Position numbers and translations under genes: made by a program
The notes under the pieces: generated by a model
Databases searched by the model: none
Told to the model about the DNA's origin: nothing
What the model saw: only the letters and a program-made list of their open reading frames with translations
Shown: one piece after another, positions 1-44,095 of the stretch
Layout of the letters: each line of letters begins with the position of its first letter
How positions within the stretch are numbered: position 1 is the first letter of the stretch
DNA from: an uncultured Bacteroidia bacterium
Lineage (GTDB): Bacteria; Bacteroidota; Bacteroidia; Bacteroidales; F082
Direction of reading: 5' to 3'
Assembly (NCBI GenBank): GCA_902767725.1
Contig: CACXIM010000013.1
Span: forward strand, 1-44,095
Length of the DNA stretch: 44,095 bases

Positions 1-1
1 C

Positions 2-1430
2 GCCGTCAACGGCATCCGCGCCCTGCCCTACCACGCCGGCCTCGACAGCCAGACGCGTAAGGAGAACCAAGACAAGTTCCTCATGGAGGAGGTCGACGTG
101 ATTGTGGCCACCATCGCCTTCGGCATGGGTATCGACAAGCCCGACGTGCGTTTCGTCATCCACCACGACATCCCCAAGAGCCTCGAAGGCTACTATCAGG
201 AAACCGGTCGTGCAGGTCGCGACGGCGGCGAAGGCAATTGCATCGCCTTCTACGACTATGAAGACATCCACAAACTAGAAAAGTTCAACAAAGGCAAGAA
301 CGTCGCCGAACAAGAGATTGCCCGTGAGCTGCTCAACGAGACCGTGACCTACGCCGAGTCGGCCGTCTGCCGTCACCGCCTGCTACTGCATTACTTCGGC
401 GAGGAATACAACAAGGAGAACTGCGGCTCATGCGACAACTGCCGCTCACCCAAGGAGAAATTCGACGGCAAGGAAGACCTCAAGCTCGTCCTCGAAGCCG
501 TGGAAGACACCAAGCAGCTCTTCAAGACCCGCCGAGCTGCTGGCTGGCAAACTCACCGGCGACATCAAGGCAGCCAAGCAGGAAAACAACGAGTTCTTCG
601 GCGCCGGCGACGAACACGATGACAAATATTGGACCGCCGTCATCCGACAAGCTTTGGTCAACAAGCTGTTATCCAAGGACATCGAGAACTACGGCATCCT
701 GAAGATTACCAAGGAGGGCAAGAACTTCATCAAGAAGCCTTACACCATCATGCTGGTCAAAGACCACGACTACGAAGGCTCCGAGGACGACGATCCTGAG
801 ACCATGGCTGCCATGGGCGCCAACAAGGACGGTGGCGCCGACAAGACCCTCTTCGCCCTGCTGAAAGACCTGCGCAAGACCATCGCCAAACAGAATGGCC
901 TGCCGCCTTTCGTCATCTTCCAAGACCCGTCGCTCGAAGACATGGCCATCCAATACCCCATCACCAAGGAGGAGATGACCCAGATCGCGGGCGTGGGCGC
1001 GGGCAAGGCCGAAAAATTCGGCGAACCTTTCATCAAACTCATCAAGGAATACGTGGAGGAAAACGAGATCACCCGCCCCAACGACATGGTGGTGAAGTCG
1101 GTGGTCAACAACTCCGCGCTGAAGATCGGCATCATCCAGAACATCGACAAGAAGATCCCGCTGGAAGACATCGCCTACGGCAAGGGCCTGGAGTTTGACG
1201 AGCTGCTGTCGGAGATCGAGAGCATCGTGTCGAGCGGCACCCACCTCGACATCAACTATTACATCGAGGAAAACGTCGACATCTACCACCAAGAGGACAT
1301 CTTGGACTATTTCCACGAGGCCGAGTCGGACGACGTGAAGAAAGCCCTCGAGGAGCTGGGCGAGGATGAATACGACGAAGAGGAAGTGCGTCTGATGCGC
1401 ATCAAGTTCCTGTCGGATGTCGGCAACTGA
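2..1430 (+). CDS. recQ: ATP-dependent DNA helicase RecQ, 5'-truncated by the window and frameshifted
   Basis: A 3'-5' DNA helicase of the RecQ family, acting in recombination and fork repair. The reading frame is open from base 2. It shows helicase motifs IV-VI ([20 protein letters not shown], then [12 protein letters not shown]) and the zinc-binding cysteines ([10 protein letters not shown]...CGSCDNC). At about 530-534 the frame moves by one base: homology leaves frame 2 after LFKTR and resumes in frame 3 at 534 with [19 protein letters not shown]. It then runs through the winged-helix (RQC) region, an HRDC domain and a C-terminal helical region to the TGA at 1428-1430. One extra C in the run accCGCCgag explains it. 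Either this is a sequencing or assembly error or the gene is broken; no recoding site is evident. The N-terminal ATPase lobe lies outside the window. The family call is firm; functionality is unsure. Confidence 0.85.
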
Positions 1431-1436
1431 TGAAAG

Positions 1437-1835
1437 ATGAAGAGGTTATCCATTATCGTCCTATGCTTTGTCCTTGCGACTGCTTGCGGTCGCAAGGACA
1501 AAGGCTTTAAACCAGACCGTCTGCTCAACGAGCAGGAGATGATCGCCATCATGGCAGACGTGCAGGTCATCGAAGCCGAAATCAACTACGAGAAACAAAA
1601 GGAACGTGAGCGTGACCCCGACGACACGACATTCGTGGCGCCTAAAGATTACCTCAAGATGTCACGGGAATACTATGGCCAGCTCTTCGAGCATTACGAC
1701 ATCACCGACAGCATCTTTTCACAAAACATGCAGTATTACACGGAACGCCCCGAGGTGTTGGAACGCATCATGGATTCGGTGACGCGACGGCTGATGAAGG
1801 CTGCGAACGAGCCCCGAAGGGGCGACAGCCAATAG
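1437..1835 (+). CDS. DUF4296 domain lipoprotein
   Basis: A 132-residue protein with a lipoprotein signal (MKRLSIIVLCFVLATAC, lipid-attachment Cys17), so probably anchored in the envelope by a lipid. The body (LLNEQEMIAIMADVQVIEAE ... YYGQLFEHYDITDSIF ... YYTERPEVLERIMDSV) is the helical pattern of DUF4296, a Bacteroidetes family of unknown function. It starts 6 bases after the recQ stop, so co-transcription is likely. Its last codons (residues EPRRGDSQ) are supplied by a REP-like repeat at 1810-1828, so the C-terminus appears to have been extended or replaced by repeat insertion. Confidence 0.7.
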   Translation: MKRLSIIVLCFVLATACGRKDKGFKPDRLLNEQEMIAIMADVQVIEAEINYEKQKERERDPDDTTFVAPKDYLKMSREYYGQLFEHYDITDSIFSQNMQYYTERPEVLERIMDSVTRRLMKAANEPRRGDSQ

Positions 1836-1857
1836 GCAGACGGTGTCAACCTCTGCC
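1810..1857 (+). repeat. REP-like element, copy A1 (left of the IS200-like transposase)
   Basis: Core AGCCCCGAAGGGGCGACAG (1810-1828; stem CCCC/GGGG, loop GAA), then 6 bases, then a second hairpin GGCAGACGGTGTCAACC...TGCC (1835-1857). The same two-hairpin arrangement recurs at 2412-2507 (inverted), 27206-27295 and 43969-44016. The core lies inside the end of the DUF4296 gene. Confidence 0.85.
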
Positions 1858-1954
1858 CTTCGTTACGTTGCATCATGTTATGTTATGTTGCGTTACATTA
1901 CAATACGTTACACCATGTAAAAACCCATCAAACAATTCAAAATAAAACACCATC

Positions 1955-2410
1955 ATGGCCAGCACATTAGTCCAACAATACATGCACATCGTGTTTCATA
2001 CGAAATGCACCAGCATCACCATGCGTGAGGAGGATTTAGGACGTATTTTCGATTATGTGGGTGGCGTTATTCGCAACATCGATGGGGTTTCCATACAAGT
2101 GGGCGGTCGCCCCGACCACATCCACATTTTGGCATCCATGCCCAAAACAATGAGTCTGGCCGAATTTGTCAGAACCATAAAATCCAACAGCAGCAAATGG
2201 GTGAAAACATTGGACAGTTATTATGAACCGTTCATGTGGCAGGAAGGCTATGGGGCATTCAGCGTCAGCGCATCAGTGTTGGACAAAGTCGCCAGATATA
2301 TCAAAAACCAGAAATCACATCATGACAAACAAACCTACGTCGATGAATACAAACGATTCTTGGATGCGTACCATATTGAATATGACAAACGGTATGCGTT
2401 TTCGGATTGA
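1955..2410 (+). mobile_element. IS200/IS605-type Y1 transposase (TnpA-like), REP-associated
   Basis: This 151-residue protein is a single-strand-specific HUH transposase of the Y1_Tnp fold. Visible motifs are the metal-binding HUH (PDHIHIL, His55 and His57), the conserved WQEGYGAFSVS block (95-105), and the catalytic-tyrosine helix ARYIKNQKSHH with Tyr115. The length is typical for TnpA, and no TnpB-type accessory gene follows. It lies between two inverted REP-like repeats (1810-1857 and 2412-2507), the arrangement known for REP-associated tyrosine transposases and for IS200-like elements with subterminal hairpins. The start ATG at 1955 follows an AT-rich leader. All motifs are intact, so the protein could be active. 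Whether it is a classical IS200 or a domesticated RAYT cannot be settled from one copy. Confidence 0.88.
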
Positions 2411-2411
2411 T

Positions 2412-2507
2412 GCTATCACCCCTTCGGGGTTCTAATAACGTATCATTATTCTCATCGGCAGGGGTTTACACCGCCTGCCTCCGATGCTGTCACCCCTTCG
2501 GGATTCC
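2412..2507 (-). repeat. REP-like element, copy A2 (right of the transposase)
   Basis: Read on the minus strand: core (2487-2505), 7 bases, hairpin GGCAGGCGGTGTAAACCCC...CC (2457-2479), a 25-base spacer, then a second core (2412-2431). This core-hairpin-spacer-core order is identical to 27206-27295. It fills the whole gap between the transposase stop (2410) and the end of the next gene (2510) and is inverted relative to copy A1. Confidence 0.85.
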
Positions 2508-2509
2508 GA

Positions 2510-3565
2510 TTATTTCTTCAATTCCGACGCGATCAAATCATTTAACCTTTTTGCCGCATCAATGAGCATGCTCTCGTCTGTGGGAACCGGAATCGGTTTC
2601 GTATTGAGACGGCTTAACGTCTCCGCCGAACACGCATCACGGTCGCCCTTGATGGTGGTGTAATCATTTTTGAAGGTGGATTTCACCTCAAAGGGCACGG
2701 AGGCCAATGAACGATAGTCGTAGGGATCGTAGTATTTGATAGCGCCCGTGAGGGTGACAGTTTTGTATTGCGCGTGGTCGGTCACCTCAACGGTCTTGCC
2801 TCCATTGTTCTCCTTGAAGGTCACCTCATCGAGGCGGTCGGGGGTGACTTGAACGTCGCTGATGACGACTCTCACCTCGGCATCGTCGCTTCTCAAGCGC
2901 ATGCGACGTGTGGCCGGCACCACATTGGCCGGCACCTCACCTGCATCAAAATGCAGCACAACATCAACAAAGTCGCGCAACAGAGGACGCTCGTCGTCGT
3001 TGTCGATCGTTACCAGCACGCGTTCGGCCTGGCGTAGCAGGCTTTTCTTCTGCAGCTCGGGCAGGCTACTGTTGTCCTTGTTGGTATGCCACAGCTGCTC
3101 GATGTAGCTGTCTGCCTCAAGGGCATCAGCAGATGTACCCGTATTGAGGAGCTGGTTAGCCTTAGCCACCAAGAAGGCCTCCGCATGGTTGCGGGCAACG
3201 GTCATGTCCTCATCAAGGTCGAGCTTCACATAGTTCATGCCGTTTTTCACCTTGGTCGGAAAGCATTTCAATGCCTCGTTGCGGCCTTTCATGCTGCAAT
3301 AACGTTGGTAGATCTCGGGCCAAACATCAGGTTGACCGGAAGCTTTCAAGGCTTGAATGCGTTCATGGTCGGCCTGGTTGGCTTTGTGGTAGGAGGCCGC
3401 CACCATGTTGATACGACTGGCGTTCATGTCGCCGTCGCAGATGTCAGGCGCCACGCGCTGGATGACTTGGTCGTATTCTTGGGCTTCATAGAGTTTCTTG
3501 GTCGTGTTGCAGGCGGTCAGCATCGCACCGAGCAACAAAGCTGGGATAAGTCGGAGGTATTTCAT
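2510..3565 (-). CDS. Lipoprotein of unknown function
   Basis: A 351-residue protein with a clear lipoprotein signal (MKYLRLIPALLLGAMLTAC, Cys19). The first third (KLYEAQEYDQVIQRVAPDIC...INMVAASYHKANQADHERIQ) looks like paired helices of a tetratricopeptide-type fold. The remainder is mixed alpha/beta with no motif I recognise. The product is expected to sit on the outer or inner membrane by its lipid anchor. It is convergent with the transposase, and only the REP repeat A2 separates them. No function can be named. Confidence 0.6.
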   Translation of the reverse strand: MKYLRLIPALLLGAMLTACNTTKKLYEAQEYDQVIQRVAPDICDGDMNASRINMVAASYHKANQADHERIQALKASGQPDVWPEIYQRYCSMKGRNEALKCFPTKVKNGMNYVKLDLDEDMTVARNHAEAFLVAKANQLLNTGTSADALEADSYIEQLWHTNKDNSSLPELQKKSLLRQAERVLVTIDNDDERPLLRDFVDVVLHFDAGEVPANVVPATRRMRLRSDDAEVRVVISDVQVTPDRLDEVTFKENNGGKTVEVTDHAQYKTVTLTGAIKYYDPYDYRSLASVPFEVKSTFKNDYTTIKGDRDACSAETLSRLNTKPIPVPTDESMLIDAAKRLNDLIASELKK

Positions 3566-3631
3566 TGATTCAATTATTGATCACTTTACTCATATAGCGC
3601 TATACTGGGATGCGTGACTCCATGCCTTCAT

Positions 3632-3750
3632 CGTCATGGCGGAGAGGCATCCGCCATCTCCTGAGCAAGAAGAGAGACTCGTTTGCTTTAGGAGATTGAC
3701 TCGCTCCGCATCGTCGAATCTTCGATTTGCGGATCGAGTCCGCAATGACG
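3632..3750. repeat. Hairpin repeat pair, family C (copy C3)
   Basis: Two hairpin modules face each other. The first is 3632-3664, beginning CGTCATGGCGGA and ending TCTCCTGA. The second is 3728-3750, TGCGGATCGAGTCCGC followed by AATGACG. Both match the arms of the element at 7103-7220. This fills most of the gap between the lipoprotein and the polyprenyl synthase genes (3566-3850). Confidence 0.65.
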
Positions 3751-3797
3751 GCTGTCGAGTCTCGAATAAATTAAAAACCACAAATTTCGCTCCAAAA

Positions 3798-3828
3798 TTG
3801 CCCAAACGGGAATAAATCTTTAATTTTG
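3798..3828 (+). promoter_or_regulatory. Bacteroidetes-type promoter of the polyprenyl synthase gene
   Basis: TTG at 3798-3800, a 20-base spacer, then TAATTTTG (TAnnTTTG) at 3821-3828. The start codon at 3851 leaves a leader of roughly 15 bases. Confidence 0.6.
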
Positions 3829-3850
3829 TGGCATCGAAACCTCTATTTCC

Positions 3851-4822
3851 ATGGAAAAAATCAAGCAACTGCAACAGGATTTCGCTGATTTCTTGGCGAA
3901 AATCGACTTCGACAAACAACCGAAAGAGTTATACGAGCCCATTTCCTATACCCTCCTTCAAAGCGGCAAACGCCTCCGCCCCATGCTCTGCCTCTTGGCC
4001 AACGAGCTGTTTGACGGCGACGAGCAAGAAGCCCTTTGGCCTGCCTTGGCCTTGGAGACCTTCCACAACTTCACCCTCATCCACGACGACATCATGGATA
4101 AAGCCCCACTGCGCCGCGGCAAGGAAACAGTATACCAGAAATGGAACGCCGACATCGCCATCCTCTCAGGCGACGCCATGCTGGCCCAAGCCTTCCAATA
4201 TGCACTGAAACCCAAAAAAGGCGCCGAAGTCGCCCAACAGCTCGGCAAGGTGGCCATCGAGATCTGCGAGGGACAACAAATGGACCTCAACTTCGAGACC
4301 CTAGGCAACGTGACCATCCCCGAATACCTGGAGATGATCCGGCTGAAGACCGCCGTGCTGCTGGCTACAGCCTTGCAGATGGGTGCCACCGTGGCGGGCG
4401 CGCCTGCCAACGACATCCAACGGCTCTACGACTTCGGCATCAACATGGGCATGAGCTTCCAGCTGCAAGACGACATCCTCGACCTTTACAGCGACGTGGC
4501 CGTGTTCGGCAAGCGCCATGGCGGCGACATCGCCGACAACAAGAAGACTTACCTCTACCTGAAGGCGCTGGAGCTGGCCTCGGACAGAGACCGCAAACGC
4601 CTCGAATACCTTTTCACCCTACGCATCGACCATGACGAGGAAGAGAAAATAGAGGAGGTCCAAGCCATCTACGATAGCCTGCACGTGAAGGAAGCCGTAG
4701 AAGCAGTGATGCTCGACTACGACCGACGTGCCTTCGAGGCTTTGGAAGCCGTCGGCCTGCCCGAAGAAAAGAAAAAGCACCTCCGTGCCTACGCCGAGTT
4801 GCTTTCAGGAAGAAAGAAATAA
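3851..4822 (+). CDS. Polyprenyl (farnesyl/geranylgeranyl) diphosphate synthase
   Basis: A 323-residue all-helical trans-isoprenyl diphosphate synthase. It joins isopentenyl diphosphate units to an allylic diphosphate, feeding quinone side chains and undecaprenyl synthesis in the cytoplasm. Landmarks are GKRLRP (39-44), the first aspartate-rich motif DDIMD (79-83), RLKTA (164-168), FQLQDDILD with the second motif DDILD (207-211), and KKTYL (231-235). Length and motifs are those of short- to medium-chain synthases; the exact product length cannot be read safely. It has its own promoter at 3798-3828 and a terminator directly after it. Confidence 0.9.
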   Translation: MEKIKQLQQDFADFLAKIDFDKQPKELYEPISYTLLQSGKRLRPMLCLLANELFDGDEQEALWPALALETFHNFTLIHDDIMDKAPLRRGKETVYQKWNADIAILSGDAMLAQAFQYALKPKKGAEVAQQLGKVAIEICEGQQMDLNFETLGNVTIPEYLEMIRLKTAVLLATALQMGATVAGAPANDIQRLYDFGINMGMSFQLQDDILDLYSDVAVFGKRHGGDIADNKKTYLYLKALELASDRDRKRLEYLFTLRIDHDEEEKIEEVQAIYDSLHVKEAVEAVMLDYDRRAFEALEAVGLPEEKKKHLRAYAELLSGRKK

Positions 4823-4825
4823 AAA

Positions 4826-4860
4826 AGAAGAGGTTCCTTTCGGAGCCTCTTCTCATTTTT
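4826..4860. terminator. Bidirectional intrinsic terminator
   Basis: The stem AGAAGAGGTTCC (4826-4837) pairs with GGAGCCTCTTCT (4842-4853). A T-run follows on the plus strand, and a T-rich stretch (opposite 4821-4826) follows on the minus strand. It serves the convergent genes at 3851-4822 and 4875-5648. Confidence 0.8.
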
Positions 4861-4874
4861 ACTTGCCAACCAAT

Positions 4875-5648
4875 TTACTTGATGGGGCTGTTGCCACCAG
4901 TAGTCTTGTCAGTCTTGGCATCATTCTTCTGCTTCGGTCTCACAGCATTCTCGGTATTGGGCTTGAGTGTGGTCTTACCAGTCTTGGCATCTGACTTAAC
5001 TCTTTCCTGACCCTTTCTGGCCGGTCTGGCGGTCTTATCCACTTGTTGGTTGTTGGCAGCCTTTTCGGCCTTTGCATCGTTCTTCTGCTTAGGCTTTGCA
5101 GCTTGTTTCATCATAGGCTCGCCATTGTCGGCCTTCTTAGCCTTGACATCGTTCTTCTGCTGAGGCTTTGCAGCTTGTTTCACCATAGGCTCGCCATTGT
5201 CGGCCTTCTGAGCCTTGACATCGTTCTTCTGCTGAGGCTTTGCAGCTTGTTTCATCATAGGCTCGCCATTGTCGACCTTCTGAGCCTTGACATCGTTCTT
5301 CTGCTGAGGCTTTACAGCTGCTTTCATGGCAGGAGCGTTATTGTCAGTCTTTTCGGTTTTGACATCGTTACCCTGCTTCGGTCTGACAGCTTTCTCGCCG
5401 TCGTACTTGGCCTTACCGGTATTGTTGTCAGGAGTAACTTTGTCTTTGTTCTCATCCTTGTTGCTGGAGAGTCCAGTACCAGCTTGAGGCTTTTCTTGGG
5501 GGTTGATGCTCTGAGATGATGGCTTTTCAGGCTTTTCAGTCTTTTCACCCTTTTCACCCTTGAGGACGGTTTGAGCATTTACATTTTGAACGCTCAGGGC
5601 GCTCACGGCAAACATTGCCAGGATTCCGAAAACGATAGATTTTTTCAT
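4875..5648 (-). CDS. Secreted Lys/Gln-rich tandem-repeat protein
   Basis: A 257-residue protein with a Sec signal peptide (MKKSIVFGILAMFAVSALS...VNAQ, cut near residue 26). The mature part is low-complexity and highly charged. Units of the form KPQQKNDVKAQK-DNGEPM repeat, with more diverged VRPKQGNDVKTEK-type units at both ends. Three central units are 24 residues long (72 bp at DNA level, 5101-5316) and almost identical, so they expanded recently. There are no cysteines, no barrel and no sorting domain, so the mature part is probably disordered and periplasmic or exported. I recognise no family. Slippage at the repeats could vary the length between strains. Confidence 0.65.
   Translation of the reverse strand: MKKSIVFGILAMFAVSALSVQNVNAQTVLKGEKGEKTEKPEKPSSQSINPQEKPQAGTGLSSNKDENKDKVTPDNNTGKAKYDGEKAVRPKQGNDVKTEKTDNNAPAMKAAVKPQQKNDVKAQKVDNGEPMMKQAAKPQQKNDVKAQKADNGEPMVKQAAKPQQKNDVKAKKADNGEPMMKQAAKPKQKNDAKAEKAANNQQVDKTARPARKGQERVKSDAKTGKTTLKPNTENAVRPKQKNDAKTDKTTGGNSPIK
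5101..5316 (-). repeat. 72-bp tandem repeat, three copies
   Basis: Copies at 5101-5172, 5173-5244 and 5245-5316, each encoding 24 residues in frame and differing by only a few bases. Weaker units flank the block. The period is a multiple of three, so copy-number change keeps the frame. Confidence 0.9.
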
Positions 5649-5715
5649 ACTGATTAAGTTTTTAAGTGTTAATAATGTGTTTTGTTTTTGTTCATCTTTT
5701 ACGCTTCAATCAAAA

Positions 5716-5747
5716 TACAAAAACCGTGCCAGAAAATAAATCACGGT
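5716..5747 (-). terminator. Intrinsic terminator of queA overlapping its stop codon
   Basis: On the minus strand ACCGTG pairs with CACGGT across a 13-base loop and is followed by TTTTTG. The upstream stem half contains the last codon and TGA of queA (5741-5747). Confidence 0.6.
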
Positions 5748-6952
5748 AAAAATAAACAACTGTCTCCATAACTCAAGAAACGGAAACCGTGGTCCAAGGC
5801 AAAGCGGTAGCAGGCCTGCCAACGTTCGCCGATAAGGGCTGAGACCAATAGTAGCAAGGTGCTCTTGGGTTGATGGAAGTTGGTGATCAGCCCCGTGATG
5901 ACACGCATATTATAAGAAGGTGCAATCATGAGGGCCGTAGTGGCCTCGAGGCGGGTAAGGCCATGAAGGTCGAGGTAGGTCAAGACATATTGTAGCGCCT
6001 CGGGGGTCGACAGTGGGGCATGGCTCTCGTATGGGAACCATTGTTCCAGATGAAGCTGTCGCAGCTCGGAGCCCTGCTCTTTGAGCATCACGCCGATCCA
6101 ATAGAGGCTTTCGAGGGTGCGGGTGCTGGTGGTGCCGACAGGCACAACTGGCTTCCCATGGTGTGCTATCAGGTCGGCAATCAGCGACCTGCGCACGATG
6201 ATGGTCTCGGAATGCATGGTGTGCTGACCGATGGTTTCGGTAGCAACCGGTTTGAACGTCCCCGCCCCGACGTGCAGCGTCACCTCATCGAAGGTGAAGC
6301 CACGGTCATGCAAGGCAGCGATAAGAGGCTGGGTGAAATGCAATCCCGCCGTGGGTGCAGCCACCGAACCGTCGTAACGGGCGAAGACGGTCTGGTAGCG
6401 ATCGCGGTCGGCAGGCTCGGCATCGCGGTGCAGATAAGGCGGCAGAGGGATTTCGCCCGCAGCTTCAAGCACCGACGCGAATGGTAGAGGAGCGGGCGTC
6501 CATGAGAACTCGATGTCGGCATACTGGTCGTTTTGCGCGATGCGCTGCGCCGACAAGGTGACGGGCTGACCACCAACGGAGAGTTCCATCGTAAGCGGGC
6601 CCTCTTTCCAACGTTTTGAGTTGCCGATGAGGCATTTCCAGCGTACAGGCGATGCGGCGGCAAAGGCCACCTGATAGTCCTGCTCAGGCTCAAGGCAAAA
6701 CACCTCGATGCGCGAGCCCGTGGCCTTGTGGAACTGCAGACGGGCACGGATGACCTTAGTCTCGTTGAAGACCAGCAAGGCACCCTCCGGCAGGAAGTCA
6801 CCGATATGCCTAAACTGCGACTCGCTGATGGCGTCGCCTTGCAACACCAAGAGCTTCGAAGCGTCGCGCTCGGGCAAGGGATACTTGGCGATGCGCTCCT
6901 CGGGCAAGGGGTAGTTGTAGGCTTCAATCGAGATGTCTTTCACCGCATTCAT
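5741..6952 (-). CDS. queA: tRNA preQ1(34) S-adenosylmethionine ribosyltransferase-isomerase QueA
   Basis: This enzyme transfers and isomerises the ribosyl part of SAM onto 7-aminomethyl-7-deazaguanine in tRNA, giving epoxyqueuosine. It acts in the cytoplasm late in queuosine synthesis. Recognisable blocks are IEAYNYPLPEERIAKYPLPE near the N-terminus, LLVFNETKVIRARL, SVAAPTAGLHFT, VTLHVGAGTFKPV and the C-terminal LITNFHQPKSTLLLLVSAL. At 403 residues it is longer than the roughly 350-residue enterobacterial enzyme, as many Bacteroidetes homologues are. A TATATTTG box lies at 6969-6976, 17 bases upstream of the start. No other queuosine gene is nearby. Confidence 0.93.
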   Translation of the reverse strand: MNAVKDISIEAYNYPLPEERIAKYPLPERDASKLLVLQGDAISESQFRHIGDFLPEGALLVFNETKVIRARLQFHKATGSRIEVFCLEPEQDYQVAFAAASPVRWKCLIGNSKRWKEGPLTMELSVGGQPVTLSAQRIAQNDQYADIEFSWTPAPLPFASVLEAAGEIPLPPYLHRDAEPADRDRYQTVFARYDGSVAAPTAGLHFTQPLIAALHDRGFTFDEVTLHVGAGTFKPVATETIGQHTMHSETIIVRRSLIADLIAHHGKPVVPVGTTSTRTLESLYWIGVMLKEQGSELRQLHLEQWFPYESHAPLSTPEALQYVLTYLDLHGLTRLEATTALMIAPSYNMRVITGLITNFHQPKSTLLLLVSALIGERWQACYRFALDHGFRFLSYGDSCLFLP

Positions 6953-6968
6953 CGTCGGAATTTTTCCG

Positions 6969-6976
6969 CAAATATA
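6969..6976 (-). promoter_or_regulatory. -7 box of queA
   Basis: TATATTTG on the minus strand, matching TAnnTTTG, 17 bases before the queA ATG. Confidence 0.5.
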
Positions 6977-7013
6977 GGGATTTTCTTTTGGGATAGGCCT
7001 ATTTTGGGAAAAA

Positions 7014-7333
7014 AGATTCCCCCCGGGGAATGGAGTGCTGTTGATATATAATAACGCGGCGGCCTAAGTTACCTTCAAATACCAAAGACACCCCCTTCTT
7101 CCTCAGGAGATGGCGGATCCTTGTCCGCCATGACGGCCTAAGGGTGTAGTGTAGTATCCCAGAAGCAATCACAAACCCGTTTCAAAGCGTCATCGCGGAC
7201 TCGATCCGCGATCTCCTGAAGACAAGTTCCATAAGCCGCCGCCGAATAGGAGCAACAACCCTCCATTAACTCCGTTGAAATGCTCTGCATTCGATGAAAT
7301 CAATCTTCGATTTCCCGCACAGCGGGAATCTTA
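7014..7333. repeat. Composite inverted-repeat element, family D with nested family C
   Basis: This stretch fills most of the 456-base gap between queA and the GtrA-like gene. The left arm AGATTCCCCCCGGGGAATGG (7014-7033) continues to GCGGCGGCCTA. The right side holds CATAAGCCGCCGC (7231-7243), TTAACTCC, and TTTCCCGCACAGCGGGAATC near the end. Both sides correspond to the arms of the clean copy at 31303-31432. Between the arms sits a complete family C element (7103-7220), suggesting insertion of one repeat into another. Confidence 0.6.
7103..7220. repeat. Inverted hairpin element, family C (copy C1)
   Basis: The left arm starts TCAGGAGATGGCGGATCC; the right arm read in reverse complement starts TCAGGAGATCGCGGATCG. 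Each arm is itself a hairpin (GGCGGA/TCCGCC and CGCGGA/TCCGCG) ending in ATGACG. The interior is about 93% identical (6 differences in about 85 bases) to 18871-18955, which lies in the opposite orientation. Confidence 0.8.
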
Positions 7334-7374
7334 CCGATTTTTCCCTATCCCATCCACACCTTATTAATTATTAC

Positions 7375-7382
7375 TATTTTTG
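7375..7382 (+). promoter_or_regulatory. -7 box of the GtrA-like gene
   Basis: TATTTTTG (TAnnTTTG), 26 bases upstream of the ATG at 7409. Confidence 0.5.
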
Positions 7383-7408
7383 CAAACTGAAAGTATTAAA
7401 TTAAACCG

Positions 7409-7816
7409 ATGAAATCCTTGATGCATATAGCATTCAACCGTGCCTTCTTCATGAAATTCCTGAAGTTTGGTGTGGTGGGCCTTTCAGGGGTGTTCGTCAA
7501 CTTCGGCGTCACCTACGTGTGCAAGGAATGGCTCAAGTGGAACAAATACCTGAGCAACATTCTGGGCTTCGTCGTGGCGGCTTCGACCAACTACCTACTC
7601 AACCGCATCTGGACCTTTGAGAGCAACAACCCGCAGATTGGGGTGGAATACGTGAAGTATTTCGTCATCGCGCTGGTAGGCTTGGGCATCGACACCTTCA
7701 CGGTGTGGCTGCTCAACGGCAAGCTGAAGTGGAACTTCTACCTGAGCAAGGTGTTTGCCGTGGGCGCTTCCACGCTTTGGAATTTCTTCGGCAATCTGTT
7801 ATTCACGTTCGCATGA
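7409..7816 (+). CDS. GtrA-like family membrane protein
   Basis: A 135-residue integral membrane protein with four hydrophobic segments (about residues 19-38, 48-64, 86-104 and 113-133 by eye). The opening FLKFGVVGLSGVFVNFGVTY and the closing YLSKVFAVGASTLWNFFGNL are typical of the GtrA family (GtrA/DPMS-like flippase-type subunits). These help move lipid-linked sugars across the cytoplasmic membrane for polysaccharide or glycolipid assembly. No glycosyltransferase gene is adjacent, so the substrate is unknown. An internal Met at residue 15 (MKFLKFG) is an alternative start. A hairpin follows the stop. Confidence 0.82.
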   Translation: MKSLMHIAFNRAFFMKFLKFGVVGLSGVFVNFGVTYVCKEWLKWNKYLSNILGFVVAASTNYLLNRIWTFESNNPQIGVEYVKYFVIALVGLGIDTFTVWLLNGKLKWNFYLSKVFAVGASTLWNFFGNLLFTFA

Positions 7817-7823
7817 CAAAAGA

Positions 7824-7856
7824 AAAGGAGAGGCACCGCAGTGTCTCTCCTTTAGG
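7824..7856. terminator. Hairpin terminator between convergent genes
   Basis: GGAGAGGCAC (7827-7836) pairs with GTGTCTCTCC (7841-7850). A-rich sequence lies on the left and TTTAG on the right, so on the minus strand a T-rich stretch follows the stem. Confidence 0.65.
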
Positions 7857-7874
7857 GACAAACCTCTGATGAGG

Positions 7875-8132
7875 TTATTCCTCTCTACGTTTCTTACCGA
7901 TGAGGTAAGCAGCGCCGAGAGCCGTCAGCACGGCTATGCCAGTGCCGAGGGGGGCGTCAGCGTTACCAGTACCACCATGGCCAGGCATGTTAGGACCAAA
8001 TCCACCGCGAGTTCCGTAGACGCTGCCTTGTTGTTCAGGAGTTTCGCCTCTCTGGAAGAGGCCGCCACCGTCAGCAAAAGTTGTCATGCTTAATCCAAGG
8101 ACGATGGCGATTGTCATGATTGTCTTTTTCAT
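7875..8132 (-). CDS. Small secreted Gly-rich protein with C-terminal membrane anchor
   Basis: An 85-residue protein. Residues 1-20 are a signal peptide (...GLSMTTFA). The middle is rich in Gly, Pro, Asn and Gln and has no hydrophobic core. Residues 61-78 (PLGTGIAVLTALGAAYLI) form one hydrophobic segment, followed by the basic tail GKKRREE. Signal peptide, short linker and hydrophobic-plus-basic C-terminus is the tripartite architecture of proteins tethered or processed at the C-terminus (LPXTG or PEP-CTERM type), but neither exact motif is present. No function is known to me. It is probably inserted in the inner membrane with the Gly-rich part outside. Confidence 0.6.
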   Translation of the reverse strand: MKKTIMTIAIVLGLSMTTFADGGGLFQRGETPEQQGSVYGTRGGFGPNMPGHGGTGNADAPLGTGIAVLTALGAAYLIGKKRREE

Positions 8133-8202
8133 TGTATTTAAGTGTTTATGTGTTGTTGTTATTGTTATTGAATTCTACTTTCGTTTCTAGTTTTTTTACT
8201 AT

Positions 8203-8268
8203 GACTATGGCTCATGGCTTATGGCTGACCCACGGTTGGGACAAGCCATAAGCCATAGGCCATAGACC
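8203..8268. repeat. Inverted repeat, family F (copy F1)
   Basis: The left arm ATGACTATGGCTCATGGC...TATGGCTG and the right arm (ACAAGCCATAAGCCATAGG...ATAGACCAT) are near-perfect inverted repeats separated by about 12 bases. It lies just past the end of the 1537-residue gene. A longer relative is at 15715-15859, also directly downstream of a minus-strand gene. Confidence 0.7.
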
Positions 8269-8272
8269 ATTG

Positions 8273-11200
8273 TTACTTCACAACCACCTTTTGCGTCTTC
8301 ACGCTTTCGCCGTTGACGAGGCGCAGCATGTAGATGCCGGAAGTGGCGTTGATGTTGACGTTGGCGTTGCCGTTGACGGTCTCGTTGCTGAGCATGCGGC
8401 CGTTGATGTCGATCACTTGCAGGGTGGCTTCGCCTTCGTTGTTGATCACCCATTCGCTGCCGTTGAAGAAGGCGAAGGGCTCAACGTTGTTCTCGTTCAC
8501 GTCGGTGGTGGTGGCGTAGACGAGTTTGAAGCGGTTGGCGTAGTCGGTGGTGCGGGCCTCGAAGGTATAGCTCGGGGTGGCCAGCAGGTCGACGTCGGCG
8601 CCAGTCATATTATCAAGGAGGTGGAGGTATTCCATCTCGACGTTCTCGGCATTGATGCTGAGGGTGTAGGTGCCATTCTCGGCAGCGTGGAAGCTGACGG
8701 GGGTGGCGTTCTCGTCGATGCTACGCACCACGGCAAAGTCTTCACCGTTCTGGTCGATGTAGAGCTTGGTGCTGTTGGGGTTGAACATGAACTTGGGCAG
8801 GGTGCGGCCTTCGCCAAAGCGGACCGTGGCGCGGTCAACGACCGAGCGGCGGGCGTTGCTGACGTTCATGACGATCTTGCCGTCCGTGGTAGTAGGAGCC
8901 TCGGTGCTGAAGGTCAGTTCCTCACCATCATTAGCGGCGATGACGAAGATGCCTTGCATGACGGCGATTTCGTCGGTCTCGCTTTCGATGATTTCGCTAC
9001 CGTCTGATTTCATGACGTAGAAGTCACGGTCGATGTAGGCGGTTTGGCCGAAGGGGTTACCGACGAGGTTCCAGCCTGGGAAGTCGACATTATCACTCTT
9101 CGACAGTCTGATAGGTTCACCGTTGTAAGGCGTGCCGGTGAGCTCGAAGTGGAAGACTTCTTCAGGTTCGGTAGCTTGCTTGGCATAGAGGTAGCCCTTG
9201 CCAGGTTCAAGGTTGAAGGCATTAACCTTATAGTTGCGCCATTCATCAGCTTCAGCTTGGTCGAAGGAATAGAGGTCGTATTCACCGGCGGTCATGCCTT
9301 CCACATTAGCGGGGTTCACCGTGACGGGCGAAGCGATGAGGTAGTAGCCGCCGTCGCTGCCAGCCTCGTAACCAATGATGTCGAGGGGGTATTCCACTTT
9401 CTCATAGAGATAAACAGGATGCTGACTGGCTGTAGCATAGCAGGCAAAGAGCGTGCTGCTATTATTGAACTGCATCACATTACGGTTTTCACTTTGAGAA
9501 GCAACAACACTTGCACTACCACTTTCGGCATCAAATGAGATTTCCCATTCACCATTGTGGTTTTCATCCAACTCTGCTTCGGTCTTCAAGTGGTTGTTAC
9601 TGCGACTAGCTGCATAAAGGTAACCTGAAGCTGTAGCATCTTGGATTGAATAAAAACCAGCTGTTTCAAGGCTAGTGATGGTAAACTCATGTGGATTGGT
9701 TTCAGTATTAGCAATAGTTACAATGGCGTTTTCGTTATCATTTCCTGTAACAGAAATCCCAACAGCGTGTCTGTTGCTACCTCTATCATAACCCATTGCA
9801 TAAGGGGTACCATCAGCCCAACCAACAATGATATATTGCTTACCGCTTTCGATGCTGTTGGCAAGGGTATAGGAGTAGGTGACACTCACGGGAGCCACAT
9901 ATTCCACAGCGGTGGCGCTGATGGTGACATCCTCGGCAGGCATTACGAAGGTGTAAGTGTAGTCTTCGGCAATGTCGTTGACATGGTTCACACCGTTCAC
10001 CATCAAGGTCTCCATCTCATAACCCTCAAGTGCGACAACGCTCAGCATGATTTCGTCGCCTTCAGTCACTGTGATCTCACCATCACCTTCCAAGACCATT
10101 TCGTCATTCACGAAGGTGATAAGTTCGAGGTTCTCGAAAGGCTCAACCGTCAGGGTGTATTGCTGAGGTTCAGTGTATTCAGCAAGAGCGATGTTGCCCA
10201 AACCGACATTGCCACTGACCTTTTCAGTGTAGATCCACTTGATATAACGGACGTTTTCGCCCAAGTTGGTGAATGATTCATGTTGAGTATCACCAAGTTC
10301 AGTGTAAGTCTTCAAATCGGTATAAGTCTCACCATCTTCAGAAGTCTGCACGGTGAAAGTACCACCGCTGAAGGTATTACCCTTAATGTCAAAGGTCAAG
10401 GTGCCGGGACGCTCGTTGAATTTCAAGATGGCATAGTCTCCAGTGCCATCAAACTTCATGGCAGGTGAGGAATTGTAGGTTCCCAAACCTGAAACCGTGA
10501 AACCATTGGGCAGGTCACCAGTACCATTACCATCGTATGCAAACGGCAGCGTGGCATAATCAACCACATATTGAGCTTGGTTGATGGTGATGAGGTTGGA
10601 ATAGACCACGTTTTCTTCTGCATCGAGAGCAGAAACCTTCATGTAAGCCGAGCGAGCTTCGCCTTCGTTAGCAGTAACTAAACCAGTTAAATTATACCCT
10701 TCATCATTAGATCCAGTTACACCAAGAACATACCACGGAGTTTCAGGGAGTTGAATCTCTTCGCCGTTGGCGTCATAATAGTGAACAGTGAAACTCTGGT
10801 AGTTTGTGACTACGATATTTTCGTAAGTGAATGGGATTTGAACGGTTTGCTGAGCGGCATCCAAATTAACCACATCGGGATTGAAGGTGATGGAAGGAAC
10901 GGCAGGAGCAGCTTGCACTTCAACATTCTGCGGGTTGGCAATTTGATTAACCTCGTAGCAACCGATGTTACCATTCAGTGAAATCACATTGTTCACAGCA
11001 TATTCAACTCCACTGATGCCACGTACCACGATGGTGTTTTCGCCTTGAGCGATGGTGGTGTTTTGGTCATTGATTTCAGTAACGGTAGCATTTTCGATTC
11101 TGATGTACCAACCTTGATTGGTACTGGCATTGATGTCAGCAATCGTCATCACTTCAGGATTGACGGTGTTGCCTTGTGAAATGACGGTAACTTGAGGATT

Positions 11201-12886
11201 AGTGATTTCGAGCAGACCATGATAGGTGCTCAAAGTACCAGAGACTCTAATCTCATCACCAACGGAAGTGGTAAAGTTACCGTAAACCACGATGGCAGCG
11301 GAAGCATCTTGGATGTAAGCGGTAGTATTGTTGTTATTTACGCTGAAAGAAGTAACAGTACCTATGGTAACCACATTGCCTGTGCCTTGTTCGCGCACCT
11401 CGGCGATAGTCATCGTGACATTCGGGTTGCCAGCTTGAGTGACGGTCACGTCCTTAGTGACGGTTGCGCGGTTATAGGTGTAAGTGAGGGTGACCGTGGC
11501 AGTGCGTTCAGTACCAGCTTCGTTCACTGAGCAGGTGAAAGGAACCGTTGCACCAACTTCGCCCAGGGTGAGCCAATCGGATTCGGTGCCGGCTGTCAGC
11601 ACACCACCATCCACGGCGTTGTTGATTTCGTATTCGATTTCATCGGCATCAGTATCGTAAGTGATTTCCACATTGTTAGCAGTGATGCTCGGAGGAATGA
11701 CGCCGCCATTAGAAACATAAACAACATCAATATTCGTGAATTTCACTTGGCCATTAGTGGCTGACCCACTATTGCCTACAGTAAAGGTAACAGTGGTTCC
11801 AGACACGGCAACGGTTGAACCCGATGCAATAGTGCTATTGCTATTTTTCAGAACACCATTATTTGACACATTATATGTGGGTATAACGCTAACAAGCGTA
11901 TATCCTTCTGCAACAGAAATTGTAATGCTTGCATTTTCTGACTGATAAAACCTCCATTCTTCACCTGATGTGTAATACTTACCAGTATTACCACCTCCAA
12001 TTGCTGTAAAAGTAACAGGAGAAACAATAGCTGTTGCATATTTTGTTCCATTAACCCAATTGTTGGCGTCTGCATAGGCTTCAATATTCAAAGTAGCAGT
12101 TTCTCCACCAGGGGTAGGCGTGGTGTTTTCCGTCCATTGGGCAGTGAAGGTGACGTTGCCGGTCACAGTGTAGTCTTCGTTTTCGCCGTAGGTGGTGTTG
12201 CCATCGCTCCAGCCATCAAAATCGAAACCGTCCTTGGAAGGAGCATCAGCAAGTTGAATCTGGGTGTTGGGCTCAATACCAGTCACATTCTGGGGGCAAC
12301 CACTTGTGCCACCATTACAGTCGTAGGTCACGGTGTAAGTGGTAGGTTGAGGAGTGTCGCCACCAGCGGTTGTAACACTCAACACAATGTCATCAATGCG
12401 AGCATTTGAAGAACTAGTATTCTTAATCGTAAGATTAAAAGTAGTAACAGAACTTGTTGCGGCAATCGTCCAACTCTTTTGGGAACCACTAATAGTAATA
12501 CCAGTAGTGGTGGAAGTAACATCAAAAGTAGTTTTGTTGGATTTGAAAGTCAATGCCATTCCTGTAGCTTGTCCAGTAGGAATATTACTAATCGTCCAAG
12601 TCTGATTGCTTTTGGACAACAATAATTCAGGAGACTCACCTCCAGCTAATGCCTCTTCATACAATTTAGTGTTGGTTGAAGACTGAGCGTATGTCAGTGT
12701 GGCACCACCGTAAACAGTAGTTCCTTCAAAACCATAAGCTGAAGGGGTTTCATTGGCTTCTCCTCCAGTCCAAGTTTCACCCCAAAGGGTTGTACCCACA
12801 GGAGCTTGTCCCCACACTCCCATCGGGATGGCGAGGGTCACGAGCAGCGCAAGGGCTGCCATGATTCTTGTAATACTTTTTTTCAT
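8273..12886 (-). CDS. Large modular T9SS-secreted surface protein
   Basis: A 1537-residue secreted protein. By position: signal peptide 1-26 (MKKSITRIMA...GVWG); an all-beta N-terminal region (30-172); a Listeria-Bacteroides (InlB B-type) repeat at 183-252 (VTYDCNGGTSGCPQN ... GWSDG ... VTFTAQWTE); a BACON-like beta-sandwich at about 398-486 (SDWLTLGEVGATVPFTCSV...VTVTQAG); an OB-fold-like segment at about 488-656 (TMTIAEVRE...AYIQDASAAIVVYG...VGDEIRVSGTL); a second BACON-like sandwich (664-770); a jelly-roll-like segment (775-905); and a bacterial repeat domain (909-993). The last 70 residues (EATLQVIDINGRML ... SGIYMLRLVNGESVKTQKVV) form a type A T9SS sorting domain, so it is exported through the outer membrane and attached to the surface or released. 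No catalytic module is seen; adhesion or ligand binding is inferred. Confidence 0.85.
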   Translation of the reverse strand: MKKSITRIMAALALLVTLAIPMGVWGQAPVGTTLWGETWTGGEANETPSAYGFEGTTVYGGATLTYAQSSTNTKLYEEALAGGESPELLLSKSNQTWTISNIPTGQATGMALTFKSNKTTFDVTSTTTGITISGSQKSWTIAATSSVTTFNLTIKNTSSSNARIDDIVLSVTTAGGDTPQPTTYTVTYDCNGGTSGCPQNVTGIEPNTQIQLADAPSKDGFDFDGWSDGNTTYGENEDYTVTGNVTFTAQWTENTTPTPGGETATLNIEAYADANNWVNGTKYATAIVSPVTFTAIGGGNTGKYYTSGEEWRFYQSENASITISVAEGYTLVSVIPTYNVSNNGVLKNSNSTIASGSTVAVSGTTVTFTVGNSGSATNGQVKFTNIDVVYVSNGGVIPPSITANNVEITYDTDADEIEYEINNAVDGGVLTAGTESDWLTLGEVGATVPFTCSVNEAGTERTATVTLTYTYNRATVTKDVTVTQAGNPNVTMTIAEVREQGTGNVVTIGTVTSFSVNNNNTTAYIQDASAAIVVYGNFTTSVGDEIRVSGTLSTYHGLLEITNPQVTVISQGNTVNPEVMTIADINASTNQGWYIRIENATVTEINDQNTTIAQGENTIVVRGISGVEYAVNNVISLNGNIGCYEVNQIANPQNVEVQAAPAVPSITFNPDVVNLDAAQQTVQIPFTYENIVVTNYQSFTVHYYDANGEEIQLPETPWYVLGVTGSNDEGYNLTGLVTANEGEARSAYMKVSALDAEENVVYSNLITINQAQYVVDYATLPFAYDGNGTGDLPNGFTVSGLGTYNSSPAMKFDGTGDYAILKFNERPGTLTFDIKGNTFSGGTFTVQTSEDGETYTDLKTYTELGDTQHESFTNLGENVRYIKWIYTEKVSGNVGLGNIALAEYTEPQQYTLTVEPFENLELITFVNDEMVLEGDGEITVTEGDEIMLSVVALEGYEMETLMVNGVNHVNDIAEDYTYTFVMPAEDVTISATAVEYVAPVSVTYSYTLANSIESGKQYIIVGWADGTPYAMGYDRGSNRHAVGISVTGNDNENAIVTIANTETNPHEFTITSLETAGFYSIQDATASGYLYAASRSNNHLKTEAELDENHNGEWEISFDAESGSASVVASQSENRNVMQFNNSSTLFACYATASQHPVYLYEKVEYPLDIIGYEAGSDGGYYLIASPVTVNPANVEGMTAGEYDLYSFDQAEADEWRNYKVNAFNLEPGKGYLYAKQATEPEEVFHFELTGTPYNGEPIRLSKSDNVDFPGWNLVGNPFGQTAYIDRDFYVMKSDGSEIIESETDEIAVMQGIFVIAANDGEELTFSTEAPTTTDGKIVMNVSNARRSVVDRATVRFGEGRTLPKFMFNPNSTKLYIDQNGEDFAVVRSIDENATPVSFHAAENGTYTLSINAENVEMEYLHLLDNMTGADVDLLATPSYTFEARTTDYANRFKLVYATTTDVNENNVEPFAFFNGSEWVINNEGEATLQVIDINGRMLSNETVNGNANVNINATSGIYMLRLVNGESVKTQKVVVK

Positions 12887-12975
12887 TTTTTTAGGTTAGA
12901 TTGATTTGTTAATTATCTTGTTGATTTATAACTATTTGCAAATTAATCGCCACAAAAAAGGGCATATATCGGGTG

Positions 12976-12983
12976 CAAAGATA
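12976..12983 (-). promoter_or_regulatory. -7 box of the 1537-residue surface protein gene
   Basis: TATCTTTG on the minus strand, about 90 bases upstream of the ATG, so the 5' leader would be long and AT-rich. The rest of 12887-13172 holds no gene that I can support. Confidence 0.5.
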
Positions 12984-13119
12984 CGCAATTAATATGAACG
13001 CGCGCGTAAAAAGAGGAAATTAATTTAGACAGGGGAACTATGAAACCTACCGTAGACCTTTCGTTTTTCTTTCTTTAAGTTCTAACCGAAAAGACCTGAA
13101 CTATGCAGAAACCTGCCGG

Positions 13120-13160
13120 ACGAGGGTTTTTCTCACGCAGAATTCGCTGAATTCGATGAA
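13120..13160. repeat. Degenerate CACGCAGAA-type repeat, family G
   Basis: The stretch TCTCACGCAGAATTCGCTGA, followed by ATTCGATGAAG, resembles the arms of the element at 29850-29965. It is a partial copy only. Confidence 0.4.
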
Positions 13161-13172
13161 GCCTGCCGAGAA

Positions 13173-13616
13173 CTAAGCTTGCATCTCGGCATAGTCGGGG
13201 AGATGGTCCATAGTCAGGAGCTTTTGCCCCTCAGCCTTGAAGCAATAGATGTTGGTGCCATTGGTGAGCAGCAAATAGTTGGGATTCAAGGCAGAATGAT
13301 AGCGGACGGCCTGGTCCAACACAGCCTCGGTAAGGACCACCGAAGGGGCCTTGCACTCCACGATCATCAGGGGCTGGCCCGCACTGCCAAAGACCACGGC
13401 ATCGGCACGCTTGTCCATGCCATTCACCTTCAGCGAATACTCCACCGCCACAAGACCCGCCGGCACCTTGAGGTGCTCCACCAAGAGATACAAGACTTTC
13501 TGCCTCACCTCCTCCTCGGGGGTAAGCACGACCTGGCGGCGACGCAAAGGATCGAAGACGTAGGTCCTCCCCTCACGCTCCTCGGTTTGAAACCATTGCA
13601 GAGACGGACTGGGCAT
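13173..13616 (-). CDS. Stand-alone HSDR_N-type (type I restriction R-subunit N-terminal) domain protein
   Basis: This 147-residue protein corresponds to the N-terminal nuclease-fold domain of type I restriction R subunits (HSDR_N family), occurring alone. The PD-(D/E)xK core is visible as RADAVVF (Asp72) and MIVECKAP (Glu87, Lys89), preceded by the helix TPEEEVRQKVLYLLVEHL and followed by ALNPNYLLLTNGTNIYCFK. There is no helicase part and no M or S subunit next to it. Such single-domain proteins are common in Bacteroidetes and their role is not established. The motif is intact, so metal-dependent nuclease activity is possible. It is flanked by repeat-rich DNA. Confidence 0.75.
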   Translation of the reverse strand: MPSPSLQWFQTEEREGRTYVFDPLRRRQVVLTPEEEVRQKVLYLLVEHLKVPAGLVAVEYSLKVNGMDKRADAVVFGSAGQPLMIVECKAPSVVLTEAVLDQAVRYHSALNPNYLLLTNGTNIYCFKAEGQKLLTMDHLPDYAEMQA

Positions 13617-13657
13617 TGGTGTTTATTTGAGATTTGAGGATGCAAAAATAGTAGAAA

Positions 13658-13690
13658 TTTTGAGAATTGAGAATTGAGAATTGATAATTG
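13658..13690. repeat. Short tandem repeat GAGAATT/GATAATT
   Basis: Consecutive units GAGAATTGAGAATTGAGAA and TTGATAATTGA with a 7-base period lie between the HSDR_N gene and the MITE-like element. Confidence 0.6.
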
Positions 13691-13725
13691 ACACGGAGGA
13701 ATATGGAGATTCCCGCGGGTCGGAA

Positions 13726-13852
13726 TTAATTTGTATTCAAGTTTCGCACATCCCTACGGGATGTAAAAGACTGATGTTGTTTTGATGAAACCTAGGGACA
13801 ACAGCATCCCATCGGGATGCACCGCAATATGCGAAACTTGAATTAATTTGTA
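13726..13852. mobile_element. MITE-like element with terminal inverted repeats and 10-bp direct flanks, family E
   Basis: The terminal inverted repeats are TTCAAGTTTCGCA (13736-13748) and TGCGAAACTTGAA (13830-13842), a perfect 13-base match. Just inside them lie two small hairpins, CATCCC/GGGATG (13749-13763) and GCATCCC/GGGATGC (13804-13820). Identical 10-base direct repeats TTAATTTGTA flank the element at 13726-13735 and 13843-13852, which looks like a target-site duplication. The 107-base interior encodes no protein. Confidence 0.75.
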
Positions 13853-13858
13853 TCTTTG
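13851..13858 (+). promoter_or_regulatory. -7 box of the 122-residue lipoprotein gene
   Basis: TATCTTTG immediately right of the MITE-like element, overlapping the end of its direct repeat. The ATG is at 13863, so the leader is extremely short; this argues against the more upstream in-frame TTG at 13848 as a start. Confidence 0.5.
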
Positions 13859-13862
13859 CACC

Positions 13863-14231
13863 ATGAAATACAGACTTCTTTTCCTCTTAGGTCTCATGGC
13901 CTTGCTTGGCGCCTGCCAGCATGAGGCTGACCCGCTCTTCGGCACCTGGACCGTCGACAAGGTGAACGTGCAGTTCGACGAACAGCACAGCACTCCCGCA
14001 TTGGTGAAACAGATTGGCGAGATGGAACGACAGAATACGCTCAGCATCGGCACCGATTCCACGCTGGTTTTCAAAGGGTTGGAAGAGACGAAGAAAGGCA
14101 GGCTCAGCCTTCGCAGCGATGGCACCATGCTCTTCGACGGCACAGCCTTCGGCACTTGGAAGGACGGACGCATCGTCACGCGAACAGGGTCGCCGGTGGG
14201 GGAAGTGGTGGTGACTTATCGGAAGGAGTGA
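13863..14231 (+). CDS. Small lipoprotein, lipocalin-like
   Basis: A 122-residue protein with a lipoprotein signal (MKYRLLFLLGLMALLGAC, Cys18). The mature part begins DPLFGTWTVDKVNVQF and continues with alternating strands and turns (STLVFKGLEE, GRLSLRSDGTMLFDG, FGTWKDGRIVTR). This resembles Bacteroidetes lipocalin-like small lipoproteins, where the G-x-W near the start is the hallmark. Ligand and role are unknown. The start is at the ATG that gives a proper signal peptide. Its promoter region abuts a MITE-like element, so expression may have been changed by that insertion. Confidence 0.6.
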   Translation: MKYRLLFLLGLMALLGACQHEADPLFGTWTVDKVNVQFDEQHSTPALVKQIGEMERQNTLSIGTDSTLVFKGLEETKKGRLSLRSDGTMLFDGTAFGTWKDGRIVTRTGSPVGEVVVTYRKE

Positions 14232-14235
14232 CTCC

Positions 14236-14263
14236 CGTCATTGCGAGGAACGAAGCAATCTAG
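14236..14263 (+). repeat. Left inverted hairpin repeat of the GIY-YIG unit, family B
   Basis: CGTCATTGCGAGG followed by AACGAAGCAATCTAG. The stem ATTGC/GCAAT can form within it. The reverse complement recurs at 14618-14651 with a 6-base insertion. Confidence 0.85.
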
Positions 14264-14318
14264 GGAGGCAACCTTCATAATAGATAATTACCTTTGCCAA
14301 CGAAAAATCCCTATTCTA

Positions 14319-14609
14319 ATGGAAAAGAAAGGATACGTCTACATATTGTTCAGCCGAAGAAACGGCACCCTTTATACTGGTGTGACATCAGATTTGAAAC
14401 GGCGCGTGTACGAACATAAAACGAAACTCCATCCTAATAGTTTCTCGGCAAAATATGATGTTGACAAACTGGGGTATTACGAAGAATACGTTTCCGTCAA
14501 AGAAGCAATCGAAAGAGAGAAACAAATCAAAGGTGGTTCAAGAGCAGCAAAACTTGCCTTGATTGAGGGGATGAATCCACGGTGGGAAGATTTGTACTAC
14601 TTATTATAG
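14319..14609 (+). CDS. GIY-YIG nuclease family protein (repeat-flanked)
   Basis: A 96-residue single-domain GIY-YIG endonuclease. The two half-motifs are present as YVYIL (7-11) and LYTG (18-21). The catalytic Arg is in DLKRRVYEHK, and the metal-binding Glu is in EAIEREKQIKGGSR. The C-terminus MNPRWEDLYYLL is typical of this small bacterial subfamily, which resembles UvrC/SLX1 N-termini. An in-frame TTG at 14241 would add 26 residues but lies inside the repeat; the ATG at 14319 matches the family start. The gene occupies the interior of a 416-base unit bounded by inverted copies of one hairpin repeat (14236-14263, 14618-14651), which suggests it moves with, or acts on, that repeat. Its biological role is unknown. 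Confidence 0.85.
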   Translation: MEKKGYVYILFSRRNGTLYTGVTSDLKRRVYEHKTKLHPNSFSAKYDVDKLGYYEEYVSVKEAIEREKQIKGGSRAAKLALIEGMNPRWEDLYYLL

Positions 14610-14617
14610 TCTCATCA

Positions 14618-14651
14618 CTAGATTGCTTCGTCGTGCCTCCTCGCAATGACG
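14618..14651 (-). repeat. Right inverted hairpin repeat of the GIY-YIG unit, family B
   Basis: CTAGATTGCTTCG, a 6-base extra segment, then CCTCGCAATGACG. This is the reverse complement of the left copy at 14236-14263. It starts 8 bases after the nuclease stop codon. Confidence 0.85.
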
Positions 14652-14670
14652 CGAAGCGACGAGGGGAATC

Positions 14671-15687
14671 TTACTTCTCTTCAGTCTGCTCCACAAACTT
14701 CAAGCTATAGGCAATGCTCTCCAACTGGAGCAAGGCGTTGCGTTTCTTCTGGTTGGGCTCGTAGTAGAAGCCTTCGATGGTGACGAGCTGGCCCGTGCGG
14801 TCGTCGGCGAAAGTGTACGACACGAAAGGCCCACCCATGTAGTTGTTGTAGACCTTCCACATGCCGCGCATCTCCTTGGCGTAGCCGGCAGGAAAATCGT
14901 TGGCCGTGGTCACCACGGGCGGCACGATGTCGGTCTCGGTGCCCATGTAAGAGCCTTCGGAGGGGCCGGGGATGTTTTGGCCCATCATCAAGTCGCGCAT
15001 CGAAAGCAAGGCCTTGGTCTCAAACTGCAAGGTGTCGCGATAGGGCGTCTGATAGATGACGATGTCGGCGCTGGAGCGTTCCAACTCCTTGCGGAGCCAC
15101 ATGAAATTGGCATCATCCTTAGCGACATAGAAACCCTGGGGCACCGTCAGCGTGAAGCCAAACCGCTTGGCGATGGTCTCGGCGATGGCTTCGTCTTTGG
15201 TGGGACGAAACACGGTCAGGATGCGCTCGCGCTCCACCTTGTCGAACCATTGCTGGTAGATCTCCTTCTGCTTGTCGAAAAGTGCAATCCACGACTGCTC
15301 GTCGGGCGCGCTGATGACGATATATCGCTGCGGGACTGCCCAAACATTCTCAGTGGTCTTGGCCGTGGCCTTCTCCAGGTTGGGGTTGATGTCGACCTCA
15401 ATGATGCACTTGTGTTTCTTGAACATGTCGGAGAAGGCATCGGTGGTGATGTGAGCCAAGTTGTTGCGCGACTCAGGCTGGGGCAGACCATATTGTTCCT
15501 GCAGGAAGAAATGGCGGAGCGAGTCGCCGATGACGCCTTCCCATTGTCGGGCGTTTTGCGTGATGGCCAGGATTTCTCGCGTGCCACCCACAGAGCGGTC
15601 CTTGCGAGGACCCTTCGATCCTTCTGCGCACGATGCCATCATGATGGCGAGAAGGATGACGGCTGCGATTTTAAGGTAGTTTTTCAT
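14671..15687 (-). CDS. DUF4837 family lipoprotein
   Basis: A 338-residue protein with a lipoprotein signal (MKNYLKIAAVILLAIMMASC, Cys20). The conserved course (GGTREILAITQNARQWEG; FFLQEQYGLPQPE; NVWAVPQRYIVISAP; RFGFTLTVPQGFYVAKDDAN; FMWLRKE; YMGTETDIVPP; EMRGMWKVYNNYMGGPFVSY) is that of DUF4837, a Bacteroidetes envelope family of unknown function. It lies downstream of the lytic transglycosylase gene on the same strand, separated by the family F repeat at 15715-15859. A cell-envelope role is inferred from the lipid anchor only. Confidence 0.8.
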   Translation of the reverse strand: MKNYLKIAAVILLAIMMASCAEGSKGPRKDRSVGGTREILAITQNARQWEGVIGDSLRHFFLQEQYGLPQPESRNNLAHITTDAFSDMFKKHKCIIEVDINPNLEKATAKTTENVWAVPQRYIVISAPDEQSWIALFDKQKEIYQQWFDKVERERILTVFRPTKDEAIAETIAKRFGFTLTVPQGFYVAKDDANFMWLRKELERSSADIVIYQTPYRDTLQFETKALLSMRDLMMGQNIPGPSEGSYMGTETDIVPPVVTTANDFPAGYAKEMRGMWKVYNNYMGGPFVSYTFADDRTGQLVTIEGFYYEPNQKKRNALLQLESIAYSLKFVEQTEEK

Positions 15688-15714
15688 GGTATTGCTTTTT
15701 TGATGGGTTTGTTT

Positions 15715-15859
15715 ACTATGACCACTGACTATGACTATGGCCTATTTATTCATTGCTTCGGATTATCACTTCTATCTGTGGTCTTTGCAGTAATGACCTG
15801 AGACTTGACGTTCGTTGAAACGGTCACAGGCCATAGTCATAAGCCATAGTCAGTGGTCT
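15715..15859. repeat. Inverted repeat, family F (copy F2)
   Basis: The left arm GACCACTGACTATGACTATG...CCT (15720-15743) and the right arm AGGCCATAGTCATAAGCC...AGTGGTCT (15828-15859) are inverted repeats around an 84-base spacer with no coding potential. Sequence relatives are at 8203-8268. Confidence 0.7.
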
Positions 15860-15866
15860 GTGTTAT

Positions 15867-17399
15867 TTACTTCTTGATCTTAAGCTTCTTTCCGACTACG
15901 ACGGTGTTGCTCTTGAGGCCGTTCCATTTCTTGAGGTCATTGACGGTGCAGCCGTATCTCTTCGCGATGCTGCTGAGCGTCTCCCCTTTCTTGACGGTGT
16001 GTGTCTTGACCGTCGACTTGCTTGTGGTCTTGTTGCCCGTGGATTTGCTGCTGGTGTTGCTCGATTTGTTCACTTTCGGCGCAGACCCTCCCGAGCGGTA
16101 GATGGTGAGACGTTGTCCGACGTGGAGGGTGTCACGTTTCAAGTGGTTCCATCTCTTGAGGCTGGCCACAGTGACATGATATTTTCTGGCGATGCTGCCA
16201 AGGCTTTCGCCTTTCTTCACCACGTGGACGAAGCTGTCGCTCACGGCCTCCACCTTCTCCTCGATGACCTCCTGGACCTTTTGGCTGTGGTTCATGTAGG
16301 AGTAGATGCTGTCTTCAAGTTGGGTGAAACGCAAGGCATATTTCGTGGGCATTCGCAGCGAATAGGGATATTCCTTCGTGCCTGGGACGATACGTTTGGT
16401 GTATTGCGGGTTGAAGAACACCAAGTCGGTCATCGGAACGCCAACGACTTCGTTGATCTGGTCGAAGCCCACGCGGTCGCGCACCATGACGGTGTCGGTG
16501 CCATGCATGAGCAGGCCAGGATTCATGGGATAGAGATTATGCTCGGCGGCGTAGTTCATGACATAGACGACTGCGATGAAAGCCGGCACGTAGCCTCGGG
16601 TCTCGGCGGGCAAATATGGCCAGATGGCCCAGTAGTTTTTCACGCCAGCACGGATGATGGCCTTGTTGACCGTGCCTGGACCGGAGTTGTAGGCAGCCAA
16701 CACGAGAAACCAGTCCTCATAGCGGGCATAAAGGCTCTTCAGGTATTGACAAGCGGCTTCGGTCTCCTTCTCGGGATCGAAGCGGTCGTCGACGAGTGAG
16801 CTCACCCTCAATCCGTATTCGGCACCCGTGCCACGCATGAACTGCCACAGGCCTTTGGCGCCTGCCGACGAGCCTGCAGTGGGGTTGAGGGCCGACTCCA
16901 CCATGGCCAAATACTTGAGCTCAAGGGGAAGATTGTATCGGGAGAGGTATTCCTCAAACATGGGGAAATAGACGTAGGAAAGGCCCAACATGCGGCTTGT
17001 TTGCTGACGGCGGCGGTTGGCATAAAGATCGATGAACGACTTGACGTGGGCATTGAAAGTCAGCGGGACGGTAGTCTCGTAGGCCAAGGTCTGGATACGC
17101 TTTATGTAGACACTGTCGGCATAGACTGGCACCTCGCCTTCCTGGAAACCATATTTGTTCCACACGTCCTTGTCGATTTCAAGGTAGATGTCCTTGGTCG
17201 TGCTGAGGGTGCTTACGAGGTCTAGCATCTCCATCACCGTCGATTCCTCAACTACGGCTTTACCCGAGTTCAAGTCATTAATACGCTCGTCCTCGACCTC
17301 AAGGGTATCAGGCTCGGGCGTAGTAGTCGGAGCCTGGGCGTGCAGTTGGGCAAAGGGGGAAAACATCAATAACAAGAGGAAAAAATATGATCGCTTCAT
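15867..17399 (-). CDS. mltD: Membrane-bound lytic murein transglycosylase D-like protein with two LysM domains
   Basis: A 510-residue periplasmic enzyme that cleaves peptidoglycan glycan strands to 1,6-anhydro products. The signal peptide is MKRSYFFLLLLMFSPFAQLHAQ. The SLT domain shows LPLELKYLAMVESALNP with catalytic Glu168, GAKGLWQFM (181-188), YGLRVSSLVDDRFDPEKETE and LVLAAYNSGPGTVNKAI. Two LysM peptidoglycan-binding repeats follow: VKKGESLGSIARKYHV... (about 387-430) and VKKGETLSSIAKRYGC... (465-510), linked by a Ser/Thr/Lys-rich spacer. This domain order is that of MltD. A TAATTTTG box lies at 17443-17450, divergent from the permease gene. Confidence 0.93.
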   Translation of the reverse strand: MKRSYFFLLLLMFSPFAQLHAQAPTTTPEPDTLEVEDERINDLNSGKAVVEESTVMEMLDLVSTLSTTKDIYLEIDKDVWNKYGFQEGEVPVYADSVYIKRIQTLAYETTVPLTFNAHVKSFIDLYANRRRQQTSRMLGLSYVYFPMFEEYLSRYNLPLELKYLAMVESALNPTAGSSAGAKGLWQFMRGTGAEYGLRVSSLVDDRFDPEKETEAACQYLKSLYARYEDWFLVLAAYNSGPGTVNKAIIRAGVKNYWAIWPYLPAETRGYVPAFIAVVYVMNYAAEHNLYPMNPGLLMHGTDTVMVRDRVGFDQINEVVGVPMTDLVFFNPQYTKRIVPGTKEYPYSLRMPTKYALRFTQLEDSIYSYMNHSQKVQEVIEEKVEAVSDSFVHVVKKGESLGSIARKYHVTVASLKRWNHLKRDTLHVGQRLTIYRSGGSAPKVNKSSNTSSKSTGNKTTSKSTVKTHTVKKGETLSSIAKRYGCTVNDLKKWNGLKSNTVVVGKKLKIKK

Positions 17400-17442
17400 C
17401 AGGAATAGTTTTATGTTAGGTGAGTCTATTTCTATGAGAACG

Positions 17443-17450
17443 CAAAATTA
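17443..17450 (-). promoter_or_regulatory. -7 box of the mltD-like gene
   Basis: TAATTTTG on the minus strand, 44 bases upstream of the ATG. Confidence 0.5.
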
Positions 17451-17482
17451 CCAAAAATCGTCTATTAGGAACGAAAAAATGC

Positions 17483-17490
17483 TAATTTTG
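17483..17490 (+). promoter_or_regulatory. -7 box of the AI-2E family permease gene
   Basis: TAATTTTG on the plus strand, 25 bases upstream of the ATG at 17515. It forms a divergent pair with 17443-17450. Confidence 0.55.
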
Positions 17491-17514
17491 TGGTTTCAAA
17501 TTAACCAAATCGTT

Positions 17515-18672
17515 ATGGAGAACGAGCGAAACACCGATAAATTAGCGGGTTACATCATTAAACTGGGAGGGTTGGCACTCGTGTTGGCCTTGTGTTGGTA
17601 TTTCAAAAATGTGCTTATCTACATCATCGTGGCCTTTGTGGTTTCCATGATAGGAAGACCTTTCATGCAGTTGTTGAAAAAGATAAGGATCAAAGGCAAG
17701 AGTGCCCCCAACTGGCTATTGGCCATCATCACCCTCTTGATCATCACGGGATTATTGGTCTTGCTCATCACCCAAATGATTCCTTTGATTTCCAACCTTG
17801 TGCGCGACGCCACGGCCATTAGCGAAAGTGCCCATTTCAGCTCCAACCCCATCGACAAGGTGAACGAATGGATCATAGGATTGTTCCCTAATGTCGGCAC
17901 CGACTTCGACATCACGGCAGTGGTATTGGGAAAGCTCAAGGAGTTGGTGAGTTTCAACCAAGTGAGCGGCATTGTGGGCTCGGTGGCGTCGTTGGTCATC
18001 GACATCGTCGTGGCTGTGTTTTCGGTGGTCTTCATCGCCTTCTTCTTTATCAAAGAAGACGGCTTGTTTGAAAGGATCCTTTGCGCCCTTGTCCCCGATA
18101 GGCACGAGCTGACCCTACGCAAGACCTTAAGCGAGATCAAGCAACTGCTGTCGCGCTATTTCGTGGGTCTGGTCATCGAGATGTTAGGTGTCGCATTGAT
18201 CGACTTCCTCGGTCTGTGGCTCATCGCCCGTTTCGATTTCAGCTATGCCATAGGCGTCGGCTTCATCGCGGGCTTGCTCAACGTAATCCCTTACGTCGGA
18301 CCGCTCATCGGCGACGTCATCGGCATCGTGTTCGGCATCGTACTGAAGCTCGGCACAGGTGCAGGTTTAGATGTCAACATCTGGGTGTTTGCGCTGATTA
18401 TCTTGGCCATCATGCTGGCGGCACAGCTCGTCGACAACTTCATTTATCAGCCGCTCATCTACTCGACGAGCATCAAGGCGCATCCTTTGGAGATCTTCAT
18501 CGTGCTTCTGATGGCGGGCCATATCGGAGGCATCGTGGGCATGCTGGTGGCCATTCCGGCCTACACCGTCGTGCGCGTCATTGCCATACGGTTCTTCTAC
18601 CGTTTCAAGCCCATACAGCGGTTGGTGCCTGATTTGGCCGATGAGGATAAGATTATTGAGAATATTGATTGA
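17515..18672 (+). CDS. AI-2E family transporter (UPF0118 permease)
   Basis: A 385-residue integral inner-membrane protein with about eight hydrophobic segments. The layout is the family one: two N-terminal helices (YIIKLGGLALVLALCWYF; VLIYIIVAFVVSMIGRPF), a helix near residue 65 (WLLAIITLLIITGLLVLLIT), a soluble loop, FSVVFIAFFFIKEDG, and a C-terminal bundle carrying GLLNVIPYVGPLIG, AQLVDNFIYQPLI and MLVAIPAYTVVRV. Members export varied small molecules; AI-2 is only one reported case, so the substrate is unknown. I chose the ATG at 17515 because the box at 17483-17490 precedes it and the longer frame overlaps the divergent gene. Confidence 0.88.
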   Translation: MENERNTDKLAGYIIKLGGLALVLALCWYFKNVLIYIIVAFVVSMIGRPFMQLLKKIRIKGKSAPNWLLAIITLLIITGLLVLLITQMIPLISNLVRDATAISESAHFSSNPIDKVNEWIIGLFPNVGTDFDITAVVLGKLKELVSFNQVSGIVGSVASLVIDIVVAVFSVVFIAFFFIKEDGLFERILCALVPDRHELTLRKTLSEIKQLLSRYFVGLVIEMLGVALIDFLGLWLIARFDFSYAIGVGFIAGLLNVIPYVGPLIGDVIGIVFGIVLKLGTGAGLDVNIWVFALIILAIMLAAQLVDNFIYQPLIYSTSIKAHPLEIFIVLLMAGHIGGIVGMLVAIPAYTVVRVIAIRFFYRFKPIQRLVPDLADEDKIIENID

Positions 18673-18979
18673 GGGACATCCTCTGAGGGACAGATTTCTT
18701 ATTCTATGTGAAAACAGGCGTCACCAGGCATGTCATCCCTACGGGAGCCAGTGGGCAAAGGCTTGGGATCTATGCATGGTGAGGCCGTCATATTAAGTCA
18801 TTGCCGTTTGTTCCGCTTCCCATAGATTCCCCCTCCCACACATACCTCTGCAGGAATGACATGGGAGGCTAGTCCGCGATGACGCTTTGAAACGGGTCTG
18901 TAAATGCTTCTGGGATACTACGCTACACCCTTAGGCCGTCTTGGCGGACAAGGATACGCGAGGACGCTTTGTAGCGTGA
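18673..18979. repeat. Repeat-bearing 307-base gap, with family C copy C2 at 18871-18955
   Basis: No gene is supported here. Bases 18871-18955 are about 93% identical, in reverse orientation, to the interior of the element at 7103-7220, with both outer arms truncated. Bases 18765-18838 contain a weak inverted repeat (GGGATCTATG against CATAGATTCCC). Confidence 0.7.
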
Positions 18980-19474
18980 TTATAGTCTTTTTTGGAAAGC
19001 CATTCTTTCGTTACCATCTAAAAGATAGATGATGCCACAGTATTGATAGCCATGCCGTTCCAAGCCCTTGCGCATGATGATGTTGGCCTCGTGCGTATCG
19101 ATGCGGATATTGCTCACTTGGCTTTCGCAATAGTCCAAAAGGGCGTCCAATACACCGTGTGAATCGGGGGTGCTGGCAATGCGGTGGATGACATAATACG
19201 GCTCGTCGTCAAGCCATTGGCCGTCATAAATGACATTATAGGTCACCTCGGGGCTGGGCAGCAAGGCAAAGGTACCAACAATCTCACCCGCCTCATTGAG
19301 CATGACATGGCTGCCACCCACTTCGATGTCTTTCTGGAACATATCATCGCGCGGATAGCCGTCGGGCCATTGGAAGGTGTTGCCATAGCTGCGCATGATT
19401 TCGCGTGCTTGGTCGCGAAGATTGAGGATGACAGATAGGTCGGCCAAGGTGGATTTGCGGATGGTGTAGCTCAT
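18980..19474 (-). CDS. GNAT family N-acetyltransferase
   Basis: A 164-residue acetyl-CoA-dependent acyltransferase fold. The N-terminus YTIRKSTLADLSVILNLRDQA is the usual GNAT beta1-alpha1. It continues with ILNEAGEIVGTFALLP-type strands (HVMLNEAGEIVGTFAL, with TYNVIYDGQWL beyond), the HRIASTPDSHGVLDALLDYC segment at the acetyl-CoA pocket (a loose variant of the usual R/Q-x-x-G-x-G/A), and NIIMRKGLERHGYQYCGIIY near the end. The start overlaps the ybaK stop in an ATGA (19471-19474), so the two are translationally coupled. The substrate is not predictable. Confidence 0.8.
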   Translation of the reverse strand: MSYTIRKSTLADLSVILNLRDQAREIMRSYGNTFQWPDGYPRDDMFQKDIEVGGSHVMLNEAGEIVGTFALLPSPEVTYNVIYDGQWLDDEPYYVIHRIASTPDSHGVLDALLDYCESQVSNIRIDTHEANIIMRKGLERHGYQYCGIIYLLDGNERMAFQKRL

Positions 19475-19968
19475 TTGGGGCCGATTTCAAAGAGGGTCAA
19501 GTCGGCGACGGTCATGTCCACCACCCGAATCAAATCCTGTGGGTCGAGCTTGAACTGCAAGCCACGCACACCCGCGCTGACGTAGATGTAGTCGAACAAC
19601 TCGCTGGTCTCGTGGATGAAAGTAGGAAACTGCTTCTTCATGCCCACGGGCGAGCATCCGCCGCGGATGTAACCCGTCAGGGGCAGCAGCTCCTTCATCG
19701 GGATGAGGTCACAGCTCTTGTTACCTGTAGCCTTGGCGGTCTTTTTCAAGTCGAGCTCGTCGTTGCCGGGGATGACGCAGACGAAATGCCCGATCTTGTC
19801 GCCTTTCAGCACCAAGGTCTTGAACACTTGGTCGATGTCCTCGCCCAGCTGGTCGGCGATATGCTGTGCTCCGAGGTCGTTCTCATCCACCTCGTAAGGA
19901 ATCAACTCATACGCAATCTTCTTTTGGTCGAGGATGCGACAGGCGTTGGTTTTGTTGATTTTAGCCAT
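19471..19968 (-). CDS. ybaK: Cys-tRNA(Pro) deacylase YbaK/EbsC family
   Basis: A 165-residue trans-editing enzyme that hydrolyses mischarged Cys-tRNA(Pro). The family features are KINKTNACRILDQKKIAYEL at the N-terminus, DQVFKTLVLKG, ELDLKKTAKATGNKSCDLIP with the conserved lysines, TGYIRGGCSPVGMKKQFPT (the GGxSP-type loop with Cys in place of Ile), and FDYIYVSAGVRGLQFKLDP. Two starts are possible, 19974 and 19968; MAKINK at 19968 fits the family. The start codon lies directly after a strong intrinsic terminator, which is unusual. It overlaps the GNAT gene downstream. Confidence 0.88.
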   Translation of the reverse strand: MAKINKTNACRILDQKKIAYELIPYEVDENDLGAQHIADQLGEDIDQVFKTLVLKGDKIGHFVCVIPGNDELDLKKTAKATGNKSCDLIPMKELLPLTGYIRGGCSPVGMKKQFPTFIHETSELFDYIYVSAGVRGLQFKLDPQDLIRVVDMTVADLTLFEIGPK

Positions 19969-19974
19969 TTGCAT

Positions 19975-20010
19975 AAAAACCGACAGGGCTTTCGCCCCGT
20001 CGGTTCTGAT
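19975..20010 (-). terminator. Intrinsic terminator abutting the ybaK start codon
   Basis: On the minus strand ACCGACGGGGC, loop GAAA, then GCCCTGTCGGT, followed by TTTTT that runs straight into the candidate ATG of ybaK. It ends transcription of the upstream lipoprotein/purL unit unless read through. Confidence 0.8.
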
Positions 20011-20027
20011 TCATTTTTTTTTCTACT

Positions 20028-20804
20028 TTACTTAACAAGAGCTTTCACTAAAGCCTTCAAATTGACAGACTTCTCAGCAGGCTCTTCGTCCATGCTTCCA
20101 TAAACAGCCATGAGGAATGGAGCTTCATCATCCTCATAAACTTGAATACCAACCAACAAGGAAGCCTCTTCTGGTGTCAGGGCATTCACATAAATCTTCA
20201 TGCCATCCATCTCTTGGACAAACATGTATCTCTCAGAAACGAAGGTTTCCAATTCTTCTTCAAAGCTGGTCGCGAAGATGACAGCATAGCTCTCAACGAG
20301 GCCTTCTTCATTAAACATCACCATCAACATGATGGAATTTTCCGAATAGTTCGGGTATCCAATAGCGTCTTCGGTTTCAGCCACTGGCTGGCCAAATCTC
20401 TCAATGATAGCCTCTTTCGTCTCGCCAAATTCGATTTCGGGCTCAGGATAGAGATTGCTTACGGGTTCTACCGTAACCTCAAAAGTCTTTGCGTCTTCCC
20501 CTGCTTCAAGGTTAATGACCGTGGCACCCACAAAGTTAGCGGTTACCAAGCCTTCTTCTGAAACCGTTGCATTGAACTCATTTTCGCTTGAATAAGCGAT
20601 GGGATTCTCGCATTCGGCATTAATCTGATAGGTTTCTCCTTTGTGCAAAGTTGTCGAGGTTTCCTCAAGTGTGATAACAGCCTCAACATTGGGTTCCGGC
20701 TCGGGTTCCGGCTCGGGCTCTGGCTCTGGAAAATCCAACCAGCTATTACACCCAATGAAAGCAAAGGCCAATACGGCCATCAATACCAATGATAGTTTTT
20801 TCAT
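20028..20804 (-). CDS. Lipoprotein with Pro-Glu repeat and Ig-like domain
   Basis: A 258-residue protein with a lipoprotein signal (MKKLSLVLMAVLAFAFIGC, Cys19), then a linker of alternating Pro and Glu (about residues 26-38). A bacterial Ig-like (Big_2-type) segment follows (VITLEETSTTLHKGETYQIN...NEFNATVSEEGLVTANFVGA). The C-terminal half (about 120-240) is alpha/beta (FGETKEAIIERFGQPVAE; LVESYAVIFATSFEEELETF) and resembles no family I can name. The gene begins 15 bases after purL on the same strand and ends at the terminator at 19975-20010, so it may ride on the purL transcript. The lipid anchor and spacer suggest display on the cell surface. Confidence 0.6.
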   Translation of the reverse strand: MKKLSLVLMAVLAFAFIGCNSWLDFPEPEPEPEPEPEPNVEAVITLEETSTTLHKGETYQINAECENPIAYSSENEFNATVSEEGLVTANFVGATVINLEAGEDAKTFEVTVEPVSNLYPEPEIEFGETKEAIIERFGQPVAETEDAIGYPNYSENSIMLMVMFNEEGLVESYAVIFATSFEEELETFVSERYMFVQEMDGMKIYVNALTPEEASLLVGIQVYEDDEAPFLMAVYGSMDEEPAEKSVNLKALVKALVK

Positions 20805-20819
20805 AATGTATTCCTTTCT

Positions 20820-23800
20820 TTATTTAGTGTTAGTAACCTGTTTCCTATTTTCTTCAACCCACTTCCTCGCATTCACGAAAGCCTCCATCCAAGGCGAGAC
20901 TTCGTCATTCTTGCGCTCGTCGGGATAATAGGCCCACTGCCATGGCAGGAAGGCGCGCTCAAGGTGCGGCATCATGGCAAGATGACGACCGTCGTTGGAG
21001 CACACCGCTGCCGTCGACCAGTCGCTACCATTCGGGTTGCCCGGATACTCATCCTGACCGTATGACATCACAATCTTGTACTTGTCGCGATAGCAGGGGA
21101 AGTAGAAACGGCCCTCGCCGTGGGCAATCCATACGCCCAGGCGGCGGCCCGACAGCGACTTGAGCATGACGCTCTCGTTTTGGGCAATCTCCACATTGAG
21201 GAAGCCCGACTCGAACTTGTGCGAGTCGTTGTGCCTCATCACAGGGTGTTCCTCGTGGTCGGGATAGAGCAAACCGAGCTCCATCATCAGTTGGCAGCCG
21301 TTGCACACGCCGAGGCTGAGAGTGTCTTCACGGGCGTAGAAGTCGTCCAAAGCCTTCTTGGCCTTCTTGTTGTAAAGGAAAGCACCTGCCCAGCCTTTGG
21401 CCGAGCCCAGCACATCGGAGTTGGAGAAGCCGCCGATGAAGGCGATCATGTTGACGTCCTTGAGGTCTTCGCGGCCCGTGGCGAGGTCGGTCATGGTAAC
21501 GTCGCGTACGTCGAAGCCGGCGAGATAAAGGGCGTAGGCCATCTCACGATCGCATTGGCAGCCTTTTTCGCGGATGATTGCTGCGTTGATGCCCGTGGGC
21601 TTGCGGCGGTGCATGTCAATGCCGAGGCTGGCTGCTGTGCCGGTGAAGTTGCGGCCAAAGCTATAATGCAGATACTGCTTCTTGTAGTTCATGAAACGCT
21701 CCATGGCCTTGCGCGGACCGCTCTGCTTGCGGTCGAGCAGGTACGACGACTTGAACCAAGTGTCGCGCAACTCGTCGATGTCGAAGATATAGTTGTGTTC
21801 GGCATGCAGGATGTTGATTTGGCGCTTGGCTTGGGGCTTGCCAATCATCTTGAAAGTGATGCCCAGCTCACGCAACATACGGTTGGCGATGCCGTCGTTG
21901 GAGACTTGGATGACCACCGAAGGCTTTTCGCAGAAGAGCACAGCCATCAAGTCGTCCTTGTCGAAAGTGCTGAGGTCGAGGTTCATGCCGTAGGTCGTAT
22001 TGGCGAAGTTCATCTCCAACAAGGTGGTGATCAAGCCACCCGCCGACACGTCGTGACCTGCAAGAATCAAGTTGCTCTCGACGAGCTTCTGTATAGCGTT
22101 GAAACATTTCTTGAAATAGTTGACGCTCTTCACATCGGGCACAGCCTGACCAATGGTGCCTATGCTTTGGGCAAAGCTGCTGCCGCCTAGTTCAAAGCCA
22201 TCTTTCGAGAAGTCGATGTAAAGGAGTTCAGTGTTCTCATCGGCCTTCATCACGGGGCGCACCACTTGACGGATGTTCGACACCTCGCCTGCAGCGGAGA
22301 CGATGACCGTTCCAGGAGCGACAACCTTCTCACCATCAGGATATTTCTGTGTCATGGAGAGGCTGTCCTTGCCCGTCGGCACATTGATGCCCAAGGCCAC
22401 GCAGTAGTCGCTCAAGGCTTTCACGGCTTCGTAAAGACGGGCAGTCTCGCCTTCCTGCTTGGCAGGCCACATCCAGTTGGCACTCAGCGAGACACCTTCG
22501 AGGTTGCCTTCAATAGGTGCCCAAATGATGTTGGTCAAAGCCTCGGAGACCGAGAGACGCGAGGCAGCGGCCGGATCGATGAGGCCCGCAATCGGGGCAT
22601 GGCCCAAGGCCGTGGCGATGCCGCGCTTGCCGTTGTAGTCAAGGGCGCTGATGCCAAGGTTGCTCAGAGGTAGCTGTATCTCGCCCACGCACTGCTGCTG
22701 TGCCACACGACCCGTAACGGAACGGTCCACCTTGTTGGTGAGCCAATCCTTGCAGGCCACGGCTTCCATCTGCAGCACATTGTTGAGGTATTTGTGTATG
22801 TCGCGTTTGGTATAGCTTATCTTCTTGAAATGATAGGGCTTGGTCTTGTCGAGCAGTATCGTCTTGGGCGCACTGCCGAAGAAGTCGGAGATGGCCAAGT
22901 CGATGGGGGCCTTGCCTTTCTTGCGGACGAAACGCAGGCGCTCGTCACCCGTCACCTCACCCACTTCGTAATAAGGAGCGCGTTCACGCTCGGCGGTCTC
23001 CTTGATGATGTCTTTGTCCTTCTTATTGACCAAGAGGCCCATGCGCTCCTGCGACTCGTTGCCGATGATTTCCTTGTCGGACAGGGTCGGGTCGCCAACA
23101 GGCAGGTTGTCGACGTAAACCACACCACCCGCATCCTCGATGAGTTCGCTGAGGCAGTTGAGATGGCCACCAGCACCGTGGTCGTGAATGCTACGGATGG
23201 GGTTACAGTCGCTCTCGGCCATGGCGCGGATGACGTTGCTCACGCGTTTCTGCATCTCGGGGTTGGCACGTTGTACGGCATTCAACTCGATGGCGTTGCT
23301 GTATTGGCCAGTGTCGACGCTCGACACGGCACCGCCGCCCATACCAATACGGTAGTTGTCGCCACCCAATACGATGATGACATCGCCTTCCTCGGGTTCC
23401 AGCTTCTTGGCGTCTTTCACCTTGGCGAAACCGATGCCGCCCGCCAGCATGATGACCTTGTCGTAGCCAAGGGTTTCTTTCTCGCTATGCTCAAAAGTCA
23501 GCAAACTGCCGTTGATGAGGGGCTGGCCGAACTTGTTGCCGAAGTCGGAGGCGCCGTTGGAGGCCTTGATGAGAATCTCTTCGGGGGTCTGATAGAGCCA
23601 TTGGCGCGGCTCGATGTCCTTCTCCCACTCACGGCCTTGCTCCGTGCGGGGATAAGAGGTCATATAAACGGCAGTGCCCGCCAAAGGCAAGCTGCCCTGA
23701 CCTCCAGCCAAACGGTCGCGAATCTCGCCACCCGTGCCAGTGGCAGCGCCGTTGAAGGGCTCCACGGTGGTCGGGAAGTTATGCGTTTCGGCCTTCAACG

Positions 23801-24527
23801 AAATCACCGTCTCGATGGGCTTGATTTGGAAAGCCGAGGGCTTGTTGGGCTCGGCGGGAGCGAACTGTTCCACCTTGGGACCGAGGATGAAAGCCACATT
23901 GTCCTTATAGGCCGACACGAGACGGTTGGGGTTCATCTTCGAGGTCTTCTTGATAAGGGCGAAGAGCGTGTTGGGCATCTTCTTTCCATCGATGATGAAA
24001 GTGCCGTTGAAGATCTTGTGGCGGCAGTGTTCGGAGTTGACCTGCGCAAAGCCATACACCTCACTGTCAGTCAGTTTGCGCCCAATCTTTGCGGATATGC
24101 CTTTCAAATAATCCATTTCCTCGCTACTCAGTGCCAAACCTTCTTGCTGGTTGTAGGCCTCGATGTCGTCGATGTATTGCAACGGCTCGGGCTTGCGATC
24201 GACAGAGAACACCTTCTGGTCAAGATTCTCGTAGCGGTTTTGCAGCATCGGATCGTAAGGGGCTTTCTTTGAGTCCACTTTTTGGAACTCCTCGATACGG
24301 ATAATGCCCTTGATGCCCATGTTTTGGGTGATTTCGACGGCATTGGTACTCCAGGGCGTGATCATTTCACGGCGTGGGCCAATGAAGTGTCCTTTTATCG
24401 TGTCTTTTTCGATTTTTTCGGCATTACCGAAAAGCCAAGTGAGTTTGGAAACGGTTTCCTCAGAAAGCTCGGATTTGGAATCAACCGCGATAACTTTCTG
24501 ATTATCAGACTGGAAAAAGCATATCAT
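20820..24527 (-). CDS. purL: Phosphoribosylformylglycinamidine synthase PurL, large single-chain form
   Basis: This 1235-residue enzyme converts FGAR plus glutamine and ATP to FGAM, the fourth step of purine synthesis, in the cytoplasm. It is the long form with all parts in one chain. The N-terminal PurS-like domain is followed by two AIRS-type ATP-binding halves (SLKAETHNFPTTVEPFNGAA...TGTGGEIRD; LGGDNYRIGMGGGAVSSVD; VNSEHCRHKIFNG; VPTGKDSLSM). The C-terminal glutaminase domain has nucleophile Cys1075 in GVCNGCQLM, AHGEGRF, and the His1188/Glu1190 pair in MPHLER. The length is close to the roughly 1295 residues of E. coli PurL. The TATCTTTG box is at 24560-24567. A lipoprotein gene follows after 15 bases. 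No other pur gene is in the window. Confidence 0.97.
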   Translation of the reverse strand: MICFFQSDNQKVIAVDSKSELSEETVSKLTWLFGNAEKIEKDTIKGHFIGPRREMITPWSTNAVEITQNMGIKGIIRIEEFQKVDSKKAPYDPMLQNRYENLDQKVFSVDRKPEPLQYIDDIEAYNQQEGLALSSEEMDYLKGISAKIGRKLTDSEVYGFAQVNSEHCRHKIFNGTFIIDGKKMPNTLFALIKKTSKMNPNRLVSAYKDNVAFILGPKVEQFAPAEPNKPSAFQIKPIETVISLKAETHNFPTTVEPFNGAATGTGGEIRDRLAGGQGSLPLAGTAVYMTSYPRTEQGREWEKDIEPRQWLYQTPEEILIKASNGASDFGNKFGQPLINGSLLTFEHSEKETLGYDKVIMLAGGIGFAKVKDAKKLEPEEGDVIIVLGGDNYRIGMGGGAVSSVDTGQYSNAIELNAVQRANPEMQKRVSNVIRAMAESDCNPIRSIHDHGAGGHLNCLSELIEDAGGVVYVDNLPVGDPTLSDKEIIGNESQERMGLLVNKKDKDIIKETAERERAPYYEVGEVTGDERLRFVRKKGKAPIDLAISDFFGSAPKTILLDKTKPYHFKKISYTKRDIHKYLNNVLQMEAVACKDWLTNKVDRSVTGRVAQQQCVGEIQLPLSNLGISALDYNGKRGIATALGHAPIAGLIDPAAASRLSVSEALTNIIWAPIEGNLEGVSLSANWMWPAKQEGETARLYEAVKALSDYCVALGINVPTGKDSLSMTQKYPDGEKVVAPGTVIVSAAGEVSNIRQVVRPVMKADENTELLYIDFSKDGFELGGSSFAQSIGTIGQAVPDVKSVNYFKKCFNAIQKLVESNLILAGHDVSAGGLITTLLEMNFANTTYGMNLDLSTFDKDDLMAVLFCEKPSVVIQVSNDGIANRMLRELGITFKMIGKPQAKRQINILHAEHNYIFDIDELRDTWFKSSYLLDRKQSGPRKAMERFMNYKKQYLHYSFGRNFTGTAASLGIDMHRRKPTGINAAIIREKGCQCDREMAYALYLAGFDVRDVTMTDLATGREDLKDVNMIAFIGGFSNSDVLGSAKGWAGAFLYNKKAKKALDDFYAREDTLSLGVCNGCQLMMELGLLYPDHEEHPVMRHNDSHKFESGFLNVEIAQNESVMLKSLSGRRLGVWIAHGEGRFYFPCYRDKYKIVMSYGQDEYPGNPNGSDWSTAAVCSNDGRHLAMMPHLERAFLPWQWAYYPDERKNDEVSPWMEAFVNARKWVEENRKQVTNTK

Positions 24528-24559
24528 AAGCGCAAGGTTTTATGCATAAAACGATGGCG

Positions 24560-24567
24560 CAAAGATA
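24560..24567 (-). promoter_or_regulatory. -7 box of purL
   Basis: TATCTTTG on the minus strand, 32 bases upstream of the ATG. I saw no purine riboswitch-like fold in the short leader. Confidence 0.55.
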
Positions 24568-24606
24568 GTTTTTTTATCGGTATGCTTTAACCAATTTTCT
24601 TAAAAA

Positions 24607-27084
24607 TCAATAATCCTCACCCGATTGCTCTTCACCGCCGCCACCGCCATCCTCGTCGCCGCCACCCTCTCCATCGGGACGACCGCGCTTGATGTTCTGC
24701 TGGTTGATGCGGTAATTGAAGTTGAGCGAGAACGAACGGCGGTTCCATGTGCTGGTGTTGTACTGCCAGAATCCGTCGCCCCAAGACTCGCCACCCCAAC
24801 TGCGCGAGTTGAAGAGGTCGCGTACGTTGAAGGTGATGGTGCCATTGCCGTTGAAGATTTCCTTGCTCACGGCGAGGTCCATCCACCAGTTGCCCTTACG
24901 CATGCCCAAAGGCTCCTTGTGTGGACCCATGATGTGCGCGGTCAGTTGCAGGTCGAACCAATTGCTGATCTTGAACTTCGACACGGCACGTCCGAAGAGC
25001 ATCCAAGTGGCGTCGTCATAGACCTTGTCGTTGATGGTGCCGTTGAATTGGGAGCGGAAAAAGTTGACATTGCCGTTGAGATTCCACCATTTGGTCATCT
25101 GGCCTTGGGCCACCATCTCCACGCCAAAGTCATCGGCCTTGCCGAAGTTGATGGGCATGCTGTAGAACACACCATCATCCTCGTAGGTATAGCTTCGGAT
25201 CATGTTGGTACCATGACGGTAATAGGTCGTGAAGTTGAAGCTGGCCTTATCCCAGAAGTGGATGTAACCGAGTTCGTAGCTGTCCATATAAGTGGGCGTC
25301 AAGGCAGGGTTGCCAAGTCGGATATTACGGTTATCGTTATAGGAACGGAAGGGACTCATCTGCCAAAAGCCTGGACGGCGAATACGGCGTGTGTAGCTCA
25401 CCTGGAACTGGTTGAACTCGTTCACCGAATAGTTGATGTGGGCACTCGGGAAGAAGTCGAAGTAAGGCTTGCCTCCGTTGATGGAGTCGTTGCCGTCGTG
25501 GGCATAGCCTTTCAGGTTGGTCAAGATGTCGGTCATCTCGGCACGCAGTCCCACCTGTCCCGACCAGCGGCCCCATTCGTTGCCCAAACTAGTGTAGAGG
25601 GCAGCCACTTGCTCGCTGTATTCGTAGTCGTAACAATAGTTGGACAGCGGCTCCCATTTTCCGTCGTTCTGCTGCCAAACGCTGTCGTTGCTCAAGATGT
25701 TACGGTTGGTGTATTTCGCGCCAATCTCCCACTGCGCCTTGGTGAGGAAGGGATGCACATAGTCGATACTGGCCTGCAGGTTGCGCATGCGCTGGTCGTT
25801 GCCGGTCTTCTGATAGATGGTCCATAAAGCCTGTTGCGCATCCGAATTAGGATAGAGCGACTCGTTGATGTCGGAGCCCGCATTCTCGGTATTGGTGAAG
25901 AAACGCATATTGGCCTTCAGGCTGCGGCCTTTGCGTTCAAAGGTCTTATCGTAGTCCAAAGTGACTTCATACATCGGGTCATACTCCCAATAGTCCTCGG
26001 CACGCACATCATACGAAGCAGAGTCCCAAATCGGATATTCGTCGGAATAACGCACCACGGGATGGGTTTCAAGCTTGCCGTAACGGTAGACGAAAGCCGC
26101 ACTCACAATGTCGCGGTCAGTAATGTAATAGTCGGCGCCCACGCGCACGTTGTGACCCATACGATTCATCCTACGTTCAGTGGTCTGGTCGGTAAGTTGG
26201 GTGAAAAGGGTGTCGCCTTCAATGATATCGCTAAAGCGTTTGGTTCTATTGATACCACCGCCTATATTGCGACGGTTATTGAAGCCGTAGCTACCGAATA
26301 GGTTCCAACGTTTAAGGCGGTAGTTGCCCGAAAGGCTGGCGCCATACATCCAAGGATACCCAGTGCGAATGTTGACTGCGCCATTGAAGCCTTGGCGCTT
26401 ATCCTTCTTCAGGATGATGTTGATGATGCCTGCCGAGCCTTCAGCATCGTAACGTACCGAAGGGTTGGTGATGACCTCGATGCGTTCAATCATGTCGCCC
26501 TGCAAGGTGCGCAAAGCATCTTGTGTGCTCATGCCCGAGAGACCCGACTCCTTGCCATCGATGAGGATACGAACGCCGTCGTCGCCGCGCAAGCTCACGT
26601 TGCCCTCCACGTCGACCGACACGGCGGGGATGTTCTCCAACACCTCGATGGCATTACCAGCAGTGTTAGCCACATCCTTTCCCACGTTAAACACGTGCTT
26701 GTCCAAGGTCATCTCGTAGGTGCTCTTTTCAGCCACCACGTTCACTTCGTTCAGCATGCGGCTGTCGGGAGAGAGGCTGATCTTGCCCACGTCGACCGTA
26801 CTCTTTGAGCCGTCGAGGTTGACGGTTTTATAGGAAGTGATGTACCCCATATACTGCACCTCAAGTTCATAACGGCCTTTCTCGAGTTCCATGGTAAAAT
26901 GTCCAGAAGTATTGGTTACGCAGCCTGAAACGAAGGTCTTGTCAGGCAAGGTGCAAGCCCGCACCGTGGCATATTCCATGGGATGGCCCGACGAACTGTC
27001 AATAACACGGCCTTTAACATTGATGGCGTAGGTGTACGGAAAACTGAACAGAAGTGCTAGTATAACAAGGAGTTGTCTTTTCAT
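24607..27084 (-). CDS. TonB-dependent-receptor-like outer membrane protein with carboxypeptidase-regulatory-like domain
   Basis: An 825-residue outer-membrane beta-barrel. The signal peptide is MKRQLLVILALLFSFPYTYA. The carboxypeptidase regulatory-like domain spans about 22-108 (NVKGRVIDSSSGHPMEYATV...GHFTMELEKGRYELEVQYMG). The plug spans about 115-240 (VVAEKSTYEMTLDKHVFNVG; GNAIEVLENIPAVSVDVEGN; RGDDGVRILIDGKES; IERIEVITNPSVRYDAEGSA; GIINIILKK). The rest is an OMP_b-brl_3-type barrel with repeated aromatic strands. After the barrel there is a Gly/Asp/Glu-rich tail of about 24 residues (GRPDGEGGGDEDGGGGGEE). No SusD partner follows. Ligand is unknown. Confidence 0.88.
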   Translation of the reverse strand: MKRQLLVILALLFSFPYTYAINVKGRVIDSSSGHPMEYATVRACTLPDKTFVSGCVTNTSGHFTMELEKGRYELEVQYMGYITSYKTVNLDGSKSTVDVGKISLSPDSRMLNEVNVVAEKSTYEMTLDKHVFNVGKDVANTAGNAIEVLENIPAVSVDVEGNVSLRGDDGVRILIDGKESGLSGMSTQDALRTLQGDMIERIEVITNPSVRYDAEGSAGIINIILKKDKRQGFNGAVNIRTGYPWMYGASLSGNYRLKRWNLFGSYGFNNRRNIGGGINRTKRFSDIIEGDTLFTQLTDQTTERRMNRMGHNVRVGADYYITDRDIVSAAFVYRYGKLETHPVVRYSDEYPIWDSASYDVRAEDYWEYDPMYEVTLDYDKTFERKGRSLKANMRFFTNTENAGSDINESLYPNSDAQQALWTIYQKTGNDQRMRNLQASIDYVHPFLTKAQWEIGAKYTNRNILSNDSVWQQNDGKWEPLSNYCYDYEYSEQVAALYTSLGNEWGRWSGQVGLRAEMTDILTNLKGYAHDGNDSINGGKPYFDFFPSAHINYSVNEFNQFQVSYTRRIRRPGFWQMSPFRSYNDNRNIRLGNPALTPTYMDSYELGYIHFWDKASFNFTTYYRHGTNMIRSYTYEDDGVFYSMPINFGKADDFGVEMVAQGQMTKWWNLNGNVNFFRSQFNGTINDKVYDDATWMLFGRAVSKFKISNWFDLQLTAHIMGPHKEPLGMRKGNWWMDLAVSKEIFNGNGTITFNVRDLFNSRSWGGESWGDGFWQYNTSTWNRRSFSLNFNYRINQQNIKRGRPDGEGGGDEDGGGGGEEQSGEDY

Positions 27085-27116
27085 AAAGGGGATTTGTTTG
27101 CTCGTTTTAGAAAGTG

Positions 27117-27124
27117 CAAAAATA
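27117..27124 (-). promoter_or_regulatory. -7 box of the outer membrane receptor gene
   Basis: TATTTTTG on the minus strand, 32 bases upstream of the ATG at 27084. Confidence 0.5.
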
Positions 27125-27205
27125 GGTCTTTTTGGACAATTAGCACTTGAATTGGTTGGATTTATTTTCTGTGCTTCAACCTAGTAGTGACTCAAGCGTC
27201 CTACC

Positions 27206-27295
27206 AGCCCCGAAGGGGCGACAGATAATAAGCAGGCGGTGTAAACCCCTGCTACATAACGTACACAATACCGATTAGCCCCGAAGGGGCGACAG
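27206..27295 (+). repeat. REP-like element, copy A3
   Basis: Core AGCCCCGAAGGGGCGACAG (27206-27224), hairpin GCAGGCGGTGTAAACCCC... (27232-27252), a 24-base spacer, then a second identical core (27277-27295). It has the same order as copy A2 next to the transposase, 25 kb away, and no transposase of its own. It lies between the receptor gene and the end of priA. Confidence 0.9.
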
Positions 27296-27332
27296 ATGCA
27301 GCTGCCATAGTGTGACAGCCCTACACCCAGCC

Positions 27333-29816
27333 CTACATCGGATCCACGTCGATTTGCACCTGGACGGATTTGTATTCAGAATTCAGCTGGAATAGACGTA
27401 TCTGTTGTGAAATCAATTCCTTCACCTTCTGGGTGTTGAAGTCGCGCCTAAACTTCACCATCATCTGCTTGATATACAGATTCTTCACCCTTGAAACCAC
27501 GGGGTATTCCGGCCCAAGCAAATCCTGCTTGAAAATGGGGCGAAGCATCCTAGCCAGCTCCGCCGCGGCGGGATTGAGCTTTTGATAGTCCTTGTGCTTC
27601 AAGCGAATGAGGATCAAACGATAGAAAGGCGGATAGCCGAACTGGCGACGGATGACCATCTGCTTGTCGTAAAGTCCACGGAAGTCGTTGCGCAACACGT
27701 CTTGCAACACTGGATGTGCCGGCTCGTAGGTCTGGATGATGACCTTGCCTTGCTTGCCCTTGCGACCTGCCCTACCCGCCACCTGGGCCATCAGCTGGAA
27801 GCTGCGCTCGTGGGCGCGGAAGTCGGGGAACGAGAGCATGTTGTCGGCATTGAGGATGCCCACCACCTTCACCGAATCGAAGTCCAAGCCCTTGGTGACC
27901 ATCTGTGTGCCTACGAGGATGTTGGTCTCATGGTCCTGGAAGGCCTCCAAGATGCTCTGGTAGTCGTTCTTCGAACGGGTGGTATCGAGGTCGAGGCGGG
28001 CCACCTTGGCTTCGGGCATGACAAGGCTCAAATCCTCCTCGATTTTTTCCGTCCCAAAGCCATGCATACGGATGTTAGGGCTGTGACAAACGGGGCATTC
28101 GTTCGGCACGCTGGCCGTGTAGCCGCAATAGTGGCAACGCAGCACGTTTTGGCTCTTGTGGTAGATGAGACTCACGTCGCAGTTGATGCACTGCGGCACA
28201 TGGTGACAGTCCTCGCACTCCAAGCGCAACGAGAAGCCGCGTCGGTTTTGAAACAAAATGGTCTGGTTGTGCTCATCCAAGGTCTCTTTCATGGCATCCA
28301 GCAAGGTGCTGCCGAAGTCGGCCTTCATGGTTTTGCGTCGACGCTCCACGCGCATGTCGCTGAGGATGATTTCAGGCATCTGCACGCCACCATAGCGCTC
28401 GGTGATTTCCACCAGATGGAAACGGCCATTCAAGGCGTTATAATAACTCTCGTAAGAAGGCGTGGCCGAGCCCAACAGAACGTTGGCCTTGTGCATGGCA
28501 GCCAGCACGATGGCAGCATCGCGGGCATTGTAACGTGGCGCCGGGTCAATCTGCTTGAAGCTGCTGTCGTGTTCCTCGTCGACGATGATGAGCCCAATAT
28601 CGGAATAAGGCAGGAAGATGGCCGAGCGCGAGCCGATGATGATTTGATGCTTGGGCGATTGCGTCTGCCCGAAGTCGCGCACCTGTTCCCACACCTCTAC
28701 CCTCTCGTTGTTGCCGTAGCGAGAGTGGTACACTCCCAACTTGTCGCCAAAGTATTCCTTAAGGCGGTTGATGATTTGTGCCGTAAGAGCAATCTCGGGC
28801 AAGAGATACAACACCTGTTTGCCTCTGTCGACGGCTTCCTTGATGAGTTTGATGTATATCTCCGTTTTGCCGCTCGAAGTCACGCCATGCAGCAAGACGG
28901 GCTTGTCCTTTTCAAATCCTGCTTTAATACCTTCGTAGGCTTTCTGCTGCACTTCGGTGAGCTGTATGCTGTCAACGTCGGTCTGCACCTTGAACTCTTT
29001 CAGTCGGCTGACCTTGCGTTCGTAAATCTCAAAAATGCCCTTTTCGGCCATATTCTTCAGTATAGTTGAAGTCGCATTGGCCTTTTGCAGCAGGGTTTTG
29101 GCCATCACGTCGTTGTCGGCATCGCCGCCGAGGGTGATGAAAGCCAAGAGCACCTCCAACTGCTTGTAGGCGCGCTTGGTGAGGTTGTCCATCAATTCAT
29201 GGACTTTAGTCTCCTCGCGGTATTCAGCCGCAAGTCGCACAAACCGCTCGTATTTGGCTTTGTATTTCTCGTTCAGCTCCTCCTCCATGACGAGGATGCC
29301 TTTCTCCATCATGCTGTGTACCAGCGGCATCACCTTCTTGAAACCGATGATCTTGCTCACCTCACTGATGGTGATTTTCGGCTTGATTTGAAGTGCTTCC
29401 ACAATGAGGTATTCGAAGTCGTTCAAGGCCACGGAGTCAAGCACATAGTCGGGTGAGAGTGCCACGGTGGTCTCGCTGCTTAGCTTCAGGGCGGAAGGCA
29501 GTGCCGCCTGCATCACCTCGCCAGGATGGCACATATAATAGTTCTTCACCCAGTCCCAAAACTTCAACTGCTTCTCGTTGACCATCGGCTGATCGTCAAG
29601 CAGGTCGGTAAGGAACTTGACTTCCACCGAGGGCACTTGTTCTGTCAGCCCGACGATGAGTCCCGAAAGAATCTTGGTCTTGCCGAACTGCACCACTGCA
29701 CGTTGGCCCACACGCACCTTGTCGTTCAAAGCGAAGGGCACACGATAGGTGAAGGTGCCGGGTACCGGAATCGGCAGCAATACTTCAGCAAACAAGGTGA
29801 TTCGGGAGTCACTCAT
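27333..29816 (-). CDS. priA: Primosomal protein N' (replication restart helicase PriA)
   Basis: An 827-residue 3'-5' helicase that recognises stalled forks and reloads the replisome. The N-terminal 3'-DNA-binding domain (FAEVLLPIPVPGTFTYRVP) is followed by a winged-helix part. The Walker A motif is LLHGVTSSGKTEIYIKLI (GVTSSGKT about 311-318), and the DEEH motif is in LIIVDEEHDSSFKQ. There is a zinc-binding insertion with paired cysteines (CEDC, CINC, CHYC, CPVC) and a second RecA domain (VGTQMVTKGLDFDSVKVVGI; QVAGRAGR). A Met six codons upstream (29834) is possible, but the TAGTTTTG box at 29836-29843 would place the transcript start past it, so I chose MSDSR at 29816. Confidence 0.95.
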   Translation of the reverse strand: MSDSRITLFAEVLLPIPVPGTFTYRVPFALNDKVRVGQRAVVQFGKTKILSGLIVGLTEQVPSVEVKFLTDLLDDQPMVNEKQLKFWDWVKNYYMCHPGEVMQAALPSALKLSSETTVALSPDYVLDSVALNDFEYLIVEALQIKPKITISEVSKIIGFKKVMPLVHSMMEKGILVMEEELNEKYKAKYERFVRLAAEYREETKVHELMDNLTKRAYKQLEVLLAFITLGGDADNDVMAKTLLQKANATSTILKNMAEKGIFEIYERKVSRLKEFKVQTDVDSIQLTEVQQKAYEGIKAGFEKDKPVLLHGVTSSGKTEIYIKLIKEAVDRGKQVLYLLPEIALTAQIINRLKEYFGDKLGVYHSRYGNNERVEVWEQVRDFGQTQSPKHQIIIGSRSAIFLPYSDIGLIIVDEEHDSSFKQIDPAPRYNARDAAIVLAAMHKANVLLGSATPSYESYYNALNGRFHLVEITERYGGVQMPEIILSDMRVERRRKTMKADFGSTLLDAMKETLDEHNQTILFQNRRGFSLRLECEDCHHVPQCINCDVSLIYHKSQNVLRCHYCGYTASVPNECPVCHSPNIRMHGFGTEKIEEDLSLVMPEAKVARLDLDTTRSKNDYQSILEAFQDHETNILVGTQMVTKGLDFDSVKVVGILNADNMLSFPDFRAHERSFQLMAQVAGRAGRKGKQGKVIIQTYEPAHPVLQDVLRNDFRGLYDKQMVIRRQFGYPPFYRLILIRLKHKDYQKLNPAAAELARMLRPIFKQDLLGPEYPVVSRVKNLYIKQMMVKFRRDFNTQKVKELISQQIRLFQLNSEYKSVQVQIDVDPM

Positions 29817-29835
29817 AGAAAACAGTATTTTCACA

Positions 29836-29843
29836 CAAAACTA
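29836..29843 (-). promoter_or_regulatory. -7 box of priA
   Basis: TAGTTTTG on the minus strand. Its position favours the start codon at 29816 over 29834. Confidence 0.5.
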
Positions 29844-29849
29844 TTATAG

Positions 29850-29965
29850 CACGCAGAATGCGCAGAATTATATGAAGCGCAAAGCGACGCAAAGTTTGCG
29901 CCCGAAAGTTTCTGCGAATTAACTTCGTTGAATGCGTTGCATTTCTGCGAGTTCTGCGTGAGACA
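29850..29965. repeat. Inverted repeat, family G (CACGCAGAA type)
   Basis: The left arm is CACGCAGAATGCGCAGAAT; the right arm read in reverse is CACGCAGAACTCGCAGAAAT. The interior holds further degenerate GCGCAAAG/CTGCGAATT units. It fills the gap between priA and the plug-protein gene; a partial relative is at 13120-13160. Confidence 0.65.
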
Positions 29966-29985
29966 ATTCATGGTGAATAGTATTT

Positions 29986-31257
29986 TCAATGTGAATTCAC
30001 CGTGGAATAGCCGACCAATTCGTCATAGCCCTTGAGGGCATTGTAGAAGTAGAAATACAGCTTATAGACGTTGTTGGTCTCCCAATGGTTGCCCGCAGTC
30101 AAGTCGGTCTTGATTTCGTAGGTTTCGCGATCGAGGGTCACGAACATGAAGTTGTAATAGCCTTGTTTAAGTACCATTGAACAGGTGTAGCCATGAAGGC
30201 GGTAATCGTAGGTCATCTTGTTGCTCTCGTTGAAGCACCAGTCGTTGAGGGCGCCCATGATGTACAAGTCCTCGTGGGTCAACGGAGCCTCACACTTATA
30301 GAAGAAATTGACACGACAATAGTCGGCCTCAGTCGAATTGTCGAGGTTGTCGTTCTCCACATAAATGAATTTCTCACCATGGATATCTTCGTAAGAGGTG
30401 TAGGCCAACCTCGCCCGCGACTCACAAGTAGCAATGTCAATCTCATAGCTCTCATCGGTCTGACGGATATGGGCAAGGTTCTCCGACTGGAAATAAAAGT
30501 TACTGGTATTGAAGCGTCTAAACTGATTGGCCGCCTCAAACACCGTCTGCGGATGATGCTCGAAGGAAATGTAGTCAGGATAGATGTAAGTGGGCTTCAA
30601 GCCTTCGGCGGCATTGTCCCAACGCCCGTTCTGACGGATGGTCAGATAGCTGTATTGCTGCGTGTTGCCTGTCAGGTAGTTGTTCAAGTTCACCTTGACG
30701 TTGAGTTGCTGGTGCGTATCGGTGAGTTCAAGGTCGTCGGGATAGCGCGGCACGTTGGCACCCACATGGGCTTTTTCGTCAATTATCATGAAACGGCGCG
30801 TGAAATAGAGGTCGTTCATGTCATCGCCAAAGACGACAAGCAGGTAGTTGCCCGAGACGAGGGGCATCATGTCCTCAGTGGGGAACTTGAGTTGGTAGTT
30901 GACGTAATCGATCAAGGTGTTGCGCGAGAAGGCGTAGTTGTCCAATCGGTCCGAATCGTATCCAGAGGCGTACTGTATGCGTTGAATATCGGTAGGCTGC
31001 CAATCGTGACTGCAATGGATGAACGTATAGTTGAGCACTTCGCCTTGCCCGTCGATGACGTCGAACGAAAGGGTTAATCTGCCCATCATATCCTCAAGCG
31101 GGATGATAGGGTCGTTCAGTTGGTTGTCGTCGGCATAGAACAGTACAGTCTGCACCTCGGGCTTGTAGTTGAGGTTGCCGCAAGGCAGGTCAAAATCCTG
31201 GGCAAAGAGACCTGTCATTACGCAAAGCGTCAGTATTAAGAAGGTGATTTTTTTCAT
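29986..31257 (-). CDS. Type IX secretion system plug protein (DUF5103 family)
   Basis: A 423-residue secreted beta-rich protein with signal peptide MKKITFLILTLCVMTGLFAQ. The course (LNYKPEVQTVLFYADDNQLN; LTLSFDVIDGQGEVLNYTFI; HCSHDWQPTDIQRIQYASGY; NYQLKFPTEDMMPLVSGNYL; ITDLTAGNHWETNN-like end) is that of DUF5103. That family was renamed T9SS plug protein because a member occludes the SprA outer-membrane translocon in a published Flavobacterium structure. It supports a working T9SS in this genome, matching the sorting domains in this window. It is monocistronic with a TACCTTTG box. Confidence 0.85.
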   Translation of the reverse strand: MKKITFLILTLCVMTGLFAQDFDLPCGNLNYKPEVQTVLFYADDNQLNDPIIPLEDMMGRLTLSFDVIDGQGEVLNYTFIHCSHDWQPTDIQRIQYASGYDSDRLDNYAFSRNTLIDYVNYQLKFPTEDMMPLVSGNYLLVVFGDDMNDLYFTRRFMIIDEKAHVGANVPRYPDDLELTDTHQQLNVKVNLNNYLTGNTQQYSYLTIRQNGRWDNAAEGLKPTYIYPDYISFEHHPQTVFEAANQFRRFNTSNFYFQSENLAHIRQTDESYEIDIATCESRARLAYTSYEDIHGEKFIYVENDNLDNSTEADYCRVNFFYKCEAPLTHEDLYIMGALNDWCFNESNKMTYDYRLHGYTCSMVLKQGYYNFMFVTLDRETYEIKTDLTAGNHWETNNVYKLYFYFYNALKGYDELVGYSTVNSH

Positions 31258-31274
31258 CGCGTTGTTATTTGGCG

Positions 31275-31282
31275 CAAAGGTA
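31275..31282 (-). promoter_or_regulatory. -7 box of the T9SS plug protein gene
   Basis: TACCTTTG on the minus strand, 17 bases upstream of the ATG. Confidence 0.55.
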
Positions 31283-31302
31283 ATAAAAAATACTTATTGC
31301 AA

Positions 31303-31432
31303 AGATTCCCTTTCGGGAATGGAGACCAGAAGTATAGTCAATAAGCGGCGGCCTATAGAGCCTACGAATCGTAAGCGTCATAAGCCGCCGCATTATACTA
31401 ATTTGTTAACTCCATTCCCCGAAGGGGAATCT
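31303..31432. repeat. Long inverted-repeat element, family D (copy D1)
   Basis: The outer arms are AGATTCCCTTTCGGGAATGG at the left (31303-31322) and, read in reverse, AGATTCCCCTTCGGGGAATG at the right (ending 31432). The inner arms are GTATA...GCGGCGGC (31332-31352) and GCCGCCGCATTATAC (31384-31398). The centre is a small hairpin TACG/CGTA. It ends two bases before the HIT gene stop codon. A disrupted relative is at 7014-7333. Confidence 0.8.
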
Positions 31433-31434
31433 CC

Positions 31435-31827
31435 TTAAAGGTTCTCCACAATGCGCTTCTGCACCTCGCGGAACTCCTCGTCGCTCAGATGGACATGCTC
31501 CTTCTTGAAGTCCATGTCGCCCTCTTGGGTGATGGGGATGAGGTGGATATGGGCATGTGGCACTTCCAAGCCGATGACGGCCACGCCGATGCGCTTGCAA
31601 GGCACGGCTTTCTCGATAGCTTTGGCCACTTTCTTGGCAAAGACCATCATGGCACCGAGCTCATCGTCGTCGAGATGAAAGATGTAATCGTCCTCGTGCT
31701 TAGGCACCACCAAGGTGTGGCCTACGGCAACAGGGTTGATGTCCATGAATGCGAAGAACCGCTCGTCTTCAGCAATTTTATAGCAAGGAATCTCGCCTTG
31801 GATAATTCTCGAAAAGATGGTAGCCAT
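31435..31827 (-). CDS. HIT family nucleotide hydrolase
   Basis: A 130-residue histidine-triad protein, probably hydrolysing adenosine 5'-phosphoramidate-type nucleotides in the cytoplasm. The motif is HAHIHLIPI with His91, His93 and His95. Other family landmarks are IFSRIIQGEIPCYKI, AFMDINPVAVGHTLVVPK and GLEVPHAHIH. It starts 12 bases after greA, so the two form an operon. The stop is followed directly by the family D inverted repeat, whose hairpins may act as the transcript end. Confidence 0.93.
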   Translation of the reverse strand: MATIFSRIIQGEIPCYKIAEDERFFAFMDINPVAVGHTLVVPKHEDDYIFHLDDDELGAMMVFAKKVAKAIEKAVPCKRIGVAVIGLEVPHAHIHLIPITQEGDMDFKKEHVHLSDEEFREVQKRIVENL

Positions 31828-31839
31828 AGTTCTTGAAGT

Positions 31840-32313
31840 TTAACGGGTGATTTCTATGATTTCGAACTGCACCTTCCCTGCGGGCACTTGAATCTCGGCC
31901 ACTTCACCCACCTGCTTGCCCAACAGGCCTTGGCCGATGGGCGAGTTGATGGAGAGCTTGCCTTCCTTGAAGTTGGCTTCCTTTTCGGGAACGATGGCAT
32001 AAGTCATCATCATGCCCGACTTGGTGTTTTTGATTTTTACCGTCGAATAGAGCAACACCTTCGAGTTATCCATCTTCGACTCGTCGAGGATACGGGCATT
32101 GAAGATGAGGTCCTGCAGTTCGGCGATTTTGGCTTCAAGAAGGCCTTGGGCTTCTTTGGCTGCATCGTATTCGGCATTCTCAGAGAGGTCGCCTTTGTCG
32201 CGAGCCTCCTGGATGGCTTGCACGATGCGCGGACGTTCACGAAGGATCAGGTCATCGAGTTCGTCCTTGAGTTTCTGTAACCCTTCTGGGGTAAAATATT
32301 TGATTTCTGACAT
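31840..32313 (-). CDS. greA: Transcription elongation factor GreA
   Basis: A 157-residue factor, the standard length, that rescues backtracked RNA polymerase by stimulating transcript cleavage. The N-terminal coiled coil carries LSENAEYDAAKEAQ, with the acidic tip residues inserted into the polymerase channel. The C-terminal FKBP-like domain contains SINSPIGQGLLGKQVGE (consensus SP-G-ALLGK). It is the first gene of a greA-HIT pair. A TATTTTTG box at 32397-32404 lies beyond a terminator hairpin (32346-32380), so the leader may be subject to attenuation. Confidence 0.96.
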   Translation of the reverse strand: MSEIKYFTPEGLQKLKDELDDLILRERPRIVQAIQEARDKGDLSENAEYDAAKEAQGLLEAKIAELQDLIFNARILDESKMDNSKVLLYSTVKIKNTKSGMMMTYAIVPEKEANFKEGKLSINSPIGQGLLGKQVGEVAEIQVPAGKVQFEIIEITR

Positions 32314-32345
32314 GGTTAGTGTTTGTTTTTAATTCGTATCAGGTT

Positions 32346-32380
32346 GCAAAAAAGAGACCCTTACCGAAATAAGGGTCTTC
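32346..32380 (-). terminator. Intrinsic terminator of the receptor/giant protein/PorV operon
   Basis: On the minus strand AGACCCTTA, loop, TAAGGGTCT, followed by CTTTTTT. It lies 50 bases past the end of the PorV-like gene and 33 bases before greA. Confidence 0.8.
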
Positions 32381-32396
32381 TTTTGGTTTGCGACTG

Positions 32397-32404
32397 CAAA
32401 AATA
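32397..32404 (-). promoter_or_regulatory. Possible greA -7 box upstream of the terminator
   Basis: TATTTTTG on the minus strand. If used, the greA transcript would begin with the terminator hairpin in its leader. Confidence 0.35.
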
Positions 32405-32431
32405 CGAATTATTTCTTAACTGGTATCAGTT

Positions 32432-33520
32432 TTAGAAAATAATTCTCACGCCCACGCTGTGGGTGCCACCGTAGGTGTAGGTGTCTCTGTAGGAATAATC
32501 CACTGCGAAACGCATGGCGTCTTCCTTCTTCGAGACCGGCACATCGAGTGACAAACCAGCGCTGAGGCCGCGGTTGATGTTCATGCAACCATCGTCGTAG
32601 AGGATGCCTTCCTTCGACCAGATGCCATTCTCGTAGGTATAACCTGCACGAAGCTTGAACATCTCTTTCCAGCTGTACTCCATACCAACGATGAATTGGT
32701 CGTTGGTGAATGAGTTGGAGACAAAGTTACCAGCCAAGGTGATTCTGTTAGTTTCGGCAAACAGGAAGTCGTAGGCGGCTGCGATGCTCAACTGGGTGGG
32801 CAATTCGAAGTCGTCGGCACGTTGCACCATGGTGAACTGCTGGTTGCTATTGTTGTCCATGAACACCTTCAGCGAGAGACCGTCACCTGAGAACTTCATG
32901 GTGGGTCCGATGTTCTTCAGCGTGATACCGAAGTGGATGTTGTCGAAGGGACCAGAGACGTACTGGATACCAGCGTCCAAGGCCACGCCAACGCCACCCA
33001 TATCCTTAATGGATTCGCTGATGATCTTCAGGTTGACACCGCCGCTGATGCTGTTGGAGAAAGCCTTGGCAAACGACAGGTTGATGTTCATCAGGTTAGG
33101 CTTGTAGGTACCCAAAGTGTAGGGGTCGGGGTTACTGACTGTCGTGATCGGGATTTCACCGAGGCTGAACGACATGAACGAGAGGCCCAACACACTCGAC
33201 TCACCCACGCGAGCCAAGAAACCGAACGAGGAGATGCGGGTGTCGTTGCCAACGCCCTGCAGCCACCAAGTATGGCTAAAGTCAATATCCAGGGTGCGGC
33301 ATGAGCTGATGCCAGCCACATTGCCGTAGATGGCTTCGACGCCATGGACGAACGACATGCCTGCATTGCCCCAGCCCGACGATGCAGCCCAAGGATTGAT
33401 TAACAGCTCGGGAGCGCCAGCTTGGCCTGAACGGTCTTTATTTCCTGCAAATGCTTGAGGAGCACTTAATCCCATAAGGATTACGAAGCTCAAGACGATA
33501 TATCTAAATGATTTCTTCAT
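32432..33520 (-). CDS. PorV/PorQ family outer-membrane protein
   Basis: A 362-residue outer-membrane beta-barrel with signal peptide MKKSFRYIVLSFVILMGLSAPQAFA. The start of the mature protein (PELLINPWAASSGWGNAGMS, then FVHGVEAIYGNVAGIS) is the PorV/PorQ/FadL-like signature in which NPA/NVAG-type turns follow the first strand. Amphipathic strands follow throughout, ending SVGVRIIF with a terminal aromatic. PorV shuttles T9SS cargo from the translocon to the attachment complex. This copy is the last gene of an operon with a giant T9SS-like cargo (36-base gap), so it is more likely a dedicated paralogue than the housekeeping PorV. That role is inference. Confidence 0.8.
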   Translation of the reverse strand: MKKSFRYIVLSFVILMGLSAPQAFAGNKDRSGQAGAPELLINPWAASSGWGNAGMSFVHGVEAIYGNVAGISSCRTLDIDFSHTWWLQGVGNDTRISSFGFLARVGESSVLGLSFMSFSLGEIPITTVSNPDPYTLGTYKPNLMNINLSFAKAFSNSISGGVNLKIISESIKDMGGVGVALDAGIQYVSGPFDNIHFGITLKNIGPTMKFSGDGLSLKVFMDNNSNQQFTMVQRADDFELPTQLSIAAAYDFLFAETNRITLAGNFVSNSFTNDQFIVGMEYSWKEMFKLRAGYTYENGIWSKEGILYDDGCMNINRGLSAGLSLDVPVSKKEDAMRFAVDYSYRDTYTYGGTHSVGVRIIF

Positions 33521-33556
33521 GATGATAAATTATTTACGGTTAGCAATTACATTTGA

Positions 33557-36500
33557 TTAGAATGTGTTCAGGTCAACTTCACGCATGGCACCGAAGAACT
33601 TGATGGTACGCTCGCTGCCGCTAGTCAAATCCTTGATATGGATCAAGTAGAAGCCGCTAGCAACTGGCGTATTGGCAAAGTTCGTGAGATCCCATTCGAT
33701 ACTCGGCTCTTCATTGTCCTTACGGAATTGGCGCACCTTCGTGCCGCTCAAGGTGTAAATCGAAACGATACACTTGTTAGGCAGGTTGGTGATCTTCACC
33801 TTATTGGTCAGGGCATTGCCTTCGTATGAGTTGTAGGCATAATAAGGATTGGGCACCACCGTGATGAGGTTCAGGTCTTCTTCGGTCTTAGCTTCATCAT
33901 TCAGCGTGGGATCCCAGCCTTCAATCGAGAAGGTGTATCTCGGATTCATGCCTTTCTTCGTAAGCTCATAATTCTGTTCCTGCAACGGGAAACCATAACC
34001 AGGAGCGTACGGCTTGGCCAAACGGATACGGATACGGCATTCGTTGCCTTCAGGCAGCCATTCCATGCCTTCGATACCCATTGGCATGCCAATCCACATC
34101 ACCAACTTATAGAGATTCTTGTTAATGTTCTTGATGATGGTGCTATTCGTCTGAGACTGGGTGAAACTCATGGTATTATACAGCAACTGACCGCCGTCAT
34201 AACCATAGTTCTTGATTTGTTTCCAAGGCGATGAGTTAGGCATCGGGATGGAGTCCATACGCCAGATGTAGACGAAGTGCTTACCACCGAACACGGGATC
34301 GTTGTTCGCGCCACGGAAGATGGCCGGGTCATACTCCTGGAGCAAACCAGAGGCATCTTCAGCAGTGGCCTTCATGACCTTGGCAGGATTGAAGATCATG
34401 TCGCGACCACCCATATCCTCCAGGTAGGAGTCTTCACCGAAGGCCACATTCAAACGTACGCCATTTTCAACGTCGATGACGTAGCCCGGGAACCAACCCA
34501 TACCCTGAGGCGAAATATAGTTGGCATCCTCCTCTGCATTGCTGAAATACTGAGGATTCTCGTCAGCGTGGCTGGCAGCATCCCAGTTGGCGAATGCTTG
34601 ATGCGTGGTCGGATCAATATAAGGATTACCGTCCTTGTCAACCGAAGCGTGCTTACGCAACATGAAGCGGTCAACACCATTTTCGTTGAGGCCCTTATCC
34701 ATACCCATCTCGATGACGGGGCAGCGGGTCCACTTGCTCTTATCGGCAGTGAAGACGATATCGACACTGGTGGTCAGCTTCATCAAGGAGTCGACACGCG
34801 ATCCGTCATACACGGGACCAGGATTTTTGGCGTCACCGCCATGCTTCGTATCGGTAGAGAGCACTGGGATAGACCATGCACGATTGGCAATCTTCTCCCA
34901 GTTTTCGTTCGGGTCCCAAGGAGCGTTGGAACCATGGCCGTACTTATCACCCAACATCTTATAGTCGTTGAGGCCCTTGTCATTACCGTCCACATACGTT
35001 CCAGAACGGATCCAGTTCAAGTAGGAGCTGGGCACATCAATGTCGCGGATGGAACTCATCCACGGGTTGCTGGGATCAGTATATTCAACGGATGAACCGA
35101 CCACACCGTTGTTGGTGGCAATAACGGTATAGTAGTCATGCCACACCTCAGGATCGTTATCGCTCTTGTAATAGTATTGACCAGCCCAAATACGACCAAT
35201 TTCGTACACCTGAGTCAAGCTGACAGAAATACCACGATCAATGAACAATTGTTCGTTATCGTAAATCGTAGTAGTGTCGCTATAAATGGTATCTTGGTCG
35301 GTAAGGTCAATCAAATACCAATCGTTGACCAAACGGACAGCGGAGTCACCCTTGATATCGGTGTTGTTGGTAACATTGGTGGTGTACTTTTGGAACATAT
35401 CACCAAACACCAACTCGTAGTCGTGAGATTTCACGTTCAGCGGGTCGATGATCTTAACAGAGATGGGACCATAACCAGCCTCGTAAGTGGGATGGTAGCA
35501 AGCAGGATAGTTGGGGTTACCAAAGCGGTTGGTCGAATCATTGGCCATCTTAACACGGCCTTCGTTATCAAACATAATCTGCTTCACGGTTTCCTCGGTC
35601 AGCTCAAGTTCGTGGAAGCCGTTACCAGCACCAACGACGCGAGTAACAGCCGGGCTGTCACCGTATTGGGCATTCAACACCGTACCATTGACAGTCTTGT
35701 GAGGAACAGCGGTGTACACCTGGATGTTCTTTCTACCTTCGAGATAAGGCTTCTTCTGACCTTGCAGGCCAAGAGCGTCATCTTGATTGTAGTCAAGATA
35801 GTTGTTGAAGGCGTAGGCCACAGCCGTGTAATAATAAGGAGTATGGTTGACCAGATTCGGGTTGTCGCTATTCGAGAACTCGTCTTCGGTGAGCACGAAG
35901 CTGTGGGTGATACCGGCATCGCCGCCATTCACCTTCAGGCTCGGCACGTTGGCTTGCAACGACTCATCGAATTCATAGTTGAGCAGACGACCCACGTTGT
36001 TGCGCACGTCGCACTGGAACACCAAACGAGCCTTGTCGTTGTTGCTCAGCTCGTCAGAACCCACTTCGGCATTGGCCAATTGATACACTTTATAACCTTC
36101 GAAGCGGTAGTTTCTGTCATAGACAAATACGCTATCATCTTTATGTTCATTAACAACCATACCAAGGGTATCACCCTCAGGGCTGATATTCCATGTAGTA
36201 TCTCTATAAGTGTAAGTCTCAGTTCTACCAGTCGGGATTTCGGGGTCAAGCTCGACATAGCCTTCCTTGTAGTTGTTGGAAAGAGGAGCATTCGACAGAT
36301 AGACGATGAGCTTTTGGTCAAGTTCGCGGATGGTCAGGTCAGGAGCGTTAGGACCGTCGATAACCTTAAAGCAGTTGTCGAACAGAGCTTGACACTTGTC
36401 GTCGACCACGCGCAGCAACTCAACAGATGCCCAGGCACCACCAGAGGTAGCACGAGCCCACGGCACACCGAAGGTGATGTAGTTAACAGCACCAGGTTCC

Positions 36501-38128
36501 AGGGTGAAGGGACCTGCAGATTGCATGAAACGACGGTCATTAGGTGCATTGCCGCACTGTTCTTCTGACCAGTAGTTTCCGTTCGTGTTCAAGCCACCGT
36601 TCGGGATATTGCCGCCAGTACCCCAGTTCCACGGGTCGGAATCGCCAGGGAACATGAAGTCGCATTCAGGACCGACGACGTCGCTGCTCGAGAAGGCATC
36701 GCCACCATAACGCATTTTGGCGCCGTTCTTCCAAATACCACGCAGGTAATTGTAGTATTGAGGAGCAGTGCTCGGGTCACCGTTATCGGCAGAGCTGTTA
36801 TTGTGATACACGAAACGGCGCATACCGAAACGTTCGTCATCGATGATACCGTTGCCGAAGTTCACACCATTGATGCTCTCGTCAACAATCTGAGTGAACG
36901 AAAGAGTGTCATAAATGAAGATGGAGTCACCGGTGACGGGATCGACATGATCGAAGGTACCAGAAACTTCAAACGTATACTTAGGATTATCGATACCATC
37001 GGGATCCATGTAAGGACCTTGGAAGAAGTCAATACCCAACGCCGGAGGCTGTGAGCCGTAGGCTTCAGGTTCACCGCTACCATCGACAGCAGTACCATTG
37101 TAACCGTAGCCAAGACCACGGGCAACGTCGCAACCTACATAGTCGTCCCAACCATAACCCAGGTCAACGTCAGTCCAAGGCGAGAAGTAAGTACCCGTCA
37201 AGGTATAGGTGGAACGGTTGATGATTTCGTAGCTGTAGAAAGTCATGTTGTTGATTTCGTCGTTCGTGGCGAAAGCAAAAGCTTGGGCACGCACTTCGAT
37301 ACCGATGGCCTGACCACCCGATTCGGTGTGGGCAGCACCTTTATCATTGAAGATCCACCACAGGGTTTGGTCACCCTTCAGCACTTGGTCGGCCAAGATA
37401 GAGCCGTGCATGGTTCCGAATTTCTCTTCTTCCATGGTCGGAATCTTGGTATGGCAGAGTTCGTTGGTGATGTCGTAGTAAGGATAGTCACCATTGCTGG
37501 GGTTATATTCACCGTCACCATCAGCATCATAGAAAGGAGCCAGATAATAGGCAATACCTTCTGGGTCGTCACCGCCACGAATGGCAGGCCACTTCTCGAT
37601 GATGGAAGGTATCTCATAGCCTTGTTCAAGAGCGTGCGTTACCGGGTCGCAGTGGCTGAGGAACTCATCCACCTCGGCGCGGGTAATCTTGTAGATCTTA
37701 TCCCACTTTGCACAAGTTTCAGGAGTAATGGAGGCCTTGCCGTCGACGGTCAGAGGGCCAGTGTAGTAGTCGTTACCAACCTGACGGAAACGCAGGGCGG
37801 CGCACTTCAACTGGTTGTTGACGTCGACACCAGCGATCCACAGGGAGCCAGCGAACAGCGAAGTAGCCGAGCCGTTGGCAGGGATGAAGTACTTGGAACC
37901 CGTTCCAGAGGGAAGGTCCCACCACATGTCACCACCCGCATTGATACGGGTTCTGACATTGTTGATGTCAAGCCATTCGAAAGCTGACGAAGGCGTACAA
38001 CCAGCTGCGGTTTGGGCACGCTGGCCTTTACTACCATTCTGCTCATACTTGTACATCTCAGCCTTTCCGGGAATCACAGCGCCCGCAATGAGCAGGGTCG
38101 CTAACAAAAATCGAAATATATTCTTCAT
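33557..38128 (-). CDS. Giant secreted protein with T9SS type A-like C-terminus
   Basis: A 1523-residue exported protein with signal peptide MKNIFRFLLATLLIAGAVIPGKA. The body has a conserved look but no domain I can name: GSLWIAGVDVNNQLKCAALRF near residue 94, an EF-hand-like YDADGDGEYNPSNGDYP (200-216) that probably binds calcium, and several aromatic beta-rich stretches. The last 104 residues (from NLITVVPNPYYAYNSYEG, through KVKITNLPNKCIVSIYTLSG, to PVASGFYLIHIKDL) match a type A T9SS sorting domain. They then run about 10 residues past the usual end, with a terminal AMREVDLNTF. It is middle gene of the operon, 37 bases after the receptor and 36 before the PorV-like gene. Confidence 0.82.
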   Translation of the reverse strand: MKNIFRFLLATLLIAGAVIPGKAEMYKYEQNGSKGQRAQTAAGCTPSSAFEWLDINNVRTRINAGGDMWWDLPSGTGSKYFIPANGSATSLFAGSLWIAGVDVNNQLKCAALRFRQVGNDYYTGPLTVDGKASITPETCAKWDKIYKITRAEVDEFLSHCDPVTHALEQGYEIPSIIEKWPAIRGGDDPEGIAYYLAPFYDADGDGEYNPSNGDYPYYDITNELCHTKIPTMEEEKFGTMHGSILADQVLKGDQTLWWIFNDKGAAHTESGGQAIGIEVRAQAFAFATNDEINNMTFYSYEIINRSTYTLTGTYFSPWTDVDLGYGWDDYVGCDVARGLGYGYNGTAVDGSGEPEAYGSQPPALGIDFFQGPYMDPDGIDNPKYTFEVSGTFDHVDPVTGDSIFIYDTLSFTQIVDESINGVNFGNGIIDDERFGMRRFVYHNNSSADNGDPSTAPQYYNYLRGIWKNGAKMRYGGDAFSSSDVVGPECDFMFPGDSDPWNWGTGGNIPNGGLNTNGNYWSEEQCGNAPNDRRFMQSAGPFTLEPGAVNYITFGVPWARATSGGAWASVELLRVVDDKCQALFDNCFKVIDGPNAPDLTIRELDQKLIVYLSNAPLSNNYKEGYVELDPEIPTGRTETYTYRDTTWNISPEGDTLGMVVNEHKDDSVFVYDRNYRFEGYKVYQLANAEVGSDELSNNDKARLVFQCDVRNNVGRLLNYEFDESLQANVPSLKVNGGDAGITHSFVLTEDEFSNSDNPNLVNHTPYYYTAVAYAFNNYLDYNQDDALGLQGQKKPYLEGRKNIQVYTAVPHKTVNGTVLNAQYGDSPAVTRVVGAGNGFHELELTEETVKQIMFDNEGRVKMANDSTNRFGNPNYPACYHPTYEAGYGPISVKIIDPLNVKSHDYELVFGDMFQKYTTNVTNNTDIKGDSAVRLVNDWYLIDLTDQDTIYSDTTTIYDNEQLFIDRGISVSLTQVYEIGRIWAGQYYYKSDNDPEVWHDYYTVIATNNGVVGSSVEYTDPSNPWMSSIRDIDVPSSYLNWIRSGTYVDGNDKGLNDYKMLGDKYGHGSNAPWDPNENWEKIANRAWSIPVLSTDTKHGGDAKNPGPVYDGSRVDSLMKLTTSVDIVFTADKSKWTRCPVIEMGMDKGLNENGVDRFMLRKHASVDKDGNPYIDPTTHQAFANWDAASHADENPQYFSNAEEDANYISPQGMGWFPGYVIDVENGVRLNVAFGEDSYLEDMGGRDMIFNPAKVMKATAEDASGLLQEYDPAIFRGANNDPVFGGKHFVYIWRMDSIPMPNSSPWKQIKNYGYDGGQLLYNTMSFTQSQTNSTIIKNINKNLYKLVMWIGMPMGIEGMEWLPEGNECRIRIRLAKPYAPGYGFPLQEQNYELTKKGMNPRYTFSIEGWDPTLNDEAKTEEDLNLITVVPNPYYAYNSYEGNALTNKVKITNLPNKCIVSIYTLSGTKVRQFRKDNEEPSIEWDLTNFANTPVASGFYLIHIKDLTSGSERTIKFFGAMREVDLNTF

Positions 38129-38165
38129 AATACTTGTAATTTTTCGTTATGAATATTCTCTCCTA

Positions 38166-41100
38166 TTAGAAATTGAAGCTCATACCGAGTCTAATGTGAC
38201 GAGGCATCGAGTAGAAGCCACCATTGTTGACATACAGTTCATACATTTGGATGTAGGCCTGCGGGTCAATCTGAGCGTTGATTTCATTAGCCCATTGGGG
38301 TGCTGAGAGGTAACCGTCGTCGTCGGGGTTACCGGTAGCGTTATACACACCAACGATGTTCTTCGAGTTGAGCAGGTTAAGCACTTGCAGGTACACGTTC
38401 ACGAAAGCATCGCGACCCTTCGAACCTTCCTTCTTACCACCCATGGTGAAGGTGAAGTCCTTGTCGACACGGAGGTCGAAACGGAACGAAGCGGGGATAC
38501 GCGAGCCGTTGTAGGTACCTTGCAGCAGGGTGTTACCACCCGAGATGGGTGACGACACGTTACGAGCAGCGGTGAAAGGCGTACCCGAGCCACCGTTGAC
38601 TTGCAGGGCAAAACCTGTGTTGGACAGGAATTGGACACCCTTGATCGTGGGACCGTCATAGTTCTTACCTTCTGAATAACGATAGTCGAGCGTCAGGTTA
38701 AAGCTGTGACGACGGTCGGCGTTGGTCGGGAAGGTGGATCTCAGGTTAGGCACACCAGCAGCAATCAAAGCTGCAGCAGTGGAGGTCGAAGAACCGGTCA
38801 TGTCGGCATACTGCAAAGTATAGCTGGCACGGATACGAGCGTTCTTCGTACGACGCATGTCGTAGCTGGCGGTCACACCCTTAACAGTACCAAAGTCGAG
38901 GTTGCTGTAGGAGTTGTAAGCCTTGGGGAAAGCACCGTTGAAACGGTACATCTGGATCATGTTACGCAACTCGTGGTAGTAAGCCGAAATCGTCATTGAC
39001 GAAGTGTTGGTCACCTTCTGAGTGAAACCGAGTTCGTACTCGATGGTCTGCGAAGGCTTCAGGTTGGGGTTGGCAACCGTACCAGAGAGATCGGTGAAGC
39101 GGTAGTAGTACAGCGGGCTGCAGTAGTAGGCACTGGTAGGACGCTGCGTCAACACATCGTAGTGAGCGAAGAACAAAGCTTCATCGGAAATCGGGAAGGA
39201 GAAGGAGATACGAGGCATGATGCTCCAAGCGGGATCGTAGTCCTTGAAGGAGTTGATGTCAACCACCTGCTTCTCTTTTTCAATATATTGTTTCTTAATC
39301 CAAGGCGTAACACCAGTACCCATGTCAAGGACTTCGGGGTTGGCAATTTCAACACCTTCCGCATTGTACCAAGTGTTGCCACTACGATAACCAACGATTT
39401 CAGTGATTTCACTGATCTTATTCACGTAAGGAACATAATCATCACCAATGTTGTCGGGGACATAAATGTTAGATGCAACACCGGCAAAGCCATAATTCTC
39501 TTCGTTCAATTGGTTGTTCTTGATAGCGCTCTTAATGTCGCCAACGGTATTGAAGTCGTACAGCACATACGGGTCTTTCAGCACCTGTTGGTTAGCATCG
39601 AAACGGTCGACACGAACACCAATGTTGAAGATCAGGTCTTTGAATGCGAACTTATCTTGGAGGTAACCGGCCATATAGATGGGCTGTTGGGCACCAATCG
39701 GGCGGTCGAAGACCTTTTCCGAATCCTGATGATTGAAGAAGTCGGCGAGCGAAGGACGTTCGGTGAAGGCATACTTTTTATGACCATCGTAGCTATAGCC
39801 ATAGTAGTACACCGAGAAGTTACCGTCGCGAGTCAGCTCATCAGCGCCGAACATGCTCATGTCGAGGCCACCGTCAACCCTACCGGTCTTCATCTTACCG
39901 TTTTCATCGTAGTATTTAATCGTGTTGTTATCAAAATCGTATGTATCGATAAGGATCCACTCGGTGCCGTCGACCGGCAGGCCCATGGCTTGACGCAGAC
40001 GGGCGTCGAAGGTATATTGTGTGGATTCGTCATACAGTCTGTGATACATCACCGTATCGGCGTGGCCGTCGTATGCATTGGCATAGGGCTGCGACATGTC
40101 GAGCTCTCTGATGTGGAAGTTGGTCATGTCACGCATCAGCGTCCAATAGTTGGAACTATACGACATTTGTGAGTTGTTTTGTTGCTCATATTGGAAGCCC
40201 AACTTGATATCGTGAGAGTTGTCGCCTCTGCCAAGGGTCATAGATCCGTTGACGTTCACGGCAATCTGGTCGTTGACGAACTTGTTGTACGAATCCTGGA
40301 TGGTGCCAGGCACTGCATATAGACCATACACATAGTTGGGCGACATGCCGTTGATCAGACCGTTGTTCAGAATGATGTTGGACAGGTTGTTGTAATAACC
40401 CACAGCACCATATTCCTTATACAACTCGAAATAGTTGTTGGCATAGGTAGCCAAATCGGGGTTGAAGTTGGAGGGCCTGAATGTCACCAAAGTGTCGTAG
40501 TAGTTATCCAACACGAAGACATTGCTGAGGTTTTTGTATTCGCCATTGACCAAAACCGAGTCGACAGCCGTGGTTTGGAAGTGGAAGTTAGGTGCTCTGT
40601 AGGTGGTGAACTTACCCAAATTACCATAGGCGAAGATGTTGTTCCACAATTCAGGGTCGCCCGATTCGCCTTTAAAGCGCGAATAGTCAGCCTGGATGCT
40701 GTAGTACACATTGGAAACCAAAGAGGTGCTGTTGGGGTCGCTCTGGAAACGCTGGGTGAAGCGGACATAGCCACGATAAGTGCCCGACTTCGACAAATAG
40801 TTCTTGTCGGTATTGAAGTAATACTGGCTGCGACCGTCAGCATAGTGGCCGCCACTCATCACCATCGATCCACCGATGGTAAGGTTGGTGGTCTTACCCG
40901 TACGAACGTCAATCTTACCCGTCAGGTTAATGCTTTGGTTTGTCGTGTTGTTGAGGAAACGAGTGTGGTACAAGTCATCCTTATGCGTATAAGCGGCGGT
41001 AGCGTTTGTACCGATACCGATAGTCAAAGGATTGGTCCTGATCTTTTCCATGTACTCATCTTTGGCACGCCAATAACCAGTAGCGGAACTGTAGCCATAC

Positions 41101-41936
41101 TTGTTGTGCGTGATATCAAAAGCGAGGAAGAAACCGAGGAGGGCTTCCTGGTCGTTCTTCTTGCTCTTGATGAGCGGTCCTTGCAAGCTACCGCCCAAGC
41201 GGCCGTGGCCATAACCGTCAACCGAATACTCGGCTTCGATACCGCCACCCCAAGTACGGCTGGGGCCCTTGGTGGTCATGTTGATGATACCGCCCATGGC
41301 GTCACCATACATAGCAGGCGTACCACCCAAGATCACGTCGACCTGGTCGATGGCGCTTTGGGGGACGCTGGTGCTACCGATGACTTTCACACCGTCGATG
41401 TAATAGACGGCTCCTTCACGCGAACCACGGATGGAACCGACCTCACCGTCAGCGGAGAACACGCCACCGACGCTGGCGGCAACGCCTTCTGCCGAACGTA
41501 CCGGCAACTTGGCGATTTCCTCGGAGGTGATAGAGGCACCTTGCGTAGTGTTATCCTTTGAAATCAAAGGAATTTCATAGTCGACAACCGTGACTTCACC
41601 AATGTTGATTGCTCCACTGGCCATCTTGATGTCGTAGAAGGTGATCTTGTTGGCCGGAATGACGATGTTCTTCACAACGAATGGGTTGTAGCCGATACAG
41701 CTCGCCTTCAGGTCATACGTTCCCGGAGGAATCGGGTTGATGTCATAATTACCGTCAAAGTCAGAAGATGTACCTCCCACTTGTGTACCGCCTTTTTCAA
41801 CAATGACGTTTGCAAATGGTACCGTTTCTCCTGTGTCATCGGTAATCTTACCCTTGAGTCTTCCTTGCGCTTGTGCCATGGTCATCGTGCAGGTGGCCAG
41901 GACGATGGCAAGGGTCATTAGTAAATTTTTAAACAT
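38166..41936 (-). CDS. TonB-dependent receptor heading the PorV operon
   Basis: A 1256-residue outer-membrane transporter. The signal peptide is MFKNLLMTLAIVLATCTMTM...AQ. The carboxypeptidase regulatory-like domain spans about 26-110 (GRLKGKITDDTGETVPFANV; SSDFDGNYDINPIPPGTYDL). The plug spans about 118-240 (SEEIAKLPVRSAEGVAASVG; GSIRGSREGAVYYIDGVKVI; IDQVDVILGGTPAMYGDAMG; GIINMTTKG). A very large 22-strand-type barrel follows, ending RLGMSFNF with terminal Phe. It is first gene of the three-gene operon ending at 32346. No SusD gene accompanies it. The ligand is unknown; the linked T9SS cargo may capture or process it. A 21-base direct repeat lies upstream (42022-42063). Confidence 0.9.
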   Translation of the reverse strand: MFKNLLMTLAIVLATCTMTMAQAQGRLKGKITDDTGETVPFANVIVEKGGTQVGGTSSDFDGNYDINPIPPGTYDLKASCIGYNPFVVKNIVIPANKITFYDIKMASGAINIGEVTVVDYEIPLISKDNTTQGASITSEEIAKLPVRSAEGVAASVGGVFSADGEVGSIRGSREGAVYYIDGVKVIGSTSVPQSAIDQVDVILGGTPAMYGDAMGGIINMTTKGPSRTWGGGIEAEYSVDGYGHGRLGGSLQGPLIKSKKNDQEALLGFFLAFDITHNKYGYSSATGYWRAKDEYMEKIRTNPLTIGIGTNATAAYTHKDDLYHTRFLNNTTNQSINLTGKIDVRTGKTTNLTIGGSMVMSGGHYADGRSQYYFNTDKNYLSKSGTYRGYVRFTQRFQSDPNSTSLVSNVYYSIQADYSRFKGESGDPELWNNIFAYGNLGKFTTYRAPNFHFQTTAVDSVLVNGEYKNLSNVFVLDNYYDTLVTFRPSNFNPDLATYANNYFELYKEYGAVGYYNNLSNIILNNGLINGMSPNYVYGLYAVPGTIQDSYNKFVNDQIAVNVNGSMTLGRGDNSHDIKLGFQYEQQNNSQMSYSSNYWTLMRDMTNFHIRELDMSQPYANAYDGHADTVMYHRLYDESTQYTFDARLRQAMGLPVDGTEWILIDTYDFDNNTIKYYDENGKMKTGRVDGGLDMSMFGADELTRDGNFSVYYYGYSYDGHKKYAFTERPSLADFFNHQDSEKVFDRPIGAQQPIYMAGYLQDKFAFKDLIFNIGVRVDRFDANQQVLKDPYVLYDFNTVGDIKSAIKNNQLNEENYGFAGVASNIYVPDNIGDDYVPYVNKISEITEIVGYRSGNTWYNAEGVEIANPEVLDMGTGVTPWIKKQYIEKEKQVVDINSFKDYDPAWSIMPRISFSFPISDEALFFAHYDVLTQRPTSAYYCSPLYYYRFTDLSGTVANPNLKPSQTIEYELGFTQKVTNTSSMTISAYYHELRNMIQMYRFNGAFPKAYNSYSNLDFGTVKGVTASYDMRRTKNARIRASYTLQYADMTGSSTSTAAALIAAGVPNLRSTFPTNADRRHSFNLTLDYRYSEGKNYDGPTIKGVQFLSNTGFALQVNGGSGTPFTAARNVSSPISGGNTLLQGTYNGSRIPASFRFDLRVDKDFTFTMGGKKEGSKGRDAFVNVYLQVLNLLNSKNIVGVYNATGNPDDDGYLSAPQWANEINAQIDPQAYIQMYELYVNNGGFYSMPRHIRLGMSFNF

Positions 41937-42021
41937 ACCTTGTAATTTTATGTAATACTACTTTGTTTGGTGCTTCGCTCCGATTGTTTATATTTTTGAT
42001 TTTCAGTCATTTGAGAAAATG

Positions 42022-42063
42022 CGCTTCAATAAGATTTTTTACCGCTTCAATCGCGATTTTTAG
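42022..42063 (-). promoter_or_regulatory. 21-bp direct repeat upstream of the receptor operon
   Basis: CGCTTCAATAAGATTTTTTA (42022-42041) and CGCTTCAATCGCGATTTTTA (42043-42062) repeat head to tail with a period of exactly 21 bases (two helical turns), 86-127 bases before the operon start. This is a candidate operator; no TAnnTTTG box was found here. Confidence 0.4.
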
Positions 42064-42088
42064 CTTCTATACCATAAAACCGCTCATT

Positions 42089-42355
42089 TCAGGAAGAAAA
42101 GAATGGGTTACTGCGCTTCCTACGCCGCATACGTTCGGCACGACGCTTGTCTTTCTGGATCATCCGCTTGGTTTTCTTGGCTTGGTGCTTATAATGGGCC
42201 GTTTTGGCCTTATCATATTGCTTCTTGGATTGCTTCTCTTGCTGCTCCAACTGTTTCTCTGCCCTGCGAAGGGCTCGCGACCGCGATGAGGCGCACGAAC
42301 CAAAGAGCAAAACAAGAGCCAACAAACATGCGATTATACTTATCCGCTTCTTCAT
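42089..42355 (-). CDS. Small, strongly basic lipoprotein
   Basis: An 88-residue protein with a lipoprotein signal (MKKRISIIACLLALVLLFGSC). The mature part is almost all charged helix (RALRRAEKQLEQQEKQSKKQ; KAKTAHYKHQAKKTKRMIQK; DKRRAERMRRRKR), probably a short coiled coil with very high pI. I place the start at the Met that begins a canonical signal peptide; a Met ten codons upstream would spoil it and overlaps the TACATTTG box at 42374-42381. Similar lysine/arginine-rich lipoproteins are frequent in Bacteroidetes and have no assigned role. Confidence 0.65.
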   Translation of the reverse strand: MKKRISIIACLLALVLLFGSCASSRSRALRRAEKQLEQQEKQSKKQYDKAKTAHYKHQAKKTKRMIQKDKRRAERMRRRKRSNPFFSS

Positions 42356-42373
42356 GGCATACCATTTTGGTTG

Positions 42374-42381
42374 CAAATGTA
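42374..42381 (-). promoter_or_regulatory. -7 box of the basic lipoprotein gene
   Basis: TACATTTG on the minus strand, 18 bases upstream of the chosen ATG at 42355. Confidence 0.5.
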
Positions 42382-42433
42382 ACATTTTTCCACCACAGCT
42401 GTACTATTTTGAGAAAAAAAGCGTTTCTTTGCT

Positions 42434-42928
42434 GTGATGAAAAACACGAAACTACACCTATTAATATTAATAGGGCTCCTACCCTTCCTCCATGGATGCA
42501 AGCCCGTTCCTCAAAACCCCAACCGGCCTATCCTGCCTGCACCCATCACGATTTACCCTAACACCTTGCAATATCAGGAGTTGAACTTTGTCAGTGGCTG
42601 GCTCTATATCACTTCCGACGTGGAAAGCACCAGCCGAGGCATCATCGTCTACCGCATGAACGACACCGAGTTTTTGGCCTACGACCGCATCCCGCCCAAC
42701 GAGCCCGATGCCTGCACCGATAGCCATGGCAACACCACACGCATGGTGGTGGATTTCCCCTTTGTCGTTGACCATTGCAACAACGCCTATTACAATATCC
42801 TGAATGGACAAATCATTGTCCGCGAGCCCGATATGATTCCCAGCTTCCCCACCGATGGCACAACGGTGTATCCCTTAATCCAATACCACACCACATTCGA
42901 CGGGAGCAAATTAATCATCACCAATTAA
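42434..42928 (+). CDS. Lipoprotein resembling Bacteroidetes Rieske-like proteins, cluster ligands lost
   Basis: A 164-residue protein with a lipoprotein signal (MMKNTKLHLLILIGLLPFLHGC, Cys22). The pattern GIIVYRMNDTEFLAYDRIPP, then ...VVDHCNNAYYNILNGQIIV, then YPLIQYHTTFDGSKLIITN follows the strand order of the small Rieske-fold lipoproteins of Bacteroidetes. In those, the fingers normally read C-x-H and C-x-x-C/H. Here only Cys and Asn/Asp remain (PDACTDSHG and VDHCNNAY), so a 2Fe-2S cluster is unlikely. The start could be either of the two adjacent Met codons. It is convergent with the DAHP synthase gene; the reading frames overlap by four bases (42925-42928). Confidence 0.5.
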   Translation: MMKNTKLHLLILIGLLPFLHGCKPVPQNPNRPILPAPITIYPNTLQYQELNFVSGWLYITSDVESTSRGIIVYRMNDTEFLAYDRIPPNEPDACTDSHGNTTRMVVDFPFVVDHCNNAYYNILNGQIIVREPDMIPSFPTDGTTVYPLIQYHTTFDGSKLIITN

Positions 42929-44076
42929 TGGGAATCTCCATCATTTTCCATGATATGACCCTGCCGCTCTATGGAAGCCTGATGGATGGCTTCAAACACC
43001 TTATTAATTAATATAGAGGACAGGCCCATCTCCTCACCTGCCGCAACATGGTCGGCAAGAATCTTCTTCCAACGGTCCATCTGCACCACAGTGACATTGT
43101 TGCGCTTCTTGTATTCACCGATCTGCGCACTCACATCCATGCGGCGAGCCAACAGCTGCAACAACTCGCTATCGATGTCATCAATCTCACCACGGAGACT
43201 GGCCAAATCGCGTTCCACATCACCCGATTGCTTCGAACGGAAGGTCAAATGGACCAGCATCTGCTTCAATTCATCCGGCGTGATTTGCTGCTTGGCATCG
43301 GTCAAAGCTGCATCGGGATCGATATGACATTCTATCATTAATCCATCTGTGGCAAGGTCGAGGGCTTTTTGAGCCGTGGCTTGCAGCAACTCGCGATTGC
43401 CACAGATGTGGCTCACGTCGGTGATGAGCGGCACATTCAAACGTTGGGTAAGCTCAATGGGAATCTCCCACATGGGGAAATTACGATAATCAGACTCCTT
43501 ATAATAGGCAAAGCCACGATGAATGGCCGCCAGCTGCGTCAAGCCCACTTTTTGGAAGCGTTCAAAGGCGCCCATCCATAAGTTAAGGTCGGGCGAGACG
43601 GGGTTTTTGATGAACACGGGGATGCCAACACCCCTCAATGCATCAGCGAGTTGCTGCACCGAAAAGGGATTGACCACCGTGCGGGCACCGACCCACAACG
43701 CATCAACGCCATATTTCAAGGCCAACTCAACATGCTCGGGAGTTGCCACTTCCGTCGCAATGGGCAATCCCGTTTCATGCTTCGCTTCACGGAGCCATAC
43801 GAGACCTTGCTCTCCCCTGCCCTCGAAGGCATCGGGACGGGTACGCGGTTTCCAGATGCCTCCGCGCAGCATCTTCACTTCGGGGATTTCAGCCAAGGCT
43901 TGCGCCGTGGCGAGGATTTGCGCTTCGCTTTCTACGCTGCAGGGACCAGCGATGATCGTATGTGTAAAAGCAGGGGATGAATCCACCTGCTTAATATCCT
44001 GCGCCCCTACGGGGCTTTGTGTACTATAAACCTGCAAAATCGTTGTATATCCTTCCTTTGTCGTTACATTGTTCAA
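42925..44076 (-). CDS. Bifunctional 3-deoxy-7-phosphoheptulonate synthase / chorismate mutase
   Basis: A fusion of a DAHP synthase (type I-beta, KdsA-like barrel) and a C-terminal AroQ-type chorismate mutase. It catalyses the entry step of the shikimate pathway and the branch step to prephenate, in the cytoplasm. Landmarks are IIAGPCSVES (41-50), GGIWKPRTRPDAFEG, VDALWVGARTV, VFIKNPVSPDLNLWMGAFER, LITDVSHICGNR and GLMIECHIDPDAALTDAKQQ. The mutase helix is LRGEIDDIDSELLQLLARRM followed by DVSAQIGEYKK and RWKKILADHV. The only start codon I can place before the barrel is a TTG at 44076, and the frame is open to the window edge, so the true start may lie outside. Residues 21-36 (SPVGAQDIKQVDSSPA) are encoded by a REP-like repeat. 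Confidence 0.92.
   Translation of the reverse strand: MNNVTTKEGYTTILQVYSTQSPVGAQDIKQVDSSPAFTHTIIAGPCSVESEAQILATAQALAEIPEVKMLRGGIWKPRTRPDAFEGRGEQGLVWLREAKHETGLPIATEVATPEHVELALKYGVDALWVGARTVVNPFSVQQLADALRGVGIPVFIKNPVSPDLNLWMGAFERFQKVGLTQLAAIHRGFAYYKESDYRNFPMWEIPIELTQRLNVPLITDVSHICGNRELLQATAQKALDLATDGLMIECHIDPDAALTDAKQQITPDELKQMLVHLTFRSKQSGDVERDLASLRGEIDDIDSELLQLLARRMDVSAQIGEYKKRNNVTVVQMDRWKKILADHVAAGEEMGLSSILINKVFEAIHQASIERQGHIMENDGDSH
43969..44016 (-). repeat. REP-like element, copy A4, inside the DAHP synthase coding region
   Basis: Read on the minus strand: AGCCCCGTAGGGGCGCAGG, then ATATTA, then AGCAGGTGGATTCATCCCC and TGCT. It has the same core plus second-hairpin order and spacing as 27206-27252, with substitutions that keep an open frame. 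Confidence 0.7.
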
Positions 44077-44095
44077 AGTTTGAACGCATACAAAT

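Follow-up and report, generated by a model that had tools for sequence, protein, structure and literature searches.

The window, that is, the whole stretch of 44,095 nucleotides analysed, carries at 14236-14651 a unit of 416 bases with a single ORF. The left end of the unit is a CGTC repeat of 28 nt (14236-14263, + strand), composed of CGTC, an ATTGC/GCAAT stem and a CTAG tail. The right end is an inverted CGTC repeat of 34 nt (14618-14651, - strand), which has a 6-nt insertion in the loop region and is otherwise identical to the left copy. The GIY-YIG nuclease gene P0001 lies between them (14319-14609, + strand) as an intact ORF of 96 codons, with a Pfam GIY-YIG match at E 4e-16. These features agree with the original prediction, in which an intact gene for a 96-residue GIY-YIG nuclease was placed between inverted copies of one repeat differing by one 6-base indel. 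The repeat had also been called a hairpin. The strong inverted complementarity lies between the two arms, and each arm singly is a weak hairpin. When folded alone, the left arm (5-bp ATTGC/GCAAT stem) and the right arm (with a best fold different from that of the left) were no more stable than shuffled sequences, with z of -0.58 and -0.42, respectively. Neither introns nor genes for reverse transcriptase were recognized in the 416-base unit, and no known RNA family matched the window at gathering score. A Y1 transposase gene, as predicted for the same window, is located at 1955-2410.

Repeat families and the nuclease in its own genome

The ATTGC-stem repeat, searched for as GTCATTGCGAGN{0,30}CGAAGCAATC, is present in 42 copies in the own genome, which totals 3.06 Mb on 153 contigs, and the reversed control gave 0, so the repeat is not a product of chance. 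The broader pattern GTCATNNCN{6,30}GNNATCT had 177 matches in this genome versus 7 for its control. Further CGTC hairpins were recognized in the window at 3633-3659 (+ strand, ATGGC..GCCAT stem), 7108-7134 (- strand, ATGGC stem) and 7189-7214 (+ strand, ATCGC stem, in opposed orientation to the previous copy). The stems of the 3633 and 7189 copies are 8 bp each when folded, and the ATGGCGG and ATCGCGG stem classes of all three have more copies elsewhere in the genome. The modules at 3632-3750 and 7103-7220 had been suggested as possible non-autonomous relatives. They are related by the CGTC-hairpin architecture, but their stem classes are unlike that of the unit, and no nuclease of their own was identified. 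Another pair of inverted partners consists of TGTC hairpins at 18732-18771 (+ strand, ATCCC stem) and 18824-18860 (- strand, ATTCC stem).

Repeat families differ with the nuclease subfamily. Four of the seven GIY-YIG loci of the own genome have hairpins nearby: L003 and L005 have ATTGC repeats, while L002 and L004 represent a second nuclease subfamily with a distinct TGTC-ATTCC/ATCCC repeat, the type found at 18732-18860 in the window. No GTC hairpins were found at the other three GIY-YIG loci of this genome, L001, L006 (a 615-codon ORF) and L007. L005, on contig C20 of this genome (G000), is a second close nuclease; its ORF stops after 82 codons and lies among arrayed repeat pairs.

GIY-YIG is the only Pfam match of the 96-aa protein, and its fold neighbours are GIY-YIG proteins. 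An alignment of 22 sequences shows no variation at Y8, Y19, G21, R29, H33, E67 and K71. In GIY-YIG nucleases, two conserved Tyr residues and conserved Arg, His and Glu residues have functional roles, and the GIY-YIG domain together with invariant Y8, Y19, R29, H33 and E67 identifies the protein as a member of this family. Its AlphaFold2 model has a pLDDT of 95.5. The best Foldseek match, and the only one with E below 0.001, was 1zg2 (UPF0213; E 3.9e-4), followed by Slx1 with weaker E-values. Profile searches matched the UPF0213 structures 1zg2 (E 5.7e-8) and 1ywl (E 7.3e-5), while a single-sequence search matched neither, and no model named UPF0213 was returned for the protein from Pfam or NCBIfam. 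These closest solved sequence relatives are entries named hypothetical proteins. Slx1 is a structure-selective enzyme that cuts branched DNA; it is larger, works with Slx4 and is not known as a mobile-element enzyme. GIY-YIG domains also serve mobile DNA in homing endonucleases and Penelope-like elements, from which the present unit differs in having the 96-codon ORF alone. Assignment to the group I intron endonucleases (TIGR01453) was rejected, with 24.6 bits against a curated cut-off of 56.05. In the AlphaFold2 model, helix 60-72 is joined to helix 75-85 by a turn that includes residue 73, a position that fits, but does not prove, a DNA-contacting loop.

Repeats beside homologous nucleases

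Homologues were collected in a pattern-based scan of named genomes, and the best 80 of at least 581 loci were picked by protein alone, so nearer relatives are over-represented among them. These 80 best loci cover 14 named phyla, with 7 loci having no phylum assignment. The association of nuclease and repeat extends across phyla: GTCATTGCGAG with at most one mismatch was found within 500 bp of the gene at 72 of the best 80 of at least 581 loci, and the positives cover 13 named phyla. In the same 80 of at least 581 loci, its density was 4.07/kb near the gene (313 matches in 77.0 kb) versus 0.18/kb in the far flanks (24 matches in 134.0 kb), where it occurs at 12 loci. When loci with full flanks were compared with random gene-sized windows taken from these loci, 59/67 and 33/462, respectively, had the repeat. 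Enrichment beside homologues, on which the original prediction depended, is found, and homologues that lack the repeat are few among these 80.

A generic hairpin was defined as GTC followed by a perfect 5-bp stem starting with AT and ending before C, the rest of the stem being free. There were 209 near matches at 67 of the 80 best of at least 581 loci, in 14 named phyla, versus at most 8 near matches for each of the other 63 three-base prefixes; far flanks of these loci had 21 matches at 11 loci. Either GTCATTGCGAG or the generic hairpin was present at 77/80 of these best loci of at least 581. A six-base search for any stem, made free of the AT rule, separated near and far regions poorly, and the AT start of the stem therefore matters to the signal. 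Variant stems occur among the eight loci that have no GTCATTGCGAG, namely ATCGC at L093 (found by eye), ATTCT at L111 and L139, ATCCT at L147, and ATCCC/ATGCC at L121 and L136, while L107 has just a nearby hairpin formed by part of the sequence.

The arrays are symmetric and alternating. At 56 of the best 80 of at least 581 loci, the nuclease is preceded by a + copy and followed by a - copy. The nearest repeats are arranged as >[NUC]< at 36 of these 80 and as <[NUC]>, with the gene between their backs, at 13, and neighbouring repeats alternate in orientation in 203 cases versus 61 in the same orientation. Genomes G101, G103 and G108 are related and share the nuclease and its site; their upstream arrays comprise 2, 4 and 2 units, respectively. 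At L244, on a plasmid of Planktothrix agardhii, the nuclease and its repeats lie between the gene of an MmeI-type restriction enzyme and the DISARM drmA gene.

The class of the stem follows residue 73 of the nuclease. A table of residues and stems was compiled with 127 rows and stems starting with AT or AC; duplicate loci L003, L039, L077 and L079 were removed, and some identical proteins are kept in it (e.g., L041/L078, L050/L080 and L044/L045/L046). Gly73 goes with stems ending in GC in 72/74 rows, and a non-Gly residue with other stems in 23/23. Exact hairpins within 500 bp are absent from 28 of the 127 rows, and two rows, both with GC stems, are gapped at residue 73. On a tree inferred after exclusion of the motif columns, residue 73 changed at least seven times, four of these changes being forced by supported branches. 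Of the four supported independent pairs, an average of 3.8 have the stem varying in the direction of the residue, and none has it varying in the opposite one; the sign test is not significant (median p 0.125) because there are just four such pairs. The link between residue and stem is partly a matter of shared ancestry.

After nucleases with W in place of G73 had shown other stems, a W-type query was run on PLSDB. Of 34 records found, 15 were fetched, the other 19 being near-duplicates, records of the same genus or the weakest match. GTC hairpins are present within 500 bp at 11 of the 15 loci, all with non-GC stems (ATTCC, ATCCC, ATCCT, ATTCT). No such hairpin within this distance was found at L238, L239, L248 and, by the strict rule, L249; L238 and L239 represent 12 of the 34 records. 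The Neisseria gonorrhoeae locus (L237) has 11 hairpins of GTCATTCCC-type (dRS3-type) within 1 kb of flank. This record is of chromosome size and filed as a plasmid, and the PLSDB gene table lists no feature at its GIY-YIG gene. Nucleases with an IKxWxR motif at L057, L058, L061, L065 and L067 are located among larger direct repeats, which are possibly another repeat class; the GTC hairpin was not found at these five loci.

Copy number and site polymorphism in related genomes

Among 99 genomes of the genus, all 16 with a close nuclease (64-100% identity) have at least 14 repeat copies, with a median of 31.5. The 83 genomes in which a close nuclease is absent have a median of 0, yet 24 of them have at least 10 copies. 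The best loci of all 16 close-nuclease genomes carry the repeat core within 500 bp, L053 having it without a perfect hairpin. In the phylum (247 genomes), a nuclease match with E of at most 0.001 was found in 54/58 repeat-bearing versus 102/189 repeat-free genomes. The corresponding odds ratio of 11.5 is uncorrected for kinship, and many of the matches are weak and could represent other GIY-YIG proteins. The original prediction would have suffered if the repeats were equally common in genomes with no nuclease. Overall they are not, but repeat-rich genomes with no match exist: the ATTGC repeat reaches 426 copies, the highest number in that search, in the one-contig genome G174, and it is also present in G279, G305 and G374, all four without a nuclease match.

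The elements are polymorphic in their sites. From 29 repeats in G108, 22 sites were used in a comparison with G103, and 19 of them had a counterpart. At 12 of these 19 orthologous sites the copy (at most one mismatch) is absent from G103 and at 7 the element is shared, with loss and gain unpolarised. Eight of the 12 sites correspond to a gap of at least 25 bases covering the element, while other gaps of this kind number six in 45 kb. Among the remaining four, L212 and L214 are at the end of the alignment, and L187 and L190 are replaced with no such gap. At L193 the counterpart is cut at a contig end, and the element is shared there. Empty sites in related genomes had been proposed as a check, and in part they are found, although several sites are replaced instead of being cleanly empty. 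At L194/L226 and L198/L218 (G108/G103) the relative holds other sequence, and that of L218 contains a palindrome.

The nuclease gene itself also differs in its presence at a site. In the own genome it stands beside a gene that we take to be DUF4837-like, and 30 loci were fetched from 96 genomes with a DUF4837-like gene. Between this gene and a lipoprotein gene, the nuclease is present in G000 and G098. Eighteen other loci with both genes have a gap of 6-146 bp and no nuclease; the lipoprotein match of G067, one of these 18, is reversed, and in G080 the contig ends inside repeats. According to the comparison of flanks, the nucleases of G080 and G106 have similar neighbours, and the close nucleases occupy at least three different sites. 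Neither a target-site duplication nor an exact insertion junction could be fixed at the DUF4837-like site or between G108 and G103.

Comparison with known systems and proposed role of the nuclease

The repeats resemble a class described by Di Nocera et al. 2013 (PMC3733652) as CGTC-tagged REPs, which are listed there for five phyla and said to "apparently lack a dedicated transposase". In that paper, loop variants are noted, CGTC-1 is identified with dRS3 of Neisseria and RPE-6 of R. conorii, and CGTC-4 with RPE-4. The likeness consists of a CGTC/TGTC tag, a stem starting with AT and mostly inverted dimers, with a short tail of differing sequence. Both 14236-14263 and 14618-14651 have the unpaired tag and the AT-starting stem, and copies are many and mostly paired in inversion (42 copies in the own genome; alternation 203 to 61 around the nuclease at the best 80 of at least 581 loci). 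The stem of 8-9 bp and loop of 4-5 nt are not present in the window arms, as the left has 5 bp and the right folds otherwise. The tail is CTAG in the window copies and CCAG in the ATTGC copies at L005, while the CGTC REP consensus in PMC3733652 is CCA. For the CGTC REPs described there, from five phyla, no dedicated enzyme was reported; here there is a candidate nuclease, and the same hairpin grammar occurs beside it in 14 named phyla.

The second system compared is that of RAYT (TnpAREP) transposases with GTAG REPs and REPINs, for which the criteria given in PMC2817692 were used; in vitro processing of single-stranded REPs by the TnpAREP of E. coli is reported in PMC8266576. Common to both are a small nuclease gene between inverted REPs (here in the window and at 56 of the best 80 of at least 581 loci), alternating arrays, covariation of nuclease and repeat (72/74 and 23/23, with the four supported pairs not significant) and a correlation of enzyme presence with repeat abundance, here uncorrected for kinship and with exceptions such as G174. 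The difference lies in the enzyme and tag: a GIY-YIG fold of about 96 aa and CGTC here, an HUH Y1 enzyme and GTAG there. Neither the HUH motif nor a Y1 transposase domain was recognized in the 96-aa nuclease by Pfam or fold comparison.

The parallel with REPs and RAYTs drawn in the original prediction stands wherever it could be computed, in the inverted flanks across phyla, the absence of the repeat from Y1 loci, covariation, dispersed copies and the presence or absence of elements at sites. The association of nuclease and repeat and its specificity are strong computational results. As matching hairpin repeats flank its relatives in many bacterial groups, there is a strong case for the nuclease as the candidate enzyme behind the spread of the repeats. 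The best reading is a RAYT/REPIN-like system on an unrelated nuclease fold, in which the nuclease would cleave and mobilise the repeats. The small UPF0213-like GIY-YIG nuclease probably serves the CGTC-tagged REP superfamily as its dedicated enzyme, in the way that the Y1 transposase RAYT serves GTAG REPs.

In the mechanism we propose, the nuclease would recognise the hairpin by binding the unpaired (C/T)GTC tag and the folded AT..AT stem-loop, probably as a single strand or cruciform, and the loop between the last long helices (IK-x-73-x-R) would help to read the stem. A nick would be made beside the tag, and the released element, either the inverted-pair unit or the whole 416 bases including the gene, would then be copied to other intergenic places via host replication and repair. 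The dependence on the host would follow from the chemistry, because GIY-YIG enzymes hydrolyse DNA and are not known to rejoin it or to possess strand-transfer chemistry. Pairs of the form >..< with no gene would be the non-autonomous form and >[nuclease]< the autonomous one.

The same hydrolytic chemistry, and Slx1 as the nearest experimental fold after 1zg2, would also suit a host caretaker that trims or resolves hairpin or cruciform repeats, comparable to Slx1 and SbcCD on branched DNA, with the flanking repeats serving for control and their spread caused otherwise. This is unlikely, as a caretaker has no need to be nested inside repeats as >[NUC]<, to occupy several unrelated sites in close relatives or to match the stem class of the local repeats.

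The nuclease could also be a passenger, a small gene once caught between two repeats and having no part in their spread. Repeats do persist in genomes with no detected nuclease, and the nuclease activity is a predicted one. Still, this is decidedly unlikely, since the stem class and residue 73 change together from subfamily to subfamily, each of the two subfamilies in one genome is paired with a repeat of its own, the two Tyr positions and those of Arg, His and Glu do not vary among the 22 aligned sequences, and a passenger is not expected beside matching hairpins in 14 named phyla.

Y1 transposases of RAYT type, moving the repeats in trans with the nuclease gene being incidental, are the third alternative. 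Y1 genes are present in 70 of the 99 genus genomes, including all 16 with the close nuclease, and they track copy number, at least 10 repeats occurring in 39/70 genomes with Y1 versus 1/29 genomes in which it is absent. However, even among Y1-bearing genomes there are more repeats where the nuclease is present. Around the nine Y1 loci of the own genome (L068-L076), neither the CGTC repeat nor a GTC-A[TC] hairpin was found within about 500 bp (0/9; L068, L075 and L076 scanned whole), and according to PMC3733652 the CGTC units do not flank tyrosine transposase genes of CGTC-bearing species. Y1 was set aside as the mobiliser, a role that is very unlikely. The Y1 loci carry other palindromic repeats, e.g., CCCCGTAGGGG at L068.

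Gathering of gene and repeats in the same repeat-tolerant intergenic islands is highly improbable, for although the window unit and the polymorphic elements viewed are mostly intergenic, repeats are few in the far flanks and random windows of the same loci and absent from the Y1 loci of the own genome.

Returning to the nuclease as the dedicated enzyme, we are evenly divided on a broader reading. In it, GIY-YIG nucleases of about 96 aa would be an unrecognised pan-bacterial class of minimal mobile elements, with a 400-base autonomous unit and hairpin ends, mobilising CGTC-type REPs including Neisseria dRS3, and probably Rickettsia RPE-4/RPE-6, by a hydrolytic nick-and-copy unlike that of known transposases, with the residue-73 loop setting specificity. 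If true, REP-type partnerships of repeat and nuclease arose at least twice from unrelated nuclease folds, and GIY-YIG nucleases have a new biological role. Genes that bear no annotation beyond 'GIY-YIG nuclease family protein' or 'excinuclease ABC subunit C' would then obtain a candidate function. CGTC REPs occur in many bacteria and, according to PMC3733652, apparently have no transposase of their own, and a candidate of 96 residues with a predicted specificity position makes the question testable.

In the open-licence literature, bioRxiv aside, no link between GIY-YIG proteins and REPs was found, including passages of PMC12306157, PMC6006769 and PMC8049555. RayT and a GIY-YIG gene appear, unlinked, in one table of clade genes in the excerpt of PMC9465073.
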